Positions 1 to 64,000 of a DNA stretch of 64,000 nucleotides are shown one piece after another; the first letter of the stretch is position 1; the number at the start of each line of letters is the position of its first letter. This DNA is from Halomonas eurihalina (GTDB lineage: Bacteria > Pseudomonadota > Gammaproteobacteria > Pseudomonadales > Halomonadaceae): assembly GCF_008274785.1 (NCBI RefSeq), contig NZ_VTPU01000015.1, forward strand, positions 1 to 64,000. The letters are read 5' to 3'. Both the position numbers and the translations under genes were made by a program. The notes under the pieces were generated by a model. It was not told the origin of the DNA. It worked only from the letters and a program-made list of their open reading frames with translations, and ran no database searches.

Positions 1-77
1 GGATTCACTGCCTGGATCACAGCGCCATCGGCCGATACGGCCTGGGCGCCAATCAATTGCTTGCCTTCGAGTGTCAT
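1..77 (-). CDS. aldehyde dehydrogenase, probably alpha-ketoglutaric semialdehyde dehydrogenase (N-terminal fragment)
   Basis: Only the first 25 codons are in the window; the gene continues past position 1. The start is fixed by a strong AGGAGG four bases before the ATG. The visible N-terminus (MTLEGKQLIGAQAV...) resembles NADP-dependent aldehyde dehydrogenases that oxidise alpha-ketoglutarate semialdehyde, but this is too little to prove the family. It follows the AraD1-like gene by about 14 bases, so it is probably the next gene of the sugar-acid operon. In known aldonate pathways such an enzyme makes alpha-ketoglutarate as the last step. Function is inferred from context plus this short stretch. 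Confidence 0.55.
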   Translation of the reverse strand, partial: MTLEGKQLIGAQAVSADGAVIQAVN

Positions 78-91
78 GGAGCCTCCTGAGA

Positions 92-1084
92 TCACAGGGA
101 ATGAACGGTGGTGTCGGCCTCGTCGGCTTCGAACGCCAGCGGATTGCGCAGCGCCCGGCCAAAGGCCGGCAGGGCAATCTCGAAGCGATCGCCGTCGCGG
201 GTCTGGACGCCGTCGGCGAAGCTCAGCGTCGCAGTGCCGAAGAAGTGCACGTGGACGTCGCCAGGGCGCCGGAAGCCGGGGTACTTGAAGTGATGATGCT
301 CGAGGTTGGCCAAGTTGTGGGCCATGTTGGCCTCGCCAGTGAGAAACGGCTTCTCCCACAGCGTCTCGCCGTCGCGCACGATGCGGCTCGTGCCCTCCAG
401 ATGCTCGGGCAACTCACCGATCAGCAGCTCTGGACCGAAACTGCAGTGACGCAGCTTGGAGTGAGCCAGCCACAAGTAATTGAAACGCTCGGTGATATGG
501 TCGGAGAACTCGTTGCCGATGGCGTAGCCGACCCGCCAGGGCCGGCCGTCGCCGCCGATCACGTAGAGCCCGGCGAGCTCCGGCTCCTCGCCGGCATCCT
601 CGGCGAAGGCCGGTACTGGCATCGGCGCCTCGGGGGCCACCACGCAGTCGCCGTCACCCTTGTAGAACCACTCCGGCTGGGCGCCGGTCTCGCCGGCGGC
701 GGGCTTGCCGCCCTCCACGCCGAGCTTGAACATGCGCATCGAGTCGGTCAGTTCGGACTCGTCAGCCTGGGCCTTGGCGTGCATGGAGGCACGGGTGTCG
801 GCGCTGCCCAGGTGGGTCAGGCCGGTGCCGGTGACCAGGCAGTGGGCCGGGTCGGCATGGGTCAGCGGCGGCAGCAGGCGGCGTTCGTCAATCAGAGCCT
901 GGTAGTCGATCAGCTCATCGTCGAGACGCACCTCGATCACCGCCGACAAAGACTGCCCACTGGCGATGGCCAGCCGTGCCAGGGCGTAGGTGCCGCCGGC
1001 GAGGCGAATCGGCCTCACCGCGTCGTCGCTCTCCACCAGGGCAGCCCGCGGCTGCCCCTCCTCAAGATACTGGATCAGTCGCAT
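92..1084 (-). CDS. AraD1/GguC-like protein, fumarylacetoacetate-hydrolase fold (probable 2-keto-3-deoxy sugar-acid dehydratase)
   Basis: A 330-residue protein of the FAH-fold group usually annotated AraD1 or GguC. Such proteins occur in arabinose, galactarate and lyxonate gene clusters and are thought to dehydrate a 2-keto-3-deoxy acid to alpha-ketoglutarate semialdehyde. The C-terminal part has the HHHFKYPGF and GDVHVHFFGTATLSF segments typical of this group. I chose the ATG at 1084 because GAGG lies six bases upstream; a GTG at 1096 in the same frame overlaps the stop of the dehydratase gene and is the alternative. It sits between the enolase-type dehydratase and an aldehyde dehydrogenase, which fits the middle step of a C5 aldonate pathway. 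Exact substrate not determined. Confidence 0.75.
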   Translation of the reverse strand: MRLIQYLEEGQPRAALVESDDAVRPIRLAGGTYALARLAIASGQSLSAVIEVRLDDELIDYQALIDERRLLPPLTHADPAHCLVTGTGLTHLGSADTRASMHAKAQADESELTDSMRMFKLGVEGGKPAAGETGAQPEWFYKGDGDCVVAPEAPMPVPAFAEDAGEEPELAGLYVIGGDGRPWRVGYAIGNEFSDHITERFNYLWLAHSKLRHCSFGPELLIGELPEHLEGTSRIVRDGETLWEKPFLTGEANMAHNLANLEHHHFKYPGFRRPGDVHVHFFGTATLSFADGVQTRDGDRFEIALPAFGRALRNPLAFEADEADTTVHSL

Positions 1085-1092
1085 GGCCGGCC

Positions 1093-2265
1093 TCACTCGA
1101 TGATATGGAACTGGTCGAAATAGCCTTCATTCAGCGACAGTCCCAGCCCGGGGGTCTCATCATCGAGGTCGAGGAAGCCGTTAGCCGGCTCCGGGTCACC
1201 CTCGAACAGGTAGTAGAAGAGTTCGTTACCGATCTCGACGTCGTGGACCGGGAAGAACTCGGCCATCGGCGAGGCCAGAGTCGACATGGTCAGGTGGTAG
1301 TTGTGCATCTGCCCGGCATGAGGGATGACGGGCACGCTGAACGATTCGGCGATGGCATTGATCTTGCGCGCTGCAGTGATGCCTCCGACGCGGTTGGTGT
1401 CGTACTGCACCACCGAGACGGCGCGCTTCTCGAGCAGCTGGCGGAAGCCGTAGTGGGTGAACTCGTGCTCGCCGCCAGAGATGGGAATACTGGTGAGCCG
1501 GTTGAGCTCGGCATAGCCGTCGATGTCATCGGCCAGCACCGGCTCTTCCAGCCAACGTGGCTGATAGCGCTCCAGGCGCGGCAGCATGCGCTTGGCGTAC
1601 TCCAGATTCCAGCCCATGTAGCACTCGAGCATCAGATCGACGTCCTCGCCGATCACCTCGCGAACTGCGGCGACGCTGTCGAGGTTGGCACGCATGCCCG
1701 CAGGACCGTCCTTGGGGCCGTAGCCGAAGCGCATCTTCATGGCCGTGAAGCCTTGGTCGAGGTAGGACTGAGCCTCCTCCTGCATTGACTTCAGGTCGGT
1801 GCGATAGAGCTTGGAAGCGTAGCAGGGGATCCTCTCCTTGGTACGCCCGCCAAGCAGCTTGAACACCGGCTGGCCGACGGCCTTGCCCATCAGGTCCCAG
1901 ATGGCGATGTCGACACCGGAGATCGCCGCCATGCCGATGCCCTTGCGCCCCCAGGCATGGGTGGCGCGGTACATACGCTGCCACAGGTACTCATAGTCGA
2001 AGGGGTCCTGACCGATCACCAGCGGTGCCAGGTACTGGTCGATGATCGCCTTGGCGATGCGCGGAGCGAGGGCCACATTGCCCAGCCCCACCAGGCCGGT
2101 GTCGGTCTCGATCTCGACCGTAGTCCAGCCGTGGAAGCGGAAAGTGCCCATGGAGTCGCCCCTGTCCCACAGCTCATCCATGGCGTTGGAGCAGAAGTGG
2201 GGAGTGGGGGGCACGGTGTGGCCCTTCCATTCGAAGACGCGGGTACGGACGTTGCTGATCTTCAT
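1093..2265 (-). CDS. enolase-superfamily sugar-acid dehydratase (RhmD/L-lyxonate dehydratase-like)
   Basis: A 390-residue member of the mandelate-racemase branch of the enolase superfamily. It would remove water from an acid sugar to give a 2-keto-3-deoxy acid. Visible catalytic features are a KMR motif near residue 177, likely Mg2+ ligands E214 (LECY), E240/E241 (WLEEP) and E266 (GGEHE), and an Asp–His pair D289 (QYDTNR) and H316 (IPHAG). This D/H arrangement and the GGEH–QYD–PHxG order match L-rhamnonate dehydratase and related enzymes. The pairing with AraD1 and a semialdehyde dehydrogenase suggests a five-carbon acid such as L-lyxonate rather than rhamnonate, but the sequence alone does not settle this. 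The end overlaps the possible GTG start of the next gene. Confidence 0.85.
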
Positions 2266-2294
2266 GTGGGGTGTTTCCTTGTCTGGGGATGTCG

Positions 2295-3326
2295 TCAGGC
2301 GCTAGTGAGGGCCTCGAGGCGCTGGCGTCTCAGGTTCGCGCCCATCCGGCAGGCGATGGTGAAGGCATTGCGGGTCGGGCCCACGTCGGCCTTGCCCTGG
2401 CCGGCGATATCGAAGGCGGTGCCGTGGGCCGGGGTGGTGATGGGAATCGGCAGGCCACCCTGAACGGTGACCCCTTGCTTGAAGCCCAGCAGCTTGATCG
2501 CGATCTGGCCCTGGTCGTGGTACATGGTGACGATGGCGTCGTACTCGCCGTCCTTGGCCTTGAGGAAGATGGTATCGGCGGGGAAGGGACCCTCGACGGG
2601 GTAGCCCTGGGCCCGGCACGCCTCAACGGCGGGCGCGATGACATCGATCTCCTCGCGGCCGCAGGTGCCACCCTCGCCCCCATGCGGGTTGAAGGCTGCC
2701 ACGGCGACCCGTGGTGCCTCGGTGCCGGCCAGCTTCAGCGAGTCGTAGATCAGTCGACTGGCGGCAACGATGCGCTCTTGGGTCACGTAGCTCGCGGCGT
2801 CCTTGAGCGGGATGTGCGACGAGATGCGCGAGGTCCAGAGGTTCCCAAGGGTATTGAACTCGCAGAAGTACCCCGTCACCCCGAGCTTCTCGGCGAAGAA
2901 GTGCAGCTCGTCCTCATGCCGGAGGCCGCCCTTCTTCATCGACAGCTTGTTGAGGGGCGCGAAGCAGATGGCATCGACCTCGCCGGCCTGGGCGGCGTCC
3001 AGGCAACGCGCCAGGACCGCGAGCACGGAGGCGCCACCGGCCGTGGTCTCCTCGGCGTAGCCGACCGCGCCCTCGGCGACGCTGTCGACCGGCAGGAAGA
3101 CCGGGCCGTCATGCCGGCGGGCCTCGGCGAAGTCGGCGACCGCGGGCAGCTCGTGGGACTGGCCGGCCACCCGCTGGCCTTCCTGCCAGAGCCAGCGGTC
3201 ACCCACCAGCACGGTATGGACCTTGGCGAAGAGCGGCGTCTCTGCGAACAGCCTGGCGATCAGCTCCGGGCCGATGCCGGCGGGATCACCCAGGGTGACG
3301 GCGATGACGGGGCGTGAGCTTGTCAT
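2295..3326 (-). CDS. PdxA-family dehydrogenase (PdxA2-like, sugar-acid catabolism)
   Basis: A 343-residue protein with the PdxA fold: N-terminal [12 protein letters not shown], then the three metal-binding histidines in [15 protein letters not shown] and TPAHGTAFD. True PdxA oxidises 4-phosphohydroxy-L-threonine for vitamin B6. The PdxA2 branch instead works with DUF1537 kinases on phosphorylated D-threonate or D-erythronate. Its place inside a TRAP/dehydratase operon points to a catabolic role, not B6 synthesis. No DUF1537 kinase is visible nearby, which makes the substrate unclear. The gene lies 14 bases after dctM and 29 bases before the dehydratase, so all are probably co-transcribed. Confidence 0.8.
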
Positions 3327-3340
3327 GAACGGGCTCCGGT

Positions 3341-4621
3341 TCAGTAGAAGAAGTTGACGAGTGACATGGGGATGGCCGGGACATAGGTAACCAGCATCAG
3401 CACCACGAACAGCACCCCGATCATCGGCAGGTTGACCTTAGTGGTGTCCCAGATGTCGGTCTTGGCGATGGAGCAGGAAGTGGCCAGCACCGAGGCGACC
3501 GGCGGCGTCTGCTGGCCGATGGCCAGGTTGAGGGTCAGGATCAGGCCGAAATGGATCGGGTCGATGCCGATCTGCTGGACCAGCGGCATCACGATGGGCA
3601 CCACCAGGATGATGGCGGCGGCGCCGTGCAGGAACATGCCGAGCAGCAGCAGCAGGGCATTGAGCAGAGCCAGCACCAGGATCGGGTTCTCGGTGATCGC
3701 GGTGATTTCGCTGGCCAGCTGCTGGGGAAGTTGCATCTCGGTCAGGAAAAGCCCGAGGACCGCGGAAGTGGCTACCAGCAGCATCACTACCGAGGTCTGG
3801 ATGACCCCCTCGATCACCGCGCGATAGAGGATCTTGAGGTGCAGTTCGCGGTAGACGAAGCCGCCGATCAGCAGCGCGGCCAGTACGGCGATGCCGGCAC
3901 CCTCGGTGGCGGTGACGAAGCCGCCGAAGATGCCGCCCAGAATGATCACCGGCAGGGTCAGGGCCCAGAAAGCCTCCCTGAATACCTTGCGCAGAGTGGT
4001 CAGCGAGAAGGAGTCTTCACGCGGCAGGTCATACTTCACCGCATAGTAGTAACAGAAGGCGGCCAGGCCGGCGGCACCGATCAGCCCAGGCACGATGCCG
4101 GCGACGAACAGCTTGACGATGGAGGTGTCGGCGATGGCGCCGTAGAGGATCATCGACAGCGACGGCGGAATGATGATCGCCAGCGAGGCCGAAGAGGAGG
4201 TGATGGCGGCGGTGAAGTTCGGGTTGTACTTGCGACGCTTCATCTCCGGGATCAGCACCGAGCCGGTAGCCGCCACGTCGGCGACGGCCGACCCCGAGAT
4301 TTCGGCGAAGAACAGCGAGACCCCGACGTTGACCATCGCCAGGCCGCCGCGCACGAAGCCGACGATGGCGGTGACCAGGTTGATCAGGCGGATGGAAATG
4401 CCCGAGGTGTTCATCAGCGCCCCGGCGAAGATGAACAGGGGAATGGCGATCAGGGGAAACTTGGTGGCCCCGTTGAACAGCGTCAACGGCACGTTGATCA
4501 GGGCCTCGGCCCCCATGTTGAGGTAGGCGCCGACCACGCCCACCACGCCGATGGCCACGGCGATCGGCACGTTGATCAATACCAGGGCGAAGAGAGCGGC
4601 GATGATGATCAGGAGAGTCAT
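3341..4621 (-). CDS. dctM: TRAP transporter large permease (DctM)
   Basis: A 426-residue, very hydrophobic protein with about a dozen membrane segments, the length usual for the DctM subunit of tripartite periplasmic transporters. The start MTLLIIIAALFAL is set by an ATGA overlap with the end of dctQ (4618–4621), so the two are translationally coupled. Typical DctM stretches are visible, such as EISGSAVADVAATGSVLIPEM and IIPPSLSMILYG near the middle and QQTPPVASVLATSC near the end. It would move the substrate delivered by the DctP protein across the inner membrane, driven by a Na+ gradient, which suits a salt-loving host. Confidence 0.93.
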   Translation of the reverse strand: MTLLIIIAALFALVLINVPIAVAIGVVGVVGAYLNMGAEALINVPLTLFNGATKFPLIAIPLFIFAGALMNTSGISIRLINLVTAIVGFVRGGLAMVNVGVSLFFAEISGSAVADVAATGSVLIPEMKRRKYNPNFTAAITSSSASLAIIIPPSLSMILYGAIADTSIVKLFVAGIVPGLIGAAGLAAFCYYYAVKYDLPREDSFSLTTLRKVFREAFWALTLPVIILGGIFGGFVTATEGAGIAVLAALLIGGFVYRELHLKILYRAVIEGVIQTSVVMLLVATSAVLGLFLTEMQLPQQLASEITAITENPILVLALLNALLLLLGMFLHGAAAIILVVPIVMPLVQQIGIDPIHFGLILTLNLAIGQQTPPVASVLATSCSIAKTDIWDTTKVNLPMIGVLFVVLMLVTYVPAIPMSLVNFFY

Positions 4622-5172
4622 GCGCGTTGCTCCTTGAGGTCGTCTTCGGCTTGCCGGATGGCGGCCTCGATCTCTTCTTCCTCGCTGTTCACGCCGCTGC
4701 GCATCTTGCGCCAGGCCATGGGCATGCTGAGCAGCTCGCAGAGGATGAACAGCACGGCGCTGATCGGGATCACCGACTGGGTAACGTCCAGCCCAATGCT
4801 CGGCAGCGTGACCAGGTTGTCCCAGGCGAGGATGTCGAGGACGCGATAGCCGTAGTAGGCGATGACCAGGAAGAAACCGATCACGATGACTTCCGAGAGG
4901 ATGAACAGGGTGGCGCGAAGGGCGGCCGGCGCACGGCTGACCAGGCCGGGAAAGCCCATGTGGGACCGCTTGAGGGCCGCCAGGTTCGCCCCGTAGAAGC
5001 TCAGCCATGCCAGGCCGATGGAAGCGACCTCGTCGTACCAGGAGAAGGAGTTGCCCACCATGCGAAAGCCCACCGCGGCGATGACGATGGCGGTCAACGC
5101 TAGCAGGAGGAAGACGGTCAGCACCTCCAGCAGTCGTTCCAGCAGTAGATTGACACGAGCCAGTGAGCTCAT
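4618..5172 (-). CDS. dctQ: TRAP transporter small permease (DctQ)
   Basis: A 184-residue protein with four predicted membrane helices and a charged, Glu-rich C-terminal tail (SEEEEIEAAIRQAEDD), as in DctQ subunits. The frame is open 63 bases further upstream, but I prefer the start at 5172 (MSSLARVNLL) because AGGAGG lies seven bases before it. DctQ pairs with DctM to form the membrane part of the TRAP system. It lies between the binding protein and DctM in the usual P–Q–M order. Confidence 0.9.
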   Translation of the reverse strand: MSSLARVNLLLERLLEVLTVFLLLALTAIVIAAVGFRMVGNSFSWYDEVASIGLAWLSFYGANLAALKRSHMGFPGLVSRAPAALRATLFILSEVIVIGFFLVIAYYGYRVLDILAWDNLVTLPSIGLDVTQSVIPISAVLFILCELLSMPMAWRKMRSGVNSEEEEIEAAIRQAEDDLKEQRA

Positions 5173-5241
5173 GACGTGGACCTCCTGCGATTTCGTGGGG
5201 AAAGGCGCCTCGACGGCGCCCGGGGTGGATGACATCTTGCG

Positions 5242-6216
5242 TTACTCCTCTGCCAGTGCCATGGCACGGTCGACGAGTTCCTGGCCGCCTTCCACCTGTT
5301 CGGCGAATTCGGTATAGACAGGGTTGCTGGCCTCGACGAAGGCATCGCGGTCCACTCGATTGATCTCCATGCCCTCTCCGCGCATGGCCTCAAGGAGCGA
5401 GTCGTCGAGTTCCGCGCCCTTGGTCAGAGCCCAGTCCTGAGTCTCCGCGGCGACCTCGGCGATGGCGGTACGCACGTCCTCAGGCAGTTTCGCCCAGCCG
5501 CCCTTGCCGGCGGTCAGCCAGATCGGTGAATAGACGTGGTTGGAGAGCGAGAGGTAGCCCTGCACCTCCTGTAACTTAGCGCCGTTGATGTTGCTGAGCG
5601 GGTTCTCCTGCCCATCGACCACGCCGGTCTGCAGGCCGACGAAGACCTCGGAGAAGGCCATGGGCGTCGGATTGGCGCCCCAGGTCTCGAACATCAGGGT
5701 GCGCCACTCGCTCTGCGGGGTGCGGATCTTCAGGCCCTCTAGGTCGGCCGGTGTGTCGATCGGCCTTTCGTTATTGGTGATGTGGCGAAAGCCGTTCTCC
5801 CAGGTGGAAACGATGTTCAGCCCCTTCTCTTCGGCGCTCCGGGCCAGATCCTGCATCACGATCTCGCGATCGATGCGCTTCAGGTGGTCGCGGTCCTTGA
5901 CCAGGAAGGGCATATCGAACAAGGCGAAGTCGGGGGACACGGAGGACATAATCGAGGAGATGGCGGCGAGGTCCACGGTGCCCGCCCGCAGCTTCTGGAT
6001 GAGCTGGCGTTCGTCACCCAACTGACCACTGTGGTAGTACTCCACCTGGTGGGCGTCGCCGAGGCGCTCCTGGAGTCGATCGCTGAACTCCTGGGCGGTT
6101 TGCCCCTGCAGGCTGTTGGGGGTGCCGCCGATGGCGAAGACGATCTTGTCGGCCTGTACCTGGGCCGAGGCAACCGCGAGACCGAGCGCTGAAAGACCGA
6201 GTAGCTTCTTGTACAT
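5242..6216 (-). CDS. dctP: TRAP transporter substrate-binding protein (DctP)
   Basis: A 324-residue periplasmic binding protein with a clear signal peptide (MYKKLLGLSALGLAVASAQVQA, cleavage likely before DKIVF). The start at 6216 has AGGAG five bases upstream; a longer frame upstream lacks a site. Family features are the FSDRLQERLGD segment, the LRAGTVDLAAIS segment, and the substrate-carboxylate arginine region IRTPQSEWRTLMFETWGANPTPMAFSEVFVGLQTGVVDGQ at its usual place (key residues R and the PTPM–EVF–VDGQ blocks). It captures the acid substrate for DctQM. It is the first gene of the leftward operon and faces the GntR regulator. Confidence 0.92.
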   Translation of the reverse strand: MYKKLLGLSALGLAVASAQVQADKIVFAIGGTPNSLQGQTAQEFSDRLQERLGDAHQVEYYHSGQLGDERQLIQKLRAGTVDLAAISSIMSSVSPDFALFDMPFLVKDRDHLKRIDREIVMQDLARSAEEKGLNIVSTWENGFRHITNNERPIDTPADLEGLKIRTPQSEWRTLMFETWGANPTPMAFSEVFVGLQTGVVDGQENPLSNINGAKLQEVQGYLSLSNHVYSPIWLTAGKGGWAKLPEDVRTAIAEVAAETQDWALTKGAELDDSLLEAMRGEGMEINRVDRDAFVEASNPVYTEFAEQVEGGQELVDRAMALAEE

Positions 6217-6272
6217 GACGACTCCTGTGAGCTTGCGGTTTGTCATTGGCGTTGTTCGGGCCAACTGGTTTG

Positions 6273-6301
6273 CTGGTATGATCACCAGACCAGATGGTGA
6301 T
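6273..6301. promoter_or_regulatory. probable GntR operator at the catabolic operon promoter
   Basis: Two overlapping inverted repeats are seen: CTGGT–6 bp–ACCAG (6273–6288) and ATCACCA–7 bp–TGGTGAT (6281–6301). They lie just downstream of a plausible leftward promoter (−35 TTGACC at 6329–6334, 17-bp spacer, −10 TAAGTT at 6306–6311 on the minus strand). A repressor here would block dctP transcription. The TGGT/ACCA half-sites resemble those of FadR-family sugar-acid regulators (UxuR/ExuR type). Confidence 0.6.
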
Positions 6302-6421
6302 ATTGAACTTAGACACCGAGTTGTGTCCGGTCAAGCATGCATAGCGCATACTTTGACCAAAGTCGCAGACTGGGTATACGACCAAGGCAGGACAATCACA
6401 TCGCGTCAACATCACCAAAAT

Positions 6422-6440
6422 TGGTATATAATCCATACCA
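6422..6440. promoter_or_regulatory. probable GntR autoregulatory operator
   Basis: TGGTAT (6422–6427), 7-bp spacer, ATACCA (6435–6440) is a perfect 6+6 inverted repeat. It overlaps a TATAAT (6427–6432) about 37 bases before the regulator start. It shares the TGGT...ACCA core with the site at 6273–6301, so one protein probably binds both. An alternative rightward promoter is TTGACC (6353–6358) with TATACG (6375–6380), which lies upstream of the operator. Confidence 0.6.
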
Positions 6441-6468
6441 GTTGCATATTACCGACGAGGATGGACCC

Positions 6469-7209
6469 ATGACGCTGCGGGCCTTTGCCGACGAACAGGC
6501 GCTGAAGAGCCGAACCAAGAAGGAAATCCTGGCCGACAAGCTGACCGATATGGTCTTGACGGGATTGCTGAGGGATGGGGACGAACTGCCCAGCGAGCGG
6601 GAACTGGCCCAACTTTTCGGGGTAAGTCGAGAAACCGTGAGGGGAGCCCTGGCACAGCTCACGGCGCATGGGCTGGCCAGCGTCTCGCATGGCAGCAAGT
6701 CACGGATCTGCGCCAACGACACGGTGATCGAACGCTTCCACCACCACCCCAGCCACCATCAGGAGGCCGAGGTCAATCGATTCGACGTGGACAGCGTCTT
6801 CGAGAGCCGCTTAGTGGTCGAGTCGGCGATCGCCCGGCGCGCCGCCCGCTATATCGACGAGCCCGGCCTGCTACAGCTGGAGCGGCTACTGGAGGCCCAG
6901 AGCCAGCTCTTCGACTCGCCGGTGCATTTCCAGCTATCGGATCAGAACTTCCACAAGTTGATCTCGGAATATGCCCGTAACGAAATACTCCTGCGCTACT
7001 CTCAGGAGCTCTATGCCTTCGGGCTAAGCATTCGGCGTCAGGTAATGGTAGAAGCCGGCTCCATCGAGCAAAGCTACCAGGAGCACTGTCGGATCGTCGA
7101 AGCCTTGAGTGCTGGCGATCCGGATGCCGCGGAGCGTGCCATGCTGGCCCACCTGGACAGTGTCTATCGCACGACTCGCGAGAAACTGGACGCCACCACC
7201 TCCAGCTGA
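6469..7209 (+). CDS. GntR-family regulator, FadR/FCD subfamily
   Basis: A 246-residue regulator. Residues about 15–75 form the winged helix-turn-helix (ELPSERELAQLFGVSRETVRGALAQL). The rest is a helical FCD ligand domain with likely metal/ligand histidines in DQNFHKLI and EHCRIV and near the C-terminus (MLAHLDSV). The ATG at 6469 has GAGG eight bases upstream; the frame is open further upstream but without a site. It is divergent from the TRAP operon and, by analogy with the family, should repress it until the sugar acid or an intermediate binds. Confidence 0.88.
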   Translation: MTLRAFADEQALKSRTKKEILADKLTDMVLTGLLRDGDELPSERELAQLFGVSRETVRGALAQLTAHGLASVSHGSKSRICANDTVIERFHHHPSHHQEAEVNRFDVDSVFESRLVVESAIARRAARYIDEPGLLQLERLLEAQSQLFDSPVHFQLSDQNFHKLISEYARNEILLRYSQELYAFGLSIRRQVMVEAGSIEQSYQEHCRIVEALSAGDPDAAERAMLAHLDSVYRTTREKLDATTSS

Positions 7210-7213
7210 ACTA

Positions 7214-7960
7214 TCACAAATCCCCGAAGCGGTTCTGCAGCAGGGACAAGGCGACGACCGGGGCGGTCTCGGTGCGCAGGATGCGCGGGCCGAGGGTCAA
7301 GGAGGCGAAGCCGGCATCGGCGGCAGCATCCACCTCGGCGGGGGACAGGCCGCCTTCGGGGCCGATCAGCAAGGCCGCACGAACGGGGTCGTCATGCCGG
7401 TCGAGCCCCCCGGGCGTGCCGGGATGCAGCACCAGGCACAAGGGCTCGTCGCGCTCGGCCAGCCAGTCGAGCACGCTGCGCGGCGGATGCACCGGCGGCA
7501 AGGTGGCTCGACCGCACTGTTCGCAGGCACTGGCCGCGACCGCTTGCCAATGGGCCAGTTTCTTGGCCTCGCGCTCGCCCTTGAGGCGCACGTCACCATG
7601 TTCGGTGTAAAGCGGCGTGATCTCGGCGACGCCCAGTTCCACGGCCTTCTGGATGGCGTAGTCCATGCGGTCGCCCTTGGAGATGGCCTGCCCCAAGTGC
7701 ACGGCCAGCGGCGACTCACCACGTCCGGCGGCAACGCGTTCGACGCGAGCCACCACCTGCTTGCGACCGGCCTCGGTCAAGATCGCCTCGGCCTCGTTGC
7801 CCTGACCATCGAAGATGATCACGGGCGCACCGAGCCCCAGGCGCAGAACTCGCGCCACATGGCGCGCCGCGCCATCGGGCAGAACCACGTCGCCGCCGGC
7901 CTGCAGCTCGGCGGCGACGTGAATGCGAGGGGCCTTGCCCATCGAATGCTTGGTGCTCAT
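7214..7960 (-). CDS. rsmE: 16S rRNA m3U1498 methyltransferase RsmE
   Basis: A 248-residue SPOUT methyltransferase. The C-terminal knot motifs LIGPEGGLSPAEV and LGPRILRTETA bind S-adenosylmethionine, and an N-terminal PUA-like domain (GGDVVLPDGAARHVARVLRL) binds RNA. It methylates U1498 in the decoding region of 16S rRNA. I chose the start at 7960 (MSTKHSM) with AGAGG nine bases upstream; a later ATG at 7942 has no site. It ends four bases from the end of the convergent gntR gene. Confidence 0.93.
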   Translation of the reverse strand: MSTKHSMGKAPRIHVAAELQAGGDVVLPDGAARHVARVLRLGLGAPVIIFDGQGNEAEAILTEAGRKQVVARVERVAAGRGESPLAVHLGQAISKGDRMDYAIQKAVELGVAEITPLYTEHGDVRLKGEREAKKLAHWQAVAASACEQCGRATLPPVHPPRSVLDWLAERDEPLCLVLHPGTPGGLDRHDDPVRAALLIGPEGGLSPAEVDAAADAGFASLTLGPRILRTETAPVVALSLLQNRFGDL

Positions 7961-7986
7961 CGCAACCAGCCTCTGACAGCCAACGG

Positions 7987-8505
7987 TTACTGCGTGGCCT
8001 GCTCGCCCTGTTGCTGGGCCTCGCGCTGCTTGCGCTGAGCGTAGATCGCCTCGAAGTTCACCGGCGCCAGCATCAGCGGGGGGAAGCCGCCACGGTTGAC
8101 CAGGCTGTCGACGCATTCACGCGCATAGGGAAACAGCACATTGGGGCAGAACGCACCCAGGGTGTGATCGAGCTGTGCGCCCTCGAGGCCGCCGATGCGG
8201 AACATGCCGGCCTGCTCGACTTCGGCCAGGAAGGAGGTCGTGCCTTCCTCGCTGTGAGTCACCTGGGCGGTGACCTTGACCACCACCTCGTAGAGGTCCT
8301 CACCGACTTTCTGGTGGGTGGTATCCAGGTCCAGGCCGACCTTGGGCTTGAACGGCTGCTGGAACACCGACGGAGAGTTCGGCGCCTCAAAGGACAGATC
8401 CTTGATGTAGATGCGCTGCAGAGCGAATTGTACCTGCGGCTTGTCCTGCTGGTCGGCGGCGGCCTGGCCGTTGGCGCCGTTGCCCTGGTTGTTGTCTTCC
8501 GCCAT
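7987..8505 (-). CDS. secB: protein-export chaperone SecB
   Basis: A 172-residue protein matching SecB throughout: [19 protein letters not shown], the acidic mid-section, and [21 protein letters not shown] near residues 120–150. SecB holds preproteins unfolded and hands them to SecA. The first ~20 residues are rich in Asn, Gln, Asp and Ala, and the tail is Gln-rich, as is common in halophilic gammaproteobacteria. It lies 47 bases after the rhodanese gene on the same strand; a secB–rhodanese pair is common in the group. Confidence 0.97.
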
Positions 8506-8552
8506 GGAAATGCGTCCTTTACGTTAAATGGAGAATAGGAAAAACCGGCGTG

Positions 8553-8975
8553 TCACTTCTTGACCAGCGGCAGGCCGTCGGACTGCCACTGCGTCATGCC
8601 ACCCTTGAGCTTGAGCGCACGCTCGAAGCCGGCCTTGGCCAGCTTGCCCTGGACAGCACCGGAGCTCTGGCCATGCTTGCAGACCACGATGACCGGCTTG
8701 TCCTTGAACTTGTCGAGCTCGGCGAGTCGCTCATCGACTCGGCTCTGGGGAATATTGCGCGCGCCAGCGATGTGGCCCGCCTTGAATTCCTTGGTCTCGC
8801 GGATATCGAGCACCATGGCGTCCTCGCGATTGACCAGCTGAGTGGCCTCGCTGGTGGAAACGCCACTGGCGCCGCTGCTGCGGACCTCGTAGAGGGCCCA
8901 GGCGAGTAACACCAGCAGGAAGGCGCCCACCAGCAGCGGATGGTTCTGCACGAATTCGAACAGCTGATCGATCAT
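8553..8975 (-). CDS. membrane-anchored rhodanese (YibN-like)
   Basis: A 140-residue protein with one N-terminal membrane helix (residues ~8–30) followed by a rhodanese domain. The active loop reads CKHGQS near residue 98, with the catalytic Cys present. The short start (MIDQLFEF) is chosen because the membrane anchor begins right after it. It is the gene usually found next to secB and divergent from gpmI. E. coli YibN has the same layout. The physiological sulfur acceptor is unknown. Confidence 0.88.
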   Translation of the reverse strand: MIDQLFEFVQNHPLLVGAFLLVLLAWALYEVRSSGASGVSTSEATQLVNREDAMVLDIRETKEFKAGHIAGARNIPQSRVDERLAELDKFKDKPVIVVCKHGQSSGAVQGKLAKAGFERALKLKGGMTQWQSDGLPLVKK

Positions 8976-9181
8976 GGCTTGGAGTAACTCTTCTTCGGGT
9001 GCACGGTGAACGGGCCGGCAAGCGCCGGCAGCGCCCAGTATACATGATGCAGGCCCCGACCGAGGACGACCAAAATGACGCCCGGGGGACCCGTGCGATA
9101 TGATGCCGTATGCAGTGGCAAGTCGCGACCCCGCCGAAGGCTCGGATATCGCGCCCCTCGCTTCTTCACCATGAGGCTTCC

Positions 9182-10756
9182 ATGACCGATACATCGAACC
9201 CGACACCCCGCCCGGTAGCACTGATCATCCTCGACGGCTACGGCCACAACCCGGATGCCGCTCACAATGCGGTCCAGGCCGCGCGCACGCCGGTAATGGA
9301 TCGTCTCTGGACAGAGCGTCCCCACGCCCTGCTGCATACCGACGGACGCTACGTGGGTCTGCCCGACGGCCAGATGGGCAACTCGGAAGTCGGCCACATG
9401 AACCTCGGGGCCGGGCGCATCGTCTATCAGGACTTCACGCGCATCACCAAGGCCATTGAAGACAACGAGCTGGCCGACAACGCCATCCTGACCGACGCCA
9501 TCGACGCCGCCGTGAGCGCCGGCAAGGCGGTCCACCTGCTCGGCCTGCTGTCGCCGGGTGGCGTGCACAGTCACGAGGACCACATCCTGGCCATGGCCGA
9601 GCTGGCCGCCCAGCGCGGTGCCAAGCGCATCTACCTGCACGGTTTCCTCGACGGCCGCGACACCGCACCGAAGAGCGCCCTGGCCTCCATCGAGCGAGCC
9701 AACGCCAGGCTGGCCGAACTGGTCGGCGCCGACAACGGCTTCGTCGCCTCGATGATCGGCCGCTATTTCGCCATGGACCGCGACAATCGCTGGGAGCGTG
9801 TCGAACAGGCCTACCGTCTGGTAACCGAGGGTCACGGCGAATATCGGGCCGCCAGCGCCGAGGCCGGCCTGCAGGCCGCCTACGAACGCGGAGAGACCGA
9901 CGAATTCGTCACCTCCACTGCTATCGTGTCAGGTGGCACGCCGATCACCATGGAAGACGGCGACGCCGCCCTGTTCATGAACTTCCGCGCCGACCGCGCC
10001 AGGGAACTGACCCGCGCCTTCGTCGAGGACGGTTTCGACGGATTCGAGCGCCGGGCCCGCCCCCGGCTGGCCAATGGCAGCCTGGTGACCATGACCCAAT
10101 ATGCCGCCGACATCCCGGCGCCGGCCGCCTTCCCGCCGGCCGACCTGCCCAACACCCTGGGCGAGGTGATGGAGCAGCGCGACCTGACCCAACTGCGTAT
10201 CGCCGAGACCGAAAAGTACGCTCACGTCACCTTCTTCTTCTCCGGCGGTCGCGAAGCCGAGTTCAAGGGCGAGACTCGGATCCTGGTGCCCTCGCCCCAG
10301 GACGTGAAGACTTACGACGAAAAGCCCGAGATGAGCGCCGAGGAGGTCACCGACCGCCTGGTCGGTGCCATCGAATCCGACGCCTTCGATCTGATCGTGT
10401 GCAACTACGCCAACGGCGACATGGTCGGCCATACCGGTGACTTCGATGCCGCCGTGGCCGCCATCGAGGCCGTGGACACCTGCGTGGGCCGCGTGGCCGA
10501 AGCCATCGAGAAGGCCGGCGGCGCTTGCCTGATCACCGCCGACCATGGCAACGCCGAACAGATGGTGCACCCCGAGACCGGCGCGCCGCAGACCGCCCAC
10601 ACCACCTTCCAGGTACCGCTGGTCTATGTCGGCGAGCGTCCGCTGCGACTCCTCGACGATGGCAGCCTGTGCGACCTCGCGCCGACACTGCTGGCGATGA
10701 TGGACCAGCCGGTACCCGAAGAGATGACCGGCCGGATTCTGATCGAACCCCAGTGA
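9182..10756 (+). CDS. gpmI: 2,3-bisphosphoglycerate-independent phosphoglycerate mutase
   Basis: A 524-residue enzyme that interconverts 3- and 2-phosphoglycerate in glycolysis. It has the alkaline-phosphatase-like metal site (LIILDGYG at the start, ADHGNAEQM near residue 455) and the catalytic serine in [16 protein letters not shown] (residue ~70). The length is close to the usual ~515. The start at 9182 is the ATG just before [14 protein letters not shown]. Its stop overlaps the GTG start of the EnvC-like gene (GTGA at 10753–10756), so the two are coupled. Confidence 0.97.
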
Positions 10757-11910
10757 GCAAGGCATCCTCACGCCGAAGTGGCGCACGCTGCCTGCTGCCA
10801 CTGGTGCTATGGCTGGCCATTTCGCCGGCCATGGCGGTCACCGATGAGCGGGAGGCGCGCCAGCGACTGGACGCCGTCGGCAAGCGCATCCAGGACGTCA
10901 CCCAGGAGCTCGATGCCACCGGGCAGGCGCGGGACGAGGCCAGCGAGGCGCTGCGCGAAATCGAAACGGCACTGGCCGAGACCCACAGCCGGCTCGACGA
11001 CATCCAGGCGCAGCGTCGCTCGCTGAACGACGAGGTCATCGAGCTGGAAGAAGAGCGCGAGCGCCTGGAGGCCGAGCGCCAGGAGCAGATTGCCGCCCTC
11101 GAGCAACAGATCGATGCCCTCTATCGTCTCGGCCTGACCCCACAGCTCAAGCTGCTGCTCAATCAGGATGACCCGAGTCGGCTGGACCGCCTGCAGACCT
11201 ACCTCAATCATCTCGCCGACGCCCGCAACGCCCGGCTGGAGGAGCTCGACAGGCTGGACACGGCGCTGGACGACAACCAGCAGGCCCTGGACGAGCGCGG
11301 CCAACAGCTGGAACAACTGGCCGCCGAACTGGAAGAGCGCAGCGCCGAGCTGGCCAGCCAGGTGGACGAACGTGAAACCCTGGTGGCCAAGCTGGACGAA
11401 CGCTACGCCACCAAGGAGGCGCGCCTGTCCGCCCTCGACCAGGACAGAGCGCATGCCGAACAGGTACTGCAGCAGGTTCAGGAACGACTGGCTCGCCTCG
11501 AACGTCCGCCGCCCTCCACCGCCATCGGCGAAACCCGTGGCGACCTTCCCTGGCCGGTCCAGGGGCAGGTCACCTCAGCCTTTCGGCAAGGGCGTGGCGT
11601 ACATCGCGACGGCATGTTGATCCGCGCCGCGGCCGGCACGCCGGTCGAGGCGGTGCATGCCGGCCGGGTCGTGTTCGCCGACTGGATGCGCGGCTTCGGC
11701 AACCTGCTGATCATCGATCACGGCGATGGCGTGATGACCCTTCACGCCCACTTGCAGCACTTCAACGTCGAGGTCGGCGCGGCCGTCGAGACAGGACAGA
11801 GCATCGGCGTGGTGGGCGCTACCGGTGGACAGTCCTCGCCGGGCCTGTATTTCGAGGTGCGGCGCGCCGGTGACCCCATCGATCCTCAGGGCTGGGTAGC
11901 CCAGCGATAA
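10753..11910 (+). CDS. envC: EnvC-like murein hydrolase activator, degenerate LytM domain
   Basis: A 385-residue secreted protein. A GTG start at 10753 overlapping the gpmI stop gives a proper signal peptide ending SPAMA. Residues ~35–250 are a long coiled coil rich in Glu, Gln, Arg and Leu. The last ~120 residues are a LytM/M23 domain. Key zinc ligands are altered: the first motif reads HRDGML instead of HxGxD, and the last motif is LYFEVR instead of HLHFEVR. HAH of the central motif remains. E. coli EnvC is also degenerate and activates the amidases AmiA and AmiB at the septum. The same role is inferred here. It precedes ctpA, as is common. Confidence 0.85.
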
Positions 11911-12015
11911 GCGCCATGTGGACGCCCGAAAGGGCCGCCCTCTTGTATCAGTGTTTTCTTGGCCGCCATGCCCACGCTATGCTGGGCTTACTCCAATGGA
12001 ACCGCGAGAGACCGC

Positions 12016-13299
12016 ATGCCTCCAAGTCCCACCCTTCGGCGCCGCCTGGGAGCACTGCTGCTTCCCATCGCCCTGCTCGCCGCTCCGCTTCCCGTCGTCG
12101 CCGCCCCCGAGACCGAAGACGACCTGCCGGTGGCCGAGATCCAGGCCTTCGCCGAAGTGTTCGAGCGCATCAAGCGTGCCTATGTCGAAGAGGTCGATGA
12201 CGCCACCCTGCTGCACAACGCCATGCGTGGCATGTTGAGCGAGCTGGACCCGCACTCCTCCTATCTCGATGCCGAGGCCTACGAGAACCTGCGTGAATCC
12301 ACCCAGGGCGAGTTCGGCGGCGTGGGTATCGAGGTCGGCAAGCGCGACGGCCAGATCACCGTGATCACGCCCATCGATGACACACCCGCCTCCCGCGCCG
12401 GCCTCCAGGCACAGGACACCATCCTGCGCATCGACGACACCCCGACCGAGGGCATGTCGCTGCAGGAAGCGGTCGACCTGATGCGTGGCGACCCAGGCAC
12501 CGATATCCGTCTGACCATCCTGCGCCAGGGCGAAGATGCGCCGCGTAACATCACCCTGGCACGCGAAGTCATTCGGACCCAGAGCGTGAAGAGTGACACC
12601 CTGGCCCCGGGTTACGGGTATCTGCGGGTCAGCCAGTTCCAGGCCCGCACCGGCGAGCAGGTCGTCAAGGCCTTGAATGACTTGACCAAGGATGGCCCGC
12701 TGCAGGGGCTGGTGCTTGATCTTCGCAACAACCCAGGTGGCGTGCTTCAGGCCGCCGTCGACGTGGCCGATGCCTTCCTCGACGATGGCCGTATCGTCTA
12801 CACCGAAGGCCGGTTGGCCGACAGCGAATTGAGCTTCTACGCCAATCGCGCCACCACCGCCCCCGATGTTCCCCTGGTGGTATTGATCAATGGCGGCAGT
12901 GCTTCGGCGGCGGAGATCGTCGCCGGCGCCTTGCAGGACCAGCGACGCGGCGTGGTGATGGGTACCGAGAGCTTCGGCAAGGGATCGGTTCAACAGATCA
13001 TGCCGTTGGGCGAGAACGACGCACTCAAGCTGACCACCGCGCGCTACTTCACGCCCAGCGGCCGCTCCATCCAGGCCCTGGGCATCGAGCCCGATGTCGA
13101 AGTGGTTCGCGGTCGTCTCGAGGTCGCCCAGGGCCATGACCTGCGAGTCCGCGAGGCCGACCTGGAGGGCCACCTGGCCGGCAACGGCAAGGACGCAGAA
13201 AGCGGTGAGCTCAATGCCCGCCTGCGCGACGACTACCAGCTCGGCGAGGCCCTGAATCTGCTCAAGGCCTTGAACGTGCTGGATGAACGCAAGCGCTGA
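12016..13299 (+). CDS. ctpA: S41 carboxy-terminal processing protease (CtpA)
   Basis: A 427-residue periplasmic protease. It has a signal peptide (RRRLGALLLPIALLAAPLPVVAA), a PDZ domain at ~95–175 (GGVGIEVGKRDG...), and an S41 domain with catalytic Ser in GGSASAAEIVAGAL (~residue 300) and Lys in FGKGSVQ about 25 residues later. Such proteases trim or degrade envelope proteins, including murein hydrolases. The start at 12016 is preferred over an upstream ATG at 11959 because the signal peptide follows it directly. It lies about 105 bases after the EnvC-like gene. Confidence 0.92.
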   Translation: MPPSPTLRRRLGALLLPIALLAAPLPVVAAPETEDDLPVAEIQAFAEVFERIKRAYVEEVDDATLLHNAMRGMLSELDPHSSYLDAEAYENLRESTQGEFGGVGIEVGKRDGQITVITPIDDTPASRAGLQAQDTILRIDDTPTEGMSLQEAVDLMRGDPGTDIRLTILRQGEDAPRNITLAREVIRTQSVKSDTLAPGYGYLRVSQFQARTGEQVVKALNDLTKDGPLQGLVLDLRNNPGGVLQAAVDVADAFLDDGRIVYTEGRLADSELSFYANRATTAPDVPLVVLINGGSASAAEIVAGALQDQRRGVVMGTESFGKGSVQQIMPLGENDALKLTTARYFTPSGRSIQALGIEPDVEVVRGRLEVAQGHDLRVREADLEGHLAGNGKDAESGELNARLRDDYQLGEALNLLKALNVLDERKR

Positions 13300-13311
13300 C
13301 GGTGTAGCGGC

Positions 13312-14550
13312 TCACAGGCAGGTGTCGGGCAGGCGGCCCCGCCGACCCGCCGCCTGCTGCATCAGCAAGCGCTTGACGGGGCCCAGCCGGTCGACACCGG
13401 TGAGCCCCAGGTTGCGCGCCAGGGTCAGCGCTGGATGGCGCGCCCCGAACAGCAGCCTGAACCCATCCATCAGGCGCAACATGGCGGCATTGTCGCCCCG
13501 ACGACGACGCGCATAGCGTGCCAGCCAGGCCTCGTCGCCCAGCGCGATGCCGCGTCGCCGTGCCTCGAGCAGTTCCTCGGCCAGCACCGCCACATCCATC
13601 AAGCCCAGATTGGCGCCCTGACCCGCCAAGGGGTGAATGCTGTGCGCGGCATCGCCCACCAGGGCCAGCCCCGGCAGCGTATAGCGTTCGGCATGACGCT
13701 GGGTCAGCGGCAGGCACATCGCCCGGTCAGTCGGCGTCACCCGGCCCAGGCAGGCACCGATGCCGGCCTCCAGCTCCGCTCCCAGCGCTTCCGCCGGCAA
13801 CGCTGACAGCCGCTCGGCCTCATCCGGCGAGGTCGACCAGACGATCGAGCAATGACGGTCATCGCCGTCCAGGGTCAGCGGCAAGAACGCCAGCGGCCCA
13901 TCGGCCAGGAAGGCCTGTCGTGCCACACCAGCGTGAGGACGCTCGGTGCGCACCGAGGTCACCAGCGCCACCTGGCCAGTGTCATGCGACCGGGTCTCGA
14001 TCCCGGCCATCTCCCGCAGCGGCGAACGCGCCCCATCGGCGGCCACCACCAGAGGCGCGCTTAGCCTTTCATCGCTCTCCAGGCTCAACACCGGGCTATC
14101 GCCAGGCGGCATCTCGAGCCCCTCGACCCGCGCGGCGAAGCGCCGCCGCACCGTCGGCAGCTCCGCCAGACGTGCCTCCAGGGCCGCCACCACCACGTCA
14201 TTCTCGACGATATGACCGAGGACCGGCAGGCCCGCCTGATCGGCGGAAAAGCTCACCTCACCGGAGCCCTCGCCGTCCCAGACCCGCATATGACGATACG
14301 GCGTGACACGACGCCCGCGCATCGACGCCCACACGCCCAGGCCATCCAGCAGACGCTGGGACACCGGCGTCAGTGCACTGACCCGCAGATCCGCCGGTCC
14401 ACGCCCTGCCGTCTCAGCATCCACGGGGCCCGGCCTGGCATCCAGCAGCATCACCGACACGCCGGCCTGCCCCAGCAGGCACGCCAGGGTCGCGCCGACC
14501 ATGCCACCACCGACGATCATCACCTCGTTACCTGCCGTGTCAGTCTTCAT
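13312..14550 (-). CDS. ubiI: ubiquinone biosynthesis FAD monooxygenase (UbiI/VisC-like)
   Basis: A 412-residue flavoprotein hydroxylase of the UbiH/UbiF/UbiI group. It shows the GxGxxG dinucleotide site at the start (VMIVGGGMVGATLA), the DG motif (VVAADGARSPLR) near residue 185, and the GDAAHSIHPLAGQGANLGLMD motif near residue 290. It hydroxylates the ubiquinone ring. It lies downstream of ubiH and pepP, where ubiI (visC) sits in gammaproteobacteria, so I call it UbiI, although UbiF cannot be excluded from sequence alone. An AAAGGGA site lies about ten bases before the ATG. It ends 12 bases from the convergent ctpA. Confidence 0.82.
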   Translation of the reverse strand: MKTDTAGNEVMIVGGGMVGATLACLLGQAGVSVMLLDARPGPVDAETAGRGPADLRVSALTPVSQRLLDGLGVWASMRGRRVTPYRHMRVWDGEGSGEVSFSADQAGLPVLGHIVENDVVVAALEARLAELPTVRRRFAARVEGLEMPPGDSPVLSLESDERLSAPLVVAADGARSPLREMAGIETRSHDTGQVALVTSVRTERPHAGVARQAFLADGPLAFLPLTLDGDDRHCSIVWSTSPDEAERLSALPAEALGAELEAGIGACLGRVTPTDRAMCLPLTQRHAERYTLPGLALVGDAAHSIHPLAGQGANLGLMDVAVLAEELLEARRRGIALGDEAWLARYARRRRGDNAAMLRLMDGFRLLFGARHPALTLARNLGLTGVDRLGPVKRLLMQQAAGRRGRLPDTCL

Positions 14551-14626
14551 GGGGCGTCGTCCCTTTCATCTTTAGCACCGCCATCTTTACCACCGCCATC
14601 TCTGGCATCGTCATCTCTGGCATCAT
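14540..14626 (-). CDS. possible 28-residue repeat-encoded leader peptide between ubiH and ubiI
   Basis: The ubiH stop overlaps an ATG (TGATG, 14628–14624). From that ATG an open frame of 28 codons runs through a four-copy 15-bp repeat and stops eight bases inside ubiI, in another frame. The peptide is Met-rich, with units MPEM, MPEM, AVVKM and AVLKM. It has no strong ribosome site of its own, so it would rely on coupling to ubiH. It may only be a device passing ribosomes to ubiI, or chance. Confidence 0.3.
   Translation of the reverse strand: MMPEMTMPEMAVVKMAVLKMKGTTPHED
14567..14626. repeat. four 15-bp imperfect tandem repeats between ubiH and ubiI
   Basis: Units at 14567–14581, 14582–14596, 14597–14611 and 14612–14626 all begin CATCT. 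Units 1 and 2 differ at one base, units 3 and 4 at two, and the pairs differ more. The 15-bp unit keeps any reading frame across it, and copy number could vary by slippage. The repeats fill nearly the whole ubiH–ubiI gap. Confidence 0.85.
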
Positions 14627-15849
14627 CATCGTTCCATGCCCATGGCCCGCCTGGCCAAGGTGCGACGCAGCGGCCCCAGCAGATTGAGCCCTACCAGACC
14701 GGCGGCGCGGGCATGCGATAACAGCGGATGATCGTAGCCGAACAGTCGCACCAGGCCATCGCTGAAACGAATCACATTGTCCCGATCCCCGCTGCGACGG
14801 GCCTCGAAATCGTTCAGCGTGGCCGCCTCTCCCGGTGCATCGCCTCGCGCCAGCCCCGCCTCAATGGCAGCCACCAGGTCCATCACGCCCCGCAGGGCCA
14901 GGTTGAAACCTTGCCCGGCCACCGGATGCAGGGCATGGGCGGCATTGCCCATCACCGCCAGGCCAGGACGCACCGTTTCGCTGGCGGTGACCAGCGAGAG
15001 CGGATAGGCATGGCGCTTGCCAACACGCCGGAAGCGTCCCGCCCGATCCCCGAAGGAAGCCTGCAGGCGCGCCAGGAAATCGGCATCGGACAGCGCCAGG
15101 GCATCCCGCTCGCCGCCGGCCGCAAAGGTCCAGACCAGCGCCATGCACTGTCCGGCCATGGGCAGCAGGGCGATGGGGCCCGAAGGCGTGAAACGCTCGT
15201 AGGCCATGCCGTCGTGGGGGCGGTCGAGGGCCACCGTAGCGATCACGGCAGCCTGCTCGTAGGGGTGTTCTCGGCTCTCGATGCCAAGACGCTCCTTGAG
15301 CCCCGAACGACCACCATCGGCCAGTACCGTCAGGCCAGCCTCGAGCCGGGCGCCATCGGAAAGCTCCAGCCAATGGCCACCGGCCCGGGGTTGGATGTTT
15401 TCCACTCGAGCCGGGCAATGCCAGGCCAGGGGCAGCTCGGCAAGCCGACGATGCAGGACACGGCCCATCCAGGCATTGGGAATCACGTGCCCCATGGCCT
15501 CCTCGCCGAATTCCTCGGCACGCAACCGGGTCGCGCCCAGCCGCCCCCGCTCACTGACATGAATGCAGCGGATCGGCGAGGCGCGCTCGGCCATGCTCGA
15601 CCACACGCCCAGGCTGTCGAAATGGTTCGCCGTTCCGCGAGAAATCGCGCTGGCCCGGGCATCGAAGCTTGGCTGCCAGGGAGCGTCCAGGCCTTCGGCC
15701 ATGGGCGCAGCCTCGATCACCGCCACGGACAGCGCCCGGTCACGCATCAATGGCGCCAGCGCCGCCCCCAGGCTGGCACCGACCAGGCCGCCACCGACGA
15801 TCGCGATATCCACGCGCCGCGGCACCTCAGCCGAGCTCGATTCGCTCAT
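14626..15849 (-). CDS. ubiH: 2-octaprenyl-6-methoxyphenol hydroxylase UbiH
   Basis: A 407-residue FAD monooxygenase clearly matching UbiH: IAIVGGGLVGASLG at the N-terminus, FDARASAISRGT near residue 60, YEQAAVIATV near 205, and the signature NAAHALHPVAGQGFNLALRGVMDL near 300. It hydroxylates C-4 of the ubiquinone ring precursor. GGAGGG lies seven bases before the ATG. A perfect 12-bp palindrome TAATGTACATTA (15871–15882) sits just upstream and could mark a promoter or binding site. It lies between pepP and ubiI, the usual order. Confidence 0.94.
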   Translation of the reverse strand: MSESSSAEVPRRVDIAIVGGGLVGASLGAALAPLMRDRALSVAVIEAAPMAEGLDAPWQPSFDARASAISRGTANHFDSLGVWSSMAERASPIRCIHVSERGRLGATRLRAEEFGEEAMGHVIPNAWMGRVLHRRLAELPLAWHCPARVENIQPRAGGHWLELSDGARLEAGLTVLADGGRSGLKERLGIESREHPYEQAAVIATVALDRPHDGMAYERFTPSGPIALLPMAGQCMALVWTFAAGGERDALALSDADFLARLQASFGDRAGRFRRVGKRHAYPLSLVTASETVRPGLAVMGNAAHALHPVAGQGFNLALRGVMDLVAAIEAGLARGDAPGEAATLNDFEARRSGDRDNVIRFSDGLVRLFGYDHPLLSHARAAGLVGLNLLGPLRRTLARRAMGMER

Positions 15850-15914
15850 GCACGGCCCTCCGATATTTCATAATGTACATTACATAAAGGCAGTTTCGAC
15901 GGACCGCCAAGTGA

Positions 15915-17252
15915 TCACTTTTCATCCATCAGGGCCTCGATATCAGCCACCTGCTTGGGTACCGCTCGAGTCAGCACCTCGCACCCCTCGAGTGTCACGG
16001 CGACATCGTCCTCGATACGAATGCCGATGCCGCGAAATGCCGCCGGTAGATCGTCGTCGTCCGGCATGTAGAGGCCGGGTTCGATGGTGATCACCATGCC
16101 GGGCGTCAGGCATCGTGGTTCGCCATCTCGGCGATAGGTGCCGACATCGTGGACATCGAGCCCCAGCCAGTGCGAGGTGCCATGGGGATAGAAACGTCGC
16201 GCAACGATCGACTCGGGCGCTTCCTCGCCATCATCGGCCAGGATATCCAGGGCCATGAGACCGGCCGCGAGATCTCGCACCACGCCCTGATGAATCGCCT
16301 TGAGGGTGGTGCCGGGGCGCACAGCCTCGATGGCCCGTTGCTGGGCCACCAGCACCACCTCGTACAGCGCCCGCTGCGCCGGCGTGAAGCGCCCGTTGAC
16401 CGGAAAGGTTCGTGTGATGTCGCCGGCATAGAGATCGAACTCAGCACCGGCGTCGATCAGCACCAGCTCCCCGTCGCGCAGGGCCTCCCGGTTATCAATG
16501 TAGTGCAGCACACCAGCATTGCGCCCGCCAGCGACGATACTGGCGTAGGCCGGCCCACTGCCGCCCCGCCAGCGAAACTCGTGCTCCAGCTCGGCCTGTA
16601 GCTGATATTCGGCAAGCCCCGGGCGGCAGGCCCGCATCGCCCGACAGTGGGCATCGGCACTGATCTCGCCGGCATGGCGCAGCAGCGCAAGCTCGGCGTC
16701 GCTCTTGATGAGGCGCTGCTCATGCAGCAACGGTGTCACATCGGCAAAGGCCAACGGCACCGGACCTCCCTGGCGAGGGCGGGCCACCAACTCGGCACGC
16801 AACTGCTCCGCCAGGCGCAACGCCGAGGCATCGCTCAGGGGCAGATAGAGGGTGACACGCCCCGCCAGCAGCTCGATCAGGCGGGCATCGCGCTCGGCAT
16901 TCTCGAAGGCCTGATCGATTCCGTGCGCGCGAACGGCTCCTTCGGCACCGAGGCGACGCCCCGTCCAGATTTCCATGGCCGGGTCCCGGTCCTGGCAGAA
17001 CAGCACGCATTCCCCTTCGGCGCGGCCAGGCAGCAGCACCAGCAGGGCGTCCGGTTCGGAAAAACCGCTCAGGTAGTGGAAGTCGCTGTCCTGACGGAAC
17101 GGGAATTCGCTGTCTCTGGAGCGCGTAACCAGGGAGGCGCTGGGCAACAGCACGGCGGCATCCGCCGGCAACGCATCGATGAGGCGACGGCGTCGCCTCC
17201 GATATTCATCAAGACAGATGGGGGGCGGGCGGGACTGGGCATCGAGCGGCAT
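15915..17252 (-). CDS. pepP: Xaa-Pro aminopeptidase PepP
   Basis: A 445-residue M24B metallopeptidase that removes the N-terminal residue before proline. The pita-bread domain carries the metal ligands in LVLIDAGAEFDLYAGDITRTFPVNG (the two Asp residues), HGTSHWLGLDVHDVG (His), TIEPGLY (Glu) and GIRIEDDVAV (Glu). The start at 17252 has AGGAG five bases upstream. The neighbours ygfB upstream and ubiH downstream are the classic gammaproteobacterial cluster. Confidence 0.95.
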   Translation of the reverse strand: MPLDAQSRPPPICLDEYRRRRRRLIDALPADAAVLLPSASLVTRSRDSEFPFRQDSDFHYLSGFSEPDALLVLLPGRAEGECVLFCQDRDPAMEIWTGRRLGAEGAVRAHGIDQAFENAERDARLIELLAGRVTLYLPLSDASALRLAEQLRAELVARPRQGGPVPLAFADVTPLLHEQRLIKSDAELALLRHAGEISADAHCRAMRACRPGLAEYQLQAELEHEFRWRGGSGPAYASIVAGGRNAGVLHYIDNREALRDGELVLIDAGAEFDLYAGDITRTFPVNGRFTPAQRALYEVVLVAQQRAIEAVRPGTTLKAIHQGVVRDLAAGLMALDILADDGEEAPESIVARRFYPHGTSHWLGLDVHDVGTYRRDGEPRCLTPGMVITIEPGLYMPDDDDLPAAFRGIGIRIEDDVAVTLEGCEVLTRAVPKQVADIEALMDEK

Positions 17253-17286
17253 AACAGCTCCTGGCGAACGACAAGGCAGAGTTTCC

Positions 17287-17868
17287 TTAGTGGGCCGGGC
17301 CCGGCTCTTCAACCTGCTCCACCTGCGGTTTGCCGGGATGCTGCTCGGTATACAGCAGCATGGCCGCCATCCGCACGTGTTCGGTCAGGGCGAACAGGTC
17401 ATTCTCGTTCTCGGCGTTATCCTCGAGATCCGTCTCTATATCCGCCAATCCGCCCAGGTCGTCGATGGCCTCCCGGAGGGTCTCCGACCACTGCTTGCGG
17501 GGCTGGTCGCCGGCGTCGCGTACCACCTCGAGGAATCCCAGCGTCCAGTCCTGAAGGCCCTGGGCGCGTTCCGCCAGCGAGAACAGCTCATCGGGCAGCA
17601 GGGGCTCATAGTTCATCTCCGCCGCAGACAAGGCCTCCAGCGTCTGGCGCCGCCAGCCCAGCAGGCGCTCGGCGGATGGCTCGTCCCTGGGCTGCTCAAC
17701 GCCCAGGTTGACGCAGACCGTCTCTAGCCAACCCTCGGCATCGAGGTCGTGCAACGCCAGCGAGGCGCACAGACGGCCGTCCAGAAAGGCCGGGGACTGC
17801 ATGCTGCCATGCAGCAGGAACGTATCGGCGATGGTGGAAAAGTCCTGGCGTTCGTTGATCAGTGACAT
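17287..17868 (-). CDS. ygfB: YgfB/UPF0149 family protein
   Basis: A 193-residue acidic, helical protein of the YgfB (UPF0149) family: LLHGSMQSPAFLDGRLCASLAL near the start, GWLETVCVNLGV, and the conserved tail EHVRMAAMLLYTEQHPG. Its molecular role is poorly known; in Pseudomonas aeruginosa YgfB affects expression of an amidase. The start at 17868 (MSLINERQD) matches relatives; an ATG at 17880 adds four residues. It lies upstream of pepP and divergent from zapA. Confidence 0.88.
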   Translation of the reverse strand: MSLINERQDFSTIADTFLLHGSMQSPAFLDGRLCASLALHDLDAEGWLETVCVNLGVEQPRDEPSAERLLGWRRQTLEALSAAEMNYEPLLPDELFSLAERAQGLQDWTLGFLEVVRDAGDQPRKQWSETLREAIDDLGGLADIETDLEDNAENENDLFALTEHVRMAAMLLYTEQHPGKPQVEQVEEPGPAH

Positions 17869-17896
17869 GACGCAATCCATGGTGGAGCCACGCGCG

Positions 17897-17926
17897 TTGA
17901 CCGCGCTTGAACGGCTCTCTTATAGT
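17897..17926 (+). promoter_or_regulatory. zapA promoter
   Basis: TTGACC (17897–17902) and TATAGT (17921–17926) are separated by 18 bases and lie about 75 bases before the zapA start. They fit a sigma-70 promoter reading rightward between the divergent ygfB and zapA. Confidence 0.6.
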
Positions 17927-18001
17927 GACTGAAACTTCGTATTCCCCTCGATGTTAACGCATCGAACCCCCGAGGCGCGCCCTCGGCCCTCCGGAGCACC
18001 C

Positions 18002-18301
18002 ATGAGCGACTCTTCACGGCCCACCATCGAGATAACCCTGCTGGAACGGCAGTACGTCATCGCCTGCCCACCGGACGAGGAAAGCAAGCTCGAACGCGCG
18101 GCGCGCTACCTGGACCGCGCCATGCAAGGCATCCACGCTCAAGGTAAGGTGGTCGACCGCGAGAAGGTCGCCATCATGGCCGCCTTGAACATCGCCAACG
18201 AGCTGCTCGAGACTCAGGACGAGCAACGCGCCCACGAGCAAAGCCTGAGCGAACTCAGCCAGCGACTGGAAAAGGCGCTTGCCGACGCTCCCAGTCGTTG
18301 A
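18002..18301 (+). CDS. zapA: cell division protein ZapA
   Basis: A 99-residue protein. Residues 8–45 form the ZapA globular head (IEITLLERQYVIACPPDEESKL) and the rest is a helical coiled coil (NIANELLETQDEQ...). ZapA bundles FtsZ filaments at the division ring. The ATG at 18002 has GGAG five bases upstream. It is followed directly by the 6S RNA gene and then fau, the conserved gammaproteobacterial order. Confidence 0.94.
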   Translation: MSDSSRPTIEITLLERQYVIACPPDEESKLERAARYLDRAMQGIHAQGKVVDREKVAIMAALNIANELLETQDEQRAHEQSLSELSQRLEKALADAPSR

Positions 18302-18314
18302 GGGGATTCTTCCC

Positions 18315-18343
18315 TTTGGCCAGGCCGGCGGCTCTGCTAGGAT
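18315..18343 (+). promoter_or_regulatory. 6S RNA promoter
   Basis: TTTGGC (18315–18320), 17-bp spacer, TAGGAT (18338–18343), with the predicted RNA start seven bases later at about 18351. Confidence 0.6.
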
Positions 18344-18350
18344 AGAAGAC

Positions 18351-18532
18351 GTTCCCTGGGGTGTCCGCCAGTCGTTATAGTCCCTCGAGCCTATGCGCAT
18401 TACCCAGGGGGCCAACAGCTAGTCGGACCCGTGTGCATGTCCGTGAGACGGAAAGCCTGACGGTTCGACTGCGGCCACCCACCTTGAACCAATGGGTTCA
18501 AGGGCCAGAACGACAGCGGCATTCTGGGGAAC
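18351..18532 (+). ncRNA. ssrS: 6S RNA
   Basis: A 182-nt region, the usual 6S length, between zapA and fau, where 6S RNA sits in gammaproteobacteria. The ends pair (GTTCCC at 18351 with GGGAAC at ~18532, extended by CCCTGGG/CTGGGG). The 3' half contains the characteristic ACCTTGAACCAATGGGTTCAAGGG hairpin region (18481–18504; paired arms CTTGAACC and GGTTCAAG) and the closing GCGGCATTCTGGGG. The molecule mimics an open promoter and binds RNA polymerase–sigma70 in stationary phase. End points are good to a few bases. Confidence 0.93.
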
Positions 18533-18542
18533 TTTGTCCAAC

Positions 18543-19163
18543 ATGAACTTCATGCAGGATCCTGCCGCACCCATCACACGACGCGAACTTCGGCGAGAAC
18601 TGCGCCAGCGTCGACGCGAGCTCGACCCACGCGAGCAGGGTGCCGCCTCCCGGCGGCTGTGCCGTACCCTGCGCCGATTGCCGGAAGTTTTCAGAGCCCG
18701 GCACGTAGCGCTCTACTTGCCCAACGACGGCGAGATCGACCCGACGCCGCTGCTACCCTGGCTCGCTAAACGCGGGGCCCGCGCCTATCTGCCGGTGTTG
18801 CGCCCGCTGGCGCCCAACACCCTGTGGTTCGTCCATTACCATGGCGATACGCCCATGGTGACCAATCGCTTCGGCATCTCAGAACCCGATACCCGACACG
18901 GCGCGCATCGTGCCCGACGCCAGGCAGCCTGGGCCCTGGACGTTATCCTCCTGCCGCTGGTCGGCTTCGACGATGACGGCCAGCGCATCGGTATGGGAGG
19001 CGGCTTCTACGACCGCACTCTCGCGTTCACCCGTCGCCCCGGCCCCCGGCCTCGCCTGATCGGTCTAGCCCATGACTGCCAGCGTGTAGAGCGGCTACCG
19101 GTAGCGCCCTGGGACGTGCCGCTGGACGCCATCGTCAGTGACCGCCGGGTCCTGCGACCCTGA
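18543..19163 (+). CDS. fau: 5-formyltetrahydrofolate cyclo-ligase
   Basis: A 206-residue enzyme (YgfA/MTHFS) that converts 5-formyl-THF to 5,10-methenyl-THF using ATP. Conserved parts are RRELRRELRQRRREL at the N-terminus, YLPNDGEIDPTPLL near residue 55, and the nucleotide loop GFDDDGQRIGMGGGFYDRTL near residue 150. The start MNFMQDP is just after the 6S RNA 3' end; transcription with 6S RNA is common. A second in-frame ATG at 18552 is possible. Confidence 0.92.
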   Translation: MNFMQDPAAPITRRELRRELRQRRRELDPREQGAASRRLCRTLRRLPEVFRARHVALYLPNDGEIDPTPLLPWLAKRGARAYLPVLRPLAPNTLWFVHYHGDTPMVTNRFGISEPDTRHGAHRARRQAAWALDVILLPLVGFDDDGQRIGMGGGFYDRTLAFTRRPGPRPRLIGLAHDCQRVERLPVAPWDVPLDAIVSDRRVLRP

Positions 19164-19194
19164 GCTTCCCTCATGAGCCGCCCCCAATGAAAAA

Positions 19195-19223
19195 GGCGGC
19201 CGACACATCATGTGTCGACCGCC
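19195..19223 (-). terminator. rho-independent terminator, leftward
   Basis: On the minus strand a 14-pair stem (GGCGGTCGACACAT / ATGTGTCGGCCGCC with one T·G pair) is followed by TTTTTC. It lies 40 bases past the stop of the small membrane protein gene and would end that transcript. On the plus strand no T-run follows, so it serves fau poorly. Confidence 0.8.
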
Positions 19224-19262
19224 CCGATATCCTTGTCACCCAAGAGTGCTGAAACGTCGCGA

Positions 19263-19358
19263 TCAGTTGCCCGCCAAGGCCTGAGCATAGCCGGTCACCA
19301 CGACCGCGATACTGAACAACAGCACCAGTATCATGATCAGATCGGGCTTACGCTTCAT
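19263..19358 (-). CDS. 31-residue single-pass membrane protein, uncharacterised
   Basis: A short gene that automatic callers could miss. The protein begins MKRKPDLIMILVLLFSIAVV and ends TGYAQALAGN: a positively charged N-terminus, one membrane helix of about 17–18 residues, and a short tail. Support comes from a good ribosome site (GAGGGAG six bases before the ATG), a dedicated rho-independent terminator 40 bases downstream, and its place alone in a 480-base gap between fau and ilvA. I do not recognise a named family. The positive-inside rule suggests an N-in, C-out topology. No function can be assigned. Confidence 0.72.
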   Translation of the reverse strand: MKRKPDLIMILVLLFSIAVVVTGYAQALAGN

Positions 19359-19647
19359 CGTCGACTCCCTCGTCGTTTTCTCACGTCGTTGTCCCAAGAC
19401 CATGTCATGAACCGTCATGGCTGAACGTTTGCGTTTTCAGCGATAACATTCAGCAACGATAGTTATCGTCGGCGACACTGCCGCCATCTTCCGAAAACGC
19501 CATGAAAGCGCCATTTATTGGCGCTCATGCCGGGCAGAGAGTAGCCGAGGGGGCCGAGCATGACAACCACCATGCCCGGAAAAAAGCGCGAAACCAAGGC
19601 CTTTCCGGCGGGCTTCACGAAGTAAGTTAGCGCTTACATCGCATGAC
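19359..19647. other. intergenic stretch upstream of the small membrane protein, with inverted repeats
   Basis: No further gene is supported. Two inverted repeats are seen: CGATAAC (19441–19447) with GTTATCG (19462–19468), and AGCGCC (19507–19512) with GGCGCT (19520–19525). The first could be an operator for the small gene; the second could be part of the ilvA 3' end, but no T-run follows it on the leftward strand. Confidence 0.5.
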
Positions 19648-21162
19648 TCACGCCATGAATAGTCGATACGCCGGATTCTCGCTCTCCTTCCAGTAGCGAT
19701 ATCCGATCTCGTCGAAGTACCCCTCGACATGACGGTGATCGCCATTGGGCACCTGCATGCCCACCAGCACGCGTCCATAGGCCGCACCGTGATTGCGATA
19801 ATGGAACAGCGAAATGTTCCAGTCCTGGGGCAGGTGCGTCAGGAAGTTCATCAAAGCGCCGGGGCGCTCGGGAAACTCGAAGCGATAGACTTCCTCTTCG
19901 AAGCGCTCCTTCGGGCGCCCACCGCCCAGGTGACGAATATGCAGCTTGGCCAGTTCATTCTCGGTGAGATCCTCCACCGGATAGCCGGCATCACGCAGCT
20001 TGTCGATTACCGCCTGGCGATCCTCGCCGCCCGGCTTGACCTGGACGCCGACGAAGATATGCGCCTGCTCGGGGTCGGCATAGCGATAGTTGAACTCGGT
20101 GACCATGCGCTTGCCGATGGTCCGGCAGAACTTCTTGAAGCTGCCGGGGCGCTCGGGAATGGTCACCGCCAGAATCGCTTCGCGCTGCTCGCCCAATTCA
20201 GTGCGCTCGGCGATGTGCTGCAGGCGGTCGAAGTTGGTGTTGGCCCCCGAGTTGATGCAGATCAGGGTCTCCCCGGTGACGCCGGTCGACTGGATGTACT
20301 TCTTCAAGCCGGCCAGCGACAGCGCCCCGGAGGTCTCGGATACCGCACGTGTCTCTTCGAAGATGTCCTTCACCGCGGCGCACATCTCGTCGGTGTTGAC
20401 GGTGATGACGCCGTCCACCAGGTCGCGCATGATCGCGAAGGGTGCCTCGCCGATCTGTGCCACGGCCACCCCTTCGGCGAAGACGCCGACCTGGTCGAGC
20501 GTCACCCGCTCGCCGCTTTCCAGCGCCGCCTTGAGGCAGGCGCTGTCTTCCGACTCCACGCCGATCACCTTGATCTCCGGGCGCAGATACTTGACGTAGG
20601 CCGCGATGCCGGCGATCAGGCCACCGCCGCCCACCGGCACGAAGATGGCATCCAGACGCCCTCCCTGCTGACGCAGAATCTCCATGGCGACGGTACCCTG
20701 GCCGGCAATGACATCGACATCGTCGAAGGGCGGGATATAGGTGTAGCCGTGTTCCTTGATCAGCTCCTGAGCGTGGACGGCGGCGGCGGCAAAGGCATCG
20801 CCCTTGAGCACCACCTTGGCGCCCCAGGCACGCACGGCCTGCACCTTGATCTCCGGCGTGATTCGCGGCATCACGATCACCGCCTTGACGCCCATCTGCT
20901 TGGCGGCCATCGCCAACCCCTGGGCATGGTTGCCCGCCGAGGCGGCGATCACGCCCTTGGCCTTCTGTTCGTCGGACAACTGAGTCATGCGATTGTAGGC
21001 GCCGCGAATCTTGAAGGAATGGACCGGCTGCAGGTCCTCGCGCTTGATCAGGATCTGGTTGTTGAACCGACGGGAGAGAAAGGGGGCCGGCGAAATCGGC
21101 GTTTCCCGGGCGGCTTCGTAGACCCGGGCCTGAAGGATTTTCTTGACGGTGGCTTCGAGCAT
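19648..21162 (-). CDS. ilvA: threonine ammonia-lyase, biosynthetic (IlvA)
   Basis: A 504-residue PLP enzyme making 2-oxobutanoate from threonine, the first step to isoleucine. The PLP lysine is in HSFKIRGAYNRM (~residue 58), the glycine loop is GGGGLIAG (~185), and AGNHAQG is present. After residue ~330 there are two ACT-like regulatory domains (TIPERPGSFKKFC and EFPERPGALMNFL), the mark of the isoleucine-inhibited biosynthetic form. The start MLEATVKKIL at 21162 is preferred; the longer open frame upstream is Arg/Gly-rich and not conserved. It is divergent from rpiA. Confidence 0.95.
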   Translation of the reverse strand: MLEATVKKILQARVYEAARETPISPAPFLSRRFNNQILIKREDLQPVHSFKIRGAYNRMTQLSDEQKAKGVIAASAGNHAQGLAMAAKQMGVKAVIVMPRITPEIKVQAVRAWGAKVVLKGDAFAAAAVHAQELIKEHGYTYIPPFDDVDVIAGQGTVAMEILRQQGGRLDAIFVPVGGGGLIAGIAAYVKYLRPEIKVIGVESEDSACLKAALESGERVTLDQVGVFAEGVAVAQIGEAPFAIMRDLVDGVITVNTDEMCAAVKDIFEETRAVSETSGALSLAGLKKYIQSTGVTGETLICINSGANTNFDRLQHIAERTELGEQREAILAVTIPERPGSFKKFCRTIGKRMVTEFNYRYADPEQAHIFVGVQVKPGGEDRQAVIDKLRDAGYPVEDLTENELAKLHIRHLGGGRPKERFEEEVYRFEFPERPGALMNFLTHLPQDWNISLFHYRNHGAAYGRVLVGMQVPNGDHRHVEGYFDEIGYRYWKESENPAYRLFMA

Positions 21163-21354
21163 CCTGATATCCCAATGGGGTAGCGCGTGAGAGCCGCAGG
21201 AGCCGCGGGCGCCACGCATGCGCCCAGCGCGTCCCGATGCGGTATGAAGGGAACCCTTATTGGTAGCATCCCGCCTGCCATGGCGTCCAGCACGCGGCGA
21301 TGACATGGCCTATAATAGCGCCGCATTCGCCACCTACCGGAAAGCGAGCAGGAC

Positions 21355-22029
21355 ATGACCCAGGACGAACTCAAGGACGCCGTGGCCGCCGCCGCTCTCG
21401 ACGAAATCCGCCCGTTGCTCGGGCGCCACACCGTCATCGGCGTCGGTACCGGTTCCACCGCCAACCGTTTCATCGACAAGCTGGCCACCCTACGCGACGA
21501 TTTCCGTGGCGCGGTGGCCAGCTCGGAGGCCACCGCCGAGCGGCTGCGTGGTCACGGCATCGAAATCTTCGAACTCAACGAAACCGGCACACTTCCCGTC
21601 TATGTCGACGGTGCCGACGAAGTGAACGCTCACTTGCATATGATCAAGGGCGGCGGCGCGGCCCTGACAAGAGAGAAGATCGTCGCCGCCTGCTCGGAAC
21701 GCTTCGTGTGCATCGCCGATGCCTCCAAGCGCGTCGAGTGCCTGGGCGACTTTCCGCTGCCCGTGGAGGTGATTCCCATGGCGCGTTCCTACGTGGCGCG
21801 GGAACTGGTCATGCTGGGCGCAGATCCGGTCTATCGTGAAGGGGTGATCACCGACAACGGCAATCAGATCCTCGACTGCTACGAGTTCATGATCGACGAC
21901 CCCGAAGCCATGGAAGCCCGGCTCAACGCCATCGTCGGCGTGGTGACCAATGGTCTGTTCGCCGCCCGCGGCGCCGATGTGTTGCTGCTCGGCACCGACC
22001 AGGGAGTAGAACGCCTGACCCCAAGGTAA
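21355..22029 (+). CDS. rpiA: ribose-5-phosphate isomerase A
   Basis: A 224-residue enzyme of the pentose phosphate pathway. Signature motifs are [13 protein letters not shown] (~30), SSEAT, DGADEVN (~85) and [12 protein letters not shown] (~98). A TATAAT at 21311–21316 lies about 40 bases before the start. It is divergent from ilvA, as in E. coli relatives, and convergent with waaA, from which it is separated by 12 bases. A shared inverted repeat, AGGTAAG (22024–22030) with CTTACCT (22041–22047), spans the two ends. Confidence 0.96.
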
Positions 22030-22041
22030 GCAAGCACTCAC

Positions 22042-23337
22042 TTACCTGGAAAGTAGCGCCTCCAGACCGTCCAGGGTTCGGTCCAGGGCCCCCCGATTGG
22101 CCTCGACCACCGTTCGGCCGGCCTCGGCGAGCCGCTGCCTTTCCGCCGGCTCGCCGAACAGGCGCAACAGGGCCTCTGCCAGGGCCTCGCCGTCGTCCAC
22201 TTCCACCAGGGCATCGTGCTCGCGCAGTGTCTCGGCCACGTCCTCGAAGTTGGCCAGCTCGGGGCCAGTCAACACTGGCACACCCATGGCGGCCGGCTCG
22301 AGCAGGTTGTGACCGCCCACCGGCACGAGGCTGCCGCCGACGAAGGCCAGGTCCGCCGCGCCGTAGAGGGTACGCAGCTCGCCCATGGTATCGCCCAGAT
22401 AGACGGCCGTTTCGGCGCCCGGTGTCTCGCCTTTCGAGCGTCGGGCGCATGCCAGCCCGCGCACCGCACAGAGCTCGGCCACCGCCTCGAAGCGTCTGGG
22501 ATGACGCGGCACGAGGATCAGCAACGCCTCGGGCCGTATCTCGCGCACCCGGGCATGGGCCGTCAGCAGTGCCTCGTCCTCGCCGGGATGCGTGGACCCC
22601 GCCACCCAGACCGGTCGCCCGCCCAGCAAGGTATGCAAGCGCTCACTCACCTTGAAGGCTTCGTCATTCAGGGCGATATCGAACTTCAGCGAGCCAGTCA
22701 CCGAGGTGGCGTCCTCCGCCATGCCGAGTTCTGCGAAGCGTTCGGCGTCCTGCCGTGACTTGGCGCCCAGCCAGTCGACATGGGACAGCGCCTCTTGCAT
22801 CAAGCGACGCAGGCGTCGATAAGTGCGAAACGAGCGTGCCGACAGGCGGCCGTTAACCACGGCCACGGGTACACCACGCCGCTCGCAGGAAGCCAGCAGG
22901 TTGGGCCAGAGCTCGGTCTCGAAGAAGATCGCCAGTCTCGGTCTCAGGCGAGCGACGAAACGCCGGGCGGCACAGGGAAAGTCCAGGGGCAGGAAGTAAT
23001 GACTCACTTCGCCTCCAGCCTCGTCGCTGTCGGCTTCAGCCAATGCCATGGCACGTTCGGCGCCGGTGGCCGTCATGGTGGTGATCACCAGGCGGTGCTG
23101 TGGGTAGCGCTTGCGCAAGGCCTCGATCAGCGGTTGCGCGGCCTGGACCTCGCCAACCGAGGCGCAATGCAGCCACAAAGGACGATCGGCATCCGGCGAG
23201 ACAGGGATCCAGCCAAGCCGCTCTCCCCGGGAGTGGCCAGCGCGATGCTCGCGCCACACCCGCCACCAGAGCAATGGTGCCAGCGCCAGCAGGGCGGCGG
23301 AATAAAGGCGACGCGCCCAGGGATGGCCGCCGGCCAT
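22042..23337 (-). CDS. waaA: Kdo transferase WaaA
   Basis: A 431-residue GT30 enzyme that adds Kdo to lipid IVA at the inner membrane. It has an N-terminal hydrophobic anchor, WLHCASVGEVQAAQPLI near 55, the segment FFETELWPNLL near 140, GSTHPGEDEALL near 250, and VGGSLVPVGGHNLLEPAA near 340. The start overlaps the hldE stop (TGATG at 23339–23335). A Kdo kinase gene lies three genes away; in organisms with KdkA, WaaA usually adds a single Kdo, so a monofunctional enzyme is inferred. Confidence 0.94.
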   Translation of the reverse strand: MAGGHPWARRLYSAALLALAPLLWWRVWREHRAGHSRGERLGWIPVSPDADRPLWLHCASVGEVQAAQPLIEALRKRYPQHRLVITTMTATGAERAMALAEADSDEAGGEVSHYFLPLDFPCAARRFVARLRPRLAIFFETELWPNLLASCERRGVPVAVVNGRLSARSFRTYRRLRRLMQEALSHVDWLGAKSRQDAERFAELGMAEDATSVTGSLKFDIALNDEAFKVSERLHTLLGGRPVWVAGSTHPGEDEALLTAHARVREIRPEALLILVPRHPRRFEAVAELCAVRGLACARRSKGETPGAETAVYLGDTMGELRTLYGAADLAFVGGSLVPVGGHNLLEPAAMGVPVLTGPELANFEDVAETLREHDALVEVDDGEALAEALLRLFGEPAERQRLAEAGRTVVEANRGALDRTLDGLEALLSR

Positions 23338-24767
23338 CAGCGTTCCCGGTCGAGAATGGTGGAGATCATGGCAGTGGTGGAAACGCCGTCCTCAAAGCCC
23401 AGCACCTTAACTTCGCCTCCGGCAGCACGTACCGCCTCGCCACCGGCGATCTGCTCGGGCTGGTAATCGCCACCCTTGACCAGCACGTCAGGCAGCACCG
23501 CCTCGATCAGCCGCTGCGGGGTATCCTCGGCGAACGGCACCACCCAGTCGACAGCCCCCAGTCCGGCCAGCACCTGCATGCGCCGCGCCAGGGGATTGAT
23601 CGGCCGCGAGGCGCCCTTGAGGCGGGCGATGGAGGCATCGTTGTTGACCGCCACGATCAGCCGGTCGCCGAGCTGGCGGGCATGCTCGAGGTAAGCCACA
23701 TGGCCGGCGTGCAGGATGTCGAAGCAGCCGTTGGTCATCACCACGCGCTCGCCCCTCGCCTGGGCGGCGCGCACGGCCTCGCACAACGGCGCTTCCTCGA
23801 TGACACCGAACTCGGCCAGCTTGTCGCCGTGCACGGCGGTATAGAGCTCGGCGATGGACAGCGTCGCGGTGCCGGGTTTGGCGACCACCAGGCCGGCAGC
23901 CAGGTTGGCGAGCGTCATGGCCTCGGGGAAGCCATGACCGGCGGCCAGCGCCAGCCCCAGTACGCCAATCACGGTATCGCCGGCACCGGTCACGTCGAAG
24001 ACCTCCCGGGCCCGCGTCGGCAGATGCAAGGGCTCGGCTCCCTCACGAATCAACGTCATGCCTTTCTCGCTGCGGGTGATCAGCAGCGCTTCGAGTTCCA
24101 GCTCGGCACGCAACGCCTCGCCGCGAGCAGCCAGGGTGGCGTCATCGGGGCAAGGCCCCGCCACCGCCTCGAACTCGGTCAAATTGGGCGTGATCACGCT
24201 GGCACCACGGTACTTGCTGAAATCGCTACCCTTGGGGTCGACCAGCACCCGCTTGCCGGCAGCGCGCACCCGGGCAATCAGGGCGGCGACATCGGCCAGG
24301 GTTCCCTTGCCGTAATCAGAGAGGATCACCAGATCGGCATCGGGCAGCGCTTCCTCCACCTGGGCCGCCAGCCCTTGCGTATCGACCTTTCCCAGCCCTT
24401 CCTCGAAATCGAGCCGGATCAGCTGCTGGTTGCGGCTCATCACCCGCAGCTTGGTGATGGTCGGAATATCGGGGCTGCGAACGAAGTGAGTGCTTACACC
24501 GACATCCTCCAGGCGATGCACCAGTCGATCGGCATTGCCGTCGTCGCCAACCAGGCCGGCCAGTGCCGCCCGAGCCCCGAGCGAGGCGATATTGAGTGCC
24601 ACGTTGGCGGCGCCACCCGGGCGATCTTCATCCTCCTCGACCCTGACCACGGGAACCGGGGCTTCGGGAGAGATGCGCGAAGTGCCGCCATGCAGGTAAC
24701 GATCGAGCATGACGTCGCCCACCACCAGCAGGCGAGCGCGCTCAAGGGCGGTCAGGTCAAGTTTCAT
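23337..24767 (-). CDS. hldE: bifunctional heptose-7-phosphate kinase / heptose-1-phosphate adenylyltransferase
   Basis: A 476-residue fusion. The N-terminal ~320 residues are a PfkB-type kinase ([14 protein letters not shown], and [13 protein letters not shown] with the catalytic Asp). The C-terminal ~140 residues are a nucleotidyltransferase with [15 protein letters not shown], the HxGH motif. It makes ADP-D-glycero-beta-D-manno-heptose together with GmhB, and HldD then epimerises it; both partners are in this window. It overlaps opsX at its start and waaA at its stop, giving one tight leftward unit. Confidence 0.96.
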
Positions 24768-25848
24768 CGGGGAACTCCGTTTGCTTGCGGGCCGTGGCCA
24801 ACAACGCCTCGAACCGGTCGATCACATCATCGGCGTGAATCAGTGACATCGCATCGGGGTGACGGACACGCTGCCCCCAGGGCAGTGTATCGGGGTCCTT
24901 GTGCAGGTAGGTACGCACAGCGTCAGGATAGCGATTGACCACGAAGTCGCGCCAGCAATAGGGCCCGGCACGCTCCGGATTGGTGGTGGCGAACAGACCG
25001 ACGGTGGGCGTGCCCATGGCGTTGGCCATGTGGACCGGCCCCGAGTCCGGAGCGATGACCGCCCGCGCCTCGTCGATCAAGGCCAGCAGTCCCTTGAGCG
25101 ACGACTCGCCGATCGCATCGATGACCGCGCCGGGCTGGGCCTGCGCGGCGATGCGCTGCCCCATCTCGCGTTCCTGGGTGCTGCCGCCGCCGGTTAGCAC
25201 CGTCTTCAAGCCATGCTGCACCCAGACGTGCTCGACCACCGCGGCGTAGCCCTCTGCCGACCAATTGCGGAAGTTGCGCAGGCGTGGATTGGCACAGGGA
25301 CTCATCAGAATATAGGGCGCTCCCGACGTGAAACTGGCCGCTTCCTTGTGGGCACTCTCGGGCACCGGCAACGACCAGTCCAGCGAGAGGTCCTCGACGC
25401 CCAGCAGACGGGCGAAATCGAGAAAGGATTCCAGGACATGGGCCTGCGGATGAGGAGCGAGCTGTCGATGGGTGAACCAGTGCTGGGCGTCCTTGGCGCG
25501 CGCCTTGTCGTAGCCGATGCGCAGGTCTGCCTTGAGGCCCAGCGACAACACGCTGGCCCGCAGGGCCTGTTGCATGTGCAGCAGCACGTCGAAGCGGGTA
25601 TCGCCGAGGCGGCGCCAGAGCTCGCGCATGCCCGCAAGCCCGGTGGACTTGTCATAGACGATGAACTCGACCCCGGAAAGTCCGGCCAGTAGACTGTGCT
25701 CGCCCTTGCCGATGATCCAGGTGATGCGCGCCTCGGGCCATTGGCGTTGCAGGGCACGAACCGTCGGTACCAGGTTGCAGACATCGCCCAGGGCGGAGAG
25801 ACGCAGCACGCCGATGTGCGCAGGTCGGACGGGCAGAGGATGCTTCAT
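24757..25848 (-). CDS. opsX: OpsX-type lipopolysaccharide heptosyltransferase I (GT9)
   Basis: A 363-residue GT9 enzyme. It has [22 protein letters not shown] at the start, [11 protein letters not shown] near 50, [33 protein letters not shown] near 95 (blocks LLHMQ and IGYDKAR), and the C-terminal [32 protein letters not shown] region (blocks PDSGP and NPERAGPY). These match Haemophilus OpsX, which adds the first heptose to a phosphorylated single Kdo, better than enterobacterial WaaC. The start codon shares the CATG at 25846–25849 with the divergent kdkA. No clear ribosome site is seen, and an ATG at 25884 is an alternative. Confidence 0.78.
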
Positions 25849-26557
25849 GCGATTGGCAACGTATCGAACGGGAAAGATTGGCATTCTATATGATGCGGAC
25901 AGTTTATGTGACGCCGACGGGGCGCCACAAATCGGGCCGCATCTCTTCGCTCCCGAGTACTGGCGCCAGGCAGGCCTTGTCGTCGGCGCCGCACCCGGGC
26001 GCGGCGCCAGCCTGTTTCTCGCAGCGGGCAACGAGCAATGGGTGCTGCGCCCTTATCGTCGCGGCGGGCTCATCGCCCGCATCAGCACCGAGCGTTACCT
26101 GTGGTGCGGGGCGGAACGCAGCCGTGCCTTTCGCGAGATGCGCCTGACCGCCCACCTCCACGCACTCGGCCTGCCCGTGCCCCGCCCGGTGGCCGCCGGC
26201 GTGACCCGCCACGGTCTCGCCTACGAAGCCGGCCTGATCACCGTCCGACTGCCCGGTGCCCGTGCCCTGGCCGACTGCCTTCCCGAGGCTGACGCGGCCT
26301 TGCTGCGCCGTGTCGGCACCACCATCCGCCGCTTCCACGATGCCGGGCTGGACCATGTGGACCTCAACGCCCGCAACCTGCTGGTCGATGCCTCGGAAAC
26401 GGTCTGGCTGATCGACCTGGATCGCTGTCGCCTGCGCGCTCCTGGCGGCTGGCAGAACGCCAACCTCGAGCGTCTGGCCCGCTCGCTGGCCAAGTTCGAT
26501 GCCCCCTCGGCCATCGCTGCCGTCCGAGAGGGTTACGCCTCCGGGACCGGCTCCTGA
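25847..26557 (+). CDS. kdkA: Kdo kinase KdkA
   Basis: A 236-residue member of the kinase fold that phosphorylates Kdo of the LPS core. Visible motifs are LRPYRRGGLIARIS (~65), the catalytic loop HDAGLDHVDLNARNLLVD (~165) and the metal aspartate in WLIDLDRCR (~190). The ATG at 25847 has AGAGG seven bases upstream. Its start shares CATG with opsX, and it overlaps the convergent glycosyltransferase gene by 25 bases at the end. The adjacent opsX is the functional partner known from Haemophilus. Confidence 0.9.
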   Translation: MRLATYRTGKIGILYDADSLCDADGAPQIGPHLFAPEYWRQAGLVVGAAPGRGASLFLAAGNEQWVLRPYRRGGLIARISTERYLWCGAERSRAFREMRLTAHLHALGLPVPRPVAAGVTRHGLAYEAGLITVRLPGARALADCLPEADAALLRRVGTTIRRFHDAGLDHVDLNARNLLVDASETVWLIDLDRCRLRAPGGWQNANLERLARSLAKFDAPSAIAAVREGYASGTGS

Positions 26558-27675
26558 CCGGCATATTCCCCGACCAGGGCCGCCACGTGGCCCGCCAGCG
26601 TGAATTCCTCCTGAACGCGACGCCGCCCGGCCGCCCCGAGCCTTTCACGCAGACCGGCATCTCCCAGAAGCTCGACCAGCGCCGAGGCCCAAGTCTCTGG
26701 CGCATCGGGCGGGGCGAGACGCCCCGAATCCTCGCTGACCAGCTCGGGAATGGCGCCGCTCGACGAGCCCACCACCGGGCGGCCAGCCGCCATGGCTTCG
26801 ATGACCGTCAGGCCGAAGGCCTCGTTGCGCGACGGAACACAGACGATATCCAGCGCCTTCAGGCAGGACGGCAAGTCGGAGCGGAAACCGGCGAAGCTCA
26901 CTCGCGACTCGAGCCCCAATTCCGCCACACGCCCGCGCAGCTCGGCGACGACCGCTTCATCGCTGCCCTCGCCCGCCGTGAGTCCGCCGATCAACACGCC
27001 TTGCCAGGCCTGGGTCGGCGCCATCTCGGCCAGCCGGCTCAGCGCTTCGATCCACAGCAACTGGCCCTTGCCCCGGGAGAAGCGCCCCGGCAATCCAATC
27101 GCCACCGTTCCTTCCGGTATACCCAGTTCAGCACGCAGCGCCGCCTTCTCGCCGACATCGAGATCATCGGCATAAGGCGTCGGATCGATGCCCAGATAAA
27201 GCCGACGGATCCGTTCGGCCGGCAGCGGAAAGGCTTTCAGGTTGCGCCGTCGCGTTGCCTCGCTGATCGAGAACAGACGATGCACCTTGCCGTAACTCCA
27301 GCGATGAAAAGGGTCGCGCTTGGGGCGAGTAACGCCCATGTGATCGGTGAAGAACAACCTGAGTTGCGGTCGAAGACTGACAAGCAGCGCCCCCAGTCGC
27401 AGGTCGCTGGACTTGTGACAATGCAGCACCTCGATACCATGGGTCTTCAAGTAGGCCAGGATACGCTGGATTCGCCATAGCGCCTGCCCACGGGAGGCTA
27501 GCGTCAGCGGCTCGGCGCCGGCTTCCGCGAGGCTCGAGGCAACGCGAGAACCTTCGAGGGCCAGGCCGTGCGCCTCCCACCCCTGGCGAGCCAGCTCAGG
27601 TATAATCCGAGCCGGATACATTTCGAGTCCGCCCCAACCGTCGGAAAGGCAGATCTGCATGACCTTGGCTTTCAA
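26533..27675 (-). CDS. glycosyltransferase family 4 (LPS core)
   Basis: A 380-residue GT-B glycosyltransferase. N-terminal donor-independent part: SDGWGGLEMYPARIIPELA. C-terminal nucleotide-sugar part: GLPGRFSRGKGQLLWIEAL (~190), then RNEAFGLTVIEAMAAGRPVVGSSSG (~290), the E-x7-E motif. The start is a TTG at 27675: GGAGG lies five bases before it, while the ATG at 27660 has only a site too close to use. The donor sugar is not known. It lies in the LPS core cluster and is divergent from a GT9 gene 39 bases away. Confidence 0.82.
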   Translation of the reverse strand: MKAKVMQICLSDGWGGLEMYPARIIPELARQGWEAHGLALEGSRVASSLAEAGAEPLTLASRGQALWRIQRILAYLKTHGIEVLHCHKSSDLRLGALLVSLRPQLRLFFTDHMGVTRPKRDPFHRWSYGKVHRLFSISEATRRRNLKAFPLPAERIRRLYLGIDPTPYADDLDVGEKAALRAELGIPEGTVAIGLPGRFSRGKGQLLWIEALSRLAEMAPTQAWQGVLIGGLTAGEGSDEAVVAELRGRVAELGLESRVSFAGFRSDLPSCLKALDIVCVPSRNEAFGLTVIEAMAAGRPVVGSSSGAIPELVSEDSGRLAPPDAPETWASALVELLGDAGLRERLGAAGRRRVQEEFTLAGHVAALVGEYAGQEPVPEA

Positions 27676-27714
27676 GGCATCCTCCGTTAGCGGTATCGGG
27701 GTCCGGGAGTCCCG

Positions 27715-28800
27715 ATGACACATTTCTTGAACCAACAACCGCCCCGCCTGCTAGTCGTGCGCAATGACAAGCTCGGCGACTTCATGCTCGCCTGGCCAGC
27801 CCTGGCGTGCCTGAAGGCCTGTGAGCCCGCCCCCCACGTCAGTGTCCTGGTACCCGGCTACACCGCGCCCGTGGCACGGCTCTGCCCCTGGGTGGACGAG
27901 GTCATCATCGATCCGGGCGACGAGGCCGACCATGACGCCCGGCGCGACTTGCTGGCCCGAGTACGGGCAGCCAACTTCGATGCCCTGTTGACCCTGTTCT
28001 CCACGCCACGCACCGGCTGGCTGGGCTGGCGCGCCGGCATTCCGTTGCGCCTGGCACCGGCGACCAAGTGGGCCCAGCTATTCTACAATCACCGTATCAC
28101 CCAGCGCAGGTCACATTCGGCGAAACCCGAATACGTCTACAACATGGAACTGGCGGAGGCCCTGGTGGATGTTCTGGGGCTGTCGCCGCCGGAGCGCCCG
28201 GCGCCTCCCTACTGGCCGCTTTCCACACACGAGCAAGACGCGCAACGGCGCCGGGTCGCCGAGGAACTGGCCATCGATCCAGAGCGCCCCTGGGTATTCC
28301 TGCACGCCGGTAGCGGCGGCTCGGCGGTCAACCTGACGGCGGAGGCCTATGCTCGATTGGCTCAAGGCGTCGCCTCGCATCTGAAAGAGAGTGTGTCACC
28401 GGTGTGGATCCTGACCGCCGGCCCCGGCGAGGAAGATAATGCCGACGCGCTGCTCCGGACCCTGGAGGACATGGCGCTCGACGCCCATCGGCTGCCGGCG
28501 CGAGATGGCCTCGGCGACTTTGCCCTGAGCCTCGCCGCGGCAGACCTGTTCATCGCCGGCTCCACTGGCCCCCTGCACATCGCCGGCTGCCTGGATCGCG
28601 CTACCGCCGGCTTCTATCCCGCTCGCCGCTCGGCGACGCCCCTGCGCTGGCAGACCTGCAACGAGGCGAGTCGACGCCTCGCCTTCCGTCCCCCCGAGGG
28701 AGCCGGCGAAACCGACATGCATGCCATCGACCTGGAAGCCGCCGCCGAGCGGATCGCTCGGCACCTGGCGCCGTCCCCGACAAGCGAGCCCAGCACATGA
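27715..28800 (+). CDS. glycosyltransferase family 9 (heptosyltransferase-like)
   Basis: A 361-residue GT9 protein: LLVVRNDKLGDFMLAWPALACLK at the start, VFLHAGSGGSAVNLT near 200 and IAGSTGPLHIAGCL near 282 match heptosyltransferases. RNDKLGDxM is typical of a subgroup that extends the core. A GGGAG site lies five bases before the ATG. Its stop overlaps the start of the next gene (ATGA at 28797–28800). It may transfer a further heptose; the acceptor is unknown. Confidence 0.82.
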   Translation: MTHFLNQQPPRLLVVRNDKLGDFMLAWPALACLKACEPAPHVSVLVPGYTAPVARLCPWVDEVIIDPGDEADHDARRDLLARVRAANFDALLTLFSTPRTGWLGWRAGIPLRLAPATKWAQLFYNHRITQRRSHSAKPEYVYNMELAEALVDVLGLSPPERPAPPYWPLSTHEQDAQRRRVAEELAIDPERPWVFLHAGSGGSAVNLTAEAYARLAQGVASHLKESVSPVWILTAGPGEEDNADALLRTLEDMALDAHRLPARDGLGDFALSLAAADLFIAGSTGPLHIAGCLDRATAGFYPARRSATPLRWQTCNEASRRLAFRPPEGAGETDMHAIDLEAAAERIARHLAPSPTSEPST

Positions 28801-29564
28801 CTCCGATTACCGGCATCATCATCACCCTCAACGAGGCGGACAACGTCGTCGACTGCATCACCTCGCTGCAACGCGTCTGCGAGGAAGTCATCGTCGTCGA
28901 CTCCGGCAGCAAGGACGACACCGTGAGCCTGGCCGAAGCGGCCGGTGCCCGGGTCATTCACCAGTCCTACCTGGGCGACGGCCCCCAGAAGGCCTTCGCC
29001 GTTCCCCAGGCACAGCACGACTGGATCCTCGCTCTGGACGCCGACGAGCGTCTCGACGATGATGCGGTCACGGCGATCCAGCAACTGACGCTCGACGATC
29101 CCCGACAGGCCTATCGTTTCAGGCGGCGCAACTTCGCCGGCAACCACTGGATCCGCGCGGCGGGCTTCTATCCCGACCCGGTCACGCGACTGTACAACCG
29201 CACCACTTCGGGCTATCTGCCCAAGAAGGCGCACTCCTCGGTCCAGGCGCCATCGGTGGTCGATCTCGACGTGCACATCCGCCACTTTACCTATCGCGAC
29301 CTGTCCCACTGGATCACCCGCATCGATCAGCTCTCCAGCCGCGATGCCTGGGCCATGAAGGAACGTGGCAAACGCCCCTCCCGCTATCGCCCCGTGTTGC
29401 ACGCGCTCAGCGCCACCCTGCGCAAGCTGATTCTCAAGGGCGGCATCTTCCAGGGCCCGGATGGCTTCACGGTCGCCATGACCACGGCGTTCCACGCGTA
29501 CATGAAGTATGCCAAGCTGAACGAACTCTACGAGAACGAACGCGCCAACTCCGATGATGTTTGA
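28797..29564 (+). CDS. waaE: glycosyltransferase family 2, WaaE/KdtX type
   Basis: A 255-residue GT2 enzyme. It starts ITGIIITLNEADNVVDCI, and carries VVDSGSKDDTV (~40) and the DxD motif in LALDADERLDDD (~83), followed by the aromatic FYPDPVTRLYNR region seen in WaaE. WaaE adds a glucose to the first heptose in Klebsiella and related cores. Whether the sugar here is glucose is not shown. It overlaps both neighbours, so it is part of one rightward unit. Confidence 0.8.
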   Translation: MTPITGIIITLNEADNVVDCITSLQRVCEEVIVVDSGSKDDTVSLAEAAGARVIHQSYLGDGPQKAFAVPQAQHDWILALDADERLDDDAVTAIQQLTLDDPRQAYRFRRRNFAGNHWIRAAGFYPDPVTRLYNRTTSGYLPKKAHSSVQAPSVVDLDVHIRHFTYRDLSHWITRIDQLSSRDAWAMKERGKRPSRYRPVLHALSATLRKLILKGGIFQGPDGFTVAMTTAFHAYMKYAKLNELYENERANSDDV

Positions 29565-31200
29565 ACGTTCCCTGCCTGATTGGCTGCGTGAGCCTCGCTG
29601 GTGGGTTCTGCTGGCCCTCGGCCTGGCTCTGGGCCATGCCGCCGTGACAGTGACCCGACTCCCCTACTGGATGCTGCCGCCCATCGCCGCCGGCTGGCTG
29701 CTGGTGGCACGCGCCCTGCACTGGGGCGCCTCCTCGCGCCATCCACCGGCAAGCGGCTGGCCCTGGTCGCTCGTGCCCCTCATTTTCTGGGGCGTCTACG
29801 TCTATCTCGCCGACAGCTTCGGCATCGTCGATCTCGGCGCGGTGTTCTTCCACCTGCAGGCCGGCATCAGCGAGCATGGCGGAGGTGAACGCACCATCGT
29901 CGCCATCCTCTACACCCTGGCCATGCTCCCGGTCCTCGCGTCCTTCACCTGGCTGGTCCGCCATGATCACCGCTGGCGGCTGCTGGAGCGCCTGCTGGCC
30001 CTGGCCTTGCTGGCCACCAATCCACTGCTCTACGGCATTGGGCAGCGCGGTGCGGCCATCGTCGCCGAGGAAGGTGCCTGGCTGGAGCAGCGCTACGTTG
30101 ATCCGGTGATTCTCGAGGCGCCCTCCTCTCCGCCCAACCTGTTGGTCCTCTACCTGGAGAGCCTCGAGCAGACGTACGCCGATCGCGAGCGCTTCGGCAA
30201 TGTCTACGCTCCGCTCACCGCCCTGGGCAATCAGGGCGTAGTGTTCGAGGGCGTGCGCCAGGTCGACAACACCGGCTGGACCATGGCCGGCATGATCGCC
30301 AGCCAATGCGGGGTTCCGTTGATGCCGGCGGGGCTACTTCACGACAGCCAGTTGGAGCCGCTTGAGCGAGTCGTGCCCGGGGTCTCCTGCCTGGGCGACC
30401 TGCTCGCCGAGCAAGGTTATTCGCTGACGTACATGGGAGGCGCCAGCAAGCGTTTCGCCGGCAAGGGACGGTTCTACGAGGGGCATGGGTTCTCTCGGGT
30501 CCTCGGCCGCGATGACCTCGCGCCCAGGGTGGAAAACCCGGACGACCTGAATAGCTGGGGCCTCTACGACGACGACCTCTATGCCTTGACCGTCGAAGAG
30601 ATTCGACGCCTGGAGAAACAGGAAAGACCCTGGGGACTGGTCAACCTGAGCCTGGCCACGCATCCGCCATACGGCTATTCACCCGATGAGTGCCGCCGGC
30701 GCCAGGGCGAATTCGATGGCACGGACATCCTCTACAGTGTCGAGTGTTCCGCCCGCATGGCACATGATCTGGTGAAACGTCTTGCCGGCGAGGGACTACT
30801 GAAGAACACCTTGGTAGTCATCGCCAGCGATCATCTTTCGATGCGCGTCTCGGCCTGGGAGCAACTGACCGCCGGCCCGCGCAGCAACACCTTCATGCTA
30901 CTCGGCAACGACCTCGCGCCGCGACGCATCAAGGTCGAGGCCTCGACCATGGACATCTTGTCCACGGTGCTCGAGGCCATGGGCTTCGTCATCGACTGGC
31001 ATCGTGCCGGGCTGGGCGTATCGCTGCTTTCGGAGGAACCGACCCTGGTCGAGCAACACGGTCTGGAAACCCTCAACGCCCAGCTCAAGCGGGAAACCGC
31101 GCTTCACGAGCGTCTCTGGCAGGGGCTCGACATCGAAGGCGTGGCCCCGGATGAGGCGTCGCGCACGCCCTGGCTGTCACCCGAGGCTACCGGCGACTAA
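29554..31200 (+). CDS. membrane phosphoglycerol/phosphoethanolamine transferase-like enzyme (OpgB/LtaS family)
   Basis: A 548-residue protein with four to five N-terminal membrane helices (residues ~20–170) and a periplasmic sulfatase-fold domain. Likely catalytic features are NLLVLYLESLE (metal Glu, ~200), the Thr nucleophile in DNTGWTMAGMIASQCGVPL (~245) and VVIASDHLSM (Asp–His, ~430). The GWTxAG...SQCG block is typical of OpgB, which moves phosphoglycerol onto periplasmic glucans. At 548 residues it is shorter than E. coli OpgB. In this LPS context it may decorate the core instead. Its stop overlaps that of the convergent waaF. Confidence 0.75.
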   Translation: MMFERSLPDWLREPRWWVLLALGLALGHAAVTVTRLPYWMLPPIAAGWLLVARALHWGASSRHPPASGWPWSLVPLIFWGVYVYLADSFGIVDLGAVFFHLQAGISEHGGGERTIVAILYTLAMLPVLASFTWLVRHDHRWRLLERLLALALLATNPLLYGIGQRGAAIVAEEGAWLEQRYVDPVILEAPSSPPNLLVLYLESLEQTYADRERFGNVYAPLTALGNQGVVFEGVRQVDNTGWTMAGMIASQCGVPLMPAGLLHDSQLEPLERVVPGVSCLGDLLAEQGYSLTYMGGASKRFAGKGRFYEGHGFSRVLGRDDLAPRVENPDDLNSWGLYDDDLYALTVEEIRRLEKQERPWGLVNLSLATHPPYGYSPDECRRRQGEFDGTDILYSVECSARMAHDLVKRLAGEGLLKNTLVVIASDHLSMRVSAWEQLTAGPRSNTFMLLGNDLAPRRIKVEASTMDILSTVLEAMGFVIDWHRAGLGVSLLSEEPTLVEQHGLETLNAQLKRETALHERLWQGLDIEGVAPDEASRTPWLSPEATGD

Positions 31201-32213
31201 CCGCGAATCGCGCGCAGCAAGCGCGCCGGCGGCAGGTGGTTGAGGCAATTGGTGTGGCCCAGCGGGCAGGTGCGCTCGAAGCAGGGTGAGCACGCCAACG
31301 CCAGGTAGTGAATCTCGGCATTGTCGGTCAGCGGTGGCGTGTAATCGGGCGAAGACGAGCCATAGATCGCCTGCACCCGGGTCCCCGCTGCCGCCGCCAC
31401 GTGCATCAGGCCGGAGTCATTGGTCACCGCCTGCCGGCAATCGGCGAGCAGGTCCACGGCATCGCCCAGGCGAGTCCGCCCGCAGAGATTGTGCGCGCCC
31501 TCGAGCCCCTTGGCGATCATCTCACCGGCCTCGGCGTCCTTGGGGCCGCCCATCACGCGAACCTCATGCCCCTCGGCCACCAGCGCCTCGGCCAGTTCGC
31601 GGAAATAAGCCAGAGGCCACTGCTTGGCCGGCCCGTATTCGGCCCCCGGCATCATGGCAATGGCCGGGCGCGAGCTCAGGCCGAGCGTTTCGCGCAGCCG
31701 CTCCAGATTGGCCTCATCCCGGCTTAGCTCTGGCCTGGGCAGCGCGAAATCGCCACCTGCGGCCTCGCTGGCCGGCAAGCCTAGCGCTACGAAGCGCTTG
31801 ACGGTTTGGTCGAGCACCGACTTGTCGAGGCGACGCCGGTCATTGAGTAGCGCGTAGCGCTGTTCGCCGGTAAAGCCGGTACGCCGGGGAATACGCGCCA
31901 GAAACGGAACCAGCGCCGATTTCCAGGAGCGCGGCAGAACCAGAGCCCGATCGAAGCGCCCGCGCAGCTCAGCGGCCAGGCGGCGGCGCGTCGCCCAACC
32001 GAACTCGCCATGTCCGACCTCCAGCGGCGCGACTTCATCGACCTCAGCCATGCGCTCGAGGATCGGCCGCGACCAGGCCGGCGCCACGACGCCGATCCAG
32101 GCGCCCGGCTGCCTCGCCTTGAGGGTCTTGAACAGGCTCTGGGCCATGACCATGTCACCGACCCAGGACGGGCCGACGACCAGGATGCGCTCGCCGGGGG
32201 CGGCCTCAGGCAT
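31197..32213 (-). CDS. waaF: ADP-heptose:LPS heptosyltransferase II
   Basis: A 338-residue GT9 enzyme clearly Waa[45 protein letters not shown] (blocks SWKSAL and RRTGF, ~95), [14 protein letters not shown] (~195), [11 protein letters not shown] (~275), and a Cys-rich end [20 protein letters not shown]. It adds the second heptose of the inner core. It overlaps hldD upstream by eight bases, so the heptose epimerase and transferase are co-expressed. Confidence 0.95.
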
Positions 32214-33162
32214 TCAACCACTCCAGATAGGCCTGTACGCCCTCGGCGACGGTGCGAAACTCGCGGTCGTAGCCGATCTCGCGGAGCCGCTCGATATCGG
32301 CACGCGTGTAGCTCTGGTAGCGCCCCTTGAGATTCTCGGGGAAATCGATGTACTCGATCCGGCCACGGCCATAATAGTCGATCACCGCCTCGCCGATGGC
32401 CTTGAAGGGCTCGGCACGCCCGGTCCCCAGGTTGAATATCCCCGAGGCCTCCGGGTTATCGAGGAACCATAGGTTGACGTCCACCACGTCGCCCACATAG
32501 ATGAAGTCGCGGCTCTGCATGCCGGCCTCGACCCCGTCCCAGGCGCCGAAAAGCTTGAGATCCTCGCCAGCGCTGATCTGGGTGTGGTGGTGATAGGCGA
32601 CACTGGCCATCTTGCCCTTGTGCTGCTCCCTGGGACCATAGACGTTGAAGTAGCGAAAGCCCACCACCTGGCTCTCGAACTCGTGATGCCGGGCGCGCAC
32701 GTACTGGTCGAACAGCAGCTTGGAGTAACCGTAGACGTTCAGCGGCTTCTCATGCTCGGGCTCTTCCCGGAATACCTCGCTACCGCCATAGGTCGCGGCG
32801 GAGGACGCGTACAGGAAGGGAATGCCCTTGAGCTGGCAGAAATGCAGCAACTCCTTGGAGTACTCGAAGTTGTTCTCGAGCATGAAGCGGCCATCCCATT
32901 CCGTGGTATCGGAACAAGCTCCCTCGTGGAAGATGGCTTCGATGGGCGGTAGGTGCGTCTGCTCACCGCGCAGCGCCGCCCTGACCCGAGACAGGAAGTC
33001 GTCCTTGTCGAGATAGTCGCCGAGGGTGCAGTCGGCGAGATTGATGAACTTGGTGCCGTCGCGGAGATCGTCGACCACCAGGATGTCGTCACGGCCTCGC
33101 TCATTGAGTGCCTTGACCAGATTCGAGCCGATGAAGCCGGCTCCGCCTGTCACTACGATCAT
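32206..33162 (-). CDS. hldD: ADP-glyceromanno-heptose 6-epimerase
   Basis: A 318-residue extended SDR enzyme with [15 protein letters not shown] at the start, the [13 protein letters not shown] segment (~80) unique to HldD, and catalytic [10 protein letters not shown] (~140). It converts ADP-D,D-heptose to the L,D form used by WaaF and OpsX. It is first in a leftward hldD–waaF unit, divergent from glyQ. Confidence 0.97.
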
Positions 33163-33257
33163 GGGATTCCCCTTACTCCGAACCTGCGCCTATAACCGAT
33201 CTGCCTGTGATTGTATACTTGACGGCTCGTGAATTCATGGCCAACGGTGCTTTCGCA

Positions 33258-34220
33258 ATGACACAGTCGACGCCAGACGTGACAACCTTCCAGGGCCTGA
33301 TCCTGGCCCTGCAGCAGTACTGGGCCGAACAGGGCTGCGTGGTCCTCCAGCCTCTGGATATGGAGGTCGGGGCCGGGACCTTCCATACGGCCACCTTCCT
33401 GCGCTCTATCGGTCCCGAGACCTGGAACGCTGCCTATGTGCAGCCGTCCCGTCGCCCCACCGATGGCCGCTATGGCGAGAACCCCAACCGCCTGCAGCAT
33501 TACTATCAGTTCCAGGTAGTGATGAAGCCCTCCCCGGCGGACCTGCAGGAACGCTATCTCGGCTCGTTGAAGTGTCTCGGCATCGATCCCCTGGTCCATG
33601 ATATCCGCTTCGTCGAAGACAACTGGGAATCGCCCACTCTGGGTGCCTGGGGGCTCGGTTGGGAAGTCTGGCTCAATGGCATGGAAGTGACTCAGTTCAC
33701 TTACTTCCAGCAGGCCGGCGGGCTGGAATGCTATCCCGTTACCGGCGAGCTGACCTATGGCCTCGAGCGTATCGCCATGTACGTGCAGGACGTCGACAGC
33801 GTCTATGACCTAGTATGGACGGTGGCACCGGACGGCACTAAGGTCACCTACGGGGACGTCTTCCTGCAGAACGAGCGCGAACAGTCCGCCTACAATTTCG
33901 AGCATGCCGATGTTCCGGCCCTCTTCGAGGCCTTCGATCACCAGGAAGGCGAGTGCACCAAGCTGCTCGACGCCAGCCTGCCCCTGCCCGCCTACGAGCA
34001 GGTGCTGAAAGCCTCGCATACCTTCAACCTGCTCGATGCTCGTCACGCCATCTCCGTGACCGAACGGCAGCGCTACATCCTGCGCGTCCGCACCATGGCC
34101 CGCAATGTGGCCCATGCCTACTATGAATCCCGCAAGGCCGCCGGCTTCCCGCTGGCATCCGAGGCCCTGCGCCAAGAACTGCTGGCGAACGAGTCGCCTG
34201 CCGAACAGGGAGACGCTTGA
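33258..34220 (+). CDS. glyQ: glycyl-tRNA synthetase alpha subunit
   Basis: A 320-residue class II synthetase subunit, conserved from [23 protein letters not shown] to the end, with the active-site blocks [23 protein letters not shown] (R, YGENPNR) and [22 protein letters not shown] (ELTYGLER). It forms the alpha2beta2 enzyme with GlyS. I chose the ATG at 33258 (MTQSTPD), since homology begins soon after it; an ATG at 33237 is possible. Its stop is three bases from the glyS ATG. Confidence 0.96.
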
Positions 34221-34222
34221 AG

Positions 34223-36289
34223 ATGGCCGCCGATACCTTTCTGCTCGAACTGGGCGTCGAAGAACTGCCGCCGAGCGCGATCGACGCTCTGTCCGATGCC
34301 CTCGCCGATGGCGTTCGCCAGGGGCTGGACGATGCCGAGATCGAACATGGTGACATTCGCGCCTATGCCAGCCCGCGACGCCTGGCTGTACAGATCGACA
34401 CACTGGCCGACAAGCAGCCGGATCGCGAAGTCGAGCGCCGAGGTCCTTCCCTGGCCGCTGCCTTCAAGGACGGCGAGCCGACCAAGGCGGCCGAGGGCTT
34501 TGCCCGCTCCTGCGGTGTCAGCGTCGAGTCGCTGATCCATCTCGAGACGGACAAGGGAACCTGGCTGGGCTATCGCGAACAACAGCCAGGAGAGGCCACC
34601 ACGACCCTCCTCCCGGCCATCGTCGAGAAGTCCATCGCTGCCCTGCCGGTTCCCAAAAACATGCGCTGGGGCGCTTCCCGGGTCGAGTTCTCGCGCCCTG
34701 CTCACTGGTTGGTGATGCTCTATGGCGAACGTGTCGTCGAAGCCTCCGCCCTGGGACTCCAGGCCGGCCGCACCACCCGCGGCCATCGCTTCCATGCGCC
34801 GGAGCCCATCGAGCTCGGTCACGCCGACGACTACCTCGGCGCCATGGAGAATGCCTGGGTCCTGGCGGATCGCGAGCAACGCCGCGAACGCATTCGTGAA
34901 CAGGTGCTCGCCGAAGCCGAAGTCCAGGACGCCACGGCAGTGATCGACGAGGAGCTGCTGATCGAAGTCAGCGGCCTGGTAGAGTGGCCGGTCGCCCTGA
35001 CCGGGAGCTTCGACGAACGCTTCCTGGAAGTGCCCGCCGAATGTCTGGTCTCCTCAATGAAGGCCAACCAGAAGTACTTCCACCTGCTGGACGATGACGG
35101 CAAGCTCAAGCCCCGCTTCATCACTATCTCCAACATCGACAGCCAGGCGCCCGAACTGGTCGTGCAGGGCAACGAGAAGGTCATTCGCCCCCGCCTGGCC
35201 GACGCCGCCTTCTTCTATGATACCGACCGGCAGCGCCCACTCGTCGAGCGCGTGCAGGAGCTGTCCAGCGTCGTCTTCCAGCAGCAGCTCGGCACCCTGG
35301 CCGACAAGGCCCACCGCAGCGCCGCCGTGGCCGCCTTCATCGCCGGCCGCATCGATGGCGATGTGGGCCATGCCCGACGCGCCAGCGAGCTGGCCAAGTG
35401 CGATCTCGTGACCGAGATGGTCCAGGAATTCCCCGAACTCCAGGGCACCATGGGCCGCTACTACGCCACCCACGACGGCGAGGACGCCGAGGTGGCCCGC
35501 GCCCTGGAAGAGCAGTACTTGCCGCGCTTCGCCGGCGACGCGGTGCCCAGCACGCGCACCGGCCTCGCCCTGGCCCTGGCGGATCGCCTCGATACCCTGA
35601 CCGGTATCTTCGGCATCGGCCAGCGTCCCAGCGGCACCAAGGATCCCTTCGCCCTGCGCCGCGCCTCCATCGGTGTGCTCAACATCATGGTCAAGGGCGA
35701 ACTGGACCTGGATCTGCGCGAGCTGCTCGAACTGGCCGCCGCCCAGCATCAGGAGTTGCCTTACGCCGAGGGGCTGGTCGACGAGGTTCTAGCCTATATG
35801 CTCGACCGTTTCCGCGCCTGGGGCCGTGACGAAGGCATCGAGGCCGAGGTCTACCTCGCCGTGCGTGCCCGCCCGGTCACCAAGCCGCTCGACTTTGCCC
35901 GTCGCCTGCAGGCAGTGCACAACTTTGCCAGCCGCGATGAGGCTGCTGCCCTGGCCGCCGCCAACAAGCGGGTTTCCAACATCCTCGCCAAGCAGGATGA
36001 TGAGATCTCCCCCGAGGTCGATACCAGCCTGCTGGCAGAGGACGCCGAGCGCGACCTGGCCGAGGCGCTGGCCCAATGCCGGGAAAAGGTCGCCCCCCTG
36101 TTCGCTGAAGCCCGCTACAGCGATGCCCTGGATGTTCTCGCTGGTCTGCGCAACCCGGTGGATCGCTTCTTCGACCAGGTCATGGTCATGGCCGACGATG
36201 CGGCTGTGAAGCGCAATCGACTGGCCTTGCTGGCCAGCCTCCAGGCGCTGTTCCTCGAGGTCGCGGATATCGCCGAACTCCAGCACTAA
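34223..36289 (+). CDS. glyS: glycyl-tRNA synthetase beta subunit
   Basis: A 688-residue protein, close to the usual 689, matching GlyS along its length: TFLLELGVEELPPSA at the start, MRWGASRVEFSRPAHWLVMLYG (~155, block MRWGAS), GDAVPSTRTGLALALADRLDTL, and a C-terminal anticodon-binding domain ending ADIAELQH. The ATG at 34223 fits the family; a TTG at 34217 overlapping the glyQ stop is an alternative. A palindromic parS/terminator follows the stop by 35 bases. Confidence 0.96.
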   Translation: MAADTFLLELGVEELPPSAIDALSDALADGVRQGLDDAEIEHGDIRAYASPRRLAVQIDTLADKQPDREVERRGPSLAAAFKDGEPTKAAEGFARSCGVSVESLIHLETDKGTWLGYREQQPGEATTTLLPAIVEKSIAALPVPKNMRWGASRVEFSRPAHWLVMLYGERVVEASALGLQAGRTTRGHRFHAPEPIELGHADDYLGAMENAWVLADREQRRERIREQVLAEAEVQDATAVIDEELLIEVSGLVEWPVALTGSFDERFLEVPAECLVSSMKANQKYFHLLDDDGKLKPRFITISNIDSQAPELVVQGNEKVIRPRLADAAFFYDTDRQRPLVERVQELSSVVFQQQLGTLADKAHRSAAVAAFIAGRIDGDVGHARRASELAKCDLVTEMVQEFPELQGTMGRYYATHDGEDAEVARALEEQYLPRFAGDAVPSTRTGLALALADRLDTLTGIFGIGQRPSGTKDPFALRRASIGVLNIMVKGELDLDLRELLELAAAQHQELPYAEGLVDEVLAYMLDRFRAWGRDEGIEAEVYLAVRARPVTKPLDFARRLQAVHNFASRDEAAALAAANKRVSNILAKQDDEISPEVDTSLLAEDAERDLAEALAQCREKVAPLFAEARYSDALDVLAGLRNPVDRFFDQVMVMADDAAVKRNRLALLASLQALFLEVADIAELQH

Positions 36290-36324
36290 CCTTCGCCCCC
36301 GGGAAATCCGGAGGCGCAAATGAA

Positions 36325-36354
36325 GGGGGCCTGTTTCACGTGAAACAGGCCCCC
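36325..36354 (+). terminator. glyS terminator-like hairpin whose stem is a parS site
   Basis: A 30-bp perfect palindrome: GGGGGCC, then the 16-bp parS, then GGCCCCC. It is 35 bases after glyS. On the plus strand TTCTCGTTT follows, a weak T-run; the stem is very stable. It could end glyQS transcripts as RNA and bind ParB as DNA. Confidence 0.6.
36332..36347. promoter_or_regulatory. parS site 1 (perfect)
   Basis: TGTTTCACGTGAAACA, identical to the consensus ParB-binding site of bacterial chromosomes. It forms the middle of the hairpin after glyS. Confidence 0.95.
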
Positions 36355-36413
36355 TTCTCGTTTCTGCTCTCGTCCACTTGCCTCAGCGCCCCTACCCTGA
36401 CCCTGCTCCACGA

Positions 36414-36429
36414 TGTTTCACGTGAAACA
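36414..36429. promoter_or_regulatory. parS site 2 (perfect)
   Basis: TGTTTCACGTGAAACA inside a longer 22-bp palindrome (36411–36432, flanked by CGA/TCG). It is 82 bases from site 1, between glyS and the glycosyltransferase island. Confidence 0.95.
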
Positions 36430-36491
36430 TCGCCTCCTTGACCAGCACCGCCGAAGGTCCCCATCTGATCACTGGAGACCACGCCTGGCTA

Positions 36492-37397
36492 TCACCTGAA
36501 GAATGACAGCAAGTAGCGCTTGAACAGTCGAGCATCCGGTTTCAGTTTTCCATTGGCGATTCCATCTCGTACGGTACAGCGGAATCTTTTACCCTGCTTC
36601 ATTCGGTAAAGTGACTGGAGCACTGACCTCGCATCAGCTTCCAGGAGTTGCTTCGTCTGGCGCTGTGTCAGTTTATTGGTCAGATCAGGGTTCATCATGA
36701 TGGCTTCAATGAAACGCTCACCCTGATGGATAATGCGTTTATGGTCATGTCGAGCTCGCTGTGGCTCTACATCTCGAACCATACAGCACGGCCCCCCGGC
36801 ATAGCGTGCATCCTCTCTTGCCAGGGCCCTCAGGAAAAACTCCACATCTTCCTTTTTTCGAAGCTCCACGTTGAACCCTTCCAACGCTCTGAAAGCATTC
36901 CGCTTCATGATGAAGCTGTTTGTATGCAGCCACCCCATATCGTCGATATATTCACTGAGCGAGAGCGCTGCCGCATATTGCTTCTCGCCGGGGAGAAGGG
37001 AGGCGTGGGAAGTCGCGTCAATGTGATCGCTGAAAATGATTCCTTCGAAATCAGGATAGTCCTGGGCCAGTTGCATTCGATTGGCCACAGCAGACTCGAC
37101 GAGCAGATCATCGGAATCCAGGAAGCCTATATAGTCTGCATCGCTGACCGCTACGCCATAGTTCCTCGCGGCTGACTGCCCCTGGTTACTTTCCAGTTGA
37201 TGGATCGATACTCTGGCCTCTGCCTTATAGTGCTCTTCCAGTTGTGAATAGCTGTCATCGGTGGAGGCATCATCTACGACAACACACTGAGTGTCTGGCC
37301 AAGTCTGTGAGAGCACCGCGTCGATGGCCTCACAGACACGAGGCCATCGATTGAAACAAGGAATAATGATGGCTACACGAGGCTGATCGGTATGCAT
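36492..37397 (-). CDS. glycosyltransferase family 2, island gene
   Basis: A 301-residue GT2 enzyme: RVAIIIPCFNRWPRVCEAID at the start, VVVDDASTDDS (~35), SAARNYGVAVSDADYIGFLDSDDLL (~75, with DSDD as metal motif) and KKEDVEFFLRAL (~185). The DNA is visibly poorer in G+C than the neighbours and its codon use differs, which suggests recent transfer. The start is uncertain: the ATG at 37397 begins closest to the conserved domain but lacks a good ribosome site; ATGs at 37430 and 37457 are in frame. It probably modifies a surface polysaccharide. Confidence 0.75.
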   Translation of the reverse strand: MHTDQPRVAIIIPCFNRWPRVCEAIDAVLSQTWPDTQCVVVDDASTDDSYSQLEEHYKAEARVSIHQLESNQGQSAARNYGVAVSDADYIGFLDSDDLLVESAVANRMQLAQDYPDFEGIIFSDHIDATSHASLLPGEKQYAAALSLSEYIDDMGWLHTNSFIMKRNAFRALEGFNVELRKKEDVEFFLRALAREDARYAGGPCCMVRDVEPQRARHDHKRIIHQGERFIEAIMMNPDLTNKLTQRQTKQLLEADARSVLQSLYRMKQGKRFRCTVRDGIANGKLKPDARLFKRYLLSFFR

Positions 37398-37476
37398 GGT
37401 CAATTGCCGCGTCCTTTCGTTGGATGCCATGTCAGCATGGCATGATACTTCCTCCATCCATACCGCGCGCCTCCTC

Positions 37477-38562
37477 TCAGAGGGCCTCGAACTGGGGCAG
37501 TACCGTTTCCTTGAGGAACTGTTGATAATGGCGTGGCTTGATGGTCACCGGGGCTTGATCCATTCGCCTGAGGGCCTCGGCAAGGCCGTCTTCATCGTCC
37601 GGCGCAACGAGAAAATCCGCCAGCTCATGAACAAGAATCTCGCGTGGGCCGCTCGGGCAGTCCGTGCTGATGACAGGGGTATGCAGCAGTAGAGACTCGA
37701 TCAGCACCCGCGGCAGGCCCTCGGCATCGGAGGTCAATACCATGGCCTTGGCATGTCGGATGAAGGGATAGGGATTGTGATGGTAGCCCAGCCAGACGAC
37801 ACGATCCTCGAGGCCGAGCGAGGCGATCTGGCGTCGAACCTCTTCCTCGTGTTCCGGCTTCCCCTTGCCCATGATGGCCAGCGGGGTCGTTATTCCACTT
37901 TTCGCATAGGCGCGCAGTAATCGATCATGGCGCTTGCGTGGTTCGATCGCCGCCACGCACAGCAAGTAGTCGCCCTCGGGAACGGGAGCGGGTTCGTCGG
38001 CCATGGCAACGAAGGGCTCCCGCTCGTAGGGGTTGTAGATAGGCACGATCTTCTCGGCCTCCAGCCCGACGACACCTTCGAGATTCTCTTTCACGCCCTG
38101 TGAGACGGCGATGACCTGACGGCCATGGTAGAAGCGACGGACCTTTTCGAAGGCTCGTTCACGCTGCCTAGGATCGCTAAACTTGGCTGACACATCCGAC
38201 TTGATCCAGAAGTAGAGATTGGGCAAATCGAGGTGCCGAGTGATCTTGTCGCAGGAACAGGAGATCACGACATCCGGCCGCCAGGGCACCAGGGCACGCC
38301 GTATCCGCGCGGCTTGCCACTTTTCGGTCAGCACGGTGCTGGTGGCCTTGGTGAAGCGGCTCACCACGGCCAGGTTCTCGACCTCGAGACCCTCGGGCAG
38401 GCGATGCTCAATACGCTCACGCAGGGTAAACACCTTGACCACGTGGCCGCGCTGGCGCAATTGATCGGCGGTGTAGAGAAGCGACTTCTGGGCGCCACCG
38501 CCGTAGAGGTCCTCGATAACGAAGGCAAAACGCTTGGGGGCTATAGTCGTCGATTGGCTCAT
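37477..38562 (-). CDS. glycosyltransferase family 4, island gene
   Basis: A 361-residue GT-B enzyme: FVIEDLYGGGAQKSLLYTADQL at the start, VAAIEPRKRHDRLLRAYAK (~200), and SDAEGLPRVLIESLLLHTPVISTDCPSGPREIL (~285, blocks EGLPRVLIE and PSGPREIL). The GAQK and CPSGPREIL features are typical of GT4 enzymes for LPS core or capsule. Donor unknown. It is divergent from the epimerase gene and probably belongs to the same island as the GT2 gene downstream of it. Confidence 0.82.
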   Translation of the reverse strand: MSQSTTIAPKRFAFVIEDLYGGGAQKSLLYTADQLRQRGHVVKVFTLRERIEHRLPEGLEVENLAVVSRFTKATSTVLTEKWQAARIRRALVPWRPDVVISCSCDKITRHLDLPNLYFWIKSDVSAKFSDPRQRERAFEKVRRFYHGRQVIAVSQGVKENLEGVVGLEAEKIVPIYNPYEREPFVAMADEPAPVPEGDYLLCVAAIEPRKRHDRLLRAYAKSGITTPLAIMGKGKPEHEEEVRRQIASLGLEDRVVWLGYHHNPYPFIRHAKAMVLTSDAEGLPRVLIESLLLHTPVISTDCPSGPREILVHELADFLVAPDDEDGLAEALRRMDQAPVTIKPRHYQQFLKETVLPQFEAL

Positions 38563-38768
38563 GGCGTGATTCCCGAAGGTGAGCGAATGCAGAGATCCAA
38601 GGGCAAGACCGCCGGGCCGAATCTACCCTGCATCTCGCTGGCGGCCGCTGATTGAACCACGAATTCTAGCATGCTCGGCCTGTAGCTGGTGCTGGGGTAC
38701 AATGTAGTTCCCCCGTGAGGACGCCAGAGACATCCGGGGAGAGCCAGCATGGGAGCGTACGTCATATC

Positions 38769-39773
38769 ATGAAACTACTGATCACGGGCATGGCCGGTTT
38801 CATCGGCCATGCCGTCGCCAAGCGTCTCGCCGCTAGACAGGAATACGATATCGTTGGCGTCGACAACCTCAGCGATTACTACGACGTATCACTCAAGCAG
38901 GCTCGCCTGGACGATCTGGCCGATGCGCAAAACATTCGGTTCGAGCGGCTCGATCTGGCCGATCGCGAGGCGGTAGCCGCACTGTTCGAGACGGAAGGCT
39001 TCGACCGGGTGATTCATCTGGCGGCACAGCCCGGGGTACGCTATTCGCTCGAGAACCCCCATGCCTATGCGGATGCCAACCTCGTGGGGCACCTCAATGT
39101 GCTGGAAGGCTGCCGCCATGGCCAAGTAAAGCACCTGGTCTATGCGTCATCCAGCTCAGTATATGGGGCCAACGACAAGACGCCATTTGCCACATCGGAC
39201 AACGTCGACCATCCCATCAGCCTCTACGCGGCTACCAAGAAAGCCAACGAGCTGATGGCGCATACCTACTCTCACCTCTACGATCTTCCCACCACAGGGC
39301 TGCGCTTCTTCACGGTATATGGCCCATGGGGGCGCCCCGACATGGCCATGTTCAAGTTCACTCGGGCCGTGCTGGCAGGCGAACCGATCCAAGTCTACAA
39401 CCATGGCGAGATGTTTCGGGACTTCACCTATATCGACGATATCGTCGAAGGCATCGTGCGTATTCTGGATGTCGTGCCCAATCGGGATGAGAAGACCGTA
39501 CCAGCCTCACCGGATACCAGCGACGCGCCTTACAGGCTCTACAACATCGGCCACGGCAGCCCGGTGGCCTTGATGGACTTCGTGCGAGCAGTAGAGTCAG
39601 CCACCGGCCGCGAGGCAATCTGTGACTTCCAGCCCATGCAGCCGGGCGACGTTCCTCGCACCTGGGCGGATACCGAAGCGTTGTTCGCGGCTACTGGCCA
39701 TCGCCCCCAGATCGGGGTGGAAGAAGGTGTCGCTCGCTTCGTCGAGTGGTATCGGGACTATTACGGGGTGTGA
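38769..39773 (+). CDS. NAD-dependent epimerase, UDP-glucuronate 4-epimerase-like
   Basis: A 334-residue extended SDR enzyme. It has LLITGMAGFIGHAVAKRLA (NAD site), GVDNLSDYYDVSLKQARL (~35, typical of UDP-GlcA 4-epimerases), HLAAQPGVRYSLENPHAYADAN (~85; block AAQPGVRYS), catalytic SLYAATKKANE (~158), and GLRFFTVYGPWGRPDMAMF. It should convert UDP-glucuronate to UDP-galacturonate for surface polysaccharide made with the adjacent glycosyltransferases. The ATG at 38769 follows a GGGAG placed eleven or so bases upstream. It is followed by two parS-like sites. Confidence 0.88.
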   Translation: MKLLITGMAGFIGHAVAKRLAARQEYDIVGVDNLSDYYDVSLKQARLDDLADAQNIRFERLDLADREAVAALFETEGFDRVIHLAAQPGVRYSLENPHAYADANLVGHLNVLEGCRHGQVKHLVYASSSSVYGANDKTPFATSDNVDHPISLYAATKKANELMAHTYSHLYDLPTTGLRFFTVYGPWGRPDMAMFKFTRAVLAGEPIQVYNHGEMFRDFTYIDDIVEGIVRILDVVPNRDEKTVPASPDTSDAPYRLYNIGHGSPVALMDFVRAVESATGREAICDFQPMQPGDVPRTWADTEALFAATGHRPQIGVEEGVARFVEWYRDYYGV

Positions 39774-39790
39774 GATTGGTTCCGCCCCGA

Positions 39791-39806
39791 TGTTTCACGT
39801 GGAACA
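39791..39806. promoter_or_regulatory. parS site 3 (one mismatch)
   Basis: TGTTTCACGTGGAACA: the right half has G instead of A at position 12. This mixed form combines the two known half-sites (TGTTTCAC and GTGGAACA), so ParB probably still binds. Confidence 0.85.
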
Positions 39807-39956
39807 ATGTGACATGCATCGCGCATGCTTCATTTCACGTTTCCTTTAGCCACTCTCCGCCGAGCAAGCTCCCCTCCCCTACTTTTCCGCTTCTGACATA
39901 TCGACTTTCCTGAGCTTGCCCATCCCCTTGCCCGGGTGGGCACAACACTCGCTTGG

Positions 39957-39985
39957 TTGTTTCACGTGCAACACGACTCTACACT
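39957..39985 (+). promoter_or_regulatory. possible gmhB promoter overlapping parS site 4
   Basis: TTGTTT (39957–39962), 17-bp spacer, TACACT (39980–39985). The −35 and spacer overlap parS site 4, so ParB spreading could affect gmhB. Confidence 0.4.
39958..39973. promoter_or_regulatory. parS site 4 (one mismatch)
   Basis: TGTTTCACGTGCAACA: C instead of A at position 12. It is 167 bases from site 3 and just before gmhB. It is weaker than the perfect sites by sequence. Confidence 0.75.
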
Positions 39986-40017
39986 GTCGACTCCCTTCAA
40001 GAGAGATCCAACAGCGC

Positions 40018-40578
40018 ATGTCCGCCAAACTCGTCATCCTCGATCGCGACGGCGTAATCAACCAGGATTCCGATGACTACGTAAAATCACTGGATGAGTG
40101 GATAGCCTACCCTGCTGCCATCGAGGCGATCGCCAGGCTTCATCGCGCTGGCTGGCAAGTCGCCGTGGCCACCAATCAATCCGGCATCGCCCGTGGGTAT
40201 TACGATGAAAACGTGCTGGCCGGCATGCATCAGCACATGCTTTCACTGGTGCATGCCGCTGGTGGCGAGCTGGCCCATATCGCGTACTGCCCGCATGGCC
40301 CGGACGATGACTGTCAGTGTCGCAAGCCGCTGCCAGGCATGCTGCACGAGATTCGCCAGGCCCTGGACTTGCCATCACTAGAGGGAAGCTGGATGGTCGG
40401 TGACAGCCTCAGAGACATCCAGGCAGGCGAAGCGGCAGGTTGCCATCAAGCCCTCGTATTGACTGGCAAGGGGGAACGTACCCTGGAAAAGCACCCTGAA
40501 ATCGCCACATCGAGTGTCGGCGTCTTCCCGGACCTGGCCGCCTTTGCAGACTGGCTACTCTCCCCTTCTTCGGCTTGA
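40018..40578 (+). CDS. gmhB: D-glycero-beta-D-manno-heptose 1,7-bisphosphate 7-phosphatase
   Basis: A 186-residue HAD phosphatase with the nucleophile motif LVILDRDGVINQDSDDYV at the start, ATNQSGIARGYYD (~55) and the zinc-binding run CPHGPDDDCQCRKPLPGM (~100). It removes the 7-phosphate in ADP-heptose synthesis, between the two steps done by HldE. It lies between glyQS and gyrB, as in many gammaproteobacteria, although an island now separates it from glyS. The start is the ATG after a weak GAGAGA. Confidence 0.94.
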   Translation: MSAKLVILDRDGVINQDSDDYVKSLDEWIAYPAAIEAIARLHRAGWQVAVATNQSGIARGYYDENVLAGMHQHMLSLVHAAGGELAHIAYCPHGPDDDCQCRKPLPGMLHEIRQALDLPSLEGSWMVGDSLRDIQAGEAAGCHQALVLTGKGERTLEKHPEIATSSVGVFPDLAAFADWLLSPSSA

Positions 40579-40648
40579 AGCCATCTCTCTTTGCAGTTCC
40601 CTACACGACCGCACAGGAACAGCGTCTCTCCCTCATTGCCCATCACGA

Positions 40649-40664
40649 TGTTTCACGTGAAACA
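40649..40664. promoter_or_regulatory. parS site 5 (perfect)
   Basis: TGTTTCACGTGAAACA within a 22-bp palindrome (40646–40667), between gmhB and the shared terminator. Confidence 0.95.
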
Positions 40665-40691
40665 TCGAACATGATAAAGGGCGATAGAAAC

Positions 40692-40729
40692 GAAAAGGGC
40701 TGCATCGGTACTCCGATGCAGCCCTTTTC
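40692..40729. terminator. bidirectional terminator between gmhB and gyrB
   Basis: A 17-pair perfect stem (GAAAAGGGCTGCATCGG with its complement) and a TACT loop. AAAA on the left and TTTT on the right of the stem give a T-run in both directions, so it can end gmhB (rightward) and gyrB (leftward). It sits between parS sites 5 and 6. Confidence 0.9.
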
Positions 40730-40745
40730 AGCGACTCAATAGCAA

Positions 40746-40761
40746 TGTTTCACGTGAAACA
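40746..40761. promoter_or_regulatory. parS site 6 (perfect)
   Basis: TGTTTCACGTGAAACA, 16 bases past the gyrB stop and 97 bases from site 5. Confidence 0.95.
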
Positions 40762-40777
40762 TTCAAGCGATGCGTGG

Positions 40778-43201
<2,424 letters not shown>

Positions 43202-43209
43202 CTACTCCA

Positions 43210-44325
43210 TCATGAAGTCTGTCTGTCCATTGGCAGCAGCTGCCCCTGCCCCGCCTCGGTATGTTTCACGTGAAACATCGACACTGGTGTGTCCACATCC
43301 CACGAGCCCGTCAAGGCATTCGGATCGACACTGGTAATAAACGCCTGGCAGCGCATATGCGTCAGCCATTCGCAGAAGACCCGTCGGTGATCGCCATCCA
43401 GCTCGGCCGGCAAGTCATCGATCAGGTAGACGCAGGAGCGCCCTGTGAGACGTTCCAGCAACCGCCCCTGGGCCAGCTTGAGCGCACTGACCACCAGCTT
43501 CTGCTGGCCTCTCGACAGGATTTCGATCGCCGGCCGACGGCCCAGACGAATCCCTAGATCCGCTCGCTGAGGTCCCTGTTGAGTAAACCCCATCTGCTGA
43601 TCGGTCTCCCTGCTCTGCTCGAGGACATCGGCCAGCTGTCGCTTTCGATCCCAGCCCCGGGTATAACGCAACTCGAGCCCGGGCAAGGCAATCAGTCCTT
43701 CCAGGGTTTCCTGGAACACGGGCAGAAACGCATCCATCCAGGCCCGGCGCAAATCATCCAGCCGTACGCCCCAATGGGCCAATTCCCGTTCCCAGGCACC
43801 CATTGACGCATCGGACATTCTACCATGTCTGAGGAGAGCATTCCGATGCTTCAACGCCCTTCGGAAACGCTTCCAGGCATCGAGGAAATCATGTTTCACG
43901 TGAAACACTCCCCAGTCGAGGAACTCTCGGCGCCCCGCTGGAGAGCCTTCCAGAAGTCGAAAGGCATCCGGGTTGATCAGTTGCAGCGGCAGGGTCTCCA
44001 CCAACTGCGACACACGGCTCACCCTCTCCCCTGACAGGCGCATTTCCAGTTCATCGCTGTCGCGGCGGCGACGCACACCAATAGGCAGGGGTGGCTCCCC
44101 CGACAACCGGCCATGCAAGGTCACGCCATCCTCTTCATGGGCGATGGCATGGCGTAACTGCCGCGTACGGAAGGAGCGCCCCATGCCCAGGACATGGATC
44201 CCCTCCAGCAAGCTGGTCTTGCCGGTACCGTTATCGCCGATGAAGAGATTGATCCGGGGGCCGGGAGACAACTCCAGGGCCTGGAGATTCCGCAGGCCCT
44301 GGAAAGCGAGACGATCGAGAGGCAT
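43210..44325 (-). CDS. recF: DNA replication/repair protein RecF
   Basis: A 371-residue SMC-like ATPase: LFIGDNGTGKTSLLEGI (Walker A, ~27), the signature ILSRGQQKLVVSALKLAQ (~280), and CVYLIDDLPAELD (Walker B, ~310). It loads RecA at gaps with RecO and RecR. The start at 44325 (MPLDRLAFQG) matches the family. Two parS sites lie inside, both read as (M/V)FHVKH in this frame: one in the conserved DWGVFHV block at ~residue 145–150, the other in a non-conserved C-terminal extension (~355). Confidence 0.95.
   Translation of the reverse strand: MPLDRLAFQGLRNLQALELSPGPRINLFIGDNGTGKTSLLEGIHVLGMGRSFRTRQLRHAIAHEEDGVTLHGRLSGEPPLPIGVRRRRDSDELEMRLSGERVSRVSQLVETLPLQLINPDAFRLLEGSPAGRREFLDWGVFHVKHDFLDAWKRFRRALKHRNALLRHGRMSDASMGAWERELAHWGVRLDDLRRAWMDAFLPVFQETLEGLIALPGLELRYTRGWDRKRQLADVLEQSRETDQQMGFTQQGPQRADLGIRLGRRPAIEILSRGQQKLVVSALKLAQGRLLERLTGRSCVYLIDDLPAELDGDHRRVFCEWLTHMRCQAFITSVDPNALTGSWDVDTPVSMFHVKHTEAGQGQLLPMDRQTS
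43262..43277. promoter_or_regulatory. parS site 7 (perfect, inside recF 3' end)
   Basis: TGTTTCACGTGAAACA within the recF coding sequence, read as MFHVKH in the C-terminal tail. Confidence 0.93.
43892..43907. promoter_or_regulatory. parS site 8 (perfect, inside recF)
   Basis: TGTTTCACGTGAAACA within recF, encoding VFHVKH of the DWGVFHVKH block. It is 630 bases from site 7 and the one nearest to the origin, about 3.3 kb away. Confidence 0.93.
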
Positions 44326-44393
44326 CGAGGGAAAGGATCCTATTGCCGATGCCCACGGAAGGGACATCGGCACGGGAAAAATCGAAGGTCGTC

Positions 44394-45497
44394 TTAGAGG
44401 CGCATCGGCATGACGACATAGAGCGCATCGCCACCGCCCGGCTCCTCGAGCAGAGCACTGCTGTTGGGATCGGCCAGGGTCAGCTGCACGCGATCCTCGT
44501 CCAGCACACTGAGCACATCGACCAGATAGCCGACATTGAAGCCGATCTCCATGGCCGGCCCGGTGTATTCGACGCCGACGTTCTCCTCGGCCTCCTCCTG
44601 CTCGGGGTTGTTGGCCATGACGCGCAGGTTGCCTTCCTCGAGGTTGAGGCGCACGCCGCGATACTTCTCGTTGGAGAGGATCGCGGTACGCGACAACACT
44701 TGGCGGAGTTCCGTCCGTTCGGCGATGAGGACCTTGTCTCCCCCCTTGGGCACCACGCGCTCGTAATCGGGAAACTTGCCGTCCACCAGCTTGGAGGTGA
44801 AGGTGAAATCCCCAGTGTGGGCACGGATATGCGTTGAGCCCAATGTCAGGCTCACCGGGTCCTCGCCGTCATCGAGCAGACGAACGAGCTCCATGATTCC
44901 CTTGCGCGGCACGATCAGCTTCTGGGAGGGCTCGACCTGCACCTCGGCGGAACGCGATGCCACTGCCAGGCGATGGCCATCGGTGGCCACGGTCCGCACC
45001 AGATTGGTACCGAACTCCAGCAGCATGCCGTTGAGGTAATAGCGAACATCCTGCTGCGCCATAGCAAAGGACGTCGCATCGATGAGGCGCTTCAAGGTTC
45101 CGCGCGGCAGGCTCAGCTCGACGCTGCTCTGGCCATCCTCGATATTGGGGAACTCGGCCACCGGCAGGGTCGAAAGCGTGAACCGCGAACGCCCGCTGCG
45201 CAGGACTGCCCGGTTATCCTCCAGGGCAAGTTGAATCTCGGCCTGGTCCGGCAGCGACTTGCAGATGTCCATCAGCTTGCGCGCCGGCACGGTGGCCGCC
45301 CCTGCCTCGTCTACCTGGCTGGCCACGGTGCGACCGATCAGCTCGACTTCCAGATCGGTGCCGGTCAACGACACCTGATCCTGCTCGACCTGGATCAAGA
45401 CGTTCGACAGCACCGGCAGGGTCTGACGCCGCTCCACCACGCCGGCGACCAACGTCAGCGGGCGCAGCAGCGCTTCTCGGGAAATGGAAAATTTCAT
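44394..45497 (-). CDS. dnaN: DNA polymerase III beta subunit (sliding clamp)
   Basis: A 367-residue clamp, the standard length, with three repeated domains: MKFSISREALLRPL at the start, TVPARKLMDICKSLP (~67), VRYYLNGMLLEF (~155), and the C-terminal ALYVVMPMRL (the MPMRL end is universal). It lies 75 bases after dnaA and 68 bases before recF, so the four genes are likely one unit. Confidence 0.98.
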   Translation of the reverse strand: MKFSISREALLRPLTLVAGVVERRQTLPVLSNVLIQVEQDQVSLTGTDLEVELIGRTVASQVDEAGAATVPARKLMDICKSLPDQAEIQLALEDNRAVLRSGRSRFTLSTLPVAEFPNIEDGQSSVELSLPRGTLKRLIDATSFAMAQQDVRYYLNGMLLEFGTNLVRTVATDGHRLAVASRSAEVQVEPSQKLIVPRKGIMELVRLLDDGEDPVSLTLGSTHIRAHTGDFTFTSKLVDGKFPDYERVVPKGGDKVLIAERTELRQVLSRTAILSNEKYRGVRLNLEEGNLRVMANNPEQEEAEENVGVEYTGPAMEIGFNVGYLVDVLSVLDEDRVQLTLADPNSSALLEEPGGGDALYVVMPMRL

Positions 45498-45572
45498 GTC
45501 GACTCCACTTCTTGTCCTGGAGGGATTGTAGGCCGGCGAGCCGACCGGTCGATCGATTCATGCATGGTGAAC

Positions 45573-47036
45573 TCAACTCGTCAGCAGACGTAGCAGGTTC
45601 TTGTAATCTTCGCGAATATCCGCGCTTTCATCCTGTAACGCCTGCACCTTGCGGCATGCATGCAATACCGTGGTGTGATCCCGGCCGCCAAAGGCATCAC
45701 CGATTTCGGGAAGACTGTGATTGGTCAGTTCCTTGGCCAGCGCCATAGCAACCTGACGTGGCCGAGCCACGGAGCGCGAACGGCGCTTGGACAATAGATC
45801 CGCCAGCTTGATCTTGTAGTACTCGGCCACCGTACGCTGAATGTTATCCACGCCAACCTGCTTGTCCTGCAGGGCCAGCAGATCCTTGAGCGACTCGCGG
45901 ATGAAGTCCTGAGTGATGGTCTTGCCCATGAAATGAGAATCGGCAATGACCTTCTTCAACGCCCCCTCGAGCTCGCGCACGTTGGAGCGGATCTTCTGGG
46001 CGATGAAGAAGGCCGCGTCGTGCGGCAGATTGACCTTGGCCTGGTCGGCCTTCTTCATCAGGATCGCGACCCGGGTCTCGAGCTCCGGCGGCTCGATCGC
46101 CACGGTCAGCCCCCAACCGAAGCGCGACTTGAGACGCTCCTCTACCCCACTGATTTCCTTGGGATAACGGTCCGATGTCAGGATCATCTGCTGACCGCCT
46201 TCGAGCAAGGCATTGAAGGTATGGAAGAACTCTTCCTGGGAGCGCTCCTTGCCGGCGAAGAACTGGATATCATCGATCAGCAAAGCGTCGACACTGCGAT
46301 AGAAGCGCTTGAAGTCATTGATGGCGTTGAGCTGCAGCGCCTTGACCATGTCGGCGACGAAGCGCTCGGAGTGCAGATACACCACCCGTGCATTCTCGCG
46401 CCGTGCATCCAGGGCATTGCCGACGGCATGCATCAGGTGGGTCTTGCCCAGGCCGACGCCGCCATAGAGAAACAGCGGGTTGTAGGCGCCGCCGGGATTC
46501 TCGGAAACCTGTCGCGACGCAGCCCGCGCCAACTGGTTCGACTTGCCCTCGACAAAGGTCTCGAAGGTGAAGTTATGGTTCAGTCCACTGTTGTGCTTGA
46601 GACTGCCCTCGACCTGGACCTGACGCTCGCCCGTGGGGCGACGCGGCGCCTCACCTTCCTCTCGCAGTTGATCGATTTCGGATTCATCCGCCACATCGCC
46701 CCGCGGAGGGGTATGAACGGCGGGCGAGCGAGGCGCCGCAGACACCGGATCACCAAGTTCACGCGGCTGGGGAGCGGGAGCCGCTCGGCGGCTGCCCACG
46801 GTCAGTACCACCTTGGGCGGCTTGGCAGGGGCCAACTCGCGCATCAGTTCACTGATACGCTTGGCATACTTGTCGCTGACCCAATCACGCACGAACCGGT
46901 TGGGCGCCAGCAGGCGCAACTGGTTGGACTCTCCCTCTTCTTCCGCCTGCAATGGGCGAATCCAGGTGTTGAACTGCTGAGAGCTCAATTCATCCTGCAG
47001 GGTAGCCAGACACTGTTGCCAGAGAGCAAGCGACAC
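45573..47036 (-). CDS. dnaA: chromosomal replication initiator DnaA
   Basis: A 487-residue AAA+ protein. Domain [27 protein letters not shown]. Domain II is a variable linker (residues ~85–150). Domain III has Walker [17 protein letters not shown] (~190) and Walker [14 protein letters not shown] (~250). Domain IV has the DnaA signature [15 protein letters not shown] (~455) that reads the 9-mer boxes. It faces the origin and is autoregulated if the box over its −35 is used. Confidence 0.98.
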
Positions 47037-47072
47037 GCGACCTCACCATCGTAGATTCAAGAACGACCGCAC

Positions 47073-47101
47073 ATTGTATCGCCCAAGCCTCTGGTTATCC
47101 A
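47073..47101 (-). promoter_or_regulatory. dnaA promoter overlapping a DnaA box
   Basis: On the minus strand TGGATA (47096–47101), 17-bp spacer, TACAAT (47073–47078). The −35 lies inside the perfect DnaA box at 47095–47103, which would let DnaA repress its own gene. Confidence 0.6.
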
Positions 47102-47423
47102 CATGAAGTCGCACTTCAATGAGCTTTGTGGAAAACCCTGTCCTAAAGGCCGGGAAATGACCGGGAGCAATATGGTGATCACCTGGCGTTGTGGACAAGG
47201 TTCACTTCCATGCAATGGATACTCACAGTGGATACACTGCCATCCCAAAGGATGTCCACACCAGAATTATGAATATATCCCATTGTTTTTTATGGTGTAT
47301 GTCCACTTATCCACAAATTAACTCCCCAACTATAATAACAGCTATATCAAACTATGTTTTTAATTAGTAATAATTCTGGCACCAATACGCCCGGACATCG
47401 CCGACTCTAGGCAAACAGGGCAA

Positions 47424-47452
47424 TTGCACCGAGGCCGTGAAATCACTACAAT
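47424..47452 (+). promoter_or_regulatory. rpmH promoter
   Basis: TTGCAC (47424–47429), 17-bp spacer, TACAAT (47447–47452), about 100 bases before rpmH. The leader holds a small hairpin (GGTTTCC with GGAAACC near 47480–47497). Confidence 0.75.
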
Positions 47453-47550
47453 GCCCGGTCTTGAGCCGAATCCCCCGGGTTTCCAACGGAAACCGGGCGC
47501 CTCTGAAAAGTTATCGATCCGTTCCAAAAACCACGTGGGAATAATTAGTT

Positions 47551-47685
47551 ATGAAACGCACCTTCCAGCCCAGCGTCCTCAAGCGCAAGCGCGCACACGG
47601 TTTCCGTGCTCGCATGGCCACCAAGAATGGACGTGCTGTCCTGGCGCGTCGTCGCGCCAAGGGCCGCAAGCGTCTGAGCGCCTGA
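47551..47685 (+). CDS. rpmH: 50S ribosomal protein L34
   Basis: A 44-residue, very basic protein with the universal L34 sequence: [20 protein letters not shown] at the start, then [19 protein letters not shown] and the end KRLSA. It is always next to rnpA near the origin. It is shorter than many gene-calling cut-offs. Confidence 0.98.
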
Positions 47686-47695
47686 ACACAAACGC

Positions 47696-48094
47696 GTGTC
47701 CTATCAGGGCTTTCCTCGGCGGCTACGCCTACTGACCGCCGAGGATTATCGACGTGTCTTCGATACGGCGGCTTTCAAGCTTCACGGCAAGGGGTTGATG
47801 GCCCTGGCCTCGCCCAATGAGTTGGGTCACCCTCGTCTCGGCCTGATCTTCAGCAAGAAGAACGTCCGCCGAGCCGTTGACCGTAATCGCCTCAAGCGAA
47901 TCACGCGCGAATCCATTCGGCTTCGCCAGCATCGACTCCCCGCCGTGGACATCGTATTGCTCGCCCGGCGTGGAGTACAGGAGCTGGACAATGAAGTTGT
48001 CCACCGCCAATTACATGGCATGTGGCGACGTCTGGAGCGCGAAGCGCAGAAAGCCTCGGAGCGCTCCACTACCGCCTCGACAGATCGTCGATGA
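47696..48094 (+). CDS. rnpA: ribonuclease P protein component
   Basis: A 132-residue basic protein. It begins with a GTG start ten bases after rpmH. Conserved parts are RLLTAEDYRRVFD, the RNA-binding RNR motif in RRAVDRNRLKRITRESIRL (~58), and DIVLLARRGV (~85). It assists the RNase P RNA in maturing tRNA 5' ends; the RNA gene is not in this window. The C-terminal ~25 residues are variable. Confidence 0.95.
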   Translation: MSYQGFPRRLRLLTAEDYRRVFDTAAFKLHGKGLMALASPNELGHPRLGLIFSKKNVRRAVDRNRLKRITRESIRLRQHRLPAVDIVLLARRGVQELDNEVVHRQLHGMWRRLEREAQKASERSTTASTDRR

Positions 48095-48301
48095 CCGGTC
48101 CAGCGTACCGTTGCCGCCGTCATCGCTCGGAGTTCGGATGAGCCTGTTTCCGCCACTCGTCGCGAAGCTTGACGCCGCCCCCCCGAAAGCGGACGCTCCG
48201 CTGATGAAAGCCAGCCTGCCGATGGCAGGCTTTCGCGTATGTCGGGTGTGCGACTCACGCTGCGCCATCGGAATGTTCACCACCCATTGGGCAGACCCCT
48301 C
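48095..48301. other. rnpA–yidC gap without recognisable yidD
   Basis: In most relatives yidD overlaps the rnpA end here. I read all three forward frames and find no FYPxCSxYA motif or full-length frame. The gap holds a hairpin AGCCTGCC–GAT–GGCAGGCT (48213–48231) followed only by TTTCG, perhaps a weak attenuator ahead of yidC. Confidence 0.6.
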
Positions 48302-50002
48302 ATGGACGTAAAACGACTACTCCTGTTGATTCCCCTGGCGATACTCGCCTACTTGCTCGTCGTACAGTGGAATCAGGACTACGGCCAGGCGACTCAGGCG
48401 CCGGAGGCCCCGGGCATCACCAGCAACTCGCCAGCGTCATCCCAGGATACTGGGGATACGAACGGTAGCGATCTGTCGGTTCCGTCCAGCGGCGCCGCCA
48501 CCCCTGATAGCGCCGACATGGGCAGCGCGATGCCCGGCAGCGAAGCGGCTTCCAATAGCCGCGACCTGATAGCGGTCGCTACCGACGTGCTCGATGTACG
48601 CATCGATCCGCAAGGTGGCGACATCGTCTATGCGGCGCTCCCGGAACACAAGTACGCTCAGGACTCCGATCAGCCGTTCGTACTGCTTTCCGATAACGCC
48701 TCTCGCAGCTATGTGGCCCGTTCAGGACTCCAGTTGGAAGGCCACGAGGGTCGTATCGCCTTCACGCCCAAGCAGACCGAATACCAGTTGGGCGAAGACG
48801 ACGACCAACTGCAGGTAGACCTCAGCGCCACCGTCAATGGCGTAGATGTCATCAAGCGTTTCACCTTCGATCGTGACAGCTACGCCGTGAATGTCGCCTA
48901 CCTGCTGGACAACCCCAGCGAGACGCCGGTCACCGCACGCTTTGTCGGCCAGTTGGTGCGCGATAACACCAGCGACCCCTCCACTGGCCCGAAGATGGGC
49001 ATGAGTTCCTTTCTGGGTGCGGCCTTTTCCACACCGGAAGATCGCTACCTGAAGGTCGATTTCGACGACATTCGCGACGGCAAGTTCGAGAATCGCGACG
49101 TCGAGGGTGGCTGGGTCGCCATGATCCAGCACTACTTCACGTCAGCCTGGGCCCCACCCCAGGACCAGAAGAATCTCTTCTATACCGCAACCGATTCCCA
49201 GAATCGCAACGTGGCAGCCTTCGCCGGCCCAACTCGCACCCTCGGCGCCGAAAGCAAGGCGACCCTGGCCGCCACGCTCTATGTCGGCCCCAAGATCCAG
49301 GATCGCCTGGAAGCGGTTGCCCCCAATCTTGAACTGACCGTCGACTTCGGCTGGTTGTGGTTCATCGCCAATCCGCTGTTCTGGTTGCTCGACCACATCC
49401 AGAACGTGATCGGCAACTGGGGCTGGTCCATCGTCATCCTGACGCTGCTGGTCAAGACCGCGCTCTTGCCGCTTTCCGCCAAGGCCTACAAGTCCATGGC
49501 ACGCATGCGCAAGCTCGGCCCGGAGATGCAGCGCCTCAAGGAACAGTACGGCGACGATCGCCAGAAGATGTCCCAGGAGATGATGAAGTTCTACCAGAAG
49601 GAAAAGATCAATCCTCTGGGAGGCTGTCTGCCCATCGTGGTGCAGATGCCAGTCTTCATCGCTCTGTACTGGATGCTGCTCGAGTCCGTGGAGTTGCGCC
49701 ACGCGCCCTTCATGTTCTGGATTACCGACTTGTCGGTGAAGGATCCCTTCTTCGTGCTGCCTATCCTGATGGGTGCGTCGATGTTCGTGCAGCAGCTGCT
49801 CAACCCGACACCGCCAGACCCGACCCAGGCGAAGATCATGAAGCTGCTGCCGGTGGTCTTCACCTTCTTCTTCCTGTGGTTCCCGGCCGGTCTGGTGATC
49901 TACTGGGTGGTGAACAACATCACTTCCATCGCCCAGCAGTACTTCATCACCCGCAAGATCGAGGCCGACCCCAACGTCGGCAAGGGCATGAAGACCAAGT
50001 AG
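48302..50002 (+). CDS. yidC: membrane protein insertase YidC
   Basis: A 566-residue inner-membrane protein. It has an N-terminal anchor ([19 protein letters not shown]), a large periplasmic domain (~60–350), then five C-terminal helices of the insertase core. Conserved core parts are [21 protein letters not shown] (~375), the cytoplasmic loop [36 protein letters not shown] (block [10 protein letters not shown]) and [16 protein letters not shown] near the end. It inserts membrane proteins with or without Sec. The residues 30–95 are Ser/Asp/Gly rich and low in complexity. Confidence 0.97.
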
Positions 50003-50022
50003 GCCGCCCTGCTCGTCCGATT

Positions 50023-50054
50023 CGCCAGACCCCCGCCCTTGCGGGGGTCTGGCG
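50023..50054 (+). terminator. terminator-like hairpin after yidC
   Basis: A 14-pair perfect stem CGCCAGACCCCCGC with its complement and a CCTT loop, followed by TTTGGG. It is 20 bases past yidC. The T-run is short, so it may only partly end transcription before mnmE. Confidence 0.7.
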
Positions 50055-50105
50055 TTTGGGGCCTGGGACATCGACAATATCGTCGACTCACTCGAGGAAT
50101 CTCCG

Positions 50106-51476
50106 ATGGCCGAACGCCTCTACGCACAGGACACCATTGCCGCCCTGGCGACGCCGCCCGGACAAGGCGGTGTCGGCATCATCCGCGTCTCGGGCCCTGC
50201 CAGTCGCTCGCTCGCCGAAAGCATGCTGGGCTACTGCCCTCCCCCACGGCAAGCCTTCTACGGCCCTTTCCGGGGCGAGAATGGCATGCTCGACGAAGGC
50301 ATCGCGCTATTCTTCGAGGGGCCCAATTCCTTCACCGGCGAGGACGTGCTCGAACTTCAGGGACACGGCGGCACGGTGATCATGGACCTGCTGCTGGAAC
50401 GCTGCGTGCAGCTTGGGGCTAGACTGGCCAGACCCGGTGAGTTCTCCGAGCGCGCCTTCCTCAACGACAAGCTGGATCTGGCTCAGGCCGAGGCCATTGC
50501 CGACCTGATCGAGGCAAGTTCCCGGGGTGCCGCCGAGAATGCCCTGCGCTCGCTGCAGGGCGAGTTTTCAAAGCGCGTCGAAGCACTGGTACAGGAGCTC
50601 ATCGAGCTGCGCATGTACGTCGAGGCGGCCATCGACTTCCCCGAGGAGGAGATCGACTTTCTCGCCGATGGCCATGTCGCCGGCAAGCTCGCGTCGATTC
50701 GCGCCAGACTGGCCGATGTCCGCGACAGCGCCGGCCAGGGAGCGCTGATGCGCGAAGGCATGAGCGTGGTGATTGCCGGGCGACCCAATGCCGGCAAGTC
50801 GAGCCTGCTCAATGCCCTCACCGAGCAGGACACCGCCATCGTCACCGAAATCGAAGGCACCACCCGTGACGTGCTGCGCGAGCACATTCACCTGGATGGC
50901 ATGCCATTGCACGTGATCGATACCGCTGGACTGCGCGACACTCCGGATGCGGTGGAAAAGATCGGCGTCGCCAGGGCTTGGTCGGAAATCGAGAAGGCCG
51001 ATCGCGTGCTACTGATGGTCGATGCTACAACTACCGACGCCGTGGATCCCATGAGCATCTGGCCCGAGTTCGTCCAGCGCCTTGCTGACCCGAGCCGCCT
51101 CACCCTGGTACGCAACAAGGTCGATACCAGCCAGGAACCGCCGGGGCTAGACTTATCCACAACCACTCCGATCGTTCGTCTCTCGGCGAAGACCGGTCAG
51201 GGTGTGGATAACTTGAAGGAGCACCTGAAGGACATCATGGGCTTCTCGACGACCACCGAAGGACGCTTCTCGGCACGTCGTCGCCACCTGGATGCCCTGG
51301 ACCGCGCCGCCACGGCTCTCGAGAACGGCAACGCCCAGCTCTCCGGCTACGGTGCCGGCGAGCTGCTTGCCGAGGACCTGCGCGACGCTCAACAGGCCCT
51401 GGGGGAAATCACCGGCGAATTCAGCGCCGATGACCTTCTGGGCGAGATCTTCGGCAGCTTTTGCATCGGCAAGTAG
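50106..51476 (+). CDS. mnmE: tRNA modification GTPase MnmE
   Basis: A 456-residue GTPase that, with MnmG, modifies the wobble uridine of certain tRNAs. N-terminal folate-binding domain: [23 protein letters not shown] domain: [14 protein letters not shown] (P-loop, ~222), DTAGLRDT (~270) and NKVD (~335). The tail is the catalytic FCIGK. MnmG is not next to it here, unlike in Pseudomonas. Two perfect DnaA boxes lie within the gene. Confidence 0.97.
51153..51211. promoter_or_regulatory. inverted pair of perfect DnaA boxes inside mnmE
   Basis: TTATCCACA at 51153–51161 on the plus strand and at 51203–51211 on the minus strand (TGTGGATAA). They are 41 bases apart, about 4 kb from the origin. Single perfect boxes also occur at 56577–56585 (hemL), 57746–57754 (before hemL) and 62259–62267 (before erpA). 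Confidence 0.7.
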
Positions 51477-51497
51477 CCACACTCTCACTCTGCACGC

Positions 51498-52349
51498 TCA
51501 TTCCGGCACCCACCAGTCACCCCGGTGGCAGCTGGCGTCTCCCAGTACAGGCGCCAGCCGCGCCATGGCATCTTCCAGGCGTCGATCCAGCCCCCAGGGC
51601 GGATTGATCACCAGCATGCCGCTGCCGTACATCCCTCGTTCCCGTTGGGGCGAAGCAACCGTTAGTTCACTGCGCCAGATCTTGCGCAGCCCGCCGGCCT
51701 TGAGCGCATCGAGAAGTGCCTCGTGGCGTTCCGCAGGCAGCAGCGGATACCACACCAGCATAATGCCGTGACGCGCCTTGCGCATGGCCTCGAGCAACGT
51801 GGCAGCGACCTCGCCATATTCCTCCTTGCGTTCATAGCTCGGGTCGACCAGTACGCACAACCGAGGCGTTGCCACCGGCAGGGCATCGATCAGCCCCGAC
51901 AGGCCATCGCCATGCACGTGGCGCACCCTGTCGGCCAGCCGCTGCCGGCTCAGGTGCTCGTGCTCTCGAGGATGCAGTTCGAACAGCCGCAACGCATCCT
52001 GCTCACGCAGGCGCTGGGCCAGCCACCAGGGAGACCCGGGATAATGATCGAGAGCCTTCGGGCTCTGCTGGCTCTGGGCAGCCGCCAATCCTTCGAGCCA
52101 ATCCGCCAGTAGCGGGTCTTCGGCAAGCTGCTCTCGCTCCTTCCAGAGCTTCTCCGCCCCATCACGATACTCCCCGAGCCGAACGGTCTCCTCGGCATCC
52201 AGGGGATAACGACCGCGACCGGCATGAGTATCTATGTACGTAACAGAAGACTCTTTACGTAACAGGTGATCGATGACGGAATAAAGCACCAAATGCTTAT
52301 GAACGTCGGCGAAATTGCCCGCATGGTAGGCGTGCTGATAGGAAAGCAT
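51498..52349 (-). CDS. rlmJ: 23S rRNA m6A2030 methyltransferase RlmJ
   Basis: A 283-residue methyltransferase, close to the usual 280. It begins MLSYQHAYHAGNFADVHKH, the hallmark of the family, with YIDTHAGRGRYPL (SAM region, ~38) and the catalytic VDPSYERKEEY (DPxY type motif, ~170). The start MLSY at 52349 is preferred over an ATG at 52373. It is convergent with mnmE, 21 bases apart. Confidence 0.94.
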   Translation of the reverse strand: MLSYQHAYHAGNFADVHKHLVLYSVIDHLLRKESSVTYIDTHAGRGRYPLDAEETVRLGEYRDGAEKLWKEREQLAEDPLLADWLEGLAAAQSQQSPKALDHYPGSPWWLAQRLREQDALRLFELHPREHEHLSRQRLADRVRHVHGDGLSGLIDALPVATPRLCVLVDPSYERKEEYGEVAATLLEAMRKARHGIMLVWYPLLPAERHEALLDALKAGGLRKIWRSELTVASPQRERGMYGSGMLVINPPWGLDRRLEDAMARLAPVLGDASCHRGDWWVPE

Positions 52350-52406
52350 GGTACTGAATTCCAGAATGGGCAAAAAAGTGTGGCCAAGAAAGTATAGGCA
52401 AGTAAA

Positions 52407-52435
52407 GGCCCGCCTCCCCGAAGGGCAGGCGGGCC
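52407..52435 (-). terminator. terminator after the OmpA-type lipoprotein gene
   Basis: On the minus strand GGCCCGCCT pairs with AGGCGGGCC around an 11-base loop and is followed by TTTACTT. It is 21 bases past the lipoprotein stop. Confidence 0.75.
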
Positions 52436-52456
52436 AACGCAGGAAGCTGGTTTCGA

Positions 52457-53128
52457 TCAGTTCTGCGTGATCGGCGTCAGGGTCATCTCGACACGCCGAT
52501 TCTCGGCACGGCCGGCTTCGGTATCGTTGCTGGCCACCGGCTGGTTCTCACCATAACCCTGCATGTTGAGTCGACTGGCCGATACCCCCGACTGGCTCAG
52601 GTATTGTCCCACCGCTTGTGCACGACGCTCGGAAAGGCGCTGGTTGTAGCCGGCATCACCGGTACTGTCGGTATGGCCGGCGATGTTGATCCGGGTATCC
52701 GTATATTGGGTCAGAACATTGGAGACATCATTCAAGGCGTTGGTGGCCGCCGATGTCAGGTCGCTGGAGTCGAAACCGAAGGTAACTTCGCTCGGCATAT
52801 TGAGAACGATGTCGTTGCCCTGGCGTTCCACCCCGATACCGGTACCCTGCATGCTGCTACGCAGTTGTTCTTCCTGGCGATCCATGTAGGCGCCGATCCC
52901 GCCACCGGCGGCAGCACCGGCAGCGGCACCGATCAAGGCACGGTCACGGCGGCTGGTACTGCCATCACCACTCAGGGCGCCGGCAGCGGCACCGATCGCC
53001 GCGCCAATGGCCGCACCGGTTCCCGTCTTGTTGCGCTGGGTCTGGCCGCTGTACGGATCCGTGGTGGTACAGCCGACCAGCAGAATGGCGGCTGCCAGGG
53101 GGGCGAGCGGACGAACAGACTTCATCAT
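52457..53128 (-). CDS. yiaD: OmpA-family lipoprotein (YiaD-like)
   Basis: A 223-residue outer-membrane lipoprotein. The lipobox LLVGC puts the lipid on Cys20. Residues ~45–90 are a glycine-zipper region (GAAIGAAIGAAAGAL and RALIGAAAGAAAGG). Residues ~110–220 are an OmpA peptidoglycan-binding domain with VTFGFDSSDL, the NIAGHTDSTGDAGYNQ core (Asp) and LSERRAQAVGQYL (Arg). The start at 53128 has AAGGAG eight bases upstream; longer frames lack a site. It probably links outer membrane and wall. Confidence 0.9.
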   Translation of the reverse strand: MMKSVRPLAPLAAAILLVGCTTTDPYSGQTQRNKTGTGAAIGAAIGAAAGALSGDGSTSRRDRALIGAAAGAAAGGGIGAYMDRQEEQLRSSMQGTGIGVERQGNDIVLNMPSEVTFGFDSSDLTSAATNALNDVSNVLTQYTDTRINIAGHTDSTGDAGYNQRLSERRAQAVGQYLSQSGVSASRLNMQGYGENQPVASNDTEAGRAENRRVEMTLTPITQN

Positions 53129-53161
53129 GGGGGTAACTCCTTGTGAAAGGGATGGCATCCT

Positions 53162-54337
53162 TTATGCGTCGGCTTCACTGATGATAGCCAACAGCTCGTT
53201 CAAGAATAATAGACCTTGAGGCGATGCTTGAAGCCTCTCGGGATCTTCCACCAAAAGTCCTTTTTCCCGCGCTCGTGTCAGCCGCGAGGTCATGACCTCC
53301 TGTGGATATCCGCTATGTGCACTCCATGTCGCCATCGAGACACCATCGACGAGCCGCAGCGCATTCATGGCGAATTCCAGGGGCAGCTCATCGGGCGTCA
53401 CCGCAGCACGACCAGCAACGAAGCCCCGCGGATCGCGACGCCGCCTCAGGTAAGCCTCCGGTTGACGCGCCTTCCAGCGCCGCTCGATGGTCAATCCGTC
53501 GCCTGACCGCGCGCTCAACTTGCCATGGGCGCCGGCACCGATGCCCAGGTAATCGCCGAAGCGCCAGTAATTGAGATTATGGCGGGCACCCAGACCGGGG
53601 CGTGCATAGGCAGATATCTCGTAGCGCTCGAGCCCTTCAGCCTCCAGCCGTTCGTGCCCCATGTCCTGGATATCCCAGAGCACCTCTTCTTCCGGCAGCA
53701 TCGGCGGTCGAGTGTGGAATTCGGTATTGGGCTCGAGGGTCAGCTGGTACCAGGAAAGATGCTCGGGCGACAGCGCCAACGCCCGGTCCAGATCGGCCAG
53801 CGCCAGTTCGATGGTCTGGCCGGGCAGGCCATGCATGAGATCGATATTGAGGTTGTCGAAACCGGCATGCCGGGCCTCCGCGATGGCAGCTTCGGCATCA
53901 TTGCCATCATGGATACGCCCCAGTGCGGCGAGCTGGTCATCCTGAAAACTCTGGACCCCGAGCGAGAGTCGATTGATGCCAGCCTCGCGATATCCCGCGA
54001 AACGCCCGCGCTCCAGGGTGCCGGGATTGGCCTCCAGGGTGATCTCGATATCCGGGGCCAGCGGCAGGCGAGCTTGCAGTGCCTCGAGCAATCGACGGTA
54101 GAAGGAGGGTGTCATCAGGCTCGGCGTTCCTCCCCCGATGAAGACACTGACGATCTCGCGCCCAGCGGCTAGAGGTAGGTCGGCATCGAGATCCTCGATC
54201 AGCGCCGCCAGATATTCCTCCTCGGGCAGCTCGGCACCACGCCCCACGCCGTGGGAATTGAAATCGCAGTACGGGCACTTGCGCACGCACCAGGGCACAT
54301 GGACATAGAGTGCCAGGGGCGGCAGACGGTCGATCAT
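53162..54337 (-). CDS. hemW: radical SAM heme chaperone HemW
   Basis: A 391-residue radical SAM protein. The 4Fe–4S motif is [13 protein letters not shown] near residue 17 (CxxxCxxC plus the CDFNSH of HemW), followed by [11 protein letters not shown] (~65) and the C-terminal HemN-like domain. The lack of the extra Cys of HemN supports HemW, a heme chaperone rather than a coproporphyrinogen oxidase. Its ATG overlaps the rdgB stop (ATGA at 54334–54337). Confidence 0.92.
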
Positions 54338-54942
54338 GGTGACCACGCGGTATCGGACAAGGCCTCCACCAGGGCGTGAAGGGCGCGACCACGATGACTC
54401 AGGCGGTTCTTTTCCGATGCCGACAGCTCGGCCGCCGACATTCCCTGATCCGGCACCCAGAACAGCGGGTCGTAACCGAAGCCACCCTCGCCACGCGGAT
54501 GAGCCAGGATCTCGCCATCCCAGTGTCGCTGAACGATCAGTGGCACCGGGTCCTCGGCGTGGCGCAGCAGCACCAGCACACACCAATAGCGAGCATGACG
54601 TTCCCCTTCGGGGACATCGCTCAATGCCTCGAGAAGATGACGATTGTTGCGCTCGTCATCCTTGGGCTCGCCGGCAAAACGAGCGGAATAGATACCGGGG
54701 CGCCCCTGCAAGGCCTCGACGGCAAGGCCGGAATCGTCGGCCAGGGCCGGTGCGCCACTGACCCGGCTGGCCTCGCGCGCCTTGAGCAGGGCATTTTCGA
54801 CGAAGGTCAGCCCGGTCTCCTCGACCTCATCGACGGCAAATTCCGACTGGGGTTTGACCTCGAAGCCCAAGGGGGCGAGGAGTTGATCGAATTCACGAAG
54901 CTTGCCGGCGTTACCACTGGCCAGTACCAGGTGCTTGGACAT
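54334..54942 (-). CDS. rdgB: dITP/XTP pyrophosphatase RdgB
   Basis: A 202-residue house-cleaning nucleotidase: [18 protein letters not shown] at the start, [11 protein letters not shown] (~70), [17 protein letters not shown] (~150) and [16 protein letters not shown] near the end. It hydrolyses non-canonical purine nucleotides to monophosphates. The start at 54942 is the ATG right before [10 protein letters not shown]; the longer upstream frame is not conserved. It is coupled to hemW. Confidence 0.95.
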
Positions 54943-55120
54943 GTCATGCGCTCTTGCTAACAGAATCGGGTGAAGATGGTTGGCAACGCATTCTACGAAC
55001 CACGGGGACGGAGGGGAAATCCAGTCCGCCATCGAGACGCTCGGCGATACCGGCGGTGAGCTGGCCCGCCAGTATCTCGGTGCGCTACCGCCCCTTAGCA
55101 ATGGCCGAGACGGGGTTGTC

Positions 55121-56359
55121 TCAGCGGACATGCTCCTGAATCAACCCGGCCAATGTCTCGGTAGCATTGTCGGCAGTGGTATCGAGTCGGATCAGCAGCC
55201 GGCGCTCCTCATCGGTGAAGTCCTCGAAGGCCTTGCATTGCCGGGCCAGGACAGCAAGGCTCTCCTCGGCGGGTACGTCCTGACGGGTGGCCCGCTTGAC
55301 GATACGCCGCTCCAGCGTCGCCTCATCGGCCTCGAAGCTGATCAACAGCACAGGCAATCCCCGACCTTCGGCCTGGTGACGCAAGAGATCACGTTGCTCG
55401 CGCTTGAGACAGGTGCCATCAATGCACACCGGCACCCCAGCATCCAGCAAGGAACCGGCGCATTTCGCCAGGCGCTGATAGGTCTTGTTGGTGGCGGTAT
55501 CGGAAAAAATATCCACAGGCAGGCGGACCCTATCGGCCTGTGGATGAATCCCATGCAAGCGGCGTCGCTCCACATCGGAACACACTCGGACCGCACCCAA
55601 CCGGCTTACCAGGGTGCGTGTGAAACGACTCTTGCCGCTCCCGGCCACGCCGATACCGATGACGAGAGGCGGAAAGCGAAACTCGGTATGGCGCTCGGCG
55701 AGATCGAGATAGCGACGACAGGCACCCATGGTTTCCGCCAGCAGTGCCGGCTGCTCGTCGTCGCCGGCTTCCGCACGGCGCAGCAGGGCCCGACGGGCAC
55801 CGGAAAGGCATTCGATGACGCGGCAGACCGACAATAGCCGCGGCAGGTCGTAGTCGCCGGAAATGCGCAAGTAGCCATCCAGAGCCTGATGGGCAAGCCT
55901 GGCCTCGTCACGAACCTCCAGCCCCACCAGCAGCGATGCCACGTCGGCGGCCGGATCAAGAGGCCCGTTGGCACCGGCACCGTCGAGGTCCCGATCGATG
56001 GCATTGGCCATCAGGGCTCGTCCATCATCGAGCAAACGACTGCGGGGATGCGCACGCGCCCAGCTTTCAGGCAACAGCATGGCATTGCGTGCGCGCAGCA
56101 ATGGATCGAGGCGAGTGATGTTCTCGTCGAGCCAGCGAGCCAGGTCGGACAAGCGCAGGCGATCTTCGTCACCGCTCATCAGCGACTCCAGGGCCTGTAC
56201 CTCGACATTCATTCGCTCCCGGATTGCTCGTGGAGAGCGCGATGCATCGTCCGAGTCATGCCCATGTTCGTCATGCCAGGCACAGAGGGGAGGAAGCAGT
56301 GACGCCAGATCGAAGTCACCCTCCCGAGGCAAAGTATCGTGGGATTCTCTCTGGCTCAT
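55121..56359 (-). CDS. P-loop kinase with a decayed aminoglycoside-phosphotransferase-like N-terminal domain
   Basis: A 412-residue protein. The C-terminal ~180 residues are an AAA/zeta-like kinase: [19 protein letters not shown] (P-loop, ~235), [16 protein letters not shown] (~310) and [20 protein letters not shown] (~355). The N-terminal half still matches the end of the APH-like domain in the usual two-domain family ([20 protein letters not shown], then [16 protein letters not shown]). The expected catalytic HGDxHxxN and the following metal Asp region are absent, and the protein is about 100 residues shorter than typical members. Only the kinase half is likely active. The substrate is unknown. 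It lies between hemL and rdgB on the same strand. Confidence 0.78.
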
Positions 56360-56386
56360 TGCCTGTCTCCTAGCTGGAACGTCGTT

Positions 56387-57676
56387 TCAAGCCTGGCGCA
56401 TCGACGCGAAGGCCAATTCGGCGGCATCGAGGGTCGCCTGAATATCCTCGGGCGCGTGAGCACTGGACATGAAACCGGCCTCGAAGGCTGAGGGCGCCAT
56501 GTAGATACCTTGCTCCAGCATGGCAGCAAAGAATCGACGGAAGGCATCCGCATCGCAGGCCGTGGCCTGGGCGAAGTTATCCACACGACTCTGGCCCGTG
56601 AAGAAGATGCCGAACATGCCACCCACTCGCTGGACAATCATGTCGATACCTGCCGCCTCGGCCCTGTCCCGTAGCCCATTGCACAGTGTCTCGACCCGTT
56701 GGGACAGGGCATCATGGAACCCCGGTTCGCGAAGCTTGTTGAGCAGAGTGACGCCTGCCGCCATGGCCAGCGGATTCCCCGCCAGGGTGCCGGCCTGATA
56801 GATCGCCCCGAGCGGCGAGATGTTTTCCATGATCGAGCGGCGCCCACCGAAGGCGCCCACCGGCATGCCGCCACCAACGATCTTGCCCAGGCAGGTCAGA
56901 TCGGGCGTGACGCCATAGTGGGCCTGTGCGCCGCCCATAGCGACCCGAAACCCGGTCATCACCTCATCGAAGATCAGGACACTCTCGTGGCGGTCGCAAA
57001 CCTGACGCAAGGTCTCGAGAAATCCCGGCTGAGGCGGAATGCAGTTCATGTTGCCGGCCACCGGCTCGACGATGATGCAGGCAATCTGGTCGCCGATCTC
57101 TTCGAAACAGGTCTCCACGGCGTCGGCATCATTATAGGAAAGCGTGATGGTGTGTTCGGCCAGGGACGCCGGCACGCCCGGAGAGCTCGGCTCGCCATGG
57201 GTGAGGGCACCGGAACCCGCCTTGACCAGCAGGGAGTCGGTATGGCCGTGATAGTTGCCCTCGAACTTGACGATCTTGTCGCGTCCGGTATAGCCACGCG
57301 CCAGGCGAACCGCGGACATGGTGGCCTCGGTACCGGAGTTGACCATGCGCACCATCTCGATACTGGGCATCATCTCGCAGATCAGATCGGCCATTTCGGT
57401 CTCGATCGCGGTGGGAGTCCCGAAGGAGAGGCCGGCATCGATGCGCTCTCGCACGACCCCCAGTACATCGGGGTCGGCATGGCCAGTGATCATCGGTCCC
57501 CAGGAGCCGACATAATCGATATAGCGCTTGCCTTCCACATCGAACAGATAGGCACCCTGGGCACGCTCCATGAAGACCGGAGGACGCTCCAGTCCCTTGA
57601 AGGCACGCACCGGCGAATTGACGCCGCCGGGAATATGTCGGCAGGCCCGTTCAAAGAGCTGTGCGGATGTGGTCAT
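56387..57676 (-). CDS. hemL: glutamate-1-semialdehyde 2,1-aminomutase
   Basis: A 429-residue PLP enzyme making 5-aminolevulinate for heme: [21 protein letters not shown] at the start, [34 protein letters not shown] (~115; blocks SGTEATM and GNYHG), [11 protein letters not shown] (~240), and the PLP lysine in [17 protein letters not shown] (~265). The start at 57676 has AAGAGG five bases upstream. It follows thiD; thiE, which lies between them in Pseudomonas, is missing. Confidence 0.97.
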
Positions 57677-57908
57677 GTCAACCTCTTGTCCTGTTGAAGG
57701 ATAACCTTTCAATTGCCTGGAGGCGCGATGCCACGGCCCCCAGGCTGTGGATAATTCTCTGGATAAGCTTTTGGCGAGCGGTGATCTCACGGTGAATATC
57801 GTCGAAATCCGCCTACTCGGTCAGCCAGTCATCGTGGTTCCCATTCTCGACGCAGACGCCGGCAAAGACCAGTCCGATGGCTCAAGTGTCTCTCAAGAAA
57901 CATTTTCC
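57677..57908. other. hemL–thiD gap, no supported gene
   Basis: 232 bases where thiE or a rubredoxin gene often lies in relatives. I find no ThiE or rubredoxin motif in any frame. It contains a perfect DnaA box (57746–57754). A plus-strand open frame (57747–57929) has codon use unlike the genome and no ribosome site. Confidence 0.5.
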
Positions 57909-58733
57909 TTACTTCGCGCCGATCGGTAACCGCCAGAGCCGCCTCGGCAAGCACTGATCCTGGCCAGGGCACCAACCATTCACCAAAGCTTCCCAGGTGA
58001 AGGCCTGCGCCTGCTCGCAGGCACCGGCCAGCGATTCGCCCAGCGCCAGCCGCGCCGCCAGAGCCGATGCCAGAGTGCATCCCGAGCCATGATAGACGCC
58101 GTCCAGCCGTGGCCACTCCCACTGGCGATCGCCATCCGGCGCATGCAGGGTATGCACCACGCTTTCGCTCGACTCGACGCCAGGCGCCTCAGTACCGGTG
58201 ACCAGCACCGCCTGGCAGCCCAGCTGCAACAGGCTCACCGCTCTCTGTGTCTCATCGTGGCAGTGTCCATCGGCGAGCCGCGAGAGTTCCAGATGATTCG
58301 GGGTCAGAATATCCACAAGCGGTAGCAAGTGTGACCGGTACGCCGTTACCAGCGCCTCGGTGGATAACTCGCGACCTCCGCCGGCCTTGAGCACCGGATC
58401 CGCCACCACCGGCACGCCGGGACGTTGCCGCACGATCTCCACCACGGCGTCCAGCGTCGCCATATCGGCCAGCAGGCCGATCTTGATAGCGGCGATCTCG
58501 ATATCCACAAGCTCGGCCGCCATCTCCCGAACGAGATCGGCCCCCACTGAATGGACCGCACTGACATCACGACAATTCTGCACCGTCATGGCGGTGGGAA
58601 TGGTCAGCGCCCATCCACCGCAGGCCGCGATGGCCTCGGCATCGGCCACCAGGCCGGCACCGCCGGTAGGGTCGTGCCCACCCAGCACCAGCACCACCGG
58701 CAGGTGAGGATTGGTTGTACGCGAGATTGGCAT
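57909..58733 (-). CDS. thiD: hydroxymethylpyrimidine (phosphate) kinase
   Basis: A 274-residue ribokinase-fold enzyme of thiamine synthesis: VVLVLGGHDPTGGAGLVADAEAI at the start, IKIGLLADMATLDAVVEI (~85), VVADPVLKAGGG (~110), DILTPNHLELSRLA (~140) and the anion-hole GVYHGSGCTLASALAARLALG (~212). It phosphorylates HMP and HMP-P. Its ATG overlaps the hemJ stop (TGATG), an unusual coupling of thiamine and heme genes. Confidence 0.93.
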   Translation of the reverse strand: MPISRTTNPHLPVVLVLGGHDPTGGAGLVADAEAIAACGGWALTIPTAMTVQNCRDVSAVHSVGADLVREMAAELVDIEIAAIKIGLLADMATLDAVVEIVRQRPGVPVVADPVLKAGGGRELSTEALVTAYRSHLLPLVDILTPNHLELSRLADGHCHDETQRAVSLLQLGCQAVLVTGTEAPGVESSESVVHTLHAPDGDRQWEWPRLDGVYHGSGCTLASALAARLALGESLAGACEQAQAFTWEALVNGWCPGQDQCLPRRLWRLPIGAK

Positions 58734-59164
58734 CAGAACGGCTTCAGTACGGCAAGAATGACGATCGCCAGCAAGGCAATCACGGGCAACTCATTGAAGA
58801 TGCGGAAATAACGTGGGGAACGCTGGCAGCGCTCGGCGGCGAACTGCTTGAGATAGATCAAGCAGACATGATGGTAGGCCACCAGCAATACCACGAGGGT
58901 GAGCTTGATATGCATCCAGCCCTGGCCAAGCCACGCCGGGGCCTGATAAAGCAGTATCCCGCCGAACACCAGCACGGCGATCATCGAGGGTGTCATGATG
59001 CCGCGATAGAGCTTGCGCTCCATGGTGGCGAAGTACGCCATGGCCTGCTTCTCGTCCCGGTCACGCGCTGTGGCGTGATAGACGTAGAGCCGCGGCAGAT
59101 AGAACATGGCGGCGAACCAGGTCACCACGGCCACGAGGTGAAGGGCCTTGATCCAGAGGTACAT
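58733..59164 (-). CDS. hemJ: protoporphyrinogen IX oxidase HemJ
   Basis: A 143-residue membrane protein with four helices. The N-terminal LWIKALHLVAVVTWFAAMFYLPRLYVYH block carries the conserved His and the WFAxMFYLPRLFVYH-type signature of the HemJ (UPF0093) family; KIKLxLV-like WMHIKLTLVVLLVAYH follows near residue 85. It oxidises protoporphyrinogen in heme synthesis. It is near hemL and overlaps thiD. Confidence 0.9.
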   Translation of the reverse strand: MYLWIKALHLVAVVTWFAAMFYLPRLYVYHATARDRDEKQAMAYFATMERKLYRGIMTPSMIAVLVFGGILLYQAPAWLGQGWMHIKLTLVVLLVAYHHVCLIYLKQFAAERCQRSPRYFRIFNELPVIALLAIVILAVLKPF

Positions 59165-59173
59165 GTCGACTCC

Positions 59174-60937
59174 TCAAGTGTCGCTGAAGCGATAATAACG
59201 TTCGATGGCATCGCGGGTGATGATACCGGAAATGCGCTTCTTACCGGGACGGTGTCCATGCTCCACATAGAGAGCATCCACGTGTTTGGTATTGAGTCGA
59301 TCAAAGGCCTCGGAGAGCGTCGCCTGCAGATGGATCGGCGCCAGCTCAAGGCGCTGACCGGGAATCTCCAGCAGGTCCAGTCGACCGTCCTTGTCGATAT
59401 TGTCATTCTCGTCGTGTTCCAGCATCCAACGCGCCAGAGCCGCGGCCTTGAGCGCCAGCGTCGGCTTGTCGTCCCGAGAACGCTCGATGACCACCCATTC
59501 CGGCTTGCTATCCAGCAGGGTACTGGCCTCGGCTCGAGTCACACGACGCGGCGTGCGTACCAGGGCGCGCTCCATGACCGCCGGCACCGATACACGGGAA
59601 AGCGCTTGCATCAGCGGTTGCTGCAAGGGATGCAGGCCATGGCGCGTGACGCTGATGAAGAAACCGTCACAGCCGCATAGCTGCCGCGACGTCAGTCCCG
59701 CCACCACAACGGCCAGCATGCCCGGCAGGATCAAGCCGGGGTTATGGGTCAACTCAAGCAATGCCATCAGCGCCGCCAGGGGCGCCTGCAACACCGCGCC
59801 CATCATCGCCGCCATGCCCAGCATGGCGTATACCTCGGGACCAGCGGCGATCTCGGGCAACAGCCACCCGCCGAACAGGCCGCACAAGGCACCGACGGCG
59901 CCACCGGCTACCAGTATCGGCCCGATGATGCTCACCGGAATACCGCAAGCCACGGTTATCGCCGTCAGCAAGAGCTTGCCGATGGCCAGCGCCAGCAGCA
60001 CGTCGGTTGGTTGCGCGCCGTTGAGGATCGCCCCCAGGCTGTCGTAGCCCATTCCCTGTACCTGGGGATACCACCAGGCCACCGCTCCCACCAGCAGGCC
60101 AACCAGCACCAGGCGTGCCGGGAAGGGTAGGCGACCCATGACATTCCCCGAACGCGCCACCCGCACGAAGAGACCGGCCAATAAGCCGATCAGCAAGGCA
60201 CTGAGCACGATCCAGGGAAGGTTGAAAAGCGACTCCAGCTCCACGCCGCTCATCTGGAAGGGGCGTTCGCCCCCGTAGACCACCCTTGCCACCAGCGCAC
60301 CGATCGTCGACGCCAGGATCACCGGCATGAAGCCCGTGATAGTGTATTCCATCATCACCACTTCCATGGCGAAGATGACACCGGCAATTGGCGTATTGAA
60401 CGAGGCCGAGATACCAGCGGCGGTGCCGCAGGCCACCAGAACGCGCAGGCTGTTGTGCGGCAGGCGTAGCCGCTGGCCCAACCCGCTGGATGCCGCGGCG
60501 CCGAGATGAATGGCCGGCCCCTCACGCCCGGCGGACAGGCCACCCAGCACCGAAATCAGGCCAACCCACCATTGCGTGAACCAGTTGCGCATAGGGAAAC
60601 GCCCCTGGTGATAGGTCAGTCGCTCGATGACATGGGCCACGCCGATCTGACGCCCGGCAGGCGGTTGACGCCATAACCACAGGCCGATCAGGGTCACCGC
60701 CAACAATGGTAGCAAGGCCCTGAGCACAGGAGACAACCCTTCGAACGCCTCGGGGTCGGCATCGGGCATGAAGGCCATGGCCCCGACTTCCAGCAACAGG
60801 CGAAAGCCGACCATCAGCCCGCCGGTGATCAATCCCGAGAAGACACCCAGGACGCACAATTGGGGCAGGGCATCGACACTGGCCAGCCGACGGCGAAAGC
60901 CATCTAGGGTGAAATCGAGTAACGGGCGTCGCGGCAA
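59174..60937 (-). CDS. ClC-family chloride channel/antiporter with C-terminal CBS-like region
   Basis: A 587-residue protein. Residues ~25–430 form the ClC membrane domain: GREGPAIHLGAAASSGLG (the gating Glu, ~140), GISASFNTPIAGVIFAMEVV (~170) and GIPVSIIGPILVAGGAVGAL (~335). The usual GSGIP of the first filter is IGVAHV here. After ~450 there is a soluble domain with a CBS pair (last ~120 residues). The start is a TTG at 60937 with AGGAAGG five bases upstream; a TTG at 60970 lacks a site. It may balance chloride or pH in a salt environment. Confidence 0.85.
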   Translation of the reverse strand: MPRRPLLDFTLDGFRRRLASVDALPQLCVLGVFSGLITGGLMVGFRLLLEVGAMAFMPDADPEAFEGLSPVLRALLPLLAVTLIGLWLWRQPPAGRQIGVAHVIERLTYHQGRFPMRNWFTQWWVGLISVLGGLSAGREGPAIHLGAAASSGLGQRLRLPHNSLRVLVACGTAAGISASFNTPIAGVIFAMEVVMMEYTITGFMPVILASTIGALVARVVYGGERPFQMSGVELESLFNLPWIVLSALLIGLLAGLFVRVARSGNVMGRLPFPARLVLVGLLVGAVAWWYPQVQGMGYDSLGAILNGAQPTDVLLALAIGKLLLTAITVACGIPVSIIGPILVAGGAVGALCGLFGGWLLPEIAAGPEVYAMLGMAAMMGAVLQAPLAALMALLELTHNPGLILPGMLAVVVAGLTSRQLCGCDGFFISVTRHGLHPLQQPLMQALSRVSVPAVMERALVRTPRRVTRAEASTLLDSKPEWVVIERSRDDKPTLALKAAALARWMLEHDENDNIDKDGRLDLLEIPGQRLELAPIHLQATLSEAFDRLNTKHVDALYVEHGHRPGKKRISGIITRDAIERYYRFSDT

Positions 60938-61100
60938 GATGACCTTCCTATGGACTCGAGCATTCTCCAAGAAGACGATGAGCGCAGAGACGTTTCAGCC
61001 AATGCCCTGACGCTGGATGACCACCACTGGGTAGGCCATGCCCCTCTTGTGTATCATATCCAGAGACAGAGGTCCCAGCGTCCACCATGAGGAGTCCATC

Positions 61101-62135
61101 GTGATCAAGGTCGGAATCGTCGGCGGCACCGGCTATACCGGGGTCGAACTGCTCAGGCTCCTGGCTCGCCATCCACAAGTGCGTGTCGAAGCCATCACCT
61201 CGCGCAGCGAAGCCGGCCTGGCGGTCAGCGAGCTGTACCCCAACCTGCGCGGTCATTACGACGAACTGCGTTTCAGCGAGCCCGACCCCGCGCGACTGGC
61301 GACCTGCGACGCTGTGTTCTTCGCCACGCCCCACGGTGTAGCGCATGCCCTGGCCGGCGACCTTCTCGCCCGAGGCACCCGGGTCATCGACCTGTCGGCG
61401 GATTTCCGCCTGCGCGACGCCGAGGAATGGGCCCACTGGTACGGGCAACCGCACGGCGCTCCCGAACTGCTCGATGAGGCTGTCTACGGCCTGCCCGAGA
61501 CCAATCGCGAGCGTATCCGCACCGCTAGGCTGATCGCTGTGCCCGGCTGCTATCCCACTGCCGTGCAACTCGGCCTGCTGCCGCTGCTCGAGAGCGGCTC
61601 GATCGATCCGGACCGGGTCATCGCCGACTGCAAGTCTGGCGTTACCGGTGCCGGACGGGGCGCCAAGATCCCCTCGCTGCTGGCTGAAGCCAGCGAATCG
61701 ATGAAATCCTACGGCGCCTCGGGGCATCGTCACCTTCCGGAGATTCGCCAGGGGCTCGGCGACGCCGCGGGCGGCCCGGTTAACCTGACGTTCGTGCCGC
61801 ACCTGACACCCATGATCCGCGGCATCCACGCCACCCTGTACGGCCAGCTTCGCGATGACGTCGACGACCTCCAGGCGCTGTTCGAACACCGCTTCGCCGA
61901 TGAACCCTTCGTCGATATGATGCCAGCAGGCAGCCACCCGGAAACCCGCAGCGTCAAGGGCGCCAACATGTGCCGCCTGGCGGTGCATCGTCCCGGCGAC
62001 GGCGACACCGTGGTGGTGCTATCGGTGATCGACAACCTGGTCAAGGGTGCCTCCGGCCAGGCAGTGCACAACCTCAACCTGATGTTCGGCTTCGACGAAA
62101 CCGCCGGCCTCGACGCCCCGGCCATGCTGCCCTGA
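61101..62135 (+). CDS. argC: N-acetyl-gamma-glutamyl-phosphate reductase
   Basis: A 344-residue enzyme of arginine synthesis: [23 protein letters not shown] at the start (NADP site), [12 protein letters not shown] (~75), the catalytic Cys in [19 protein letters not shown] (~150), and HRHLPEI (~210). The GTG start at 61101 has GAGGAG six bases upstream. It is followed by erpA, the usual gammaproteobacterial order. Confidence 0.96.
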
Positions 62136-62234
62136 CATCACTTTTCTTTCATGGGCCATCGCCATTCCTCGTAGACCTGTCGACGGCTCAGCCACGAGCC
62201 GATCCTCGGAATCGCGATGGACCATTTCGCAACA

Positions 62235-62268
62235 ATAGTTGACCCTTTTACTGGGTGGTGTGGATAAT
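62235..62268 (+). promoter_or_regulatory. erpA promoter with IscR type-1-like box
   Basis: TTGACC (62239–62244), 18-bp spacer, GATAAT (62263–62268). The −35 lies inside a 25-base sequence (62235–62259) starting ATAGTTGACC and continuing CTTTTACTGGGT, very close to IscR type-1 sites at isc promoters. IscR with a 2Fe–2S cluster would repress here. A perfect DnaA box sequence overlaps the −10. Confidence 0.68.
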
Positions 62269-62309
62269 CATGGCATGAACCACATTCACCGATTCCCGGG
62301 AGGTCACCG

Positions 62310-62663
62310 ATGAGCGGTGTCGCATCCTTCGTTCCCACTCCGCTGTTGCTATCCGACAGCGCCAAGGCACGCCTCAGAAGCCTGGTCGAGGAAGAAGGCA
62401 ACCGCGGGCTCAAGTTGCGGGTCTACGTGACCGGCGGCGGCTGCTCGGGTTTCCAGTATGGCTTCGATTTCGCCGAATCGGTCGCCGAAGACGATACTCT
62501 GGTGGAGTTCGACGACGTGGCCCTGGTGGTCGATCCACTTTCCTACCAATACTTGGTTGGTTCCACGGTGGACTTCGAGGAAGGGCTGGCCGGAGCGCGC
62601 TTCATGATCCAGAACCCCAACGCCACTACCACCTGCGGCTGTGGCGCCTCCTTCATGGTCTGA
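62310..62663 (+). CDS. erpA: iron–sulfur cluster insertion protein ErpA
   Basis: A 117-residue A-type carrier: [20 protein letters not shown] at the start, [19 protein letters not shown] (first Cys, ~45), and the C-terminal [12 protein letters not shown] with the two other cluster Cys. It delivers Fe–S clusters to target enzymes. The length and CGCGxSF end are standard. Confidence 0.97.
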
Positions 62664-62776
62664 ACGGTACCGTTGATCGGGCGCTAAATCACGCCGCAGG
62701 CCCGGACTTGACGCTTTCACGACAACTCGCCATGGTGAAGCTGTATTCCACAATAATTGCTTCCATGGGGAAACGT

Positions 62777-63547
62777 ATGAAACGTCAACTGAAGGCGGTC
62801 TCGCTGGCATCCTGCATCGGTCTCGGTCTGGGTGTCTATGGCCTCGCCGCCGCCCAGGACCAGACACTCGACGTGGCCACCGATCCGAGTTTCGTGCCCT
62901 TCGAGATGATGGATCAGGAAACCGGCGAGATGACCGGTTTCGACATGGACATCATCAAGGAAATCTCCGAACGGGCCGGGTTCGACTACAATCTCCGGAC
63001 CATGGACTTCAACGGCATCATCCCCGCCGTTCAGACCGGTAACATCGATATCGCCATTGCCGGCATCACCATCACCGACGAGCGCTCCAAGATCGTCGAC
63101 TTCTCCGATCCCTACTACGACAGCGGCCTGAAGCTGCTGGTCAATGCCGACGACGACAGCATTCAGGCCGTCGAAGACCTGGAAGGCAAAAAGGTCGGCA
63201 CCAAGATCGGCTCCACCAGCTACGACTATCTCGAGGAAAACCTCGGCGACAGCGCCGACATCACGCCCTATCCGGGCTCCAGCGACATGTACATGGCGCT
63301 GCTCGGCGGTAGTGTCGATGCGGTCTTCTACGACGCGCCCAATGTCGGCTACTTCTCCCAGACCAAGGGAGAGGGCCGCGTCAAGACGGTCGGGCCGCTC
63401 TACGAGGGCCAGCAATACGGTCTCGCGCTGGTCAAGGGCAGCGAATGGCTCGAGTCCGTCAACGAGGCACTGGCCGCGATGAAGGAAGACGGCACCTACG
63501 ATGAAATCCACGCCAAGTGGTTCGGCTCCTCTTCAAGCGACGAATGA
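62777..63547 (+). CDS. amino-acid ABC transporter substrate-binding protein (GlnH-like)
   Basis: A 256-residue periplasmic binding protein. Signal peptide: RQLKAVSLASCIGLGLGVYGLAAA. Mature part: LDVATDPSFVPFEMMDQETGEMTGFDMDII (blocks PSFVPFEM and GFDMDI), then GIIPAVQTGNIDIAIAGITIT and KIVDFSDPYYDSGLKLLV. This layout fits polar amino-acid binders, glutamine or glutamate type. The start at 62777 has GGGGA upstream; an ATG at 62765 is possible. A permease follows. Confidence 0.9.
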   Translation: MKRQLKAVSLASCIGLGLGVYGLAAAQDQTLDVATDPSFVPFEMMDQETGEMTGFDMDIIKEISERAGFDYNLRTMDFNGIIPAVQTGNIDIAIAGITITDERSKIVDFSDPYYDSGLKLLVNADDDSIQAVEDLEGKKVGTKIGSTSYDYLEENLGDSADITPYPGSSDMYMALLGGSVDAVFYDAPNVGYFSQTKGEGRVKTVGPLYEGQQYGLALVKGSEWLESVNEALAAMKEDGTYDEIHAKWFGSSSSDE

Positions 63548-63566
63548 TCCTTCTGCCTCGCTGATA

Positions 63567-63594
63567 CGGGGTCGGGTCCTGGGACCCGGCCCCG
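63567..63594 (+). terminator. hairpin between binding protein and permease genes
   Basis: CGGGG(T)CGGGTCC–TG–GGACCCG(G)CCCCG followed by TTGCGTTG. It probably lowers permease expression relative to the binding protein, common in ABC operons. Confidence 0.6.
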
Positions 63595-63649
63595 TTGCGT
63601 TGTACCTGTGCTTATAACTCACCCAGGAAGCGCTGATGGGAGACCCTAA

Positions 63650-64000
63650 GTGAACTTTCAATTTGACTGGCAGGCGGCCTTCGCCTCCATTCCACATCTC
63701 GTGGCGGGTATTCCCTACACCCTGCTCATTTCCTTTGGTGGCCTGGCCATCGGTTTTATCATTGGCATCATCTTCGGTCTGCTGCGCATCAGCCCGACCA
63801 TCTGGCTGCGGATTCCCGCCGCAGCCTATATCGAAGTCTTCCGCGGAACCCCTGTACTGGTACAGGTCCTGTTCATCTTCTATGGCCTACCGCAGCTCCT
63901 CGGCGGCCCGATCAATGCCCTGGTCGCCGGTATCGCGGCCATCGCCGTCAATTCCGGCGCCTATATCTCGGAGATCGTGCGCGGCGGCGTCCAGTCCATC
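63650..64000 (+). CDS. amino-acid ABC transporter permease (5' part)
   Basis: The first 117 codons of a permease; it runs off the window. The start is a GTG with GGGAG seven bases upstream. Visible parts are IPHLVAGIPYTLLISFGGLA, the first helices, YIEVFRGTPVLVQVLFIFYGLP, the mark of the His/Glu/Gln permease family, and NSGAYISEIVRGGVQSI, the start of the cytoplasmic EAA loop. It forms the channel for the binding protein just upstream. Confidence 0.93.
   Translation, partial: MNFQFDWQAAFASIPHLVAGIPYTLLISFGGLAIGFIIGIIFGLLRISPTIWLRIPAAAYIEVFRGTPVLVQVLFIFYGLPQLLGGPINALVAGIAAIAVNSGAYISEIVRGGVQSI

Follow-up and report, generated by a model that had tools for sequence, protein, structure and literature searches.

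What does a PdxA-like enzyme do in a sugar-acid operon that encodes no visible kinase? The question is raised by the left end of a 64,000-nucleotide stretch of Halomonas eurihalina DNA, referred to here as the window (genomes, contigs, and loci carry our own handles, beginning with G, C, and L). Read in its own direction, a minus-strand operon contains genes for a TRAP transporter, a PdxA-like protein, an enolase-type dehydratase, and an AraD1 protein and then the start of an aldehyde dehydrogenase gene, with a GntR gene running divergently. Pfam and NCBIfam matches (PF04166, PF13378/PF02746, NF040903, DctM/DctQ/DctP, and GntR with FCD) confirm all of the genes named in the initial annotation:

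1..77, minus strand: 5′ end (25 codons) of a gene for an aldehyde dehydrogenase whose predicted substrate is alpha-ketoglutarate semialdehyde; the start resembles that of the C10 dehydrogenase.
92..1096 (start perhaps 1084), minus strand: AraD1 family protein, predicted 2-keto-3-deoxy-L-lyxonate dehydratase (NF040903).
1093..2265, minus strand: LyxD, putative L-lyxonate dehydratase of the enolase superfamily (PDB 3ssz/3sqs/3stp, PF13378/PF02746).
2295..3326, minus strand: PdxA-like protein, predicted 2-carboxy-L-lyxonate decarboxylase (PF04166, altered substrate residues, LyxD linkage).
3341..4621, minus strand: DctM, TRAP large permease (PF06808, E 4.8e-110; TIGR00786 over cut-off).
4618..5235, minus strand: DctQ, TRAP small permease (PF04290, E 2.8e-16).
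5242..6216, minus strand: DctP, TRAP solute-binding protein (PF03480, E 2e-90; TIGR00787 over cut-off).
6337..7209 (start probably near 6469), plus strand: GntR/FCD regulator, divergent (PF07729 and PF00392).

The dctM frame is too long in the list of open reading frames, and its likely start is near 4621. Relatives of the GntR/FCD regulator adjoin other PdxA-like/LyxD loci, and the GntR protein probably controls the operon.

We consider it likely that the compound imported and broken down through this operon is 2-carboxy-L-lyxonate, a C6 dicarboxylic acid with a branched chain that arises by rearrangement of vitamin C in the form of 2,3-diketogulonate. In the pathway that we propose, the TRAP transporter would import 2-carboxy-L-lyxonate and the PdxA-like enzyme would oxidise its C3 hydroxyl with bound NAD+; one carboxyl would be lost as CO2, and the NADH would reduce the decarboxylated product again to L-lyxonate, so that NAD+ use would be catalytic. 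The role assigned to the enzyme in this step is reportedly that of a published pathway and the chemistry we infer; family, residues, and linkage support it. LyxD, as its sequence matches suggest, would then dehydrate L-lyxonate to 2-keto-3-deoxy-L-lyxonate, the AraD1 protein, judged by its family, would dehydrate this to alpha-ketoglutarate semialdehyde, and the aldehyde dehydrogenase, judged by family and context, would produce alpha-ketoglutarate. The PdxA-like enzyme is best read as an L-lyxonate-making decarboxylase, for which no kinase would be needed; this reading removes the apparent gap in the operon.

The lower part of this route, from a C5 aldonate to alpha-ketoglutarate, had already been proposed from the dehydratase, AraD1, and semialdehyde dehydrogenase genes, and the LyxD and AraD1 matches support it. 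The dehydratase aligns over nearly its full length with PDB 3ssz, 3sqs, and 3stp (626–630 bits), which we take to be LyxD-group enzymes although their PDB titles say otherwise. It contains KMR at 177–179, including Arg179, and His316, presumably the KxR motif and the histidine of LyxD, and it fits an L-lyxonate dehydratase. The AraD1 protein scores 538 bits against NF040903 (cut-off 340) and is predicted to be a 2-keto-3-deoxypentonate dehydratase; it has no PDB relative at E 0.001 and no Pfam match. Among relatives, LyxD adjoins an L-threonate cluster. L-threonate is another vitamin C breakdown acid.

The semialdehyde dehydrogenase claimed for the window is present, but only as its first 25 codons and with a substrate assigned by context. 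The truncation reflects where the window starts, at the first base of contig C6 and inside the aldehyde dehydrogenase gene. The end of contig C57 repeats bases 1–77 without a difference, which places the assembly break in a dehydrogenase gene present more than once; further matching gene ends lie at C3:3–71 and C23:3–71. A full-length relative on C10 belongs to the aldehyde dehydrogenase family (PF00171), and no NCBIfam model matches it over the cut-off: against the NF042993 equivalog this relative scores 92 bits (cut-off 770), the window gene itself comprising only 25 codons. Alpha-ketoglutarate semialdehyde is thus a substrate predicted from context. Elsewhere, a dehydrogenase gene lies downstream of AraD1 in L056, L086, and L087 and is absent from the examined stretches of L054, L055, and L057, which counts against our reading.

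The PdxA-like protein, judged by sequence, is a member of a separate PdxA subfamily. It matches PF04166 (E 6.8e-86), and its scores against all seven NCBIfam models that it matches fall under their cut-offs, including TIGR00557, the 4-hydroxythreonine-4-phosphate dehydrogenase PdxA equivalog (261.8 bits; cut-off 290.35). All 107 subfamily loci have other residues in place of the GHT motif, one Asn, and one Arg found in known PdxAs, and retain three metal His and one Lys. In the window protein, the GHT/Asn/Arg places hold Glu140, Leu141, Thr287, and Ile296. We assume that GHT, Asn, and Arg contact the ligand in PdxA/PdxA2; GHT is present in five solved PdxA/PdxA2 relatives among the matches listed. 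The window protein keeps His171, His215, and His270, presumably the metal ligands, and also Lys278. GHT versus DE at one place offers a simple residue test for separating kinase-dependent PdxA2 from the kinase-free PdxA subfamily, annotated plasmid copies of which are labelled as the vitamin B6 enzyme.

The initial annotation had described the operon as lacking a visible kinase, and this holds for both the window and the 99.99%-complete genome: PF07005 (DUF1537) has no match in either at E 0.001, the same search giving matches in three of 14 named genomes as a control. A kinase just outside the window, which had been proposed as a check, is rejected, since neither the genome-wide profile search nor the contig neighbours revealed one. 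Across relatives, a DUF1537 profile matches all four stretches with a GHT-type PdxA and none of the 107 with the other type. Some 20 sequences, all from the window's bacterial family, went into this profile, which scores the four positives at only 27–34 bits and could miss very divergent kinases; of the 111 stretches, 22 are shorter than 15 kb. A fifth PdxA in the GHT range (G115:C45), outside the profile-searched stretches, has an adjoining DUF1537 gene by coordinates. DUF1537 occurs somewhere in 31 of the 33 genomes searched, the two without it being the window's own genome and G022. This wide occurrence counts against our reading, as do several placements. DUF1537 lies ∼4–5 kb from LyxD in L186, L187, and L189 and, by coordinates, also in G055, G066, and G077; in G014, G106, and G064, a DUF1537 gene shares the contig with the PdxA-like gene, ∼11–20 kb away and beyond the tested stretches.

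These data bear on the idea of an operon serving two substrates, in which a DUF1537 kinase encoded elsewhere would supply the PdxA-like enzyme with D-threonate or D-erythronate 4-phosphate. PdxA2 proteins (2hi1, 6e85) are indeed among its nearest solved kin. However, the protein scores just 203 bits against the D-threonate 4-phosphate dehydrogenase model (cut-off 583), the GHT, Asn, and Arg residues are replaced, no DUF1537 is found in the genome, and the profile separates the two types of stretch, so we regard this idea as extremely improbable. A second substrate is not needed to explain the operon. The suggestion that the enzyme acts on a non-phosphorylated acid, in contrast, gains support from the replaced residues and the absent DUF1537.

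Linkage across genomes argues against the earlier view that the PdxA-like enzyme does not fit the C5 route. PdxA-like and LyxD genes lie at most 1.5 kb apart in 51 of 80 named loci, a proximity kept across genera, and LyxD is found anywhere on the examined stretch in 61 of the 80 named loci with a PdxA-like gene. LyxD occurs in 28 of 121 family genomes, 22 of which also have a PdxA-like gene; the two adjoin in 14 and are apart in eight, and these eight count against our reading. Locus genes were clustered from open reading frames with a composition filter, and the labels are ours, with representatives checked. The enzyme would have its place in the operon because PdxA-family decarboxylation of 2-carboxy-L-lyxonate reportedly yields L-lyxonate in a published L-ascorbate pathway. 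Conceivably the operon serves L-lyxonate alone, for which LyxD, AraD1, and the dehydrogenase suffice, with the PdxA-like enzyme doing something secondary, for instance the conversion of other C5 acids. We consider this quite improbable, since the PdxA-like gene remains next to LyxD in different genera, stays with TRAP genes in the absence of LyxD in G036, and adjoins TctC/TctB/TctA without LyxD in six loci (L072–L077).

If 2-carboxy-L-lyxonate is the substrate, it probably enters the cell as such. Amidohydrolases, propellers, and SMP-30 lactonases are families of the L-ascorbate pathway, and relatives of at least one of them occur in 36 of the 61 LyxD-bearing named loci. The window operon has no lactonase, rearrangement enzyme, propeller, or amidohydrolase gene. 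Because a search of the genome finds nothing matching the rearrangement enzyme, the operon probably starts from imported 2-carboxy-L-lyxonate, which would make it modestly new; among the matches listed, no literature describes a TRAP-led 2-carboxy-lyxonate operon, subscription papers being mostly beyond reach. A further implication is that some bacteria may use acids from vitamin C breakdown as nutrients while lacking the enzymes known to degrade vitamin C itself.

Of the 121 genomes, 13 encode a relative of the window DctP at 64% or more, and each of these also has a PdxA-like gene. In G036, one of these, the TRAP and PdxA-like genes are adjacent; in six others, which all belong to genus g7, the genes for the DctP relative and the PdxA-like protein are 13–26 kb apart, and this counts against our reading. 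So does the presence of 4pdh, 4pdd, and 4p9k, which we take to be D-erythronate complexes, among the best solved relatives of DctP.

The imported compound might instead stand earlier in vitamin C breakdown (2,3-diketogulonate or a 2-carboxy-lactone), with the missing steps non-enzymatic or catalysed by unrelated enzymes and the PdxA role the same. According to a review (PMC11066805), diketogulonate gives 2-carboxy-L-pentonate and its lactones by non-oxidative rearrangement, the acid and two lactones are interconvertible, and these compounds slowly lose a carboxyl to give L-lyxonate and L-xylonate. The rearrangement and the carboxyl loss speak for our main reading. The interconvertible acid and lactones are in favour of earlier import, as are a distant amidohydrolase (33%) and an SMP-30 homologue (33%) in the genome. 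Against it, the genome has no propeller match, compared with a relative at 81% in four of 11 genomes searched. L085 has two TRAP sets, the second lying with an amidohydrolase and a propeller, and the window DctP is closest to the first (72%, versus 29–36% for the others). We therefore judge earlier import unlikely. At 1e-5 no Pfam family matches the L085 propeller, whose sole solved relative is an S-layer propeller; the L103 member of its cluster scores exactly at the PF21783 cut-off. A result against our reading is that G030 has the close amidohydrolase in the absence of a propeller match.

Within the same bacterial family, a clade of nine rows (support 100/99) is sister to the PdxA-like protein, and its linkage to other dehydratases counts against our reading. 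Its neighbours include an L-fuconate-dehydratase-like gene at six loci and a GarD/UxaA-type gene at one, with neither at two. PMC6336799 describes members of both dehydratase types that accept D-arabinonate, and the sister clade may therefore provide a way, so far undescribed, of turning 2-carboxy-D-pentonate into D-arabinonate, as could occur when erythorbate or 2-carboxy-D-arabinitol is broken down. We conjecture that kinase-free PdxA-like proteins could be 2-carboxy-aldonate decarboxylases acting on two or more branched acids, with the window operon being a stand-alone salvage system for environmental, non-enzymatically formed 2-carboxy-L-lyxonate.

Three known systems offer comparisons. 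The D-threonate/D-erythronate pathway, in which PdxA2 reportedly works with a DUF1537 kinase (Zhang et al. 2016), shares the PdxA family and metal site with the window protein; the window differs in its replaced GHT/Asn/Arg and in having no kinase. For Cupriavidus necator H16, Stack et al. (2020, J Am Chem Soc 142:1657) are said to have found an L-ascorbate pathway in which a PdxA-family decarboxylase forms L-lyxonate from 2-carboxy-L-lyxonate, and L-lyxonate leads on to alpha-ketoglutarate. The window operon likewise appears to combine a PdxA-family decarboxylase with the L-lyxonate route to alpha-ketoglutarate, but comes with a TRAP transporter of its own and lacks lactonase, propeller, and amidohydrolase genes. 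A homologue in C. necator A5-1 (L145), which may differ from the characterised H16 gene, is 56% identical to the window protein. LyxD, a 2-keto-3-deoxy acid dehydratase, and a semialdehyde dehydrogenase (predicted from context in the window) are common to the window and the L-lyxonate pathway of Pseudomonas aeruginosa PAO1, reportedly described by Ghasempur et al. (2014). In other Pseudomonas loci, for example L136 and L158, amidohydrolase, PdxA-like, LyxD, AraD1, and dehydrogenase genes are consecutive; loci of this type have MFS or Tct transporters and a LysR regulator, whereas the window has a TRAP transporter and a GntR regulator.

The operon lies on the minus strand in the order dctP, dctQ, dctM, the pdxA-like gene (2295..3326, encoding a predicted 2-carboxy-L-lyxonate decarboxylase), lyxD (L-lyxonate dehydratase), araD1 and, last, the opening part of an aldehyde dehydrogenase gene. 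The gene for a GntR/FCD regulator is divergent from the operon. The initial annotation saw no kinase here and considered a DUF1537 kinase outside the window. The absence extends genome-wide: PF07005 (DUF1537) has zero matches in the 99.99% complete genome, in a search whose control was positive in 3 of 14 named genomes. The genome's sole other PdxA (C57:126974) carries the GHT motif and is taken as the housekeeping enzyme.

The PdxA-like protein falls under the cut-offs of all seven NCBIfam models matched. We compared 111 loci, comprising 31 stretches from relatives and 80 named loci (the best 80 of 583), among which L064 and L088 seem to come from one genome, as do L067 and L089; three PdxA-like proteins were read in part only, across a broken frame. 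In 107 of the 111 (best 80 of 583 included), the GHT His is replaced by Glu and Asn by Thr, the Arg position holds Ile (84), Val (22) or Phe (1), and three His, one Asp and one Lys are kept (107/107), residues inside the patterns M[YF]HDQGQ and PAHGTA[FY]D, by which the 80 loci were retrieved, not being independent. The remaining four of this same set retain His-Thr, Asn and Arg. The GHT, Asn and Arg positions are those with which E. coli PdxA binds its phosphorylated substrate, and GHT is present in all five solved relatives shown. GHT-bearing rows and the housekeeping PdxA separate from all others in the tree (support 100/99), and, judged by sequence, the PdxA-like proteins are a distinct PdxA subfamily. 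A DUF1537 profile found its gene in all four GHT-type stretches and in 0 of the 107 others (111 loci, including the best 80 of 583).

Among the named loci (best 80 of 583), the PdxA-like gene lies within 1.5 kb of LyxD in 51, 41 of them at ≤200 bases, and LyxD occurs anywhere in the examined stretch in 61; 20 of these 80 stretches span less than 15 kb. On plasmids, the top PdxA-like and LyxD matches adjoin in Sphingomonas, Burkholderia, Paraburkholderia, Variovorax, Polaromonas and Cupriavidus records. Across 121 family genomes, LyxD (E 1e-100) occurs in 28, the PdxA-like gene (E 1e-60) in 41 (43 matched; G058 and G096, with a sole GHT-type match, were dropped) and both in 22; the Fisher value of 3e-8 is a guide only, since the genomes are related by kinship. 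The two genes are ≤200 bases apart in 14 of the 22 and separated in eight, all of one genus, and six of the 28 LyxD genomes lack a PdxA-like gene at E 1e-60. Among the neighbours at the compared loci (best 80 of 583 included) are proteins of the Amidohydro_2, propeller, SMP-30 and DHDPS families. Minimal loci (L072–L077, L185) hold a regulator, a PdxA-like gene (44–48% identical) and a transporter (TctC/TctB/TctA in L072–L077, TRAP in L185), with LyxD not found in view.

Nine loci (L061, L063, L065, L066, L068, L069, L088, L089, L090) make up a clade sister to the PdxA-like protein, with support of 100/99. Six encode a protein 78–82% identical to the L-fuconate-dehydratase-like protein of locus L081, which matches PDB 2hne at E 3e-162, and one encodes a GarD/UxaA-type dehydratase; all nine have a beta-hydroxyacid dehydrogenase (three checked, all under NCBIfam cut-offs). 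A route through D-arabinonate is possible for this clade. At L186, L187 and L189, from two other genera, LyxD is 4–5 kb from a DUF1537 gene. L186 neighbours score above cut-offs as L-threonate dehydrogenase, 3-oxo-tetronate 4-phosphate decarboxylase and 2-oxo-tetronate isomerase, and on that basis are assigned by homology to an L-threonate route; L-threonate is another vitamin C breakdown acid.

The window starts at base 1 of contig C6, and its bases 1–77 recur unchanged at the end of contig C57, where a second, different operon also runs into them. It encodes:

Galactarate dehydratase, C57 operon, above the NCBIfam cut-off
Glucarate-dehydratase-like protein, C57 operon, 685 bits against a cut-off of 829

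Contigs C3 and C23 both open with dehydrogenase 3′ ends. Two nearly identical aldehyde dehydrogenase genes, represented at these four ends, seem to have collapsed in the assembly, breaking four contigs. Beyond the dehydrogenase end, C3 encodes a CvfB-like protein and glutathione synthase, rsmE lies in the window past the regulator, and relative G060 has the order rsmE, operon, dehydrogenase pieces, gshB; we therefore infer the order C6–dehydrogenase–C3, the joining gene itself not having been assembled. Presence of the dehydrogenase varies: none follows AraD1 within the stretches examined in G074 and G071. Contig C10 (L012:1545-6601) carries a second AraD1 gene (82% DNA identity) with an aldehyde dehydrogenase, adjoining a glycosyl hydrolase family 43 gene and a permease-like gene (the latter judged by eye); this is probably an L-arabinose route.

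In the window's own genome the propeller is unmatched, and the closest amidohydrolase and SMP-30 protein reach just 33% each; the propeller search covered 11 genomes, with 81% relatives in four and partial 27–36% matches in three more. Of the 121 genomes, 13 encode a DctP relative (at least 64%). Each of these also has the PdxA-like gene, which lies together with the DctP gene in seven and 13–26 kb from it in six, and 12 have LyxD. In G036 the transporter adjoins the PdxA-like gene without LyxD, and at L085 a TRAP related to the window's precedes the PdxA-like gene while a second accompanies an amidohydrolase and propeller. The window's TRAP transporter would thus import 2-carboxy-L-lyxonate, the predicted substrate of the PdxA-like enzyme. 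PMC11066805 describes a non-oxidative rearrangement of diketogulonate to this acid and its slow carboxyl loss to L-lyxonate and L-xylonate; PMC6225978 also mentions the acid.

LyxD matches PDB 3ssz, 3sqs and 3stp along its length. It carries KMR 177–179 and His316, at positions described as essential in L-lyxonate dehydratase. The pattern first noted, an operon with a PdxA-like enzyme and without a kinase, is real, and its likely explanation is a known pathway, shortened and transporter-led. In C. necator, as Stack et al. 2020 are said to have described, a gluconolactonase acts first, a WD40-like protein then forms 2-carboxy-L-lyxonolactone, an amidohydrolase yields 2-carboxy-L-lyxonate, and a PdxA-family decarboxylase reportedly produces L-lyxonate, using NAD+ catalytically. 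The neighbour families at the compared loci agree with the enzymes of this ascorbate pathway from the lactonase onward.
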